A DNA stretch of 51,216 nt from Candidatus Methanophagales archaeon (GTDB lineage Archaea; Halobacteriota; Syntropharchaeia; Alkanophagales; Methanospirareceae). The position numbers and the translations under genes are program-made. Shown in pieces: positions 1-51,216 of this stretch. The notes under the pieces were generated by a model, which saw only the letters and a program-made list of their open reading frames with translations, searched no databases and was not told the origin of the DNA. Location of the stretch: contig JANJFQ010000003.1 in NCBI GenBank assembly GCA_025435355.1, positions 1 through 51,216 of the forward strand, in the 5' to 3' direction. Numbering within the stretch: position 1 is the first letter of the stretch; each line of letters opens with the position of its first letter.

Positions 1-2
1 CT

Positions 3-1583
3 TTTGCAATCCAAGATAAACATGTAAAAAATGTGCATATTGGCTTACTGGAAAATGTCCCAGAACCACTGACTAATGATTTTGTGTTAAAACACAAAGC
101 ACAGATAGATGCAGGAGTGGAGAAACTAAAATGGTTCAACTCCAAACTATCTTCTTCTGGAAAAAAACCAGTGATGTTCGTAGTTGCAGATTATAACAAA
201 CACGCAGATGATGTAGGAAAATACCTTAAAAAGTATTTTCCAAACAGGGTGCTCGTTATCCATACTGATACAAAAGGAAATATAACAAAGAAGCATTTGC
301 CATATCTGAGAGAAGCAGCAAGGAATATTGATACAAACCAATACGAAGCGATAGTCAGTGTTATGATGCTCAAAGAGGGCTGGGATGTCAAGAATGTAGT
401 AGTTATAGTTCCACTTAGACCAGCAAAAGCACCTACTTTACCAGAACAAATTTTAGGAAGAGGTCTAAGAAGAATGGAACCATTTAATGAGGGTTGGCAA
501 GAAACTTTAGTTGTCGTGGACCATCCAAGATTTAGAGAATTATGGGATGCTGAAATTAGAAAAGGAGAATTGTATGCAAAAATCGAATCTGTTAAAGTCA
601 AGCCCAAAATACATAGCATTCGCGTGGACGGAAGCAAACTCGGATACGATTTTGAAATCCCAATGGTTGAAGGAGGGATAACGTCAAGAGTGCCAGAAAT
701 ATCTAAGCTTGATGTTGAGACATTGCCTTCTGGTGCCTTCAAAATATCAGAAATTGAGCCACCGAAGGTAATGTGGAGAGAAAAAGACCTTTTAACAAAA
801 CGGATTGTGGAAGAGAAAGAATTAGCATTTAGTTATGTTGATACCATCGAAGAATATTTATCCTATATAACAAAAGCCATCATAGCAAAATCCAAAACAC
901 CCTCTTATTTCTTTCCTGAACTTGTTCCAAAAGTTGAAGAGTATATCATCAAATTTTTATTTGAGGATGCTTTTGACATAAACAATAGAGAAGAAATTAA
1001 GAAATTGAATTTGCCACAGATAAGAAGAACAATTGTGGAATCATTTAATAAAGAAATACTCAAGCTTTCCACGAAAGAGGAAGAAACCTATGTTATAAGC
1101 CAGTATAAATTAAGCAACACGCCAGTTCTCCATACCTCAAAAAGTGAAAATATGCTGTATGAACCAAATAAGTGCATTTTCAATATCCTACCAGCAGATA
1201 GCTATCTTGAAATTGAGTTTATGAGATATTTAGATTCACAACCTGAAGTTTTGGCATTTACAAAAGTTTTAAGATATTGGATTCCCCTGCGCATAAGATA
1301 TTACGACCATTATGGATACTTACGGTACTATATCCCCGATTTTGTTGTTAAAACCGAAAATTGTTTTTATTTAATAGAAACCAAAAGGGAAGAGGACATA
1401 AATGTTAGATATAAGGACAAAGCTGCTACGGAATGGTGTAAATCCACTACAAAAGGAACAGGATTTACATGGATTTATATTAAAATAATGGCAGAAGATT
1501 TTAAAGAATATTCCACTCTTAAAATATCTCAACTTATTACAAATGTTGGCTACAGCCAATTTGCATTGGATAAAATTCATTAA
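3..1583 (+). CDS. Type III restriction enzyme Res-subunit-like DEAD/DEAH helicase, C-terminal part (5' truncated by window edge)
   Basis: Frame is open to the window edge (FAIQDKHVKNVHIGLLENVPEP...). Superfamily 2 C-terminal helicase motifs 'MMLKEGWDVKNV' and 'EQILGRGLRRM', then a C-terminal nuclease-like region 'YIPDFVVKTENCFYLIETKREED'. Confidence 0.8.
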   Translation, partial: FAIQDKHVKNVHIGLLENVPEPLTNDFVLKHKAQIDAGVEKLKWFNSKLSSSGKKPVMFVVADYNKHADDVGKYLKKYFPNRVLVIHTDTKGNITKKHLPYLREAARNIDTNQYEAIVSVMMLKEGWDVKNVVVIVPLRPAKAPTLPEQILGRGLRRMEPFNEGWQETLVVVDHPRFRELWDAEIRKGELYAKIESVKVKPKIHSIRVDGSKLGYDFEIPMVEGGITSRVPEISKLDVETLPSGAFKISEIEPPKVMWREKDLLTKRIVEEKELAFSYVDTIEEYLSYITKAIIAKSKTPSYFFPELVPKVEEYIIKFLFEDAFDINNREEIKKLNLPQIRRTIVESFNKEILKLSTKEEETYVISQYKLSNTPVLHTSKSENMLYEPNKCIFNILPADSYLEIEFMRYLDSQPEVLAFTKVLRYWIPLRIRYYDHYGYLRYYIPDFVVKTENCFYLIETKREEDINVRYKDKAATEWCKSTTKGTGFTWIYIKIMAEDFKEYSTLKISQLITNVGYSQFALDKIH

Positions 1584-1607
1584 TTTAATAAAATCTCGTG
1601 GTTTAAA

Positions 1608-2921
1608 TTACAAACATCCCACCAACCCCTCATATATCCTCTCCAAAATTTCCTTATCCGAAAGATACTCAGAATCCACAATTTTATCAAGCTTCAAAGG
1701 AAGACCATCCATCCTGTATGCGATCGCGTCCGTTTCGACACCCGTAATTGCAGTAGGAAACACAACAGAGGCGAACTGCGTAGTTGGGCTTTCAAAAGGG
1801 TCTATCACAATTAAAGGCATGTCGCGCAATTTCCGCGCTTTATCGCAAGGAAACGAAGAATAAGGGTCTGCACCTACGATTAACGCTGTATCCACCGCGC
1901 CTCGCTCTATCACGTCCAGAACCGTTGTCTTACCCGGCTCGAAGATTCTGTCACGGGAAAAATCCACGCCATAAGGATACCCTGTCTCACGTAACAAAAG
2001 TTGCACCGCACCGACTACGTTAAAATGCCCCTTCATTGGAAACAGCACGAATTTCACGCCCTCTTTGTTAAGCGCATCAACCAGCGATAAAACAGCTTCG
2101 ACTTTTTTCGATGCGTTTTCACTTGAAAAAACACCAAGACCAACGAAAATAACACCGTAAAACGCGTTCTTCAACCGGTCCGTTAATTTTACTATGGTAT
2201 CAAAGTCTATTTCGCCATTTACAAGTTCTCTTAACCCGTTCGTCTCTCCTTTTACCAATTGCTTCATAATCTCCGCTATATTAGCATCTTCACCAGCGTT
2301 CACACGCAAGAACCACCTTGATATTTTCTTCAATTCGATGTCAACCACATCAATAGTAATTATTTCCCTATCCAGCACCCCTCTCATTGCATATCTTCCA
2401 ATTGGATATACTGCGAACCTGGAAAGGTGTCTGGGATGCGACACAATGGGATTAGAGCCCCAGTAAATGACAACGTTGGCGTTATCGCGTATCTCATCCA
2501 GCAGAGCATAGTAAAACGGTTTTTTACCTTTTATCAACTCCGAATACAGAAGATTATGGCAAATTGATTCCGTGATGTCATATACTCCCTTCTTGTGCTT
2601 TGCTATCTCCAACGCTACACGCTGAGCGTTGTAGCCGCTATTGCTCAGCCCATAGACAAGCAGCTTCTTCGCATTTCTTAGTATATCCACCGCTTCTCCT
2701 ATTGCATCTTCGTAATCCGTTTCTTTACCATCTACCCTTGGCTTTTTTAGCCTACCCTCATTTTGTGGCGAAAGAAATTTTTCCACACCGAACTTGCATG
2801 CGTTTCTTATACCCTTTATTTTGTTTTCCGCTACGTCTACCGAAATGACCACGTCATCACATAGACATGCGCAGAAGGGACATACCGCTGCTTCTAATAT
2901 CTTCTCGTTCTCTTCTTCCAT
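1608..2921 (-). CDS. fwdB: Formylmethanofuran dehydrogenase subunit B
   Basis: N-terminal 'VCPFCACLCDDVVISV' and molybdopterin-oxidoreductase-like body 'NVVIYWGSNPIVSHPRHLSRFAVYPIG'. Confidence 0.88.
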   Translation of the reverse strand: MEEENEKILEAAVCPFCACLCDDVVISVDVAENKIKGIRNACKFGVEKFLSPQNEGRLKKPRVDGKETDYEDAIGEAVDILRNAKKLLVYGLSNSGYNAQRVALEIAKHKKGVYDITESICHNLLYSELIKGKKPFYYALLDEIRDNANVVIYWGSNPIVSHPRHLSRFAVYPIGRYAMRGVLDREIITIDVVDIELKKISRWFLRVNAGEDANIAEIMKQLVKGETNGLRELVNGEIDFDTIVKLTDRLKNAFYGVIFVGLGVFSSENASKKVEAVLSLVDALNKEGVKFVLFPMKGHFNVVGAVQLLLRETGYPYGVDFSRDRIFEPGKTTVLDVIERGAVDTALIVGADPYSSFPCDKARKLRDMPLIVIDPFESPTTQFASVVFPTAITGVETDAIAYRMDGLPLKLDKIVDSEYLSDKEILERIYEGLVGCL

Positions 2922-2931
2922 TTCTATAAGA

Positions 2932-4101
2932 TCATTCCTTTGTCACATCTTCTAACCGGTATCTCAAAAACGTTGAAATTAAAATATTCGTCAACACGAG
3001 ACATATACATAAAAGAATGATCCCATTTAGACCATACACTAAATAAACTGGTAAGGTCGCCACAGGCGCTAAGCCGTAGCCCGAAAACCGGAAGCTATTA
3101 TATATGGACGAAGCCGCTCCTCTTGATTCCGGCACGCACTCCACGACCATCGTGTTAAGCGAGGTAAATACCGTTGCGCCTCCTATACCCATGATCATGA
3201 CCGGAATGAAAAAAGTCATATATGTATTTACGTGCATAAATATCAAAAATGCGGTGAGCAGGATAATCAATCCAATAAGCAACGTCTTCTTTCTACCGAT
3301 AGAATCTGTAAAATAACCAGCAATCGGCGCTGTCGGAATACCAAAGAATCCTCCTGTGGCTAATAAAATACCTATCTTAGCCTCGCTCACGGATATCGTC
3401 AGTGTATCCGCTAAGAACATCATCGTTGCGATAACTCCAAAGAATACGAGAAATCCAATCATGCAAAGTAGTAAAAAATCTTTATTTTTGAATACTCCGC
3501 CCATCTTCCTTAATACATTCTTTAATTCGCCGTCACCCTTTGAAGTATCGAAATAAAAGAAGTAAATAGGGCTGAGCAGCCCCGATAAGAGGAATAACAG
3601 CAGGAATACAAGTCTCCAATCAATTATTGCAAGAAATCCCGCAACTAACGGACCAAATGCGATTCCCGCTTGTGTTGATGCGCCATACCCACCCATTACC
3701 CTACCACGTTCTTTGTATGGGAAGACATCGCCGAGGGTCGCCATGATGATAGGGGCTATGAATGCACTTCCAAGCCCCTGTAATGCCCTTGCACCCAGAA
3801 AAAGTCCGATACTATTCGATGATGCGCATAATAGCGATGCGAGTGAAAACGTAAATAGTCCAAAAAGAATGGTTCTCTTTCTACCATAAATATCTGAAAG
3901 CGCACCTGAAAAGAGCTGAAAGAATGCAAATGGAATTATGTAAATCGCAATAGATGCCGCTATAAACGAAATATCGGCATTGAAAAATTCTTTAAGCGGT
4001 GTAATCAACGGAAGTACCGTATTTCCTCCAAAAGGTCCAAGAAATACTGAAAAATATAATAAAATGAGAAGATGCTTTTTTGATAGTTCGTTCTTTTTCA
4101 T
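2932..4101 (-). CDS. MFS transporter (DHA1-like, 12 TM)
   Basis: Multiple hydrophobic helices and MFS signature 'GALSDIYGRKRTILFGL'. Confidence 0.85.
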   Translation of the reverse strand: MKKNELSKKHLLILLYFSVFLGPFGGNTVLPLITPLKEFFNADISFIAASIAIYIIPFAFFQLFSGALSDIYGRKRTILFGLFTFSLASLLCASSNSIGLFLGARALQGLGSAFIAPIIMATLGDVFPYKERGRVMGGYGASTQAGIAFGPLVAGFLAIIDWRLVFLLLFLLSGLLSPIYFFYFDTSKGDGELKNVLRKMGGVFKNKDFLLLCMIGFLVFFGVIATMMFLADTLTISVSEAKIGILLATGGFFGIPTAPIAGYFTDSIGRKKTLLIGLIILLTAFLIFMHVNTYMTFFIPVMIMGIGGATVFTSLNTMVVECVPESRGAASSIYNSFRFSGYGLAPVATLPVYLVYGLNGIILLCICLVLTNILISTFLRYRLEDVTKE

Positions 4102-4114
4102 AAAATAGTCTTAT

Positions 4115-4840
4115 CTATCTTCTTGACTTCATCTTCTCGGTCATTCGTTCAAATTTCTCAGATGGTTTTGCCCTGCCTGCGGTGCTTAGATCGACCGCTT
4201 CTGCAATACCCCTTATCCTCTCCCACGGAATTGATGCGACCATAAACCCCGGGTTCCACCTCTCCAGCCTCCTTGCACTTATGTCACCAACCGAGAGGTT
4301 GAAGTTCCCTGATACAAGTGGGTAGGTTATCATGCTCCAGCAGAGAGCTCCTCTCATCTCGATAGATGGCGTTTTTCCATCCCAGAACTGATTTAAGGTG
4401 ATGAGCCTTGATGCCTGCTCGGCGTTTACAAGCATGAGGATGAGGTCCGGCGGAAAAAGGCCGGTTCTTACTGGATAAAGGAACACCTTCTTTGAAAGAC
4501 CAACGGGTGGCTTTGCAATCCTTTCAACCTCTACGCTTGACCTTATCGCGGTTTTAACGTCAAACCATAGCTTCTCGCCCTCAACCAGCATTTTCCATGA
4601 TATTTCTCGCCTCTGGATAAGACCAAGATGGGTCCTCCCCCCGGGACAGGCACATCTATCCTCTGAAAGCAATATGACTTTCCCCTCGGATGCTTCCAGT
4701 ATCGCTCCACACACGGTATAACTCCCTATTTCGGTCTCAACCTCAGGGTCTTCATCTGTGTACTTTACCCCGATTGGCTCTTTTTCTATACTTAAAGCCT
4801 CCACAATAATTTTAACGTTCTCGATATATTCTTCCTCCAT
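4115..4840 (-). CDS. DUF169 family protein
   Basis: 'EPIGVKYTDEDPEV...CGAILEASEGKVILLSEDRCACPGGRTHLGL' pattern typical of DUF169. Confidence 0.75.
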   Translation of the reverse strand: MEEEYIENVKIIVEALSIEKEPIGVKYTDEDPEVETEIGSYTVCGAILEASEGKVILLSEDRCACPGGRTHLGLIQRREISWKMLVEGEKLWFDVKTAIRSSVEVERIAKPPVGLSKKVFLYPVRTGLFPPDLILMLVNAEQASRLITLNQFWDGKTPSIEMRGALCWSMITYPLVSGNFNLSVGDISARRLERWNPGFMVASIPWERIRGIAEAVDLSTAGRAKPSEKFERMTEKMKSRR

Positions 4841-4961
4841 CTATACCATCTCCTTTAACAGATAACACATTCTTAAAAGTGATAAAACAATATAAAAAAA
4901 CAGTGACCGCTCAATATTCGGTGGACTTATAAACCTCAAACCCCAAATAACAAGATTCTCA

Positions 4962-5521
4962 CTAAAAGTCCTCAAAATCAAATACAATTTTTGAGCCATC
5001 TTTTCTGAGTGACTCTTTTCCTTCAATCTTTTTTGCAATCATGCCAAAAAACTCTTTTCGGTTCTCATTGTTCCAGTCAACGTATTTGCTTTTCTCTTTC
5101 AGCTCATTCAGGACGTCTTTTGCTTCCTTTAACTTCAGGCTCCGGTATTTGCATTCAAAAAACCCGATTGCTTTTCTTTCTTCATTCAGAACAACAATAT
5201 CAATCTCATACTGATTCTTTCCCTTTTCATGTTTCGGGATTGTACCCCACTGACTACCGATTTTCTGGAATTGACAGGGTAAAATGTCCCTTTTCTCAAT
5301 TAAAAATTCTCGGCAGACCTTTTCAAAGACGAATCCGAGATAGCGGTTGTATTTTCTTCTGTTGCAAGATAATAGACAAATTCCTTCCCTTTTACACTGG
5401 CAAGTGAAAGTGTTGTCTTTCCAATTCTTCTTCTCCCGTAAATCACGTAGAAATCCAAACCAGGACCGTCTAATTTCTCTTTAATTGCCTTTAGCTCTTT
5501 TCTCCTATTTATGAATTTCAT
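4962..5521 (-). pseudogene. Archaeal ATPase (DUF234-type) remnant with internal deletion and frameshift
   Basis: N-terminus with Walker A 'VIYGRRRIGKTTL' up to 'FVYYLATEENTT'. It then joins out of frame to a C-terminus read directly from DNA: 'RYLGFVFEKVCREFLIEKRDILPCQFQKIGSQWGTIPKHEKGKNQYEIDIVVLNEERKAIGFFECKYRSLKLKEAKDVLNELKEKSKYVDWNNENRKEFFGMIAKKIEGKE...'. Confidence 0.85.
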
Positions 5522-5658
5522 AGCTCATGACCTCTTTTAAAATTTTAAACTAATATAAGTTATGTTATACTAATTTGGATTATATAAAGTTTTGCAATCA
5601 CGAACAAATCGTAATTGCTCAAAATCTCGTGGAATCTCGTAGTTTTCAGCAAGCAGGG

Positions 5659-6534
5659 TCATCTCATCCGCAGTACACGCAAATCCAAAACCACATGATA
5701 TTTCCGTGGTGCAACGGAACGCACAACCCTCGTCTCTTCTACTTCTATTCTTAATGAGTTTCCGAAAGCCGAAGAGAGATTAGCTCTTGCCCTTTCTAAG
5801 GGCACGTTAAATAAATCATCACCTTTTCTTCCCGTAGAAACGTCATAATAATGAATCACGCCTCTTGCACCTTCTTTGTTCAATTTCAATGCCCTCACGG
5901 CTAATGGCAGGAAAGAATACGCCTGTTCCGGCAGCGGCATGAGCACACGATCTGCAACACCTTCTAACTTCTCCAATTCTTCTCTTGCATCTCCGAGAAC
6001 CGGTATAACCGTTCCTTCCACCTTGTTCAACGTCACATTCTCCTTCATGTATTCAAACGCATAAGGATTCACGTCAATGGAATAAATCCGCGTTTGCGGT
6101 TGCATCTTCGCTATCACAATAGAGAAGCAGCCTACACCTGAAAACGTGTTTATTATTGTCTCGCCGGGTAAAACCTTTTTGGCAACCCGCATCCTCTCGT
6201 AGGAGAGCCGTGGAGAGAAGAAAACGTGCTTGAGGTCTACTTTGAAAATGTATCCGCACTCTTTATGCGTAGTTTCCAGGTTCTCATCTCCCCATATCAC
6301 TTCCAAATCTCTTGTTCGGTATAGCTCGTCTGTATGTGTGTAAAGAGGAACAGCGACGATGGTTCTCACTCGTGGATAAATCCTACGAAGTGCTTCTGCA
6401 ATGATCTCACATTTTGATTCTAATTCCGGATGAATCTTTAGGATGATAATATCACCGACGACGTCGTAAGATTTTATCAGCTTTTTCAGCTCGTCTTCGT
6501 CCAATGCATCCCTCAAAGCTTCTTTTAGCGTCAT
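5659..6534 (-). CDS. trm5: tRNA (guanine-N1)-methyltransferase, Trm5 family
   Basis: 'INTFSGVGCFSIVIAK' SAM motif and 'DRVLMPLPEQAYSFLPLAVRAL'. Confidence 0.82.
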   Translation of the reverse strand: MTLKEALRDALDEDELKKLIKSYDVVGDIIILKIHPELESKCEIIAEALRRIYPRVRTIVAVPLYTHTDELYRTRDLEVIWGDENLETTHKECGYIFKVDLKHVFFSPRLSYERMRVAKKVLPGETIINTFSGVGCFSIVIAKMQPQTRIYSIDVNPYAFEYMKENVTLNKVEGTVIPVLGDAREELEKLEGVADRVLMPLPEQAYSFLPLAVRALKLNKEGARGVIHYYDVSTGRKGDDLFNVPLERARANLSSAFGNSLRIEVEETRVVRSVAPRKYHVVLDLRVLRMR

Positions 6535-6599
6535 TTAGCCAAACGCCAACTTCTGTTTTCTCTTGCATCCCGTATCCTGCATCCTGCATCTTCACCCAA

Positions 6600-7037
6600 C
6601 TATACAGATGTAAAGAAAGCATATTGAGTAGCGGTTTGCAACTCTCTTCTCAATTTCCTCACGTCTTCTCGATGAATAAAAATTTCGTCTCTGCCCTCTT
6701 CTCCTTCTTTTCCTCTCTCGTTTTCTTTACCCAATATCCTCTTTACTATCTCACACTCTAACTTTCCTTGCACCCTTGCTATTCCTCTACCATAATCAGA
6801 CGACAGTTCTATGTATATAGGTAGTCTTAATTTTCCATAATCCTCTTTTGAAATCAGGTTCGCTATTTTACGCAGTTCTGCTCTCTTTATTCGATAAACC
6901 GTGCTGTTTCTCCCACGCACGGCAGGCTTATCTTCAGTTAGCAACGTCAAAAGCGTCTTCCGTTCTACTGGCAAATGCGTATTCAGTGTTTGAACCACCT
7001 TTGCTATCACTTTATCATCAACCTTACCGCCTATCAT
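6600..7037 (-). CDS. UPF0216/DUF61 family protein
   Basis: 'LPVERKTLLTLLTEDKPAVRGRNSTVYRIKRAELRKIA' pattern of UPF0216 archaeal proteins. Confidence 0.7.
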   Translation of the reverse strand: MIGGKVDDKVIAKVVQTLNTHLPVERKTLLTLLTEDKPAVRGRNSTVYRIKRAELRKIANLISKEDYGKLRLPIYIELSSDYGRGIARVQGKLECEIVKRILGKENERGKEGEEGRDEIFIHREDVRKLRRELQTATQYAFFTSV

Positions 7038-7073
7038 ATCCTTGTCTGTATCTGTATAACTCCTTTTTTTACC

Positions 7074-7703
7074 TTAGCTATACAAATACCATTTTCCTAT
7101 TACGTAAACCTCTGCACTCCGTTTCCTCGACGCTTCAGGCGAATACGCCCTCGAATACCGGAACTTCTCCCTCACAGCCCTATAAAACTTATCGTAATAA
7201 GCTCCTTGAAATATTTTCGCAACGAAATTACCACTGCGTATTAAAAGCGCGGAAGCAATGCTTAACGCAGATTCGCTCAGTTCAAAAGAGCGAAAATGGT
7301 CATAACTCCTGTTTCCACTCAACTTTGGCGACGCATCCGAAATCACAATGTCCACTAAATCTCTTCCTTTCAATAAATCTTTGATAGCCGTTACAGTCTC
7401 CTCTTCTTTCGTTATGTCACTTTTTATTATCTCTACGCCCTCTATTTTTTCTATATGCTGCAAATCCACGCTTATGACCACTCCACTCTCGCCGACTAAC
7501 CCTTTTGCAACCTGTGACCAGCCTCCAGGGGCAGCACCCAGATCCACGACAACGTCACCCTCTTTTATCACCTCGAACTTATTGGCTATTTGCAACAGTT
7601 TAAATGCGGAACGAGACCTGTAACCCCACTCTTTTGCTCTTTTGTAAAACCTGTCGCTCTTCAAGTCTGTTCTTTTTACCATGCTCCTGCTTTCTTTTTC
7701 CAA
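7074..7703 (-). CDS. rlmE: 23S rRNA (uridine-2'-O)-methyltransferase RrmJ/FtsJ family
   Basis: 'RSRSAFKLLQIANKFEVIKEGDVVVDLGAAPGGWSQVA' and 'AKIFQGAYYDKFYRAVREKFRYSRAYSPEASRKRSAEVYVI'. Confidence 0.9.
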   Translation of the reverse strand: MEKESRSMVKRTDLKSDRFYKRAKEWGYRSRSAFKLLQIANKFEVIKEGDVVVDLGAAPGGWSQVAKGLVGESGVVISVDLQHIEKIEGVEIIKSDITKEEETVTAIKDLLKGRDLVDIVISDASPKLSGNRSYDHFRSFELSESALSIASALLIRSGNFVAKIFQGAYYDKFYRAVREKFRYSRAYSPEASRKRSAEVYVIGKWYLYS

Positions 7704-7720
7704 TCCCTGCTACGCATATT

Positions 7721-7894
7721 TCAGTATTTCCTCTTTACTTTTATCTCTATCTCCGCCCAGTCCTCCTTCACGCCCTTTAACGCAGAAACCGCACCGACAA
7801 TCGCCTTTCCCATCACATTTTGCACGAATTCGTTTGCTCCTATCTCTTCCTTATCCACAAATATCTCCACTTCTACTTTTTCTTTTTCTTCCAT
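7721..7894 (-). CDS. Small conserved-looking protein (57 aa), not in the supplied ORF track
   Basis: Manual translation MEEKEKVEVEIFVDKEEIGANEFVQNVMGKAIVGAVSALKGVKEDWAEIEIKVKRKY, tightly packed upstream of rlmE on the same strand. Confidence 0.65.
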   Translation of the reverse strand: MEEKEKVEVEIFVDKEEIGANEFVQNVMGKAIVGAVSALKGVKEDWAEIEIKVKRKY

Positions 7895-7911
7895 CTTTAC
7901 TCACTCCTAAT

Positions 7912-8865
7912 TCAATCTTTTTTACCAAAAAATGGCTCTCTATACTTCATCGCCAACCTCAATTTGTTTATTATGTGCTTCTCGTCCACGGTCTCTACGG
8001 GAACGAGATTATCATTCCTCAGCAAACAGGACTTTATCTTCCCATCAGACGTTATTCTTAACCGAGAGCAATTCGCACAGAACGCGGTGTTATCCATCGG
8101 ATGAACAACTTCTACTTCTACACCATCCACAAAATATTTTCTCCTGCGCTGCAGCCGCCTCGTTTTTATAGCCGACGCTTTCGATTTGAGTTCCGCTTCG
8201 ATCCCATAGAAGTCTGCTTTATAATTTAACATGGAAGGATTAAAAGAAGGAATCAATTCTATTAGCTGCAGGATTGCCACTTCTCCACCACCTCTATTAT
8301 TGCACTCACGCACAAAACCTACCATGCTAATTATCTCATCCTCGTTTATTCCTTTCAGGAGAACCGTGTTCAGCTTGAGTGACGTAAGACCTGCATCAAT
8401 CGCACTGTATATACCATCAATCACTTTTGGAAGGTTGTTTCTCGAAGAAGTGATGAAATCGTATCTTTCCTCTTTAAGCGAATCCAGGCTGACGTTCACC
8501 CTGTCCAAGCCCGCATCTGCAAGTTCAGCCGCATATTTACTCAATAATACGCCATTTGTTGTTGCCGATATGTCGTCTTCAAAATCTCGCATGCCTTGCA
8601 CTATGTCCACGAGGTCATCTCGCATCAACGGCTCGCCACCCGAGAATTTTATTCGCCTTATGTCAAAATACGCGGATGCAACTCTTGCTATCTCTATTAC
8701 AAGCTCGGCACTTATTTCTCCACTTTCCCCTCTTCTTCCTTCTCCTTCATTATGACAATAAATGCAATTCAAGTTACACCGATTCGTGAGTGAAAACCTC
8801 AAACTCCTTATCTCTCTACCGTAATCGTCTATTAATCTCTCTTTTTCTCCTTTTTCTCTTTTCAT
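7912..8865 (-). CDS. moaA: GTP 3',8-cyclase MoaA (radical SAM)
   Basis: CxxxCxxC motif 'CNLNCIYC' and 'IKFSGGEPLMRDDL'; C-terminal cluster motif 'CANCSRLRITSDGKIKSCL'. Confidence 0.93.
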   Translation of the reverse strand: MKREKGEKERLIDDYGREIRSLRFSLTNRCNLNCIYCHNEGEGRRGESGEISAELVIEIARVASAYFDIRRIKFSGGEPLMRDDLVDIVQGMRDFEDDISATTNGVLLSKYAAELADAGLDRVNVSLDSLKEERYDFITSSRNNLPKVIDGIYSAIDAGLTSLKLNTVLLKGINEDEIISMVGFVRECNNRGGGEVAILQLIELIPSFNPSMLNYKADFYGIEAELKSKASAIKTRRLQRRRKYFVDGVEVEVVHPMDNTAFCANCSRLRITSDGKIKSCLLRNDNLVPVETVDEKHIINKLRLAMKYREPFFGKKD

Positions 8866-8898
8866 AATCCTATTTCGATTCCACCCTCTATCATCTTG

Positions 8899-9549
8899 CT
8901 AAAAGAAAGATAAAAAGTCAGCAGACACCCATGCTATTACACTCATCACAAACACAAAAATCGCAAGACATAAAGCAACCCCGTATATCCTTTTATCCCA
9001 TGCTAACACCTTCCTTCCATCCAAAACACTAACAGGGATCATGTTGAAAACAGCCAGTATTGCATTTATTATCACCCCGAACCAGCCTATATCTTTAAAA
9101 ATACCCGGCGGAGCAAGGATGAAAAGAGGTAAGAAAAGAAAAGCCAATGCTATATTCATCATCGGTCCTGCTATCGCTATCTTACCATTTTCTTCTCTCG
9201 TGAGATACGGATTGAAAATCATAACAGCACCGGGTGCCGCAAATATGAAGCCCATAAAAGCTGTTACTATTGCCACGAGCAACATAAAAGGTGCCATCCT
9301 GAACTCAGACCATGCGCCATATCTTTGTGCAACTACTTTATGAGCGAGTTCATGGAAAATGAATGCGAAGCCAACGGTAACCGCGGAAATAATAAAAATG
9401 CGAAAAGTTGAAACTAACAAACCAATATTCATATATCCTTGATGAGGGCGTGCAATAACTATAGTAAAGGCGATAGAAATAGCGAGCCATGCTATCAAAA
9501 GATGCTTTATTTCTGTTTCGCTCGTTTTTATCGGCATTTTACTTGGCAC
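8899..9549 (-). CDS. Site-2 protease-like membrane metalloprotease (M50)
   Basis: 'HELAHKVVAQRYGA' HExxH within a TM segment; 'NMIPVSVLDGRKVLAWD' NPDG-like motif. Confidence 0.85.
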   Translation of the reverse strand: MPSKMPIKTSETEIKHLLIAWLAISIAFTIVIARPHQGYMNIGLLVSTFRIFIISAVTVGFAFIFHELAHKVVAQRYGAWSEFRMAPFMLLVAIVTAFMGFIFAAPGAVMIFNPYLTREENGKIAIAGPMMNIALAFLFLPLFILAPPGIFKDIGWFGVIINAILAVFNMIPVSVLDGRKVLAWDKRIYGVALCLAIFVFVMSVIAWVSADFLSFF

Positions 9550-9558
9550 TAACCAGAT

Positions 9559-9630
9559 AGCCCGGGACGGATTCGAACCGCCGTCTCGAGGTCCAGAGCC
9601 TCGGATGATTGACCTCTACACTACCGGGCT
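9559..9630 (-). tRNA. tRNA-Gln (anticodon CTG)
   Basis: Minus strand AGCCCGGTAGTGTAGAGGTCAATCATCCGAGGCTCTGGACCTCGAGACGGCGGTTCGAATCCGTCCCGGGCT. 7-bp acceptor AGCCCGG/CCGGGCT, anticodon stem CGAGG/CCTCG with loop CTCTGGA, T-arm GGCGGTTCGAATCCGTC. Confidence 0.92.
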
Positions 9631-9730
9631 ACTTTCTTATATGTTATTTTTGATATTTTTAGGATATAAAAGTGATATACTTGTTTACCGCTGAGCACGC
9701 AGAGAACACAGACAGTCAGAAAAATTAGGC

Positions 9731-10537
9731 TCAGACGATTTTTGTCTCCTTCTTCAAACTCTTTGCAAATGTCTCTACCTCGCGAAGCATGTTCTCTTCT
9801 GACCCCAATCCCTCCTCTACTATCCTTATGAATGCACTACCCACGATTGCACCATCTGCGACCTCGCAAACCGTTCTTACATGCTCACGCTTTGAGATAC
9901 CAAATCCAACCGCCAGTGGCACATGTTTATCCCGTGATAATTCCATTTCCTTTATCCCCCCGATAAGTGGGCGTATCGTATCAGAAAGCTTCTCTCTCGC
10001 TCCTGTTACGCCGAGCAGTGATACGACATAAATGAATCCAGACGCAACATCCAGAATCTTAGCCATTCTCTTCTCCGTCGTCGTAGGTGCAATAAGGAAG
10101 ATTAAATTGGTTTCATACCCCTTGCATATTTTTAGTAACGGTTTTGACTCCTCCACAGGCAAATCAGGCACGATTAACCCTTTTATCTCTGCGGATTCGC
10201 AATCGTTCACGAATTGTTCCAGCCCCCTTTGTAACACCAGATTGTAATAAGTAAGGCAAACCTTTTCCACTCCTTTTATTCCCGCAGCGACGTTAAAATA
10301 TAAATCCGGATTCATCCCCGCGTTTAAACTGCTTTCACTCGCTCGCTGTATCGTAATACCATCTGCGATGGGGTCCGAGAAGGGCAAACCGAGCTCTAAA
10401 ATGTCCACTCCGCCTTTTGTTAAAGCATCTGCTATTTTCGAGGTCTCCTCAGCAGTGGGATAACCCGCAGTGATGAACCCTATCAAAGCTTTCTCATTCT
10501 TTTTCTCCAGTTCTTTGAACTTGTTTTCTAAGCTCAT
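9731..10537 (-). CDS. trpA: Tryptophan synthase alpha chain
   Basis: 'GFITAGYPTAEET', 'LELGLPFSDPIADGITIQRASESSL', 'GFIYVVSLLGVTGAR'. Confidence 0.94.
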   Translation of the reverse strand: MSLENKFKELEKKNEKALIGFITAGYPTAEETSKIADALTKGGVDILELGLPFSDPIADGITIQRASESSLNAGMNPDLYFNVAAGIKGVEKVCLTYYNLVLQRGLEQFVNDCESAEIKGLIVPDLPVEESKPLLKICKGYETNLIFLIAPTTTEKRMAKILDVASGFIYVVSLLGVTGAREKLSDTIRPLIGGIKEMELSRDKHVPLAVGFGISKREHVRTVCEVADGAIVGSAFIRIVEEGLGSEENMLREVETFAKSLKKETKIV

Positions 10538-10584
10538 CCCTTCATCAACGTACCATGTATAATAAAAAAGAGTGGGGTTATTTA

Positions 10585-10854
10585 TTATTTTTTTATTGCA
10601 ACTTCCAATATGTCTCCGATAAACGTGCCAAATATGAATACAATTACTAGGAATACCACATTTATAAATATTCCGATTGCACCCGCCGCAAAGAGGAAGA
10701 GCCCGCCCACGAAAAACCCGATAATCCCGAATACTATCCCAAGAATAATACCGTACACAATACCCTTTTTGAAAAGTTCCCAGCGCTTTTCCTTCCCGGG
10801 TTTCGTGTATCCGTATACCAATCCTATAATAAACGCAAGTATCGCTAATATCAT
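10585..10854 (-). CDS. Small membrane protein (start likely at internal Met of the ORF)
   Basis: Hydrophobic helices 'MILAILAFIIGLVYGYTKPGKEKRWELFKKGIVYGIILGIVFGIIGFFVGG'. Confidence 0.55.
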   Translation of the reverse strand: MILAILAFIIGLVYGYTKPGKEKRWELFKKGIVYGIILGIVFGIIGFFVGGLFLFAAGAIGIFINVVFLVIVFIFGTFIGDILEVAIKK

Positions 10855-10955
10855 TTTTTCGACTCCAAAGATTTTACATGTGAGGAGGTATATAAACTTT
10901 TCGAAATGTTCCCTTGGACAGGCAGATGAAAATTTCGCCTGACGGCGACAATGAA

Positions 10956-12239
10956 TCAAAAAATCTTCCTGCTCTTCGCCTTCGCACCCATCCCCTCCTC
11001 TATCCGCAACAATTGATTGTATTTACATGTCCTCTCGCTTCTTGCAGGTGCGCCTGTTTTTATTATCTCTGCGTTTATTGCAACCGCGAAATCTGCGATA
11101 AGCGTATCCTCTGTCTCGCCTGACCTATGGCTGACTACTTTCTTATATCCGTTCTCAGAAGCCAATATAACGGCATTCAGAGTTTCTGAAATAGTGCCTA
11201 TTTGATTCAACTTCAGCAGGATTGCATTTGCCGCTTTTTTCTTTATCCCCTCTCTAAGTCGCTTGACATTCGTCACGAACAGGTCATCGCCTACTATTAT
11301 GTTCCGCGGCAGCTTAGCCGTGAGTTCCGCAAATAACTCGAATGAATCCTCTTCAAAAGGGTCTTCTATCAATTCTATCGGATATTTCTCCACGAGGGCT
11401 CGATAGAAGTCAATTAGTTCATAGCCGTCTTTCTCCATGCCGTCTATCATGTATTTTCGCTTCGCAGAGTCGAAGAAAGAAGAAGCCGCGGCATCCATGC
11501 CCAACCGTATTTCAGCTTCAGAATAACCCGCTTCTGTTATCGCTTCTGTTATCGCATCTAATGCCTGAGCCGTCTCACGCATAGGTGGTGCATAGCCACC
11601 TTCATCCCCTACATTCGTGGCTATCTTACCGTATTTTTCCGCTAACACTTTTTTAAGTGCGTGATAAGTCTCAACGCCAGCTCTTAAATTATCGCTGAAC
11701 CTGTCAAAACCTACGGGTAGAATAATAAACTCCTGTATGCTCAGCTCGTTACCCGCATGCTTACCGCCGTTTATCACGTTCATCATCGGCACAGGAAGCT
11801 CATACCGCAGCACCGTCCCCGCGACATCCTCACAGATATATGCAAAGAGCGGTTTTTTTAACGAATCCGCTGCCGCTTTACAAACAGCCATCGAGGTTCC
11901 AAGAATAGAATTTGCACCCAATCTCGACTTGTTTTCCGTTCCGTCCAACGTTATTAGTCGCTCATCTATTTCTTTTTGTTCAAGAGCATTCTTTCCAATT
12001 AGCTCGTTTTTTATCACCGTATTAACGACCTTAACAGCTTTAAGAGCGCCTTTACCACCATATCTTTTCTTGTCACCGTCTCGTTTCTCCCACGCCTCTT
12101 TACTTCCGGTAGATGCCCCTGAAGGCACACTCGCTCTGCCAAATCCGTTCTCTGTATGCACTTCTACTTCTACGGTCGGATTTCCACGAGAATCCAAAAT
12201 CTCTCTTCCTTTTATTTCCTCTATCTCTATTATGCTCAT
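10956..12239 (-). CDS. eno: Enolase
   Basis: 'REILDSRGNPTVEVEV', 'SVPSGASTGSKEAWE', 'NVGDEGGYAPP', 'SHRSGETEDTLIADFAVA'. Confidence 0.96.
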   Translation of the reverse strand: MSIIEIEEIKGREILDSRGNPTVEVEVHTENGFGRASVPSGASTGSKEAWEKRDGDKKRYGGKGALKAVKVVNTVIKNELIGKNALEQKEIDERLITLDGTENKSRLGANSILGTSMAVCKAAADSLKKPLFAYICEDVAGTVLRYELPVPMMNVINGGKHAGNELSIQEFIILPVGFDRFSDNLRAGVETYHALKKVLAEKYGKIATNVGDEGGYAPPMRETAQALDAITEAITEAGYSEAEIRLGMDAAASSFFDSAKRKYMIDGMEKDGYELIDFYRALVEKYPIELIEDPFEEDSFELFAELTAKLPRNIIVGDDLFVTNVKRLREGIKKKAANAILLKLNQIGTISETLNAVILASENGYKKVVSHRSGETEDTLIADFAVAINAEIIKTGAPARSERTCKYNQLLRIEEGMGAKAKSRKIF

Positions 12240-12433
12240 AGTTGTTTCACCTCTTGCTAACGATAATTAATACATGTTTCCCTGTTATTTTTCCTTCTTT
12301 CATTTCATTCATCTCCTGATCTCAATTACAGGGTTTGTTTTTGGAGCTTCTATGATAACCTCTTCTCCTCCATCCACGATTCCTATGCACATGAGCAATG
12401 CCATGGCACATACAATTGCTGCTGCTTGCTTGC

Positions 12434-12970
12434 TTACTTTCCTAAATAATCAGTCCATGCTTTCTCACATTCTTTCTTTCTTTTTACAATACTCTGAAAT
12501 TCCCAGTCATCTGCTATTTTTAGATTTTTCTCACGCATGAAGTTTATAAAATAATTTGCTTTATCTAAGACCTCTGTTACAAAGTCTTCCAGAGGTACTG
12601 CAATAGGCTTTCCCTTGCCACCCATTTTTTTGTCGAAAATTGGACCACCAGTTTTCGCATCTAAGTTTGGAGCTCCCGCTGCCATATAATGTACAGTCAC
12701 ATCAACTAAATTGCCATGGCGTTTGAATACAAAATCAAAGGGATTATCAAGTATAGAACATCTAACTTCATTTGTTGTTCCAATAATGGTCGGTAATGCT
12801 TTTAGCCATCTGTCAAATACGGAAAAATAGTGATCACTGACAATAGACTCTGATTTACTTTCATCATGTTTTGTTATATTAATGCCATTACATATCACCA
12901 CCACGGGTCCTCCTACATATTCGTTATAGTTATCAAATCCTTCCATAAAAATTTTTAATTTAAATTTTTT
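12434..12970 (-). CDS. Candidate immunity protein for the upstream toxin-like protein (hypothetical)
   Basis: Start at MKKFKLKIFMEG with a good RBS (AGGTGAAAATATG), 13 nt downstream of the toxin-like gene; no recognised family. The role is inferred from position only. Confidence 0.5.
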   Translation of the reverse strand, partial: KKFKLKIFMEGFDNYNEYVGGPVVVICNGINITKHDESKSESIVSDHYFSVFDRWLKALPTIIGTTNEVRCSILDNPFDFVFKRHGNLVDVTVHYMAAGAPNLDAKTGGPIFDKKMGGKGKPIAVPLEDFVTEVLDKANYFINFMREKNLKIADDWEFQSIVKRKKECEKAWTDYLGK

Positions 12971-12983
12971 CATATTTTCACCT

Positions 12984-14984
12984 TTATTTACCCCATGGCC
13001 ATCTGACACCAAGACCCTCCTTTGGGAATGCTGTTGTAACTCCCCTCCCTTTCTCGATTATCCCCATTTCATCAACTCCGTTATTAAAACCGTGATCTAT
13101 GGGTCTGAATATGATTTTAGTTACATCTTGAGGATCTGGAGTACCCTTTTCTAACCCAGCCTCGATCATTTCTTCGACTTCATCCCAATCCATTCCTTCA
13201 GGGAATAGAGAAGTACCCCGCTCTGGAGAGCCATCTATATGTTTAAACTGGATATGTTTCTTTCCAAAACCGGGTTTCCATACACCATCAACAAAATAAT
13301 CTTCCTTACCAACTTTTATGACTGTTGTATCACTTACAACTTCGGTTCCGGCTTTAACACTCCTACTTGGAGCTTTCAACATCCTAACTAGCTGTTCTTC
13401 CCCAGCAGTTATATCGATGGGATCAATCCCCGTCCCCCTCACATATACCGCCAACTTCTCGGGATTAACCTTATTCATGTCAATGACATTCCACTCCACA
13501 CCCTTCGATGTTATCTCAACAATTTCTTCCTTATACTGCTTCACCAACGTATTAACAAACCCTTCGCCATGCTTCTTAAATATCTTCGCTAATCCTTTCT
13601 GTGCATCATCACCCCATTCTTTCAATGCTTTTCTGCCAATCTCTGACTTTGCCATCCACTCTGCTGTATCATCGGACATCTCAGCCAAGTTTTTACCTGC
13701 TCTATCAGCTTTACCCTTCCCTAAACTTTCCAGAAGTCCTTTCCCAGTTTGCTTATCAACGTTCTTTAAAGCCTTATTCCACCCATTTAGAGCCGGTTGA
13801 CTTAATTCATCCCACCACGGGACGTAATGTATGATGCCCAATTTAAATCCAACATCATCAAACCATTTAACCGTCCAACTGACACCACCTTTAACATATT
13901 CTACGGTACCATTTGCCTTTGTTTTTATAACCCGTCCCGTCTCGCCAATATCATCCACAAATTTTAGAGCACGACCTTTCCCAACGACCATAGCCAGGCC
14001 GTGACCAACAAATCCAGCAGGTATAAATGGAGATACAGCATCGCCAACAAGCATCGCCTCCTCGAACTTACACCTATCCGCAGCGGGTCCAGCATTCTCG
14101 CGGATTTCAGCAACACAGTTCCTTGTGTCACCAACACAGCCTTTTATCGCATTTACACATTGCGGAACGCCAAAAGAATCCTCTTCCTGGAACACGCACT
14201 TGCAGAACTCTTCCGTGCTCCATGCAACTGAAGCAACGTCAATAACAGCCATCGCAACAGCCACAGGCGCTATTTCAGGTGTAAAATCGTCAATTCGTGA
14301 GAAATTGGAGCAGTCGCCTTTTGATTGCGCCACACGCGATTCACCGGGCAGTGTTGCAATGAAATTAACAACTTCTTTTGATTCGTCCACGGTTATATCC
14401 CGCGATTTCTGATAATCTCCTTCGTAATCCAGATTCGTTATCCTGTATCTTATGTCTATGTGGTGATTGCCGTATGGGACATCCTCGATGTATGCATACC
14501 CAAAAGGATTGGTCAATGCCCTTTCTTCCCCATCCACATACACATAAACGTTCGCTACTGGATAGCCATTGATATTATCCACGTTTACCTGAAGGTCGCC
14601 TCTATGCGTGTCGCAGTCACAACCACCGGAATCACAACCCGCCTCGCTAAAACAATACCCTTCTTCATAACAGTAGTAATGCTCATTGTCTATCTCACAG
14701 CCGCACCCACTAAGAGTACCGCTACATGAGGGAGTGCATGAGTTGGGATAGCCAGATGGATTACATTCACCACCAGCATGGAAATAACAGGTTACCGTGC
14801 TTGTTGATAAGGTTGTGTAATCAGGTGTACTATCAACAGAATCTGAATGTATGTTTATTGGACTTTCAGATGTTACAGTCTCGCCACCCGACACTATGCC
14901 GCCGAAGAGCTGCGAACCCAGTAGTAACGCTATAATAAAAATCCCTATAATCGTATCCATCGCTTTGCTTTTTTCGCCTTTCAA
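12984..14984 (-). CDS. Secreted/cell-surface multidomain protein with Cys-rich N-region, PEGA/carboxypeptidase-regulatory-like domain and a polymorphic-toxin-like C-terminal domain
   Basis: N-terminal hydrophobic segment 'DTIIGIFIIALLLGSQLFGGIVSG'; Cys-rich block; 'DLQVNVDNINGYPVANVYVYVDGEERALTNPFGYAYIEDVPYGNHHIDIRY'; C-terminal 'GFGKKHIQFKHIDG...IIFRPIDHGFN...GRGVTTAFP'. Confidence 0.65.
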   Translation of the reverse strand: MKGEKSKAMDTIIGIFIIALLLGSQLFGGIVSGGETVTSESPINIHSDSVDSTPDYTTLSTSTVTCYFHAGGECNPSGYPNSCTPSCSGTLSGCGCEIDNEHYYCYEEGYCFSEAGCDSGGCDCDTHRGDLQVNVDNINGYPVANVYVYVDGEERALTNPFGYAYIEDVPYGNHHIDIRYRITNLDYEGDYQKSRDITVDESKEVVNFIATLPGESRVAQSKGDCSNFSRIDDFTPEIAPVAVAMAVIDVASVAWSTEEFCKCVFQEEDSFGVPQCVNAIKGCVGDTRNCVAEIRENAGPAADRCKFEEAMLVGDAVSPFIPAGFVGHGLAMVVGKGRALKFVDDIGETGRVIKTKANGTVEYVKGGVSWTVKWFDDVGFKLGIIHYVPWWDELSQPALNGWNKALKNVDKQTGKGLLESLGKGKADRAGKNLAEMSDDTAEWMAKSEIGRKALKEWGDDAQKGLAKIFKKHGEGFVNTLVKQYKEEIVEITSKGVEWNVIDMNKVNPEKLAVYVRGTGIDPIDITAGEEQLVRMLKAPSRSVKAGTEVVSDTTVIKVGKEDYFVDGVWKPGFGKKHIQFKHIDGSPERGTSLFPEGMDWDEVEEMIEAGLEKGTPDPQDVTKIIFRPIDHGFNNGVDEMGIIEKGRGVTTAFPKEGLGVRWPWGK

Positions 14985-15174
14985 TTATCTTATCATGCCT
15001 CCTTATCCTGGTTTGACGGAACAACGGCAGTTTGACTTAGGGTAAGGGAAGAAAATCAGGTATATAAAATTTTCGATTCGTTTATTTATCCTTCTACTTT
15101 TATATTTATATTTCGTATCGTGCAACATATATTTTCTACGAGCCCAAAAAAGAAAAGAAGGAGATTTATCATAG

Positions 15175-16815
15175 ATGAAAGAAAGCGGGGAAGAAACAGA
15201 AAAGACGAAAAAGGTGCTTGTAACAGACCATATTTCTGAAGAGGGTATAAGAAAGCTGCGGGAGTTTGCAGAAGTTGATATTGAATTAGAATTGAGCAAG
15301 GAAGAATTAACGGAGCGTATTGGGGGCTATGATGCGTTAATCGTGAGAAGTGGCACGAAAGTGACGAAGGAAATAATAGAAGCAGGCGGCCGATTAAAGG
15401 TAATAGGCAGAGCAGGTGTCGGCGTGGACAACATAGATGTGGAAACTGCGACGGAAAAAGGAATAATGGTGGTGAATGCGCCAGAAGCAAATACTATATC
15501 TGCGGCGGAACACACCATTGCAATGCTGCTCAGCCTTTCGAGAAAAATACCGGCTGCGAATGTGTTGCTGAAATCAAGGAAGTGGGAGAGAAAAAAGCAC
15601 ATGGGTGTGGAAGTAAATGGCAAGGTATTAGGCATAATAGGTCTGGGAAGAGTGGGAAGTGAGGTAGCGAAGAGGGGGAAAGGGCTTGGGATGAGAGTCG
15701 TTGCTTATGACCCTTTCATCTCATTGGAGAGTGCGAGAGAACTTGGAATTACTCTTTTAAGCATTACTGAGGTTCTTTCTGTCGCTGATTTTATATCGCT
15801 GCATACTCCACTGACAAAGGACACGCATCACCTGATAGGTAATAAAGAGTTCGAGTTGATGAAAGATGGCGTTCGTGTGATAAATTGTGCTCGTGGAGGA
15901 ATAATAGATGAGGATGCACTGAAGGATGCGATAAAGAGTGGTAAAATAGCAGGAGCGGCCTTGGATGTTTTTGAGCACGAGCCACCCGATGAAAGTGAAT
16001 TAGTGCAAATGGAAGAAGTAATTGTTACGCCTCATCTGGGTGCATCCACGGAGGAAGCACAGAGGGCTGCTGCTGTGGTTATTGCTGAGGAGGTAATAAC
16101 CGCATTGAAGAACAAGCCTGTGAGGAATGCCGTGAACATGATATACGTCGAAGTGGATTTGATGGACGCTATAAAGCCCTATTTAGTATTAGCAGAGAAA
16201 CTCGGACGGCTCTCAGCACAGCTCATACCAAAATCGAATAGGCTTGAGCAATTTAACGTTTCTTATAAAGGAGAAATAGGAATGGCAACACACAGCATAG
16301 GGAAAAACACGAGATTGATAACCGTAGCAATGCTGAAGAGCTTTCTATCGTGGTTCACCGATGGTGTGAATTATGTGAATGCCGAGGCAATAGCGAAGAA
16401 ATTTGGGATAAAAGTCACGGAAAGCAAGACCGAGGACGTTGAAAATTTCTCCTCACTGATTAGCATTACAACGACCACGCGGATAGAAGATGAAGGAAAA
16501 AAAAGGACCGTTGCAGGCACACTCTTTGGAATAGACGATCCAAGAATAGTGAAAATAGACGGGTTCAGGGTGGATGCATCTCCTTCTGGTTACATGCTTA
16601 TATGCTCCTTCCTCGATAAACCGCGGGTGATAGGTCCTGTTTGCATGATTTTAGGCGACCGCGGCATAAACATAGCAGGGATGCAGGTGGGAAGGGAGAA
16701 AGTAGGAGGTGAAGCGGTTATGGTGCTTAATGTGGATAGTAGCGTTAGTGAGGATATAATGGAAGAGATGGAAAAGGTGAAGAACATATTTGATGTTAAG
16801 CTTGTGAAGCTGTAA
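15175..16815 (+). CDS. serA: D-3-phosphoglycerate dehydrogenase
   Basis: 'GRAGVGVDNIDVETATEKGIMVVNAPEANTISAAEHTIAMLL', 'GIIGLGRVGSEVAKRGKGLGMRVVAYDP', C-terminal ACT domain. Confidence 0.95.
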   Translation: MKESGEETEKTKKVLVTDHISEEGIRKLREFAEVDIELELSKEELTERIGGYDALIVRSGTKVTKEIIEAGGRLKVIGRAGVGVDNIDVETATEKGIMVVNAPEANTISAAEHTIAMLLSLSRKIPAANVLLKSRKWERKKHMGVEVNGKVLGIIGLGRVGSEVAKRGKGLGMRVVAYDPFISLESARELGITLLSITEVLSVADFISLHTPLTKDTHHLIGNKEFELMKDGVRVINCARGGIIDEDALKDAIKSGKIAGAALDVFEHEPPDESELVQMEEVIVTPHLGASTEEAQRAAAVVIAEEVITALKNKPVRNAVNMIYVEVDLMDAIKPYLVLAEKLGRLSAQLIPKSNRLEQFNVSYKGEIGMATHSIGKNTRLITVAMLKSFLSWFTDGVNYVNAEAIAKKFGIKVTESKTEDVENFSSLISITTTTRIEDEGKKRTVAGTLFGIDDPRIVKIDGFRVDASPSGYMLICSFLDKPRVIGPVCMILGDRGINIAGMQVGREKVGGEAVMVLNVDSSVSEDIMEEMEKVKNIFDVKLVKL

Positions 16816-16869
16816 AATTAAACATACAAAAGTCTTATTCTTTTTAAGAAAAGGTTTGTTGAGGTAAGA

Positions 16870-17220
16870 ATGAAAAAGAGAAGAAAGCCAAAATTCGAGA
16901 GGTATGGATGGTGGAAAAAGAAGAAGTTGAGTAAGAGCTGGAGAAGACCTCGTGGGCATGATAACAAGATGAGAGAGCATATAGCGGCGAAGGGCGCGAT
17001 GGTGAAAGCAGGATATAGGAGAAAGAAGGAAGAAAGGGGGATACTTCCGTCTGGCGTGCGAGAAGTGCTTGTTTCCAATACGAATGACCTTACTAAGGCA
17101 GAGGTTGCAATTGATGGAATAGCTGTGCGGATAGCATCTTCCGTTGGAAGGAGAAAAAGGGAACAAATAGAAGAGGAAGCGGGAACGCTTGGTATAAGGG
17201 TGCTTAATCCTAAGCATTAG
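16870..17220 (+). CDS. rpl32e: 50S ribosomal protein L32e
   Basis: 'KPKFERYGWWKKKKLSKSWRRPRGHDNKMREH...GYR...LPSG' L32e pattern. Confidence 0.85.
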   Translation: MKKRRKPKFERYGWWKKKKLSKSWRRPRGHDNKMREHIAAKGAMVKAGYRRKKEERGILPSGVREVLVSNTNDLTKAEVAIDGIAVRIASSVGRRKREQIEEEAGTLGIRVLNPKH

Positions 17221-17253
17221 AACGCAAATAAAGAGGAATTTTAATTAAAAGCA

Positions 17254-17829
17254 ATGCCAAAAAGAGCTCCTGACCCCATTACCGAGGAAGAGCTAAACAA
17301 AATCTTGGATGCTGCTATCGTGAATGATAGAGACTATCTGATATTAAGGCTACTTGCAAGAACTGGCATCCGTATAGGCGAGCTTTACGGTGTCTATAAG
17401 TGCGAGCGCGGGGAATGGATATACGGGATACAGAAGAAAGACATTGACTTCCGCAACAAAAGGCTGTGGGTATATTCGTTGAAGCAGAAGAGATATGTAA
17501 GAAGAGAGGTCCTTGCTGACGATGCCACTATGGTGTTGTTGAAGAGATACACAGAAAAGATGAAGCCCGAGGATTATGTTTTCAGAAGCATCTCGTATAG
17601 ACAAATTCAGAGGCTGCCGAAGAAGTATGCCCTGCAAGCAGGTGTAGATAAAAACGTGTCATGCCATTCCCTTCGACACTTCTTTATCACGCATTCCTGG
17701 AGAAAAGGGATAGACATTGCCAGACTCCAATACCTCGCAGGCCATGCTGACTTGAAAACCACAATGATATACACGCATGTGACGACAGAGGATGTGGAGA
17801 AAAAATATCGTGAGATATACGAGGAATAG
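17254..17829 (+). CDS. Tyrosine recombinase/integrase, catalytic-domain-only (191 aa)
   Basis: Catalytic residues in 'LARTGIRIGELYGV', 'CHSLRHFFITH', 'YLAGHADLKTTMIYTHV'. No room for an N-terminal SAM-like domain. Confidence 0.88.
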   Translation: MPKRAPDPITEEELNKILDAAIVNDRDYLILRLLARTGIRIGELYGVYKCERGEWIYGIQKKDIDFRNKRLWVYSLKQKRYVRREVLADDATMVLLKRYTEKMKPEDYVFRSISYRQIQRLPKKYALQAGVDKNVSCHSLRHFFITHSWRKGIDIARLQYLAGHADLKTTMIYTHVTTEDVEKKYREIYEE

Positions 17830-17917
17830 GTTGTTATAAGCTACCCGTTTGTTATGGTTAAAAATCGAAAAGCATTTATATATACTCTGGAATTTGTGAT
17901 TTAGAAATATAGGTTAA

Positions 17918-18187
17918 TCATTCACCAGAAGTCGCATATATTTCATAAGGCATTATCTTCTTGTTCGCCTTCTTCTTCCCTCTCAACTTATTTACGAGGT
18001 CGGCGGCTTTCTCCTTCTTCTTCCGCTCCTTCAACCTCCCCATTATGCTCGCCATCTCTTTCGCCTTTCCCTCACTGCCGTATTCCTTCTCCTCCTCCTT
18101 TACATACTCACCATCTACATCCTCTTCCACCGCTATTTCCTCTTCTTCCTCTTCCATTCCTTCAAAAACCATTACACCTACACTCAC
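17918..18187 (-). CDS. Candidate prokaryotic ubiquitin-like protein (Pup-like), C-terminal ...TSGE
   Basis: 89 aa, low-complexity acidic N-half, helical charged C-half, C-terminus IYATSGE-stop (Gly-Glu end as in mature Pup); directly downstream of Dop/PafA homologues and a Mpa-like ATPase on the same strand. Confidence 0.6.
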   Translation of the reverse strand: MSVGVMVFEGMEEEEEEIAVEEDVDGEYVKEEEKEYGSEGKAKEMASIMGRLKERKKKEKAADLVNKLRGKKKANKKIMPYEIYATSGE

Positions 18188-18255
18188 TTTAACTCCACCT
18201 CCTTACACTTTTATTACTTCTTTTTCTTGATAAAACTTTCCTCTTTTACCGTAAA

Positions 18256-19815
18256 CTAAGAAATTATCTTCTCAGGATATAATCTTTTCGCTGCTGATAA
18301 AACTTCCGCGATTTCTCTCCCCTCTTTCATTTCCGCCCCCATCTCTTCCTTATTCAGTATAAACGGCTCGTCCAGTATTATTTTCGCTTCGTTAAGCACC
18401 ATCGTTGACCAGCTAACACTTCTCACGTGTGACCCGTACCCTTTCAACATCTCAACCTTGAAAAAGTCCCTCGTATGCTCAGGTGCATTATCCAATGCAT
18501 ATTTTACTCTATCGGATAAAGAAGACCAATCAACCTGCGGCAGTTCTTTCTTTGCAAATGCCAGCGACTCCTTCGGATTGAAAAGACAACTACCTTTTGT
18601 ACTCTCTTCTTCGTCCACAATGTAGTACAGCACGCTCTCATCCAGCAATGCATACTGGTTACAAATGCTTATTCCTTCAAAGGCGCTTTTTGGCTCATAA
18701 TTCACAAGCAGTGCCAGTTTCGTCACCCAGTCTATCCCATCCACATATTCTTCCACTCGCCGAGCTTCCAGCTTCTCTATCACTTCCTCTAAACTCCTTT
18801 TACCTATTTCATCCCACTTTCCTTCTTCTCCCATCTCTTCATACATCTTCTCTATTCCCTCGAGATAAAACCGGAGAATAGAAACGGCATCTGTCATCTC
18901 CTCGTTCTTCAACTTTATCTTCCACTCGCATTCCTGTGTATCCGCTGATATTTTCTTGAATGCCCTCACCGGGTCGTCTATCTCCGGCGCATCGTCCAGG
19001 AAGCCCAATTCAAATGCACAAATTACCATCGCTTGCGCGACATCACGCAAGAAAATTGCGTATTCGGAACGAAGTGCCTCATAATGTATATCGTGCAGTC
19101 GCCAGTATTGACGTGCCGCATGAGGCTGGTCTCTCGTGTTCAAGATGCCTCTACCCGAGGTAGTGGCAAGAGAAGACTTCTGAACAACAAACATCGCTCT
19201 TGGCGAAATAACAAACTTCACCCCTTCTTTACCAATGGTGTCCCCGGAAACAACATCCCCGGACCCAGTGAACAATATTCTCGTGACGACCCAGGGTATT
19301 AGCGCTTTTTCTACACGACTCCAATCCTTGCACGCCTCTCTTTTTGTTATTATATTCCCGTGCGTAGAATAGGTCTTGGTTTTTACTTTTTTACCTTTGC
19401 CATCGCTACTACGATTGGCGACATTATTTTTATGAACAACCACTTTCTTCTTTAAAGCCAGACTTGCCTCCCTTGACCCCACAAAAGCATATATCTCTGA
19501 TGCTTTATCGTATGCCACGGCATCAAAGGGATTATTGTAAGAGGGTGTCGCTATTTCAAGATGCCCCATATCGTTATAAATCCGACAGCCGTTATCACCA
19601 TACGAAGACGTTATCCTCGATTCATGCGCTTCTTGAGATACCTCCGTAATTAGGTCCCACATTACATCCCTTGAAAATCCTCTCCTTTTTAAACCTTGAA
19701 TCGCGGCGTTAGCGAGCAGAGAAGGATTTGAAATCGCTTTTGCACTCACGGGATATTCCTGCTCTATTCCTCTTATCTTATTTTCTGTTCCTCCTTCCTT
19801 CTTTCTCGCACTCAT
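18256..19815 (-). CDS. dop: Dop/PafA superfamily protein, Dop-like (deamidase/depupylase homologue)
   Basis: 'IRGIEQEYPV', 'CRIYNDMGHLEIATP' (catalytic Asp retained), 'VVVHKNNV', 'GILNTRDQPHA', 'NAPEHTRDFFKVEMLKGYGSHVRSVSWSTMVLN', which parallels Dop '[33 protein letters not shown]'. Confidence 0.85.
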   Translation of the reverse strand: MSARKKEGGTENKIRGIEQEYPVSAKAISNPSLLANAAIQGLKRRGFSRDVMWDLITEVSQEAHESRITSSYGDNGCRIYNDMGHLEIATPSYNNPFDAVAYDKASEIYAFVGSREASLALKKKVVVHKNNVANRSSDGKGKKVKTKTYSTHGNIITKREACKDWSRVEKALIPWVVTRILFTGSGDVVSGDTIGKEGVKFVISPRAMFVVQKSSLATTSGRGILNTRDQPHAARQYWRLHDIHYEALRSEYAIFLRDVAQAMVICAFELGFLDDAPEIDDPVRAFKKISADTQECEWKIKLKNEEMTDAVSILRFYLEGIEKMYEEMGEEGKWDEIGKRSLEEVIEKLEARRVEEYVDGIDWVTKLALLVNYEPKSAFEGISICNQYALLDESVLYYIVDEEESTKGSCLFNPKESLAFAKKELPQVDWSSLSDRVKYALDNAPEHTRDFFKVEMLKGYGSHVRSVSWSTMVLNEAKIILDEPFILNKEEMGAEMKEGREIAEVLSAAKRLYPEKIIS

Positions 19816-19973
19816 TAGCCTTTGTGGTAATTTTATTTTTATAAATTTTTTATCTTCGCATTCTATACCTTCCTAATTCAACAATAGTTACTGCATTCTC
19901 TAACTCTTTTACATCAAGGAGAGTTAGGAATTCTCTTAAAACTTTATCAACGCCCCAAAAACTTCATCTACCA

Positions 19974-21737
19974 TTATATCTCTTCTTCCTTTTCATTCCC
20001 CTTCTTCTCCTCTCTCCTTATCTCCTCTGCCTTCTCCTTTATACTCCCCCCATCCCACCCATCCAGTTCATCAAATCTATAAGTTTTGTTATTGGAATAC
20101 AGCAAATAGTCTAAATACGGATTCCTGACGATTCTGTTTCTTATTTCTCTGCTTATCTCCTCCTCCCAGCCCCTTATGTCCCCCTCCTCTGCAAGCAATC
20201 GCACGAGAACCTGCCTTGTTCCTTCCCCGCTCCTCCTCTCTCGCAAAAACACCACCACTGCACTTGGCATCCTCGCAAGTTCCGGATACCTCTCAAATAG
20301 CCTCGAATATTCTTCCCCAGTCGGCCTACTCACATCTATCCTTACCTTTGGCTCCCTGTTTATCGTTATCTTATTCCAGCTCAGGACAGCATTCTCGAAT
20401 TCTGACGCAAGTCTTACCCTTAGCTCGGCTCTCGAATCCTTTGGCGGGAACAATAACGCTTCCCCTATCTCCTCTTCCGTTAGTATTCGCTCCACCCCCA
20501 CCCTATCCACCACTTGCTCGTATAAGTCATAATCACAGAGATTGGCGAAATCAAACGATGCCGCTATCTCTTTCTCCACACGCTCATCCATCATGTATAT
20601 GCTCCGGTAATCAAACTTCCCCTTTGACGTGCATTTATATTCAAAATCATCTATCTCATTCTTTATCACCCATAACTTCATCACCCATTCTAAACGCCGC
20701 ACCACGTATGGGTCTTCAAGCAATCCCTGCTCGAATTTGTCACAAATCTTCTTGAACGTATCCAAAACGTATTTGTCCCAGTAAGATGTCTCTCGTTCCT
20801 CAAACAACTCCTCTATCACCGTAAGATAATAACAATTAAGATAATCAATCGCGGACTGAGTCCTCCCATTCATTAACTTTATCCGCCAATCACCTTCGGT
20901 ATTCACCGAAATATCTTTGAATGTTTGAAGCGGATTCCAGATGTCCTCTACATGCGAGATATTCCCTGTTTCTATTGCATCTATTACATACGATGTGAGG
21001 GCATTATTGAGCAGCCGTGTAACCTCAGAGCGAACACCCTCACCCGATGTAACATGGACACGATATTTATCCTTTGTACTCAACGGCTCGTCTCGTGTAG
21101 ATAATATAGGCCATTGAGAAGGCGACTCCGTGAGAACACGCTTCGAAACCATCGCTTTCGGCGAAATCACATATCTTATCCCTTCTTTTTCCGCTATAAA
21201 CCCGCCAGCGCCAAAGAATATCTTCCGAAGCACTAAAAACGGTATGAGCAAATTCTCTTTACCCGCAAATTTCTTCCTCTCCACCATGTATGATTCGTGC
21301 GTGCCCCGGCTATACCTCTTGTCTATCTCCACATTTGCTTTCCAGCATTGGATGCGTGCAGGGTTATTCCCTCTCTTCTTCAACTTTTCCCTGTATCTTT
21401 CATTTGCTTTCTCCACGCCTATCTGCATGTACAACTCCGACGCCTTATCGTATTTCAGCACCTCAAAAGCATTTCGGCATTCAGGCGTGGCTATCTCTAA
21501 GTGACCTCCAGTGCAGATGTAAATCCGAGAGCCATTTCTCAAAAAGCCATCGTTCCTCCTCCGTAACTTCGAGCATATCGCATCCGCTCCATCAAAAAAA
21601 GTATAATTCTCAAGTGCATGAATCACTTCATCCACATGATAAAATCTCGCATACCTGTACAAGCCAGGCGATTCTGAACTTATGCCCACTCTAAATTCGT
21701 GCTCTAACCCCTGCCATTTGTTCAAATCCTCCCCCAT
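19974..21737 (-). CDS. pafA: Dop/PafA superfamily protein, PafA-like (Pup ligase homologue); Cys at the catalytic Asp position
   Basis: 'WQGLEHEFRV', 'FLRNGSRIYICTGGHLEIATPEC' (cf. PafA '[23 protein letters not shown]'), 'LLIPFLVLRKIFFGAGG', 'PILSTRDEPLSTKDKYRVHV'. Start chosen at MGEDLNKWQG, 1 nt after the upstream ATPase stop. Confidence 0.85.
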   Translation of the reverse strand: MGEDLNKWQGLEHEFRVGISSESPGLYRYARFYHVDEVIHALENYTFFDGADAICSKLRRRNDGFLRNGSRIYICTGGHLEIATPECRNAFEVLKYDKASELYMQIGVEKANERYREKLKKRGNNPARIQCWKANVEIDKRYSRGTHESYMVERKKFAGKENLLIPFLVLRKIFFGAGGFIAEKEGIRYVISPKAMVSKRVLTESPSQWPILSTRDEPLSTKDKYRVHVTSGEGVRSEVTRLLNNALTSYVIDAIETGNISHVEDIWNPLQTFKDISVNTEGDWRIKLMNGRTQSAIDYLNCYYLTVIEELFEERETSYWDKYVLDTFKKICDKFEQGLLEDPYVVRRLEWVMKLWVIKNEIDDFEYKCTSKGKFDYRSIYMMDERVEKEIAASFDFANLCDYDLYEQVVDRVGVERILTEEEIGEALLFPPKDSRAELRVRLASEFENAVLSWNKITINREPKVRIDVSRPTGEEYSRLFERYPELARMPSAVVVFLRERRSGEGTRQVLVRLLAEEGDIRGWEEEISREIRNRIVRNPYLDYLLYSNNKTYRFDELDGWDGGSIKEKAEEIRREEKKGNEKEEEI

Positions 21738-21738
21738 T

Positions 21739-23373
21739 TTAAAAATGCATTCCCGTTTCTTCTTCCGGCATTCCCTCATACCCTGATGCTAATATCTCCT
21801 CCGCTCTTCTCTGCACAAACTTGTCAAATCCCTCTTTTAGGTGTCCCATGCTCACCCCTATATCCTCTATGCGTTTATACTTCTTCTGCAAATCATTCGT
21901 CTTGCTTCCCGCATCTAATATCACTTCAATTCTTTCATTATCCCACATTCTCTTCATATCCCCACTGCTGATATCTCCTTTTTTCAACATTAGCAATGTC
22001 CTCTCCTCCAATGCCTTATCCCTCGCATAGTTGAATATCTGGGCTATAAACCGCCCGGTTATCGTATCCGCCCTCCTTATCCGCCCTATTTCCGTCTCAA
22101 CATAAGTATCACTGTACATATAGCCGACCATCTCCCTAACCAGATACGCCCTCGCCTCTTCTTCTCCACCCCTTTCCTTTACCAGGTAGCAGTCAATAGG
22201 AATATTTTTAGCATATAAGGAGGCAATGGAATATGCAGCTTCCTTATCAGGTGCTGGAACCTCAATTATCTTGTCAAATCTCGCCCTGAATGCGGAATCT
22301 ATAAGATACAACCTGTTCGTCGCTCCTATCACCGTAAGGTGTGGATGCAGAGCATGGAAACCCTCCAACAGGTCCAGTAGTTGCCCGGTAACTCTCTCCG
22401 GCGCTCCCGAGGAACCTGTGTACATGCCCCTTTCCTGTGCTAACGCATCTATCTCGTCAAAGAAGATTACACCATAGTCATTTTCCCCTTCCTCTAATTT
22501 AGCGTTCGCAGTCTTGAACACCATTCTCACATTCTTCTCTGATTCGCCAAGCCACATGCTGAAAAGCTCTCCTGCTCCTACCTTCATAAATTCACAATTC
22601 GGTAATGCGGATGCCAACGCCTTTGCACACATCGTTTTCCCGCATCCTGGCGAACCATACAGAAGTATCTTTCTCGAACCTTCTCCATATTTTGTGTAAT
22701 CGTCAGGATTTATCATCGGAAGAACAATGCTCTTTATTAATTCCTGTTTTACCTCCTTCAAGCCCCCAATGTCATTAAAACTCACCTCAGGGCTCTTCGT
22801 GACTTCATAGCGGGAGAATTCCTTTGTCTTGTAACTCTTCTTTATGTCAAACGTGCCGGGGAGAAGTCCTACCTTCATCCCCTCTTTTATCTCTTCCTTC
22901 TCTTCTTCTCTTAGCTTTTTATATAATCTACCACGTCCTTTTCCCGTGGATATTTCAACTATCCATTCATCTTCAGTGTCGTCCTTCCTCAACTCCTCTA
23001 TCTCCCCCACCTCTAAATCCACCATCCGGTCATATACCTTCGTGATTCCTATGGTAAATCCACTGGGGTTATTCCTATCCGGGATGCGCCCTATGAAGAC
23101 ATATTTCCCTTCTTGTAGCTCCCTTATTTCTTCCTCAGTAAGCGTTCCGTATGGCAAAGCCTTTAACGCACCATTCAAATTCACGATGGCGCCCTCATCA
23201 GTCTTTTCCACTACGAATCCACAGTCTAAAGGCGGTGACCTCGCTTTTGACACAAGTTTCTCCAAATCAGCTTTATACGCTTCTGTCTCCTCGTATTTCC
23301 TCCTCAACCGCCGGTAGTCACTCTCTAACCGTTCATATTCGTATCTTGGAATATAGTCCACCCTTTCTCCCAT
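21739..23373 (-). CDS. Proteasomal AAA ATPase, ARC/Mpa-like (coiled coil - OB-like region - AAA)
   Basis: N-terminal coiled coil 'YEYERLESDYRRLRRKYEETEAYKADLEKLV'; 'VSFNDIGGLKEVKQELIKSIVLPM'; Walker A 'GSPGCGKTMCAKALA'; Walker B 'VIFFDEIDAL'. The C-terminal insert 'MVGYMYSDTYVETEIGRIRRADTITGRFIAQIFNYARDKAL' parallels Mpa 'VVDRMYAEIDDNRFLEV...SGAMIQNVVDRAKKNAI'. Confidence 0.85.
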   Translation of the reverse strand: MGERVDYIPRYEYERLESDYRRLRRKYEETEAYKADLEKLVSKARSPPLDCGFVVEKTDEGAIVNLNGALKALPYGTLTEEEIRELQEGKYVFIGRIPDRNNPSGFTIGITKVYDRMVDLEVGEIEELRKDDTEDEWIVEISTGKGRGRLYKKLREEEKEEIKEGMKVGLLPGTFDIKKSYKTKEFSRYEVTKSPEVSFNDIGGLKEVKQELIKSIVLPMINPDDYTKYGEGSRKILLYGSPGCGKTMCAKALASALPNCEFMKVGAGELFSMWLGESEKNVRMVFKTANAKLEEGENDYGVIFFDEIDALAQERGMYTGSSGAPERVTGQLLDLLEGFHALHPHLTVIGATNRLYLIDSAFRARFDKIIEVPAPDKEAAYSIASLYAKNIPIDCYLVKERGGEEEARAYLVREMVGYMYSDTYVETEIGRIRRADTITGRFIAQIFNYARDKALEERTLLMLKKGDISSGDMKRMWDNERIEVILDAGSKTNDLQKKYKRIEDIGVSMGHLKEGFDKFVQRRAEEILASGYEGMPEEETGMHF

Positions 23374-23399
23374 GTTTAATCCCCTTTTACAATATAAGA

Positions 23400-23425
23400 A
23401 TTGATTTTATAAAAATGCGATACCT
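23400..23425 (-). promoter_or_regulatory. Putative TATA element for the Pup-like operon
   Basis: Minus strand 'GCATTTTTATAAAATCAATTC' about 30-50 nt upstream of the ATPase start. Confidence 0.35.
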
Positions 23426-23492
23426 CGCTCTTGTTTTTACATAATTATATTTATAATATATAGATAGATAAATAGATGCTGGATGAGGAACG

Positions 23493-24551
23493 ATGAAAGA
23501 GGAGAAAAGAAAAATACAGCTCACAGGCGGTTCAACTCTCACTATATCGCTACCTATAAAATGGGCGAGAGAAGCGGGTTTAAAGCAAGGAGATGAGCTC
23601 TCTTTAATCCAACGCAGTGATAACTCCCTCGTCATAACACCGGAGAAGAAGGAAAAAGACCAGATAAAATCCGCTGAGTTCGAGTTCTCGGAGGAAGAAA
23701 GCTTTGAAGACAACTTCAGGTATCTTATCGCTTATTACCTCGTTGGATACGACCTCGTAAAGCTTTTATCTCCCAACGGTTTCGGGGCTGAAGAAAGGAA
23801 GAGGATAAAGGAGGAGGTGAGGAAGAGGCTGATAGGCATGGAGGTCGTTGGAGAATCGTCAAGGGAAATAGCACTCCAAAGCTTTTTAAAATACGAAGAT
23901 TTTACACTTAGAGATGCGATACGGAGCATGTCTGAAATAATATTGTCAATGCATGCAGATGCGATTTCTTCGCTCAAAGAAAGCGACGCGAACCTTGCGG
24001 AAGATGTTATAGAGCGCGATAACGAGATAGACAGATTTTATTTACTTATTGTAAGGCAGCTCAAAGCTGCGATGAGCGACCCCGATCTTGCAAGGAAGAT
24101 AGGCGTGGGCAGGCAGCGCGACAGCCTGGGATACAGGATAATAGCAAAGTGCATGGAGAGGATAGGCGACCATGTAGAGAATATAGCGAAGAATTCCTGG
24201 ATGATAAATCCAAAAAGCACCGTATCGGGACCTGTATCCTTCGGGGGCAAAAGCTTAGAAGGCATAAAGGAAATCGGCTTCCGTGCCGAAAACCTGTTCA
24301 ATAAGACTCTGGCTTCCTTATCGAATACGAATATGAAAGAGGCGAATGAAGCGATAAGGGATGCAAATGCGCTGATAAATAAGTTAGAGGGAATAAATGA
24401 GCGGGTTCTGGCAGAAGAGCTGAGTATTACAGATAAAATACACGTTCTTTCTATCCTGGAGAGTTTGGGAAGAATAGCGAAGTATTGCACAGATATAGCA
24501 GAGGTAACGATAAATAGGGGGACAAAAATAGCAGGAGAATTGGAGTTTTAA
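23493..24551 (+). CDS. AbrB/SpoVT-type DNA-binding plus PhoU-domain protein
   Basis: N-terminal 'RKIQLTGGSTLTISLPIKWAREAGLKQGDELSL' swapped-hairpin AbrB motif, followed by PhoU helical repeats. Confidence 0.82.
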   Translation: MKEEKRKIQLTGGSTLTISLPIKWAREAGLKQGDELSLIQRSDNSLVITPEKKEKDQIKSAEFEFSEEESFEDNFRYLIAYYLVGYDLVKLLSPNGFGAEERKRIKEEVRKRLIGMEVVGESSREIALQSFLKYEDFTLRDAIRSMSEIILSMHADAISSLKESDANLAEDVIERDNEIDRFYLLIVRQLKAAMSDPDLARKIGVGRQRDSLGYRIIAKCMERIGDHVENIAKNSWMINPKSTVSGPVSFGGKSLEGIKEIGFRAENLFNKTLASLSNTNMKEANEAIRDANALINKLEGINERVLAEELSITDKIHVLSILESLGRIAKYCTDIAEVTINRGTKIAGELEF

Positions 24552-24554
24552 GAT

Positions 24555-25898
24555 ATGTTAGAGAAGTTAAGCAGTTCGCTGAAGGAAACGATTCGGAAGA
24601 TAGCGATGGCGAAGAAGATAGACAAGCGTACGGTTGACGAGCTAGTGCGGGACATACAGCGGGCTTTGATTCAGGCAGACGTTAAGATTTCACTGGTGAA
24701 GGAGCTTTCGGATCGCATAAGAGAGCGCAGTTTGAAAGAGAAGATGGTGTTGAATCCGAGGGAGCACGTGATTAAGGTGGTCTATGAGGAGTTGATGAAC
24801 ATCATAGGAAAGAGCGTGGAAGTGCCTTTAGCCCCTCAGAAGATAATGATGGTGGGTTTGCATGGTACGGGAAAAACGTCATCATGTGCGAAACTTGCGA
24901 GGTATTTTCAAAAGAAGGGGTTAAAGCCTGCGGTTATCTGCGCTGACGTGTATAGACCAGCGGCATCCGACCAGTTAAGGCAACTGTGTGATAAAATAGG
25001 CGTTCCGTTTTACGACGGCGCGAATCTACCGGAAGGAAAAGATGTGATGCGCATAGTGAATGCAGGAATGAAAGAATTTGAGAAGTATGACGTTAAGATA
25101 GTGGATACCGCGGGAAGGCATGCTCTCGAGGAAGACATGATAGAAGAGATAAGAGAGATAGAAGAGATGATAAAGTCGGAACAGAGATTTCTTGTTCTGG
25201 ATGCGAGCATAGGGCAGCAGGCATCAGTGCAGGCGCGGGCTTTTGACGATGCAAGTGGAATTACCGGCATAATTATAACCAAGATGGATGGAACTGCGAA
25301 AGGAGGTGGTGCGCTTTCTGCGGTATCGGAGACGAATTCTGGAGTTGCATTTATAGGCACGGGGGAAAAGGTAGATGATTTTGAGAAATTTGAATCCGAT
25401 GGGTTCATCTCACGGTTGCTCGGGATGGGCGACATAAAGTCATTGATAGAGATGGCGGAGGAGAGTTTAAAGCCCGAGGATGTTGACGTTGACCTCTTAA
25501 AAGGGAAATTCACGTTAAATGTTTTGTATAAGCAGTTAGAAGCGGTGAAGAAAATGGGACCTTTGAAGAAATTAATGCAAATGATGCCATTAGGTGGGCT
25601 TGACATTGATTTCGACGATCAGATGTATCAAATTACGGAGGATAAATTGAAAACATTCAAGGCGATGATGGATTCGATGACGGTGGAAGAGCTGAACGAG
25701 CCGAAGATAATAGGTGGGTCGAGGTCAAGAAGAATAGCGAGGGGTTCGGGCACGACAACCGCGGAGGTAAACGAGCTGCTAAAATATCATCGGCTGATGC
25801 AAAAGATGATGAAGAGTTTAAGCACGGGAAGAGGAATGGGGAAAATACCGATGATGAAAGGGATGCCAATAGGTAAGATGATGAAGAGGATGAAGTGA
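24555..25898 (+). CDS. ffh: Signal recognition particle 54 kDa protein
   Basis: '[18 protein letters not shown]', '[16 protein letters not shown]', Met-rich M-domain C-terminus. Confidence 0.96.
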
Positions 25899-26140
25899 AT
25901 GTAGTCATTCCAGTAATAAATTGCAAGTAATAAACCACGCGATTTCACGAGATTAACACAAGAAAAGGAGGTTTATAGGTGGCAAAATCACCGATGGAAC
26001 ACTGAAACCAGATTCCTATTATTGTTCTCTCGTGAAAATCTGTGTGATCTTGTGGTTATAATTTTCGGAATGACTATAGAAAAGCCACCCAGAACTCGCT
26101 TTGTTCAATTAAAAACTGCTGAATTCCTCGACTGAGACAT

Positions 26141-27085
26141 TCACCACCCCAAATCTACTCGCGGCTTTCCTGCTTCTAAAAATGTTTCGGCTATTCCATG
26201 GCCGAGTTCTCTGGCAAATACGCCAAATAACGACTCAAAAGGTGCTTTTCTTCCGTATTCAACGACTCTTGGCTTCCCTTCGATTCCTGCCATTTCCGCT
26301 GCGAGGTCAACGGCATCCTGAAAATTACCCAACTCATCTACCAACCCCATCTCTTTTGCCTGCCTGCCCGTGAGGATTCTGCCATCGGCAAGCTCTAAGA
26401 CCTCTCTCTCGTTCATCTGTCTTCCTTCCGCTACTGCTCGAACGAACTGAAAATAGATATCATCAATCATTTCCTGAAGGATTTCCCGCTCTTTTTCAGT
26501 CATATTTCTAAGCGGTGACCCGATGTCTTTATATTTACCGCTTTTAATGACATTAGCGCGTATCCCATACTTCTCAAGCAGCTCAGAGTACTGCAACTGT
26601 GAAAAAATCGCACCAATGCTCCCGGTTATTGTCCCGGGATTCGCAACTATTTTGTCTGACGCACAGGCAACGTAATACCCACCAGAAGTGGCTACATCGC
26701 TCATCGAAGTCACAACTACCTTCCCATTTTCTCGTGCTTTACACACCTCTTCGTGCAATTCTTGAGATGCAGCAGCGCTTCCACCAGGGCTATTTATCCT
26801 GAGTATGATTGCCTTTACAGAGGGGTCTTCGCCCGCACGTTTTATCTGCTTTGCAATATCGTCTGCACCTGATTCCGAACCAAATAGCCCAAGTCCACCT
26901 CTGCCACCCACGATTGCACCTTCAATGCTGATTATTGCTATTTTATCACCGCCTATACCACCGCTATCAAAAGGAGTTTTCGCTATAATAGCAATTCCGA
27001 GCACTGTGGAAATCAAACAAAGAGCTAATAGGAGCAAGGCAATGACCTTTTTTTTCTTTCCCATCACCGATTTAATGCTCTCCAT
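26141..27085 (-). CDS. sppA: Signal peptide peptidase SppA (S49)
   Basis: 'AIILRINSPGGSAAASQELHEEV', 'SDVATSGGYYVACASDKIVANPGTITGSIG'. Confidence 0.94.
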   Translation of the reverse strand: MESIKSVMGKKKKVIALLLLALCLISTVLGIAIIAKTPFDSGGIGGDKIAIISIEGAIVGGRGGLGLFGSESGADDIAKQIKRAGEDPSVKAIILRINSPGGSAAASQELHEEVCKARENGKVVVTSMSDVATSGGYYVACASDKIVANPGTITGSIGAIFSQLQYSELLEKYGIRANVIKSGKYKDIGSPLRNMTEKEREILQEMIDDIYFQFVRAVAEGRQMNEREVLELADGRILTGRQAKEMGLVDELGNFQDAVDLAAEMAGIEGKPRVVEYGRKAPFESLFGVFARELGHGIAETFLEAGKPRVDLGW

Positions 27086-27103
27086 TTAAACTCCTCCATA
27101 TAA

Positions 27104-27727
27104 TTATATCCCCAACATCAAAAAAATAGCAATTACGACTATAAACACCAGCACTATAAGAACCACAAATGGAAGAACGAGAGTTGCAATTGCCCTACCC
27201 GTTGAGAACTTATGTGCCTCTCTAATTGCGAGAACGTCCAGTATCAAAATCCAGATCGCTAAAATACCGCCCAAACCGATAGATATGAAGGCTCCCGCTA
27301 AACTACCAGAAAGTATGGAGATTAAACCAACTGGGGCTTGGAATATGTTTGGAAGCATAGCAAAACCCATTAGAACCAACATTTCTGTGAAAGCACCCTT
27401 TCCTCCAAGCATCTTTGCTACCACGTGAAGTATGCCCGCGATAACGACCCAGCCAATAAATCCGCTAACCACGCTTAAAATTATGGATGCAGCCGGTGAG
27501 AGCATCACTACTTCAAAACCCGGAGCAGCAGGTTCAAAACCCGGAAACTCTGCAAACATGGACATGAACACGCTTTGCGTTAATATGCTTCCTACTCCAC
27601 TACAAATACATGCAATTAGAACTATTATAGCTGCGATTGTTACTGATGTTCTCTCTTCTAACATTCGTCTAAATGAAGCAGCAGGGCTGAAAAAAGTCCC
27701 GGAAATATTTTCGAGCAAATCAGTCAT
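27104..27727 (-). CDS. Yip1-domain-like membrane protein
   Basis: 'FFSPAASFRRMLEE' followed by five hydrophobic helices. Confidence 0.65.
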   Translation of the reverse strand: MTDLLENISGTFFSPAASFRRMLEERTSVTIAAIIVLIACICSGVGSILTQSVFMSMFAEFPGFEPAAPGFEVVMLSPAASIILSVVSGFIGWVVIAGILHVVAKMLGGKGAFTEMLVLMGFAMLPNIFQAPVGLISILSGSLAGAFISIGLGGILAIWILILDVLAIREAHKFSTGRAIATLVLPFVVLIVLVFIVVIAIFLMLGI

Positions 27728-27825
27728 TTATTTTATCTCCTCTCCTTAGCACATTCATCCTTTATCGCCTGAGCCATCTCCTCATTGTAATTGCAAAATG
27801 CAGAATGCAAATTGAAAAATACATC

Positions 27826-28161
27826 TCATCTATGTTTTGCCTTCTTTCTTCCAAATAAAGAAGGTAAATGGATTGCGTAAGAACCCCCCTCCTTTATCCC
27901 CATTACTATCTCCTTCCTCTCTAATAACGCATCCAGATTGAGTTCATATACGCCAGGGCTCAGGATCCTTAAGCTTTCTATCTTCTCCCACTCTAAGGGC
28001 ACCTTTTCTTCTATTTTTATCCGGTCCACCAAATCCGCTGCTTTTATATCTTCTCCTTCTCTTATATACAGAAAAAGATTCCCCCCACACTCCGGACAAC
28101 CCCCCAACATCTCTTCCACCATCTTTTCAAATTTCTTCCCGCATCTCAGACACTTATGCAT
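27826..28161 (-). CDS. Zn-ribbon protein (archaeal OapC-like family)
   Basis: 'HKCLRCGKKFEKMVEEMLGGCPECGGNLFLYI'; clustered with DUF2073 and Era-like GTPase. Confidence 0.7.
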   Translation of the reverse strand: MHKCLRCGKKFEKMVEEMLGGCPECGGNLFLYIREGEDIKAADLVDRIKIEEKVPLEWEKIESLRILSPGVYELNLDALLERKEIVMGIKEGGSYAIHLPSLFGRKKAKHR

Positions 28162-28168
28162 TTTTAGT

Positions 28169-28501
28169 TTAGAATGCAGAAATTATCGCACTTATTAACC
28201 CCTTTTCCTTCTTCATCGTGCGCATTATTTTCGCAGGTCCTATCACGGTGAGCCGTGCCTTTCTTCTCATATTTAAAAACCCCTTCTTACTTGGATATCC
28301 ACTCATCTCTATTCCCGGGAAATCTTCGTCAACCTCTGTCATCGTGAGCTCTATCAGACTCATCTGCTCCTCTGACGTTAGACCGCCCTCCAACACCATT
28401 ATATTCCCCGACTTCACGCCCTCCAGCACGAATCTTAGCTTCTCCATCGAGCCCATTGAATTTATTCTATCTTCCGATATCAGGTCCATCTTTATTTCCA
28501 T
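28169..28501 (-). CDS. DUF2073 (OapB-like) family protein
   Basis: 'MDLISEDRINSMGSMEKLRFVLEGVKSGNIMVLEGGLTSEEQMSLIE'. Confidence 0.72.
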   Translation of the reverse strand: MEIKMDLISEDRINSMGSMEKLRFVLEGVKSGNIMVLEGGLTSEEQMSLIELTMTEVDEDFPGIEMSGYPSKKGFLNMRRKARLTVIGPAKIMRTMKKEKGLISAIISAF

Positions 28502-28507
28502 CGTTTC

Positions 28508-29209
28508 TCACCTGAATCTCCTCGTCATTTCCTCATACAACTTCTCCATATTCTCACCTTTCAATGCCGATACAGGTATGACGGAGTGCTGAGGGAATGC
28601 ATTTATTATCCTTTGTGGAGCGGCGTCCGATAAATCCATTTTATTTGCCGCTATAATAACCGGCGTGTCTCTTGCTTCCATATTCCCGATGAGGACGATG
28701 TTAGTTTGCGTATATGGATCCTCGGTAGAATCCATCACGAGCACAACGCCGTCAATATCGTCGAGCCATTTTATTGCCTCTATAACACCCTCAGTCGCCT
28801 CCTTCGCCCTCCTTTTCGCCTCCTCTTCTTCTAAACCATAAGCCATGAACTCGTGAAAATCTATTTTTGTCGCTAATCCCGGGGTGTCAACCACGTCCAG
28901 CTTCAACTTTGCTCTTTCCCTCTTTAGCATTGAGTCCGGATTTGAATGAGGGTTTGGATTTTGCACTGACTTCGACTTCAGGTCTATGATAATCCCGCCC
29001 CTTCTGACTGCTCTTCTCGTCTCATGCGGTACATCCGTGGATACCCCCATATCCTCGTTCTCATCCACAAAAGTATGGATTATTCTATTCGCTAAAGTCG
29101 TTTTCCCCGCATTTGGCGGTCCGTAGAGTCCAATTTTTGCCGTTCTCTTCCTAAAAGCCAACAGCCTTAATAGTCGTGCTAAAATGCCCTTCCTTTTCCT
29201 CGATTTCAT
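28508..29209 (-). CDS. Era-like GTP-binding protein
   Basis: G1 'GLYGPPNAGKTTLANRI', G3 'VVDTPGL', G4 'AANKMDLS'. Confidence 0.85.
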   Translation of the reverse strand: MKSRKRKGILARLLRLLAFRKRTAKIGLYGPPNAGKTTLANRIIHTFVDENEDMGVSTDVPHETRRAVRRGGIIIDLKSKSVQNPNPHSNPDSMLKRERAKLKLDVVDTPGLATKIDFHEFMAYGLEEEEAKRRAKEATEGVIEAIKWLDDIDGVVLVMDSTEDPYTQTNIVLIGNMEARDTPVIIAANKMDLSDAAPQRIINAFPQHSVIPVSALKGENMEKLYEEMTRRFR

Positions 29210-29369
29210 CTCTTCTTCTATTATTAGATGCCTAAATTTATTAATACCTTACTCATTCATAATATCAATAGTTAGGTTACATTTAAATATTCCCCTTCCT
29301 TCTCAGAGGCACATAGTGAATGAAGAATAAGAGGCAAGTGAGGGAAGTTCGGAGCGAGAGGATGAAAAA

Positions 29370-29669
29370 TTGGCAGATATAGAAGGAACAGAAGAAGTAA
29401 TACGCGTACGTATCCCCCAAAAAAAGAAGCGGGAAGTGTTATGTATAGTCGAGAAGATGTTAGGTGGGAGAAGAGTAACCGTGCAGTGCATAGATGGGAT
29501 AGAAAGAATGGCCCGAATCCCCGGTAGGTTAAAGAGGAGACAATGGGTACAAGTTGGCGATGTAGTAATAGTAGTTCCCTGGGACTTCCAGGATGAAAAG
29601 GGTGACCTCATATACCGATATAAAAGACCACAAGCGGAATGGCTGAGAAAGAAGGGCTACTTGAAATAG
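29370..29669 (+). CDS. eif1A: Translation initiation factor aIF1A
   Basis: '[63 protein letters not shown]'. Confidence 0.93.
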
Positions 29670-30493
29670 AGAAATGGCTAAAGAGGGAAGAGAAGCAATT
29701 ACCCAAAGGTAAAAGGAGGAAAAAAGACTATCGGGATAGAAAAACGGAGCTATACGTTCTCGACGTTCCCACTTTGGAAACACTATATAAATTCTCAAAA
29801 AGGGGAATAATAAAAGCATTGGGTGGCCCCATAAGTAGAGGTAAGGAAGCCGTTATATTTCATGGGATAGGAGCTGGAGAGGAGGAATTAGCGATAAAGA
29901 TGTATAAAATAAGCACCGCAGACTTCAATGCCATGCTTGACTATATAATTGGCGACCCGCGGTTTGCAAATATAAAGAGGGACCGCAGAAGTATCGTATT
30001 TTCATGGGCTCGTAAAGAGTTTAAGAATCTGAAAAGAGCGTTTGACGTCGGAGTTCGGGTTCCCAGGCCGATTGCATGTGATAAAAACGTGTTGATAATG
30101 GAGTTTATAGGAAAAGGAGGGATAGCCGCACCGAAGTTGAGAGAGATCCCCTTAGAAGTGCTTGAGCTTGATTTTGAACTCGAAGAACTTTTTTGGCGTA
30201 TCCTTTCCCATATGAAAATCATGTATGAGAAGGGGAGGATGGTGCATGCGGACCTTAGTGAGTACAACATATTGATGAAAGGGTATGCAGAGCAAGAAGT
30301 TGCAGGTGTAAATGCGGCTGAAATAGAGATAGAACCGGTAATAATAGATATGGGACAATCGCTACTTTTAGAGCATCCTAATGCTGATGCGTTCCTCAAG
30401 CGTGACGCAAGAAATATCGTTACATTCTTTAACAAACTTGGTTTAGATTTAGACCGTTCAGAAGAAGAAGTAATGAAAATGGTGAAGAGGTAA
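29639..30493 (+). CDS. rio1: RIO1-type serine protein kinase
   Basis: '[15 protein letters not shown]', '[14 protein letters not shown]', '[13 protein letters not shown]', 'IIDMGQSL'. Confidence 0.92.
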
Positions 30494-30495
30494 AA

Positions 30496-31065
30496 ATGGT
30501 AATGCAGTATGTCATGATTCCTCAGGATAGAATAGGCGTGCTAATTGGTCATAATGGAATCGTAAAAGAAGATATAGAAAAAAAATCGTTGACCAGGATA
30601 GACATAGATAGTAATGAGGGTGAGGTGTATATAGAAGGCTTAGAAGGTGGGGACCCCTTAAAGGCGCTCAGAGTTGCAGACGTGGTAAAGGCAATAGGAC
30701 GAGGCTTTTCACCTGAAAACGCTCTTGCACTCCTTGATGACGATTTGCTCCTATTCGACATCATTTCCATCGCTCATCTCACACCAAAGACGCTAAAAAG
30801 AGTGAAAGGGCGTGTAATAGGACGAAATGGAAGAACGAGAAGAGTGATAGAGAACCTATCAGGTGTTAAAATCTCTGTTTATGGGAAGACCATAGGCATA
30901 ATAGGTTATTCGCATCAGATAAGACCTGCACATGACGCAATAGAGATGCTGATAAATGGTGCACCACATAGCGCGGTTTACTCTTTCTTAGAGCGGAAAA
31001 GGAGAGAAGAAGAGGAGAAGAATAGTTACGGATTACGAATGGACAATTACGAATTGCCCTTGTAG
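30496..31065 (+). CDS. KH-domain RNA-binding protein (Dim2/Pno1-like)
   Basis: 'IPQDRIGVLIGHNGIVKEDIEKKS...GRVIGRNGRTRRVIENLSGVKISVYGKTIGIIG'. Confidence 0.88.
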   Translation: MVMQYVMIPQDRIGVLIGHNGIVKEDIEKKSLTRIDIDSNEGEVYIEGLEGGDPLKALRVADVVKAIGRGFSPENALALLDDDLLLFDIISIAHLTPKTLKRVKGRVIGRNGRTRRVIENLSGVKISVYGKTIGIIGYSHQIRPAHDAIEMLINGAPHSAVYSFLERKRREEEEKNSYGLRMDNYELPL

Positions 31066-31087
31066 CATCATAATCCATAATTGAAAG

Positions 31088-31735
31088 ATGGAAGAGGAAA
31101 GGGAATATGAGGAAGAAAGGAGGAGGATGGTAGATACTCTCAAGAGACAAGGCGTTAGTGAAAGGGTGTTAGAAGCGATGATGCATGTCAAAAGACACCT
31201 TTTCGTCCCGGCCCATCTTAGCGACCAGGCATATTGGGATTATCCGTTGCCTATCGGGGAAGGTCAAACGATAAGCGCACCACACATGGTCGCGATGATG
31301 TGCGGTTATCTGGAGTTGAAGAAGGGGGAGAAAGTGCTTGAAATTGGCGCTGGCTCAGGATACCACGCTGCCGTCATTGCAGAGATAATAGGAGAAAAGG
31401 GGCACGTATATTCCATAGAAAGGATAAAATGGTTAGTGGAATTTTCGCGGGAGAACCTGAAGCGTGCAGGCTATAAACATGTGACGGTGACGCCGGGTGA
31501 TGGAACACTTGGACTGCCTGAACACGCACCATATGACAAAATAAGCGTGACTTGTTCTGCCCCTGATGTGCCGCCACCGTTGCTTGAACAGTTAAAAGTG
31601 AATGGAAAGATGGTTATACCTATCGGGAGATACATGCAAGAGTTATATCTTGTGAATAAGAGAAATGGAATAGAGAGGGAGAGAAAATGCGACGTTCTTT
31701 TCGTGCCTCTGGTGGGAAGATATGGATTCCGGTAA
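31088..31735 (+). CDS. pcm: Protein-L-isoaspartate O-methyltransferase
   Basis: 'PLPIGEGQTISAPHMVAMM', 'VLEIGAGSGYHAAVIAEI'. Confidence 0.93.
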   Translation: MEEEREYEEERRRMVDTLKRQGVSERVLEAMMHVKRHLFVPAHLSDQAYWDYPLPIGEGQTISAPHMVAMMCGYLELKKGEKVLEIGAGSGYHAAVIAEIIGEKGHVYSIERIKWLVEFSRENLKRAGYKHVTVTPGDGTLGLPEHAPYDKISVTCSAPDVPPPLLEQLKVNGKMVIPIGRYMQELYLVNKRNGIERERKCDVLFVPLVGRYGFR

Positions 31736-31755
31736 ATGTTAAAGGAGACAAAACA

Positions 31756-32280
31756 ATGAACAATGATATTTATTTGAATTTGGGATTTTCAAGAGATATG
31801 CGCGAACAGATGCTGTCACCGGCAAGCGGGAAGATACTAAGGATACAGAATTTAGGAAAGTTTGATCAAAATGCTTCGCAAGTAGAGGGTGACAGCAGAA
31901 CTATTTCCATATTCATGCATCTTCATAATGTGCACATCACCGCCGCGCCATTAGACGGCGTAGTGAAAAAAATCACGCCGGAAAAAGGATTCTTTAAGCC
32001 CGCTTTTCTCCGCAGCTGCGATTTCAACACGAAAAATACAATAGAACTAAGCACAGAATATGGGGATATAAAAATAGTGCAAATAGCGGGATTTTTTACG
32101 AGGAAAATAAAGTGCGAGGTGAAAGAAGGGCAGAAAGTAAGGAAAGGAGAAAGAATAGGTAAGATTTGTTTCGGCTCTCGCGTGGACGTGAGCATTCCCG
32201 AAGGGTTCGAGATACTGGTGAAAAAGAGGGATAAAGTGAAGTGCCGGAAAACAACGATAGCGGGAAACAATGCAAAATAA
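31756..32280 (+). CDS. Phosphatidylserine/archaetidylserine decarboxylase-like protein
   Basis: 'ISIFMHLHNVHITAAPLDGVVKKI' and C-terminal 'GKICFGSRVDVSIP'. Confidence 0.8.
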   Translation: MNNDIYLNLGFSRDMREQMLSPASGKILRIQNLGKFDQNASQVEGDSRTISIFMHLHNVHITAAPLDGVVKKITPEKGFFKPAFLRSCDFNTKNTIELSTEYGDIKIVQIAGFFTRKIKCEVKEGQKVRKGERIGKICFGSRVDVSIPEGFEILVKKRDKVKCRKTTIAGNNAK

Positions 32281-32307
32281 AATCATTTTGCACTTTGTAT
32301 GTATTGT

Positions 32308-33429
32308 CTATTGCGTCACCGAGTGCTGCCACCATTCCATAATATACTCAGGTAGCTTGAACCCTCGTTGATGAAGTCTTGCCACCAAATGCAGAGGAAG
32401 AGGACTGAGTACAAACGTCGCACGCTCATAGAAAGTCGTAGGTGAGGCGTCTATTATGAAACTCCCAGGCTCCCTCGATAAGGTGGATTCATTAGCAACG
32501 ATGGAATAGACAGAGCCTCCAAATTCCCTCTGCTCCCGGCACCATCTTAGAAGGGGTTCCGTCTCTCCAGACCATGAAATTAAAAACAAAATATCCCCAG
32601 CTCGTGGTCTTGGTGCAAATGGTCCAGATAAATAAACTTCATCGCCAATGGCTCTTTTAACATGCTGCAATCTTATTGCAGTCATCTTCGCAACGTTTCT
32701 CGCAGTACCCAGCCCACCCATTGTTATGCGGCACCGCGTCTCGAGCTTGTCAATGATATGCTCGTAATTATCTGACCTGACGAATTTACGCACAATTGTT
32801 CCTATAATCTTTGATTCCTCATCTATTTTCTCAAACACACTCATATAATCATTCTCCTCATTTATGGCTTCCTTTGTTTTCTGAAATAGTAGCAAAGAAC
32901 CTAATTCATAAACATCGTTCATTATGCCATGTTTGAGAAATGCATTAAAGCTACTAGATTTTTTCTCCCTCCCTTTCAGTTCGACCACGTTACCATATTC
33001 TTTCTCTCTTATCTTTCCTATCGAGGAATTCCGAGTTGAGACAACAGCGTCAATAGTAAATTTATCGCTTTTTTCTCGCTCGATATAATCCACGAGTTGT
33101 TTAACCACAATTTTAGGCGTTGCGGTCTCACCACTTCCGGAATTAACAAGCAGTGCTATTCTATCATGCTTTTTCTCCAATACCGGTGCTGCCTCCACGA
33201 TGTCTCTGCCGGGGAAATCTATGTCCACCATTGTTCTCACCGCTTTGTCCATTTGCCCCATTCCTATGTACAATGCGCTTTGCGACCTCCCTTCACCCAC
33301 GAGAATGATACAATCTGCGGCGTTGAGGTCATCGTAAAAAGGCTCAAAATCGCCCTTATTAACATTACGAACGTTCCTCATTACTCCGTTGAGATATCCA
33401 ACCCCTTTTCTGGTTTTACTTAGCGCCAT
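32308..33429 (-). CDS. Tandem SIS-domain protein
   Basis: Two SIS-like modules: 'CIILVGEGRSQSALYIG...ALLVNSGSGETATP' and 'TMGGLGTARNVAKM...DILFLISWSGETEPLL'. Confidence 0.72.
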   Translation of the reverse strand: MALSKTRKGVGYLNGVMRNVRNVNKGDFEPFYDDLNAADCIILVGEGRSQSALYIGMGQMDKAVRTMVDIDFPGRDIVEAAPVLEKKHDRIALLVNSGSGETATPKIVVKQLVDYIEREKSDKFTIDAVVSTRNSSIGKIREKEYGNVVELKGREKKSSSFNAFLKHGIMNDVYELGSLLLFQKTKEAINEENDYMSVFEKIDEESKIIGTIVRKFVRSDNYEHIIDKLETRCRITMGGLGTARNVAKMTAIRLQHVKRAIGDEVYLSGPFAPRPRAGDILFLISWSGETEPLLRWCREQREFGGSVYSIVANESTLSREPGSFIIDASPTTFYERATFVLSPLPLHLVARLHQRGFKLPEYIMEWWQHSVTQ

Positions 33430-33605
33430 AAGCTATAAGAAGAAAGACGTTTACCAACAACCGTTCTTTGGAACGGAAAGCGTGACCAAAGAAAACTGCC
33501 TCTTCTCATTCTTCACCCCCTCTTCATGTCACACATTATCCTTGTCAAGTATGGATTTACCTTTGGCTTTAAGCGTTTCGATTTTTTTCTACACGGAAAA
33601 ATGTT

Positions 33606-35081
33606 TCAATATGCTCTTGCAATGTATACTCTTTTCGCCTTTCGCGAACAAATCATGCATTTACCTTCACTTTTTTCTTTTTCTTCATTCTCACCTCCAG
33701 CCCCATATATCACCTCGCCTAACACATTTACCCCAAGGCGCTCCTCTACTTCCCGCCCACACCTTTCGCTCTCGCACAAGAATATAGAAACGATGCCCCT
33801 TCTTCTCAGTTCTTCCATCTCCCCTTCGCTCTTATCTTTACCTACACCGCTGTCCCCGCTTTTATAGATGTTAGCGAAAAAAGTTTCTTTTGCTCGCTCA
33901 TGAACACAATCCTGGATTGCTTTTAGCGTCTCTTTCACTTCAGGCACCACATCGCCAAGAGGAACTTGCATCCTTGTGAAGTCATTCCGCTTTATGAATT
34001 CACATCTGTTGTTTCTTACATCTCTTGGACCTACCTCTATCCTCAAAGGCACTCCTTTCATCTCCCATTTGTAATACTTCGCCCCTGGTCTTTCATCGGA
34101 GTTATCGAAAAATACTCTTACGCCTGCTCTTTTCAATTCCTCATACACCGCAAAGCAAACTTTTTCCACTTCCGCACCCTCGCTTGAATACACGATAGGC
34201 ACGATAACCACCTGTATGGGTGCGACTTCTGGAGGTAGCACCAGACCATGCTCCTCACCATGAACCGAAATCACTGCGGCAACGCACCTTTCCGAAATGC
34301 CATAGCACGTCTGATTTACATACTTCGGCGAGCCATCTTTATCCTCATATTTTATGTCAAAAGTTCTTGCAAAGCTCTCGCCAAGCAAATGGATAGTAGC
34401 AATCTGCATTGTCTTACCATCTGGCATGAGCGTATCAAAGGCGATAGAATACTCTGCACCCGGGAATTTATCCCATTCCGGTCTTCTCGTGATTACATAA
34501 GGAATGGCAAGCAGGTCGAAGAAATTCTTGTATAAAGCCACAGCCTTTTTTATTTGCTCCACGGCATCCATCTGGCTCGCGTGTGCAGTATGTGCCTCCT
34601 TAAAGGAGGTTATCTCACGCAGCCGAATGAGCGGTCTTGTATGCTTTGTTTCGTATCTGAAGGTGTTCACGATCTGGTATATCCGGAGCGGCAAGTCGCG
34701 ATGCGACCTTATCCACACCTTAAACACAGGGTATATCGCGGTCTCTGAGGTGGGACGAAGTGCAAGAGGGACGTCCAACTCGGTGCTTCCTCCTTTTGTA
34801 ACCCAGAAGACCTCCTCTTCAAACCCCTTTATGTGCTCCTTCTCTTTCATCAACTCATCTTTTGGTATCAACAGAGGAAACTGTGCCTCTTCATGTTCCT
34901 TATCCATCAGGGACCTCAAAATCGTGTAAATAAGATTCCTCAGTTTATAGCCGTAAGGATACCATACATATACGCCCTTCACTGGATACCTCACGTCCAA
35001 TATCTCCGCGCGCTTCAGTATCTCGTTATACCATTCACTGAAGTTATTTCCCTTTTGCAATATGGTTTCTTCTTTTTTCAT
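33606..35081 (-). CDS. proS: Prolyl-tRNA synthetase (archaeal/eukaryal type)
   Basis: 'FSEWYNEILKRAEILDVRYPVKGVYVWYPYG', 'LRPTSETAIYPVFKVWIRSHRDLPLRIYQIVNTFRYETKHTRPLIR'. Confidence 0.95.
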   Translation of the reverse strand: MKKEETILQKGNNFSEWYNEILKRAEILDVRYPVKGVYVWYPYGYKLRNLIYTILRSLMDKEHEEAQFPLLIPKDELMKEKEHIKGFEEEVFWVTKGGSTELDVPLALRPTSETAIYPVFKVWIRSHRDLPLRIYQIVNTFRYETKHTRPLIRLREITSFKEAHTAHASQMDAVEQIKKAVALYKNFFDLLAIPYVITRRPEWDKFPGAEYSIAFDTLMPDGKTMQIATIHLLGESFARTFDIKYEDKDGSPKYVNQTCYGISERCVAAVISVHGEEHGLVLPPEVAPIQVVIVPIVYSSEGAEVEKVCFAVYEELKRAGVRVFFDNSDERPGAKYYKWEMKGVPLRIEVGPRDVRNNRCEFIKRNDFTRMQVPLGDVVPEVKETLKAIQDCVHERAKETFFANIYKSGDSGVGKDKSEGEMEELRRRGIVSIFLCESERCGREVEERLGVNVLGEVIYGAGGENEEKEKSEGKCMICSRKAKRVYIARAY

Positions 35082-35217
35082 CCTATATTGTCTTTATTTA
35101 TTTATCATAGCTATACAGATACAAAAAAGGTATTAGGTTTACCGCCGAGATCGCTGAGAACGCTGAGATGACGGAAAAAGAAGAAGAGGGAGAAAATTAT
35201 GGAATACCATAGGGAAA

Positions 35218-35878
35218 GTGGTGATTATCTTCTCTTTGTTGGGCGTTGGTATCTTATACGGAATATCATTAACATCTTTTGTAGAGTCTCCTTACGTGCC
35301 TTTGGAAGCGGTTGCAGTTGGAACTCATGAAGGCGCGTTCATACGTACAAAAGGTGTTATCACCGATTTCCGCGTCACAGAATACGGAGATGTGCTCACG
35401 TTAGGAGGAAACAAAACAAAGCTGCTGATATTTGTTGACTCGACGGATGAGCGTAAGGAGCTATTAAACCTGAGTTATGGCGATGAAATAGAGGTTCAAG
35501 GCAGAGTGAAGTTATATAAGAGCAGGTATGAACTCGTAGCCTCTGAAAACGGAATAAAAAAGTTGAGTTATGAAAATGAAAATACTTCTTTCGTCCCGCA
35601 GATAGCACTTGCGCCCGGAGGAGTATGAAGGAAGAAGGATAAGCATCGTGGGTTACGCAGGGGACGTTTACAAGCACGTTTTTTATCTGTGCGATGAGAA
35701 AGGCAAATATTGGTTGCGGGTGCAGATGGATGCCGAGGCAGGGGCAAATGTTGATGATGGTTCTATCCCTATCTCAAAGTTGCAAAAAGGAGATAAAATA
35801 ATTGCTGAGGGCGTATTTGTATATAACCCGGAGAATATGAGGTATGAGTTGAACCTGATTTCTTTGAGAGGGTGTTAG
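35218..35878 (+). CDS. Two consecutive OB-fold-like segments in overlapping frames (35218..35628 and 35609..35878); one frameshifted gene or a coupled pair
   Basis: Overlap of 20 nt; beta-rich OB-like sequences 'IRTKGVITDFRVTEYGDVLTLGGNKTKLLIFVD' and 'RRISIVGYAGDVYKHVFYLCDEKGKYWLRVQ'. Confidence 0.5.
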
Positions 35879-36060
35879 CAGTAGAGATGTAAAGTGTGTT
35901 TTGAGCACATGTTTTTTCTATATGACTCTGACAGGTGTTATTTCTGCTTAATCTTATTTATAATGCCTTTGATGAATCATTATGCGAAACTCTTTGCAGT
36001 TGCAGGCTTCGTACTTAAGTACGGGGTATATGTGACTTTAAAAGGTGGTGAATTAAAGAT

Positions 36061-37897
36061 GAAAAAAAGCAAGAAGGTTTTGGAGTTTGTCGCAGTTTTA
36101 GCGATAGCGATGATTACGAGTGGATTTGCTGCAATGGTTTCTGCTGATAATACATTTGAAAGCGATGTAAACTCTTCATCAGCCATAATTCAGGATAATA
36201 ATCATCCGTTTATGCAAGAGAATGGCTGGCTAAATCAAGTTTCTCTGAAAGATGATGCATATCATTATAAATATTCATTAGATGGAATAAACGATCATCT
36301 GTACACTGAGTGGTGGTATTTCAATGTATACAACATGGACAGGCAGTTCATGGTATCTTATTTACTTCTCGATCCCGGGAATCTGACCGGTATAGGAGTT
36401 GCAGAAGTGCTTGCAATTGTATATGATGGCATGCCATTGATCGGATTTACATCAACATCGGTGTCTGATTTCACAGCAGATTATGAGAAGCCAAATGTGA
36501 CGATTGGCTCAAATTCACTGCTTGCACTGAATGATACAACATTTGTGATCAATGGCAGTTGCTATGATATTTATTCACATATTCCGATCCAGTGGAACCT
36601 CACATATACCATGGACGTGGGATCATGGTTTGGAGCATCTGCACCCATGCATGTTGGACACATACCAGATGACTGGATGCAGTGGCTGAGTTATATGACC
36701 GGCGCAAACGTGCAGGGCACCATTACCATTGGCGGAATGACCTATGATATGTCAGGTAGAGGGTATCATGATCATAACTGGGGTGAATGGCTCTCTTATG
36801 ACCCGCAGTGGAACTGGGCGCAGGTTAGTGTGCCAGAAGAAAATGCCAGCCTGATCCTCGGCGATGTGATTGCACCGCCAGTGCGCAACACCGTGATGGC
36901 GTTCAAATACAATGGAACAACGATAACATTCAATGATATCGATCTGACATACACAGGCTATGGATTTGATTCGGTCACATCGAAATTATATCCCGATGAA
37001 TACCACGTGACAGGGAACAGTGATGAATACAGCATAAATGTCACGATTAGCGTGATCAAGAACGTTCCTCTAGTAAGGCCATTCCCGGGAGCACTGCCAG
37101 ATTATGTGCTATTCGAACAGGTTTCGGATTACAATATAACGTTGTTTAAGGATGAAGAAAGGGTTTATAGCCTCAATCAGAGCGGTTTCTCAGAGTATAC
37201 AACGCACAAGGTACATACAATATATGGCAGGGTACTGAATGCAGAGGGTGCATCGGTCACCGTTACCGATGCGAGAACGAGCATGTCAAAACAGAGCACA
37301 GTGGCATCTGGATATTATAGCGTGGATGGTGATTTTCTGGATTATTTGATCGATGATACCACACCGTGGGTGGCTGATGGCGATATTCTGCTCATAGAGG
37401 CGGTTAAAAATCAAAATAGAGGTAACACTACCCTGATTGTGAATATGAGCATGGATAAGCAACAGGCTGCCGATATAACCCTCCAGCCAATGCCCGCCAG
37501 AGTATTCGACACAGGTGCTGGCACTTATCCCAGCATAATGGGAACACACCATGGCACAATCAAACCCTACCACGATGTCAACATCAGTCTGATGTTCACC
37601 TATCCATGCACCGGAACAGGTGGGCATACTGAATATGCTGAAATCCGGAATGCAACCTGGAACGCAACTGCAACTTGGAGAGGATATATAGGCGATTGGC
37701 ATAATATCTCTTTCGATAAGACAGTTGTTCTATTAGCGAACGAAACATACAACTACACCATCCGCACAAGCTCTTATCCGCAAATAATACATAAAAAGGA
37801 ATTTAATGCAACAGGAGGAAGGATAACTTGCTCAGAGTTCATAGATGCAAATGGAAAGAGATATGATAATTGGATCCCTGCGATTAGATTGGAGTAA
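36061..37897 (+). CDS. Secreted AttH/CrtC-like (lipocalin-like) domain protein
   Basis: Signal peptide 'MKKSKKVLEFVAVLAIAMITSGFAAMVSA'; 'TEWWYFNVYNMDRQFMVSYLLLD', 'GRGYHDHNWGEW', 'WAQVSVPEENASLILGDV'; many N-x-S/T sequons. Confidence 0.7.
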
Positions 37898-37911
37898 ACA
37901 GGAGGACAACT

Positions 37912-38025
37912 ATGAACACTGAAATCTATCGCTTCAAGGTAGGGACTTTCGAATGCATGGCCGTCTGCGATGGCACCTTCGCGTATCCTGACCCTGCTAC
38001 AAAGGTATTTCGCTTATTCCGGTAA
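37912..38025 (+). pseudogene. N-terminal fragment of an MBL-fold hydrolase-like gene
   Basis: MNTEIYRFKVGTFECMAVCDGTFAYPDPATKVFRLFR-stop; a family-typical N-terminus that ends abruptly. Confidence 0.5.
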
Positions 38026-38191
38026 AAAGACACATACAAGCCCATTTCACCATTAAATCTTACCTCAGGTTCTAATTTTTTGTTCTAACTAGCTACTGCG
38101 ATTTTTTATTATGAGACTGCCTCTTAAGTACGGGGTATGTGACGGTAAGCGGGATATTCCAAGCTTCGACCGGAACACTTGTTGCAGACAG

Positions 38192-38440
38192 ATGAAAAGG
38201 GAGGAAAGGAAAATGGAAGGTTTTAAAAAGTTTTTGGTGAAAGACCGAGGTTATTCAGAAGAGGAGGCTGATAAGCTTTTAGCGACGTTAAAAAAGGATG
38301 AACGAATAAAGCAAAAAAGTAAGCGTGAGATGATAGCGCATGGATTAAGGCAAATTCAGGACAGTATAAGAGAGGTCATTCTACTGTGGAATGACTTAGA
38401 AGAAGAAATGGAAAAAGAGGGAAACCAAAAGCAAAGATAG
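38192..38440 (+). CDS. Small charged helical hypothetical protein
   Basis: MKREERKMEGFKKFLVKDRGYSEEEADKLLATLKKDERIKQKSKREMIAHGLRQIQDSIREVILLWNDLEEE; start re-chosen at an internal Met. Confidence 0.5.
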   Translation: MKREERKMEGFKKFLVKDRGYSEEEADKLLATLKKDERIKQKSKREMIAHGLRQIQDSIREVILLWNDLEEEMEKEGNQKQR

Positions 38441-38465
38441 CCACTCTTTCTAACACATTTTAGCG

Positions 38466-38831
38466 ATGAAAAAGTGGAATATGATGGAAGATTTTGGTTA
38501 CTACCCAAGCAGGATATTTGTATTTACTACCCTATACTTCAATCTCAACATGCTTGACCTAATCATCACAAAAATAGCACTTGAAAACTGCGACTACGTA
38601 TATGAACTAAATCCCCTTTATTATCACCCCCTCTTCGTGGTTTTTAAGATATTCGCACCAGTTCTCCTGCTCTCTCTTTATTTCTTCTTATACTTCGTTA
38701 CCAAATTTGAGCGAGATAGAAGAATAATGGGAAAATGGGGATTGGGTTGCGTAATGGCGTTGATAATCTTATGCGTGTTTGTTTGTATCAATAACTTATA
38801 TCATATTTGTATAACCGGGTGCATTACCTGA
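38466..38831 (+). CDS. Small membrane protein
   Basis: Several TM helices, 'FTTLYFNLNMLDLIITKIAL...LYHICI'. Confidence 0.55.
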   Translation: MKKWNMMEDFGYYPSRIFVFTTLYFNLNMLDLIITKIALENCDYVYELNPLYYHPLFVVFKIFAPVLLLSLYFFLYFVTKFERDRRIMGKWGLGCVMALIILCVFVCINNLYHICITGCIT

Positions 38832-39114
38832 TTCTTATTTATCGGACTCTGCTGCCCGCAGGCACTTCTTTATCCAGATGCAACAAAATCGGTTTTCCAT
38901 TGATGTCTACGGCTAAAATCATCCCCTACTTTCAACACCCATGAGCTTTGTAGGCTTCAGATTAGTCAAAACAGGAACAAATCCGCCAATCAAACACTCT
39001 AGATATTAAATATTTTTGCATACCGGAAAAAAATCGAAAAGCTTTTATGTACCCTATTATGAACGCATATTGAAAATAAGATTGTTGCCAAAGATGTTGT
39101 AAGGAGGTACTGCA

Positions 39115-40172
39115 TTGACCTATGATATTATAATTTCAGGAGCAGGTCCCGCAGGAAGTTCTGCTGCGATTGCTCTTTCCAAGAAGGGTTTCAAGGTTCT
39201 TCTGCTGGACAAAGAGAAGTTTCCGCGAGACAAGGCCTGCGGCGATGGATTCGGACCAAAATCATTGGCGTTGTTTGATGATCTGGGAGTCTACAAGAAG
39301 TTCGAAAAAGAAAACTTTGAAAAAAGTGAGTATGTCATTGTATCATCCCCCAATGGTCACAAGATGCGAGGTAAGGCCCCCACTGCTGATGGGCTCAGAG
39401 ATTTCGGATGGGTAATCCCCCGCAAGAAAGCAGATGCCATTCTCGTGGATCATGCCGTTGATAACGGGGCTGAGCTCGATGAATTTCGGGTTGTGGAACC
39501 CATCATAGAAAACGGCTTTGTAGTCGGCATCAAGGGGAGACATGACGGCAATCTTGTCGAAAAGAGGGGAAGAATGATCATCGCGGCTGATGGCGTCAAC
39601 TCAGCTATCGGCAGAAAGATGGGGATGAGTCTTCATCTTAGTCAGTACCGGGAACACATGGCGATAGCGGCAAGGGCGTACTTTAAGGGAGCTGAAAACT
39701 TAGAAGGCGGGATAGAAATACACTATGAAAAGCAAAACAAATCTCTCCGCTGAAGGATCTCGGAATACCCATGGGTTCCCTGATTCTACACCATCTGAAG
39801 GAACGCCCACTGTCTCATGACGGTCTGATATTCTGTGGCGACTCGACTAGCTTCGTGGACTGCCTCACAGGTGAGGGCATTTCCTATGCACTCGAGGCGG
39901 GAGGGATAATCGCTCCCGGCGTCATCGAGAAAGCCCAAAATGCTGGAATTTCCTCCAGAGAAGTGCTAAAGGAATACGAGACCCAAGTCTACGAAGCGTT
40001 CAAGGCCGACTACACAGACGGCGTCAAGCTCAGGAAACGGTTACTTTCAAGTGATTTTACTATCAACATGGCGATTAAAAAGGCTGCAAAGGATGAAAGG
40101 GTAGCGTCGTTAATGGCGGGAATAATAGTGCGCTCTGTGGAAAAAAAAGAAGCGACTGTCGTTGAAGTTTAA
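39115..40172 (+). pseudogene. Geranylgeranyl reductase-family FAD oxidoreductase, disrupted with internal deletion
   Basis: N-terminal FAD-binding half 'IIISGAGPAGSSAAIALSKKGFKVLLLDKEKFPRDKACGDG' ends at 39753. C-terminal half 'LSHDGLIFCGDSTSFVDCLTGEGISYALEAG' lies in another frame. The usual middle segment is missing. Confidence 0.78.
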
Positions 40173-40216
40173 CGGTTTATCCTTCCCTTGTTCTTTGTTC
40201 ATTCTTGCTAAATTTA

Positions 40217-40402
40217 TTACCTGCCGATAACACGTAATAATTCGCCCGTTTCTGTATCAAATAGCTTACCGGGACGTTTCTCAGAAGAATGCATGGCAAG
40301 GTACTCTTCCGCATCCTCTAAACGGTCAAAAGACCACTTGAACCGACGCCTACCACACCTATTTGACGTTTCCACAACGAACCGTTTTTCCTCTGTCGTC
40401 AT
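40217..40402 (-). CDS. Small hypothetical protein (61 aa)
   Basis: MTTEEKRFVVETSNRCGRRRFKWSFDRLEDAEEYLAMHSSEKRPGKLFDTETGELLRVIGR; beta-rich, plausible coding composition. Confidence 0.45.
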   Translation of the reverse strand: MTTEEKRFVVETSNRCGRRRFKWSFDRLEDAEEYLAMHSSEKRPGKLFDTETGELLRVIGR

Positions 40403-40500
40403 TTATAATTTACTCCAATAGGGATGCGAGTTTTATAGCTCCAGTATTCAAAGAACTTCACATACTATATAAATTTTATAATTTTTTGTGATTCTCAGTT

Positions 40501-42096
40501 TCAGGTTGTAAATCGCTTGTAAATTCTCGTTATTTTATCAGGAAGTTTTACAACATCATCTATCACAACCCATCTGCTATTGGCATACATTCGTGGCAAA
40601 TACTCAGCAGCTTTACGGTCAACAGTAATACAAAACGACTTGATACCATATCTTTGTGCTTCCTTTAATGCCATTCTCGTATCTTCAATGGCGTAATTTC
40701 CATAATAATCCTGGTCTAATGGCTTACCATCACTCAATAGAATAAGCATTTTTGTCTTTTCTTCTCTTCTTCTTAATTTAGTTGTGGTGTGCCGGATTGC
40801 AGGAGCAATTCTCGTAGTTTGTTGATTCCTCATTGCTGAAATTTTGCGTTGCACACGCGGGTCATAAGAGTCATCAAAACCTTTAATTTTATAAAAAACC
40901 ACATTATCTCTTCCATACCCGGAGAATCCGTAAATAGCAAAAGCATCGCCTAATTCTTCCAATGCTTCAGACATTAATATCAATGCTTCTTTTTCACACG
41001 TTATTGTTGAGCCGCCCGTACTACCACTCATGTCAACGAGAAATGCTACTGCTATATCCCTAATTCTTTTTTTAGTTCGTACATAGTTTCTTTCAGAAGG
41101 TGAGAGTCTTAGTCTCTTATCAATAAAATATTGAACCGCTGAATCCAGGTCAATATCATCTCCATCAAATTGACCCCTTAATTTTACTAAACCCTCTGGT
41201 CTGAGCATTTGGAATTCTCGCCTGATGCTCTTTATCACTCCTGCATGCTTCTGAATTGTGTCAAGATAGAATTCATCTGAACCACCCGCTAAAATTCGTT
41301 CTCTAATCCTCGTCCAATTTAATCTATAATCTTTAATGTCACTACCCCATTCATGATATAAATAAGTATCCTGCTCGCTTTGAAGTTCATTTTCAGCTCT
41401 AATTAACGTTTCAAGGTCTCTTAAATAATCTTTCACCTTGTTTGGCTCAAGAGCATCAATTCTTGACTCGACGTCTTTGGGTTTGATTCCTTTTTCTTTG
41501 AACAATACTCTTAACAGTTCCCTTACTGCATCTTCTGAAGTGTAATTATCTTTTTTATCATCGTTTAAAGGACTTTTGTCTGGCTCGCTATTTAGTTTCT
41601 CACTAATTTTTCGTGCTGCTCTTCCAAAATTGCCTATATTTTGATTGACCCGAGATTGGTCTAAAGGTGCTGAAAAAGGATTCATCGGTAGATAGGGCTC
41701 TTGAAAATTGTCAGCTATCAAAAAATATAATTCAACAGTAACCCTTGCTGTTTCGTGGACATCTGCATCCGGAGAAGATAAAGTTCGGGTTATTGATAAA
41801 GCTTGAGCAAGAGTTTGCAGAAAATTTTCCGGAACTTGTTCTTTTGTTCTTCCGGCAGTTAACCGCTGCGCTATAATCTCTACTGCTCTTTGTTTATCAT
41901 TAGCTAATTCATCAAGAAAAGGCCTTTTAGAAACCATGTAAACGTTCATTTCTGCTATTTGTTCACCAAGAGCAGGATATTCTGCCTGCAGCCGTGAATT
42001 GATTCTATGATCTTCAAGTATGGTTATGAGATCCTTCGCTAACGCAGGCTCAGGAAAGAGTTCATAAAATTTTTCTATGTCGCTAATGCCGGTCAT
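40501..42096 (-). CDS. VWA-domain protein, NorD/CbbO-like C-terminal half
   Basis: MIDAS 'FLVDMSGSTGGST'; 'ILLSDGKPLDQDYYGNYAIEDTRMALKEAQRYGI'; N-terminal 'FYELFPEPALAKDLITILEDHRINSRLQAEYP' as in NorD. Confidence 0.85.
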   Translation of the reverse strand: MTGISDIEKFYELFPEPALAKDLITILEDHRINSRLQAEYPALGEQIAEMNVYMVSKRPFLDELANDKQRAVEIIAQRLTAGRTKEQVPENFLQTLAQALSITRTLSSPDADVHETARVTVELYFLIADNFQEPYLPMNPFSAPLDQSRVNQNIGNFGRAARKISEKLNSEPDKSPLNDDKKDNYTSEDAVRELLRVLFKEKGIKPKDVESRIDALEPNKVKDYLRDLETLIRAENELQSEQDTYLYHEWGSDIKDYRLNWTRIRERILAGGSDEFYLDTIQKHAGVIKSIRREFQMLRPEGLVKLRGQFDGDDIDLDSAVQYFIDKRLRLSPSERNYVRTKKRIRDIAVAFLVDMSGSTGGSTITCEKEALILMSEALEELGDAFAIYGFSGYGRDNVVFYKIKGFDDSYDPRVQRKISAMRNQQTTRIAPAIRHTTTKLRRREEKTKMLILLSDGKPLDQDYYGNYAIEDTRMALKEAQRYGIKSFCITVDRKAAEYLPRMYANSRWVVIDDVVKLPDKITRIYKRFTT

Positions 42097-42219
42097 TTAC
42101 GCTCACTATATTTGCCTCATTGGTATTCGGTTAAGAGTGTTTGCGCTCTTATATTTATATTTGTATCTATTCAGGTTTTTTAAAGTTGTTTACCAAGGAA
42201 GAAATACTTTTAAATTTAT

Positions 42220-42444
42220 TATGATGCAAGGAAAGAATTGGATTTCGTTTACCAGCGTGAAAATAGCGAATATCACGGAATAGAGGTGAAATACAAGCCG
42301 AAAGTGTCATTTACGGATGTCGCCTCCATTAACATGCCAAAGCTGATATTGAGCAAAAAAGAGTTTGATACAAAGGGGGATATTGCAATTGTTCCTGCTT
42401 ACGTTTTTCTGTGCTTGCTGGAAAGTTCTGTGAAGAATTTGTAA
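42220..42444 (+). pseudogene. C-terminal remnant of an AAA ATPase of the DUF4143 type
   Basis: 'ARKELDFVYQRENSEYHGIEVKYKPKVSFTDVASINMPKLILSKKEFDTKGDIAIVPAYVFLCLLE' with no ATPase domain upstream. Confidence 0.55.
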
Positions 42445-42449
42445 GCGTT

Positions 42450-42660
42450 AAAAGGGTTAGGCGGTCGGCGAGCGAGTGAGGAGTGGTCATAAGCGTGGAT
42501 TTGCGGCATCGCGAAAATATTTCAGGGAGCTTATTAGGATAAGTTCTATGGGGCTATGAAAGAGCGGTTTAGGTATGCGAGGGCGTATTCGCCCACCGCG
42601 ACTCGTAAAGGATGTGCGGAGGTTTATTTATGTGGTTGGGAAAGGTTACAAAGGATTGGT
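42450..42660 (+). pseudogene. Degenerate rlmE/FtsJ paralogue remnant
   Basis: Frames combine to 'VVISVDLRHRE' then 'AKIFQGAY*DKFYGAMKERFRYARAYSPTATRKGCAEVYLCGW', matching the intact rlmE at 7074..7703. Confidence 0.8.
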
Positions 42661-42781
42661 TATGCAAGATTATTCCTAAGTTTCGACTCCTATCAAGACG
42701 TAAAAGTAAAAGTCCATGTCGAAGCTTAGATATAAAGATGACGAACTTGTGGGAATTACCATATTGGAGGCTTCTAAGTGG

Positions 42782-44377
42782 TCATTTAATACCTTCACGC
42801 TCACCATACTTCGCCTTTATTTTATCAGCGACATCCTGAACTCTCCTCAGCTCAAAATCAAAACTGCCATATTCCAAATGAGCTTCTTCATGTGTCGCCA
42901 AAACTTTGTACATAATGAAATTTTTAGCTTCTTCTTTGAAATCTTTAACTCTTCCCGGAAGAAAGATTCGCTCACCGTCGGTTGTGGCTCCCTGTGCTTC
43001 CACAATCTCGATTCTGTAACCTAATAATGCATTCAGATAATGTAACAAAACAGGTTTTACGCGCTTCAGCTCAAGACCATCTGTGATAGAATCAAAAAAA
43101 TCTGCATATTCAGAAGACTCGCCTTTCACAAAAGACGTTGCTTTCTCTTCCCCTTCCATCTTTGCTATTTCTGAAGCCTGGTGAGCTACCTTCTCCAAAC
43201 CTTCATAATCCGCTCTACCGATGAGGTCTGGACTCTCCTCAAGCAAACTAACCGCAGTTCGCACGCTATACCTGGCAACTCGACTACTAAGTCCATAAAC
43301 ATCCTTAACTAACTCTTTATCTCCATACCTCAACAATCTATCAATGAGTGCCGGACTCAGCCCAAGCAACCTGACAGCAGTTCTCCAATTATAATCCCTG
43401 GCGACCTGACTACAAAAACCATAAACAGTTGTAACTAATTCTTTATCCCCATATCCCAGCAATCTATCAATGAGTGCTGGACACTCATCAAGCAACTTAG
43501 CGGCAATAAATCTATCATCTTTGTCGACCTGAGTACAAAGACCGGCAACCTCCTCTAAAACATCATATCCAACTTTATCTATGAGTGCTGGACTCATCTC
43601 AAGCAACCGGGCAGCAACAAAACTATCTTCCTGAGCGACCTGAGTACAAAGACCGGCAACCTCCTCTAAAACATCATATCCAACTTTATCTATGAGTGCT
43701 GGACTCAGCCCAAGCAACCTAACCGCAGTTCTCCCACTATAGTTAGCAACCTGACTACTAAGTCTTGCAATCTTCTCTAAACCTTCATATCCTACTCTAT
43801 CTATGAGTGCTGGGCTCATCTCGAGCAATCTAGCAGCAATAAATCTACGATCGTTTGGGACCTGAGTACAAAGACTGGCAATCTTCTCTAAACCTTCATA
43901 GCCTACTCTATCAACGAGATCTGGACATATCCCAAGCAACTTAGCAGCGACAAAACTATCTTCCTGGACTACCAGAGTACAAAGACCGGCAATCTTCTCT
44001 AAACCTTCATAGCCTACTCTATCTATGAGTATTAGACTCATCTCAAGCAACCGGGCAGCAGTTCCTCCACTATACCTGGCGACCGGACTACAAAGACCAT
44101 AAACATTAAGAACTAATTCTTTATCGCCATAGTTTAGCAATCTATCTATGAGCTCAGGGCTCATCTCAAGCAAACTAACCGCAGTTCGCACACTATGATC
44201 TTTGGCGATCTGGCTACAAAGACCAACAACCTTCTCTAAACCTTCATATCCAATTCTGTCGAGCAAAGGATATAATTCGCCAACTAATTTCTCAAGAACT
44301 TCACCTTCGTAATACTCATTAAGTAGTTTCCTTATTTTTCGCACTCCAAAAGCCCTCTTGATAGAAATCCATGCCAT
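42782..44377 (-). CDS. NorD-like N-terminal protein: about 9-10 alpha-helical repeats plus an HEEAH-containing domain
   Basis: Repeats of 'VGYEGLEKIAGLCTQVAxxxxFxAARLLEMSPALIDR'; C-terminal 'ERIFLPGRVKDFKEEAKNFIMYKVLATHEEAHLEYGSFDFEL' as in NorD central regions. Confidence 0.75.
   Translation of the reverse strand: MAWISIKRAFGVRKIRKLLNEYYEGEVLEKLVGELYPLLDRIGYEGLEKVVGLCSQIAKDHSVRTAVSLLEMSPELIDRLLNYGDKELVLNVYGLCSPVARYSGGTAARLLEMSLILIDRVGYEGLEKIAGLCTLVVQEDSFVAAKLLGICPDLVDRVGYEGLEKIASLCTQVPNDRRFIAARLLEMSPALIDRVGYEGLEKIARLSSQVANYSGRTAVRLLGLSPALIDKVGYDVLEEVAGLCTQVAQEDSFVAARLLEMSPALIDKVGYDVLEEVAGLCTQVDKDDRFIAAKLLDECPALIDRLLGYGDKELVTTVYGFCSQVARDYNWRTAVRLLGLSPALIDRLLRYGDKELVKDVYGLSSRVARYSVRTAVSLLEESPDLIGRADYEGLEKVAHQASEIAKMEGEEKATSFVKGESSEYADFFDSITDGLELKRVKPVLLHYLNALLGYRIEIVEAQGATTDGERIFLPGRVKDFKEEAKNFIMYKVLATHEEAHLEYGSFDFELRRVQDVADKIKAKYGEREGIK
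43260..44260 (-). repeat. Intragenic tandem repeats, about 111-123 nt per unit
   Basis: Period about 37-41 aa. A stretch 'ctgagtacaaagaccggcaacctcctctaaaacatcatatccaactttatctatgagtgctggactca' occurs identically near 43528 and 43642. Confidence 0.85.
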
Positions 44378-44390
44378 TTTCTGTCAGCAG

Positions 44391-45221
44391 TTACACGTTA
44401 AAGTAATTTTTGAGGATTTCTTCTATGCTTCTTTTGAGGTCACTATCGTGAGTTAAAGGCTCTGTCATAGTTGAATATAGCGCATCTCTCATTGGTACCC
44501 CACTTTTTAGCAAGGTGGCAGCATAAACAAGTTCTCTGGTAGAAACACCTTCTTCGAGCCCTTGTTGAATAAGGTTTCTTATTTTATTCGCAGCTTTTAC
44601 CAACCTTTTTGCAGTATCTTGTTCAACACCCGTCTCTTGATGCACAATTTGAGTTTCTAAGCCTTCACCTGGCCATCCGAGCGCGATGCTTACAAACCTC
44701 TGTCTTGTACTTTGTTTCAATTCTTTTAAGACACTCTGGTAACCCGGATTATAACTAATTACCAGCATAAAGTCATCTGGAGCATAGAACATCTTTCCTA
44801 ACTTCTCAACCAGCAAATATCTCCTATGATCCGTTAATGGATGAATGACGACAGTTGTATCTTTTCTTGCTTCCACGACTTCATCCAGATAAACGATTCC
44901 ACCATTTTTTACAGCCATAAGAAGAGGACCATCAATCCACTCAACATCGTCTCCTTTAATGATATACCTTCCGGTTAAGTCATTTCCACTTAAATCATCA
45001 TGACAAGCAACAGTATAGAGCGGGCAACCTAACTTCCAGGCCATATGCTCAACTAATCTTGTTTTACCACTTCCCGTAGGTCCCTTCAGCATAACCGGAA
45101 GTTTATTCATATAGGCAGCTTCAAATAGCGCAACCTCGTTCCCTTGCGGTAAATAAAAAGGCTCCTCTTTTATTTCAAAGCTACCATCTTCATATAATCT
45201 TGAGTCCAATCTCTCTAACAT
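44391..45221 (-). CDS. MoxR-family AAA ATPase, CbbQ/NorQ type
   Basis: '[43 protein letters not shown]', '[30 protein letters not shown]', '[12 protein letters not shown]'. Confidence 0.92.
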
Positions 45222-45313
45222 TTATACTCACTTAACAGTGACTACAATAATTCATATTCATTTAAATCTTTCGTATTTGACGATATGAAAAACCCTTTTT
45301 TGTTTAGCGCCTT

Positions 45314-45721
45314 TTATAATACCACGAGATTACTCCGTTGAAAGGATTTTGTTATAATCGAGCTGTGCATCCTCTTTCTTATCTGGATCCAGCAGGAGCC
45401 CAGCCCCAAGCTCTGACTGGTAAGTTGTAAGATTATGGAAGTGATGGAGCAGTCCCCGATCCAGACGTCCGACTCGTTCTCGTCGGCGCAGACCACCACT
45501 CCCAAGCTTGACCCCTTCACGAAGCTCGAGCCGCTGGTCTTGGCCCGGGAGAGCTCTTCCAATTTGGCTCTGTCAGTAATGAAGAGAAACCGCCAGGGCC
45601 TGAAATTGCGAGAAGAGGGAGAGCGGAGGGGCGCTTCCTCCAACAGCTCGATGAACTCGGGCTCGATTTCTTTATCCTTGTATTTTCTGACACTCCGTCG
45701 CTTTCTCAGTATATCAAGCAT
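45314..45721 (-). pseudogene. Nitroreductase-family protein, truncated/frameshifted
   Basis: N-terminal 'MLDILRKRRSVRKYKDKEIEPEFIELLEEAPLRSPSSRNFRPWRFLFITD...LGLGSCWIQIR', after which family resemblance ends. Confidence 0.7.
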
Positions 45722-45825
45722 AATCTTCCTCCACGTCTTCCTATGTTTTGCTGTAAAATAAATTCATATCCTGGTCGTTTTGAGGAGTATATTCGCGGGC
45801 AACTCCATCCTCTTATTACCTAATT

Positions 45826-45990
45826 TTATTCTAAACGATACACTTCCCCGATTTGCAACGGCACAACCCTGATATCCGCTCGCGCTTCTACTTCGTTCTT
45901 GAATTCTTCTGGATCCGCTTCGTACCGATGCATGGAGATGACAACTTTTGGTTTGATTGTTAGTGCAGCCTCAACAGCCTCCAAAAGAAA
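45826..45990 (-). pseudogene. C-terminal fragment of an MBL-fold (metal-dependent hydrolase) protein
   Basis: Manual translation 'LLEAVEAALTIKPKVVISMHRYEADPEEFKNEVEARADIRVVPLQIGEVYRLE-stop'. Confidence 0.65.
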
Positions 45991-46128
45991 TTACGCACAA
46001 CAGGGTATATTCGAACTTGAGTTCGCATATCCTTCCATTTTGGCATTATACCGAACTTACTCCATATACATCCCTTCAGTTTCCCGCTCATTTTTTTAGT
46101 ACCTGAATTTTGTAATAGACGCAGATAC

Positions 46129-46791
46129 TCAAATAACGGTTCTTTGAGCTACATAGGCGTAGTAAAGATCGTCAATATCTTCCTGTCCACTCCACACTAA
46201 AAATTTAAACTCCTTCAACTTGTCAAAGCCGCAACCTTGTAAAAGTCTTTCGATGTATCTATTGCTGTGCATGAATACCGTTACGCCCCAGTCGCTTTGG
46301 ATCTCTGAATAACCTTGCGGGTTGTGACTGACCGCCTTTTCTTCTTTTTCCGGGGTTTGTGCTAAAACAGTGAAGGCGAAGATTCCTCCTGGTTTGATAA
46401 TCCGGGAAACCTCTTTAAACATCGGTTCCAAGTTGCCAAAGAAATGAAAAACGCCGCAGGAAATCACATGGTCGAAGAAGCCGTCGGAATAAGGCAGCGG
46501 CGTATTCCGCAGGTCGAACTGTTTGAGGTCCTTTGCGAAATCTTTCGACTTGCAGATTTTCAACATTTCAATAGACCCGTCGATTCCGAATACTTCCAAG
46601 CCCGCTCTGGCAAATGGTAGGGAGCCAAGCCCTGTACCTATTCCGAGATCAAGCAGGCGCTCATGAGGATTCACATATTCAAAGTTCAGACCGAACAGCG
46701 CTTCATGGGCGAAACACTTGTATTCACGGACTTGCTGATCGTATTCAGCAGCGCATTCATCGTGTCCGCGAATAATATCGTTCTTTTTCAT
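46129..46791 (-). CDS. Class I SAM-dependent methyltransferase
   Basis: 'ERLLDLGIGTGLGSLPFARAGLEVFGIDGSIEML', 'VSRIIKPGGIFAFTV'. Confidence 0.88.
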   Translation of the reverse strand: MKKNDIIRGHDECAAEYDQQVREYKCFAHEALFGLNFEYVNPHERLLDLGIGTGLGSLPFARAGLEVFGIDGSIEMLKICKSKDFAKDLKQFDLRNTPLPYSDGFFDHVISCGVFHFFGNLEPMFKEVSRIIKPGGIFAFTVLAQTPEKEEKAVSHNPQGYSEIQSDWGVTVFMHSNRYIERLLQGCGFDKLKEFKFLVWSGQEDIDDLYYAYVAQRTVI

Positions 46792-46910
46792 TTTTTCTGT
46801 CTCCTTTAGTTTATGAATATTGCACGGTCTTTAAAAAAAATTCCATTAATCGCCCATAGTTCACGATTTCATATTAACGTTTATATTAAATTACTTTCAA
46901 ATTCATAGAA

Positions 46911-47073
46911 GCATCGCCTACGTTACTTTGGAGACGAAGATCGCTGGTCTATAGCATTTTACACATATAGCCACGAGAAGTATGAGCCTTGCGTTTTCAA
47001 CAACGGGAGTTTTCATGGTACACCCGAGGAGGCCTTTGAAAGTTCCGCAGTATACTTGCAAGATTCTCCATGA
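46911..47073 (+). pseudogene. Fragment of a short conserved hypothetical protein
   Basis: Open frame from a TAG: 'KHRLRYFGDEDRWSIAFYTYSHEKYEPCVFNNGSFHGTPEEAFESSAVYLQDSP-stop', with no start codon. Confidence 0.5.
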
Positions 47074-47139
47074 TTTTAGATATTACAAACAATTTTGTAC
47101 CACAAACCTTTATATAGTGCAAACTACATTGCATTAATT

Positions 47140-47751
47140 ATGATAGAAAAAATCAATTTGAAAGAAATCGAGAAAAAGGCATGGACATCTACTTTTGAGG
47201 ATGGAATTACTGACATTGGAATAGGTCTCATATTAGTTGTATCGACGATCTGCCAGATGTTTGATGATGTTCGTTTTTATCTGTATGCATTATTCATAGT
47301 ACCGGCACTGTTTATCACTGCAGCGAAAAAATACATTACAACTCCCAGGATAGGGCTTGTCAAATTCAGCAGGGAGCGCAACAAAAAAAGATATATGCTT
47401 TTCTTGGTCATGACAACAGCAATTGTTTTTCTGCTAATACTAACAACAAAAGGATTGCTTCAAAAATTACCAATGACACCACTAATAGTCGGATCGATAG
47501 TATTCATTATCTGCAGTTCAATTGCATATTTTTTGAATTTCAACAGGATGTACATCTATGCTGTCCTGTTTACTTTATCCTTTGCACTTAATGAGATAAC
47601 AATAGCTAATACAGGAGTCATTGCAAGTGGTGCATACGCCTGGTTGATTTCAGCAATAATATTGATAGTGATAGGGTTTGTGTATTTGGTTAGATTCCTG
47701 AAGAAATATCCACTGCCGGTAAAGGAGGTGTCCGATGTCAGCCACAATTAA
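47140..47751 (+). CDS. Membrane protein, paralogue of the next gene
   Basis: 'MIEKINLKEIEKKAWTSTFEDGITDIGIGLILV...TPRIGLVKFSRER', six hydrophobic helices. Confidence 0.65.
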   Translation: MIEKINLKEIEKKAWTSTFEDGITDIGIGLILVVSTICQMFDDVRFYLYALFIVPALFITAAKKYITTPRIGLVKFSRERNKKRYMLFLVMTTAIVFLLILTTKGLLQKLPMTPLIVGSIVFIICSSIAYFLNFNRMYIYAVLFTLSFALNEITIANTGVIASGAYAWLISAIILIVIGFVYLVRFLKKYPLPVKEVSDVSHN

Positions 47752-48208
47752 TCTGAAAGAGATAGAGCAAAAAGCATATCGTGATTCCCAGCAGGACGGC
47801 TTGATGGAAATCATGATGGGACTAATCCTTATGGCTTTTGGCGGCTTTTTCTATTCTACCGTTTTTGTATTCTACATTTTATTGATTTTATTTTCCGGAA
47901 GGATTGTTGAGTTCTTTCGAAAACGGTATATCTATCCCAGAATTGGGTTCGTCAAGTTCCGTCAGGAAAACCCAAAGGCGGTCTTGACTGGCGTCCTTCT
48001 TTTCGAGTTCGCAGTTATCGTGATCATATTCACTCTGATCTCTTTATTTGGTGACGTGAAGGAGTATTCCCAATGGGTGAAGTGGTCGCCATTGATTTAT
48101 CTGGTTTTCATGGGTGGATTCCTATTCCTTTGTGGGTTGGTCATCTTCACCCGTTTTATGAGCAAGTATCCGCTTCTCCCAGAGGAGGTCTCCCGTGTCA
48201 TCAAGTAA
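47735..48208 (+). CDS. Membrane protein, paralogue of the preceding gene
   Basis: 'MSATINLKEIEQKAYRDSQQDGLMEIMMGLILM...YPRIGFVKFRQENPK'. Confidence 0.68.
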   Translation: MSATINLKEIEQKAYRDSQQDGLMEIMMGLILMAFGGFFYSTVFVFYILLILFSGRIVEFFRKRYIYPRIGFVKFRQENPKAVLTGVLLFEFAVIVIIFTLISLFGDVKEYSQWVKWSPLIYLVFMGGFLFLCGLVIFTRFMSKYPLLPEEVSRVIK

Positions 48209-48530
48209 GAACGCACCAAGCGAAGACCTTCAGTCCATCGCGGGAATTGACCGGCTGATCCACGAACCTGCCAGACTGATGATCATGGCATACCTCTATG
48301 TCGTAGAGAGCGCAGACTTCCTCTTCTTGATGCACCAGACCGGGCTGACACACGGCAACCTATCCTCACACATGAGCAAGCTGGAAGCTGCGGGCTACAT
48401 CGAGGTAGTGAAGGAGTTTGTGACCAAGAAGCCACATACTATGCTCCGCCTCACAGACAAAGGGCGAACTGCTTTTCGGGCGTACCGGCAGAGCATGATG
48501 CAGGTGCTTGATGACTTGTCTGACAAGTAA
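48195..48530 (+). CDS. Winged-helix transcriptional regulator (MarR/HTH_34-like)
   Basis: 'LIHEPARLMIMAYLYVVESADFLFLMHQTGLTHGNLSSHMSKLEAAGYIEVVKEFVTKKPHTMLRLTDKGR'. Confidence 0.88.
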   Translation: MSSSKNAPSEDLQSIAGIDRLIHEPARLMIMAYLYVVESADFLFLMHQTGLTHGNLSSHMSKLEAAGYIEVVKEFVTKKPHTMLRLTDKGRTAFRAYRQSMMQVLDDLSDK

Positions 48531-48585
48531 TAATGAGAGAAGTGGATAAAAAAATAGAAAGGGGATAAAAAAAATATAAACACCC

Positions 48586-49560
48586 CTATGCCGACATTTT
48601 TAGAATTGGATGTGGTTCCTTCGTCTCTATTCCGTGTTCTGCATGGTTAGCCTCTGCAACAATCATATCTGCCATGCCAACCAGCGGGAACACCTTCGGA
48701 GCATTCTCGATTGGTCCGTAAAGCACGAAATCCTGACCCGCCATTACCGGGATAATATTAGAGGCTATGTCACAGATACTGAACACGTCTGCACCAAGTC
48801 CTTCCCAGCCAGCCGGTCCTTTTGTCGCATGCTCCTTCCGGAACGTCTTCAGCCATGTCCATGCAGAAGGTGCATTGTGGATACCCAACCCCACGGCAAT
48901 ACCGAATTTCGATTTGACGACGAAGCCAGAAGCAACAGCTGATCCAACCCCTGCGCCTATGGGTAGTGTAGCGGGATCACACATCTGTTTCGTTACACCC
49001 ATGTCCCGTGCAAGATGCACCAATCCTTTCTCGAAGGTACCTGCTCCTGTCTCTAACAAATCAATCTTCCCTGCTACCGTTGAATCTTTTGGATTGAACG
49101 CTAAGATAATCGCTGCTTCCAGCCTGGAATCTTTGATTGCTTCCAGCTCCGCTTCAGAACACGAAATGTTTATAGAGTTATACACCGCTTTATCTATCAG
49201 TCCAACTTCATCAGCATACTTGAGCCCTGCAACCTTTGCTTCTGCCACTGTCGAGTCAATCAAGAAGGGAACATCACTTACCTCGGTACAGAATGCGATT
49301 TCTTTCTCCATTGCCTCTGATGACTCTGAAAATATCTGCATCATGCATGGATTGCCGGTTAAATCCGAAAACTCCTCTTGCTTCTTTATCACGTCTTCCG
49401 CTGCTTTCTTGTCAAATATACCTTTATCCGCATCTTCGACCAGATAATGCTTCGCATAGAATATCGTACCACAAAGAACAGTTGCGCACTCTCCTGGCTG
49501 TCCTCCTACCTTCGCTTTACCTATCTCATATATATCCTGCTTCCTATCAAATACAAACAT
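48586..49560 (-). CDS. mtrH: Tetrahydromethanopterin S-methyltransferase subunit H
   Basis: 'MFVFDRKQDIYEIGKAKVGGQPGECATVLCGTIFYAKHYLVEDADKGIFDKKAAEDVI'. Confidence 0.95.
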   Translation of the reverse strand: MFVFDRKQDIYEIGKAKVGGQPGECATVLCGTIFYAKHYLVEDADKGIFDKKAAEDVIKKQEEFSDLTGNPCMMQIFSESSEAMEKEIAFCTEVSDVPFLIDSTVAEAKVAGLKYADEVGLIDKAVYNSINISCSEAELEAIKDSRLEAAIILAFNPKDSTVAGKIDLLETGAGTFEKGLVHLARDMGVTKQMCDPATLPIGAGVGSAVASGFVVKSKFGIAVGLGIHNAPSAWTWLKTFRKEHATKGPAGWEGLGADVFSICDIASNIIPVMAGQDFVLYGPIENAPKVFPLVGMADMIVAEANHAEHGIETKEPHPILKMSA

Positions 49561-49579
49561 TTTTTCTGCCCTCCTTTTC

Positions 49580-49873
49580 TTATCCTATCAGGAATATCAC
49601 GTATACAAGTATTCCTATTATCAGCCCGTACAAAAGACCAATCGCAAAACCCATTTTCTCTCCCTGTCTCTGCGCAAGCTCGCCCGTGACAAACTCCACC
49701 TTCTCGTCCATCGCCGCTAATCTGCCCAGTAGTTTTGTGTGCTCTGGTGGTGTCATTGCAACAGGAACTGCTAACTCCTTCAGTTCCTCTTCTAACTTCT
49801 CCAACACCTCTGCTTCTACTTCTCTCTCTATCTCCTTTTCCAGCTCTTCCTCTGTTTTTTTCTCTTCTCCCAT
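49580..49873 (-). CDS. mtrG: Tetrahydromethanopterin S-methyltransferase subunit G
   Basis: 'RLAAMDEKVEFVTGELAQRQGEKMGFAIGLLYGLIIGILVYVIF'; position between mtrF and mtrH. Confidence 0.85.
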   Translation of the reverse strand: MGEEKKTEEELEKEIEREVEAEVLEKLEEELKELAVPVAMTPPEHTKLLGRLAAMDEKVEFVTGELAQRQGEKMGFAIGLLYGLIIGILVYVIFLIG

Positions 49874-49892
49874 TCTTTATTTCTCCTTTGTT

Positions 49893-50090
49893 TTATGCCC
49901 ACGTCATAACTCTAAATCCGGCGAGAAGCAGACTCACGAATAGCCCGATTGCCATCCCTTTTATGAATCCTACCCAGAGACCGGCTGCGAACCTCGAATC
50001 CTTGCCTATTAACGTTATGGACTTTCTCAAGTCCTCTATTTTTGCAGTTATCACCGCCGTTTCCGGTGTTTGTTGAATTACTTTTGCCAT
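49893..50090 (-). CDS. mtrF: Tetrahydromethanopterin S-methyltransferase subunit F
   Basis: 'DLRKSITLIGKDSRFAAGLWVGFIKGMAIGLFVSLLL'. Confidence 0.82.
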   Translation of the reverse strand: MAKVIQQTPETAVITAKIEDLRKSITLIGKDSRFAAGLWVGFIKGMAIGLFVSLLLAGFRVMTWA

Positions 50091-50831
50091 TTAGGACACC
50101 CCCCATAAGATAAGAGGCAGAAGAAACACAATTGCCGCTATCAGCCCTGCCAATATTCCCAGTATAGAATTCATGGAGAGCCCCGATGATAACTTCTGGT
50201 CCCTCGCAATTAACTGACTCTTGTATGTGATATCCTTCGTGGCTCGATTTATTACGTCCATGAATGGAGAAGCGGGCATTGCTAAAGGCATTGCCAACAC
50301 TGCCCCCACTGCTTCCTCTTCGCCCACCTTTACAAACATCGGGTCTTCCGGATAAGCGCCAGGGTCCCTTGCCTTCAGCTCATTTACTTTTGCCATTATC
50401 GTCCCATAGTCTTCCTCACCTATCATGTCAATTATTTCCACCTGATCTCTGAATCGCGCGATCGCAGTATCCGGTAGATTCTCGATGAAGGGTATTGCAC
50501 CTGTCGTGTCTATTATCTTATGTGTATTGGGGTCAACGCCATTTTTCCACAGTGCTATCATCGAACCTCCGCTTATATGCCCCGGAACTTCCGCACCTGC
50601 AACGATGAGGAATCTTATGTTCGGATTTGAGATCATGTTCGTTATCATCTTCTCTAACCCGATGTTCTCTGTTTTATCAGGTCCCTGTATCGCAATCCCG
50701 GGCAGGTGTTCGATGTGGAAATAAGACCCCGTTGACGATATTGCCACCGGGCTTTCCGGATCGCCGACTTCATAGTCACCGGTGACGAGCGGCCATTTTT
50801 CCGGAACTTCTTTCTTCTCCGCCATATTCAC
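50091..50831 (-). CDS. mtrA: Tetrahydromethanopterin S-methyltransferase subunit A
   Basis: 'WPLVTGDYEVGDPESPVAISSTGS', 'FLIVAGAEVPGHISGGSMIALWKNGVD', C-terminal TM. Confidence 0.95.
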   Translation of the reverse strand: MNMAEKKEVPEKWPLVTGDYEVGDPESPVAISSTGSYFHIEHLPGIAIQGPDKTENIGLEKMITNMISNPNIRFLIVAGAEVPGHISGGSMIALWKNGVDPNTHKIIDTTGAIPFIENLPDTAIARFRDQVEIIDMIGEEDYGTIMAKVNELKARDPGAYPEDPMFVKVGEEEAVGAVLAMPLAMPASPFMDVINRATKDITYKSQLIARDQKLSSGLSMNSILGILAGLIAAIVFLLPLILWGVS

Positions 50832-51127
50832 GCACCTCCTATTTTAAATAATGCAAGTGTTACCGCTAACACACCAAACATCACTCCGAACACGAACATC
50901 GTTATGAAGCCCGCTTTACTCAATGCTCCTTCTCTGTGCGGCTGAGACATCAAGAACCCACTCGTTGGGTCGAGGCAATTGACAAGGTCCTCCACTGAAG
51001 CTTCCATGACTGCTATTTGCTCTTCTATCGGTGAAAGGTTCACTTTGTAGAATCCTGGTCTGCTCTCTCCTACTTTGAGCGAGTCCGGGTCCAGCACCAC
51101 ACCATATTTCTCATTTATTACCAACAT
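50828..51127 (-). CDS. mtrB: Tetrahydromethanopterin S-methyltransferase subunit B
   Basis: Small protein with C-terminal TM, 'EEQIAVMEASVEDLVNCLDP', overlapping the mtrA start. Confidence 0.85.
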   Translation of the reverse strand: MLVINEKYGVVLDPDSLKVGESRPGFYKVNLSPIEEQIAVMEASVEDLVNCLDPTSGFLMSQPHREGALSKAGFITMFVFGVMFGVLAVTLALFKIGGA

Positions 51128-51143
51128 GTTTTTACCTCCTATG

Positions 51144-51216
51144 TTATTCTATTGTCTTGATTAGCCCCGTTCCAACGGTCGAATATGCCTCGCGCATAGC
51201 TATCTTTACGAACTTT
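51144..51216 (-). CDS. mtrC: Tetrahydromethanopterin S-methyltransferase subunit C, C-terminal end (partial at window edge)
   Basis: 'KFVKIAMREAYSTVGTGLIKTIE-stop' directly upstream of mtrB. Confidence 0.6.
   Translation of the reverse strand, partial: KFVKIAMREAYSTVGTGLIKTIE

Follow-up and report, generated by a model that had tools for sequence, protein, structure and literature searches.

Pupylation is regarded as a bacterial process, and archaea are regarded as users of beta-grasp SAMPs. The small ORF that closes a minus-strand gene cluster of an archaeal genome raises the question of whether its 89-aa product is a Pup-like protein modifier encoded together with the enzymes that would handle it. 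The window analysed here is a stretch of 51,216 nucleotides (contig JANJFQ010000003.1, assembly GCA_025435355.1) from ANME-1/Ca. Methanophagales, whose genome encodes its own 20S proteasome and PAN. To our knowledge no archaeal pupylation system has been described, and no report of one was found in the literature searched, with most subscription papers and preprints outside its coverage. The best reading of the cluster is a putative, divergent archaeal pupylation system of ANME-1 and Alkanophagales, complete-looking and apparently undescribed. The probability given to its central element, that the 89-aa protein is a modifier handled by an enzyme of the PF03136 family, is about 0.84.

Organization of the gene cluster

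The cluster codes, in the order of transcription, for an AAA ATPase, a 601-aa protein, a 519-aa protein and, last, the small protein (Table 1). The small ORF reported in the initial annotation is present, on the minus strand, with the last codons quoted there (GAA ATA TAT GCG ACT TCT GGT GAA TGA). The protein terminates in ...KKIMPYEIYATSGE, followed by the TGA stop. Its gene is found directly downstream of the 519-aa gene, from which it is separated by a 68-bp gap. Purine-rich GGGGG/GGAGG stretches occupy the position matching its Shine-Dalgarno sequence upstream of many homologues. The conserved start of the 601-aa ORF is probably Met15 at 21737 (587 aa), 1 nt after the stop codon of the ATPase gene.

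Two plus-strand ORFs were noted next to the cluster. The one at 17254-17829, convergent with the small gene, codes for a tyrosine recombinase/XerA-like protein of only 191 aa (the catalytic part) and may be an integrase remnant. The other, at 23493-24551, is divergent from the ATPase gene and codes for an AbrB/MazE-type domain fused to PhoU domains.

Table 1. Features of the minus-strand cluster, with coordinates in the window.
Feature	Position	Strand	Basis
Putative Pup-like modifier, 89 aa, GTG start at 18187, end ...NKKIMPYEIYATSGE	17918..18187	-	alignment, codon analysis, charge
Modifier regions: acidic N-terminal part, basic helix-forming part, conserved tail	within 17918..18187	-	
Shine-Dalgarno AAGGAGGT, 9 nt 5' of the modifier GTG	18197..18204	-	
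Dop-like Pup_ligase-family protein, 519 aa	18256..19815	-	Pfam PF03136 5.3e-65; best PDB match Dop 4b0r 1.4e-34
PafA-like Pup_ligase-family protein, 601-aa ORF	19974..21779	-	Pfam PF03136 2.3e-60; alignment with PafA 4b0t
Mpa/ARC-like AAA ATPase, 544 aa	21739..23373	-	Pfam AAA 7e-34; TIGR03689 pup_AAA 2.6e-44, below cut-off

The candidate modifier, its C-terminus and its distribution

The description of the protein as an acidic N-terminal half followed by a basic second half is correct, since residues 1-40 carry a net charge of -15 and residues 41-78 one of +12. In the alignment of 29 homologues (81-102 aa; 89 in the window) the acidic N-terminal part varies and the C-terminal half hardly changes at all, which places the ORF far beyond chance. 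The last 36 codons, compared among 48 distinct 3' ends, display a median dN of 0.048 and dS of 1.23 (ratio 0.037) and are under extreme purifying selection. A chance ORF or a contaminating bacterial contig is a practically negligible explanation. The source is a MAG contig, the only point found in its favour, and both variants are ruled out by the dN/dS of 0.037 and by the recurrence of the same cluster in ANME-1/Alkanophagales assemblies that are independent, number in the dozens and come from many sites.

Invariance of the C-terminal Gly-Glu among relatives had been set beforehand as the test on which the Pup proposal could fail, and the proposal passed it. All 48 distinct ends finish in G-E or G-Q. 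The penultimate residue is Gly throughout, the final one is Glu in 47 and Gln (CAG) in one, none extends further, and the stop codon directly behind is variously TGA, TAG or TAA. The terminal residue is preceded by Ser-Gly in 46 ends and by Ala-Gly in the other two, and the actinobacterial diglycine (GGE/GGQ) is found in none of the 48. The initial statement that no deamidation is needed holds for the 47 ends in which Glu is encoded and fails for the sole Gln-ending modifier, which comes from contig JAOZPO010000050.1 of an assembly with ~6x coverage. Bacterial Pups likewise vary between Glu and Gln at their last position.

The 89-aa protein has no match among Pfam and NCBIfam profiles, that of Pup included. 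Its alignment to Nonomuraea Pup by hhalign has a probability of 0.1%, and the modifier profile finds only chance coil matches in the PDB. The archaeal protein not being alignable with bacterial Pup, the claim made here is limited to a Pup-like function and does not extend to homology. The sporadic Pup systems outside actinobacteria, later named UBact in part, resemble the archaeal cluster in gene neighbourhood and in the G[EQ] end of the modifier, while their hosts are all bacteria. They occur in Nitrospirae, Verrucomicrobia, Planctomycetes and Deltaproteobacteria, and bacterial Pups are described as sharing a length of 50-90 residues, a G[EQ] C-terminal signature and a gene that adjoins a PafA gene (Iyer et al. 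2008, PMC2588565). The archaeal modifier was rated as conforming to this length and signature, and its gene lies beside the 519-aa PafA/Dop-family gene in the window and in most relatives. A Pup-like function is thus supported by gene context and C-terminal signature, together with co-occurrence. This is the part of the initial "candidate divergent Pup" that stands; it does not reach as far as membership of the Pup family, as sequence homology is undetectable.

The presence of the modifier tracks that of the ligases across the genomes of the phylum. PF03136 ligases are coded by 52 of the 53 genomes of the order and by none of the 344 other genomes of the phylum. The modifier is present in 48 of the 53, Alkanophagales included, and absent from the same 344, apart from one marginal match to its profile in genome G361 (E 0.001, 20 bits), which lies inside an 845-codon frame and was dismissed as a coiled-coil match. 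Where contigs are long enough to show the gene order of the cluster, it is nearly always conserved. The modifier gene is retained even where it lies on a different contig from the ligases, as in some genomes, both of the Alkanophagales among them. Four genomes have ligases and no modifier; in two of them (G020, G028) the contigs break off within the 519-aa gene or immediately after it.

It is quite improbable that the small ORF codes for a conserved basic helical bystander, such as a nucleic-acid- or ribosome-associated factor or an antitoxin, with another protein acting as the true modifier. The lack of Pup homology, the Lys-rich helix and a gene that can be located away from the ligases would fit such a protein, but its extreme C-terminus is the most invariant region and ends exactly at G[EQ] with three different stop codons in use, and its co-occurrence with the ligases is strict.

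Viral contigs contained no sequence related to the modifier or to one of the two enzymes and thus give no hint that the system is of viral or mobile origin; the search of plasmids returned actinobacterial comparators only. Note that one 92%-complete ANME-1 genome (G034) has neither PF03136 genes nor modifier while genomes of the same genus carry them, a possible case of joint loss or of an assembly gap. The ANME-1 cluster is also carried by contig DYFG01000031.1, whose title 'Candidatus Nitrosotalea sp.' looks like a labelling error.

Two enzymes of the PafA/Dop family

The two long ORFs score 220.5 and 205.3 bits against Pfam PF03136 (gathering threshold 25), and their best solved-structure matches are Dop and PafA. 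Their NCBIfam scores lie below the PafA/Dop equivalog cut-offs (TIGR03686, 551 bits; TIGR03688, 492 bits), with 192 bits for Dop and 148 for PafA in the 519-aa protein and 170 and 166 bits, respectively, in the 601-aa protein. The GhExE motif of core strand 1 reads GIEQE in the 519-aa and GLEHE or GIEHE in the 601-aa proteins. In the numbering of A. cellulolyticus (Acel) Dop, taken from the 4b0r alignment (residue roles from PMC3511204, PMC8599861), the 519-aa protein retains GhExE, Arg90, Tyr92, Asp94, His97, Glu99, His155, Asn157 (these last two in HxN), Arg227, His231 and His241, and carries the substitutions Glu156 to Gly and Glu229 to Gln. Its catalytic Asp is kept in the motif IYNDMGHLE. 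Dop features a Dop-loop with a conserved Trp before strand 2 (PMC8599861); an invariant Trp-Asp (MWDLITEV) of the 519-aa protein is found nearly at the position of Trp47 of this loop, in a loop about half as long as that of Dop. The 519-aa protein would be the likelier depupylase.

The active-site motif of the 601-aa protein, FLRNGSRIYICTGGHLEIATPEC, has the spacing of Corynebacterium PafA with Cys (Cys89) in place of the catalytic Asp that precedes the HxE of strand 2. This Asp is D94 of Acel Dop and D64 of Corynebacterium PafA, where the trapped complex 4BJR has an engineered Asn. The Cys is present in all 35 orthologues compared. Further changes are HxN to HxS and Arg205 to Lys, while GhExE, Glu99, HE and Arg227 are retained; a Trp like that of the Dop-loop is absent from the alignment of this protein. 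The catalytic Asp is essential in the PafA and Dop enzymes studied. Decay of the 601-aa protein is unlikely because its motif is otherwise intact and its orthologues are more conserved (72-94% identity to the window copy) than those of its 519-aa partner (62-91%). Altered chemistry and a regulatory role are both compatible with these features. PafA-like spacing and flanking sequence suggest that the 601-aa protein is the likelier ligase.

A less probable alternative is that the 519-aa protein is the only catalyst, for ligation as well as removal, and that the 601-aa protein, with its catalysis altered or lost, has a regulatory role, e.g., as a substrate adaptor or an inhibitor. The former keeps the catalytic Asp and HxN, both changed in the latter along with Arg205, and one enzyme can perform both reactions because PafA itself is an efficient depupylase (PMC13091356). 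Yet the 601-aa protein is the more conserved of the two, and the residues that it retains would be dispensable for a dead paralogue. If the 601-aa protein is the ligase, as preferred here, a use of its active-site Cys in the role of the catalytic Asp, possibly via a covalent modifier-Cys thioester, is a speculative and rather unlikely step. If true, this would give the glutamine-synthetase fold its own version of the thioester chemistry performed by ubiquitin E1/E2 enzymes. Whether the catalytic Asp acts as base or as nucleophile is debated, and the natural exchange of this Asp for Cys in the strongly conserved, ligase-like 601-aa protein allows the question to be tested directly.

In a tree with five actinobacterial rows the two archaeal groups come together, instead of the 601-aa proteins pairing with PafA and the 519-aa proteins with Dop, and a 601-aa/PafA group is rejected (AU p 0.010); the branches that meet are long. 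Because of this grouping and its long branches, the terms "PafA-like" and "Dop-like" refer here to motifs and make no claim of orthology. An AlphaFold2 model of the 601-aa protein (mean pLDDT 42, from 20-21 near relatives, too shallow) was discarded. Several ANME-1 genomes (G010, G023, G012, G005, G013) code for a third, unlinked PF03136 paralogue of ~500 aa (loci L061:4918-6423, L152, L153, L154 and L156). In these paralogues, too, Cys replaces the catalytic Asp (RIYICNAHPEIATPEC, RIYLCNFSLEIATPEC), and no small modifier-like G[EQ] partner was seen in their fetched flanks.

The ATPase, the predicted pathway and known systems

The ATPase scores 152 bits against TIGR03689 pup_AAA (cut-off 505). 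Mpa/ARC proteins are characterised by an N-terminal coiled coil, tandem OB domains, an AAA module and a C-terminal GQYL. The archaeal ATPase has an N-terminal helix, ~140 residues of beta structure (a predicted tandem OB), the AAA module and a C-terminal TGMHF. Its AlphaFold model, of low confidence (57, from 20-21 near relatives), has a helix at residues 10-44 and strands at 51-179 ahead of the AAA module. With this low-confidence model Foldseek places mycobacterial Mpa in each of the first 15 ranks, with 506-538 columns aligned, and Rpt and PAN only after them. With caution, the modelled ATPase thus appears to resemble Mpa most, while sequence search with its 190-aa N-terminus alone retrieved nothing significant. 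The Mpa-like ATPase would be an additional motor, because a true PAN (588 bits) is present in the same genome, as are 20S alpha and beta subunits, which are coded outside the cluster. Its C-terminus is TGMH[FYL] in all 36 copies compared. That of Nonomuraea ARC is TGQYL, which is a 20S docking tail (PMC8755798).

The modifier might also be attached and recycled without proteasomal degradation, the ATPase acting as an unfoldase or depupylation aid without the 20S proteasome. This is possible, though improbable. A tail that is neither TGQYL nor HbYX, 20S genes located elsewhere in the genome beside PAN, and the retention of ATPase and pupylation enzymes by some actinobacteria without proteasomes (PMC3511204) are in line with it; however, an invariant C-terminus is expected of a docking tail, and the best fold match of the low-confidence model is the proteasomal Mpa.

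For the preferred proteasomal pathway we infer conjugation, the reaction direction of each enzyme, ATPase docking and degradation as follows. A PafA/Dop-family enzyme, in its active site of glutamine-synthetase fold, would use ATP to activate the side chain of the encoded C-terminal Glu and would then link it to lysines on target proteins. The other PF03136 enzyme would remove the modifier and deamidate its rare Gln form. The Mpa-like ATPase would receive the basic helix of the modifier on its N-terminal coiled coil, with the acidic, probably disordered N-terminus of the modifier serving as the threading end, and would feed tagged proteins into the archaeal 20S proteasome, alongside PAN.

Common to the cluster and the bacterial Pup-proteasome system (Mycobacterium, Corynebacterium) are a small G[EQ]-ended modifier coded directly downstream of a Dop-like gene, two PF03136 enzymes, a dedicated Mpa-like ATPase and a 20S proteasome in the same cell. 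The differences are the archaeal host, the location of the 20S genes, a modifier that ends in S-G-E rather than G-G-E, lacks detectable sequence similarity and has a basic instead of an acidic helix, the Cys of the PafA-like enzyme and the tail of the ATPase. The archaeal SAMP/Urm1 and PAN-proteasome pathway likewise combines an archaeal protein modifier with a proteasome, but SAMPs have the beta-grasp fold and are attached through a C-terminal diglycine with the help of E1-like enzymes, none of which is found in the ANME-1 cluster. The missing similarity to Pup, the loss of Asp in the 601-aa protein, the pairing in the tree and the basic helix count against the pupylation reading.

If true, this reading extends Pup-type tagging to archaea, where it would exist next to PAN and 20S, and it bears on the origin of Pup-proteasome systems. 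The hosts, ANME-1 and Alkanophagales, are methane and alkane oxidisers of sediments. The near-invariant C-terminal half of the modifier provides a precise mass-spectrometry signature for existing ANME-1/Alkanophaga proteomes: the remnant predicted on a target Lys is IMPYEIYATSGE after trypsin, which cuts after the last Lys, and IYATSGE after Glu-C.
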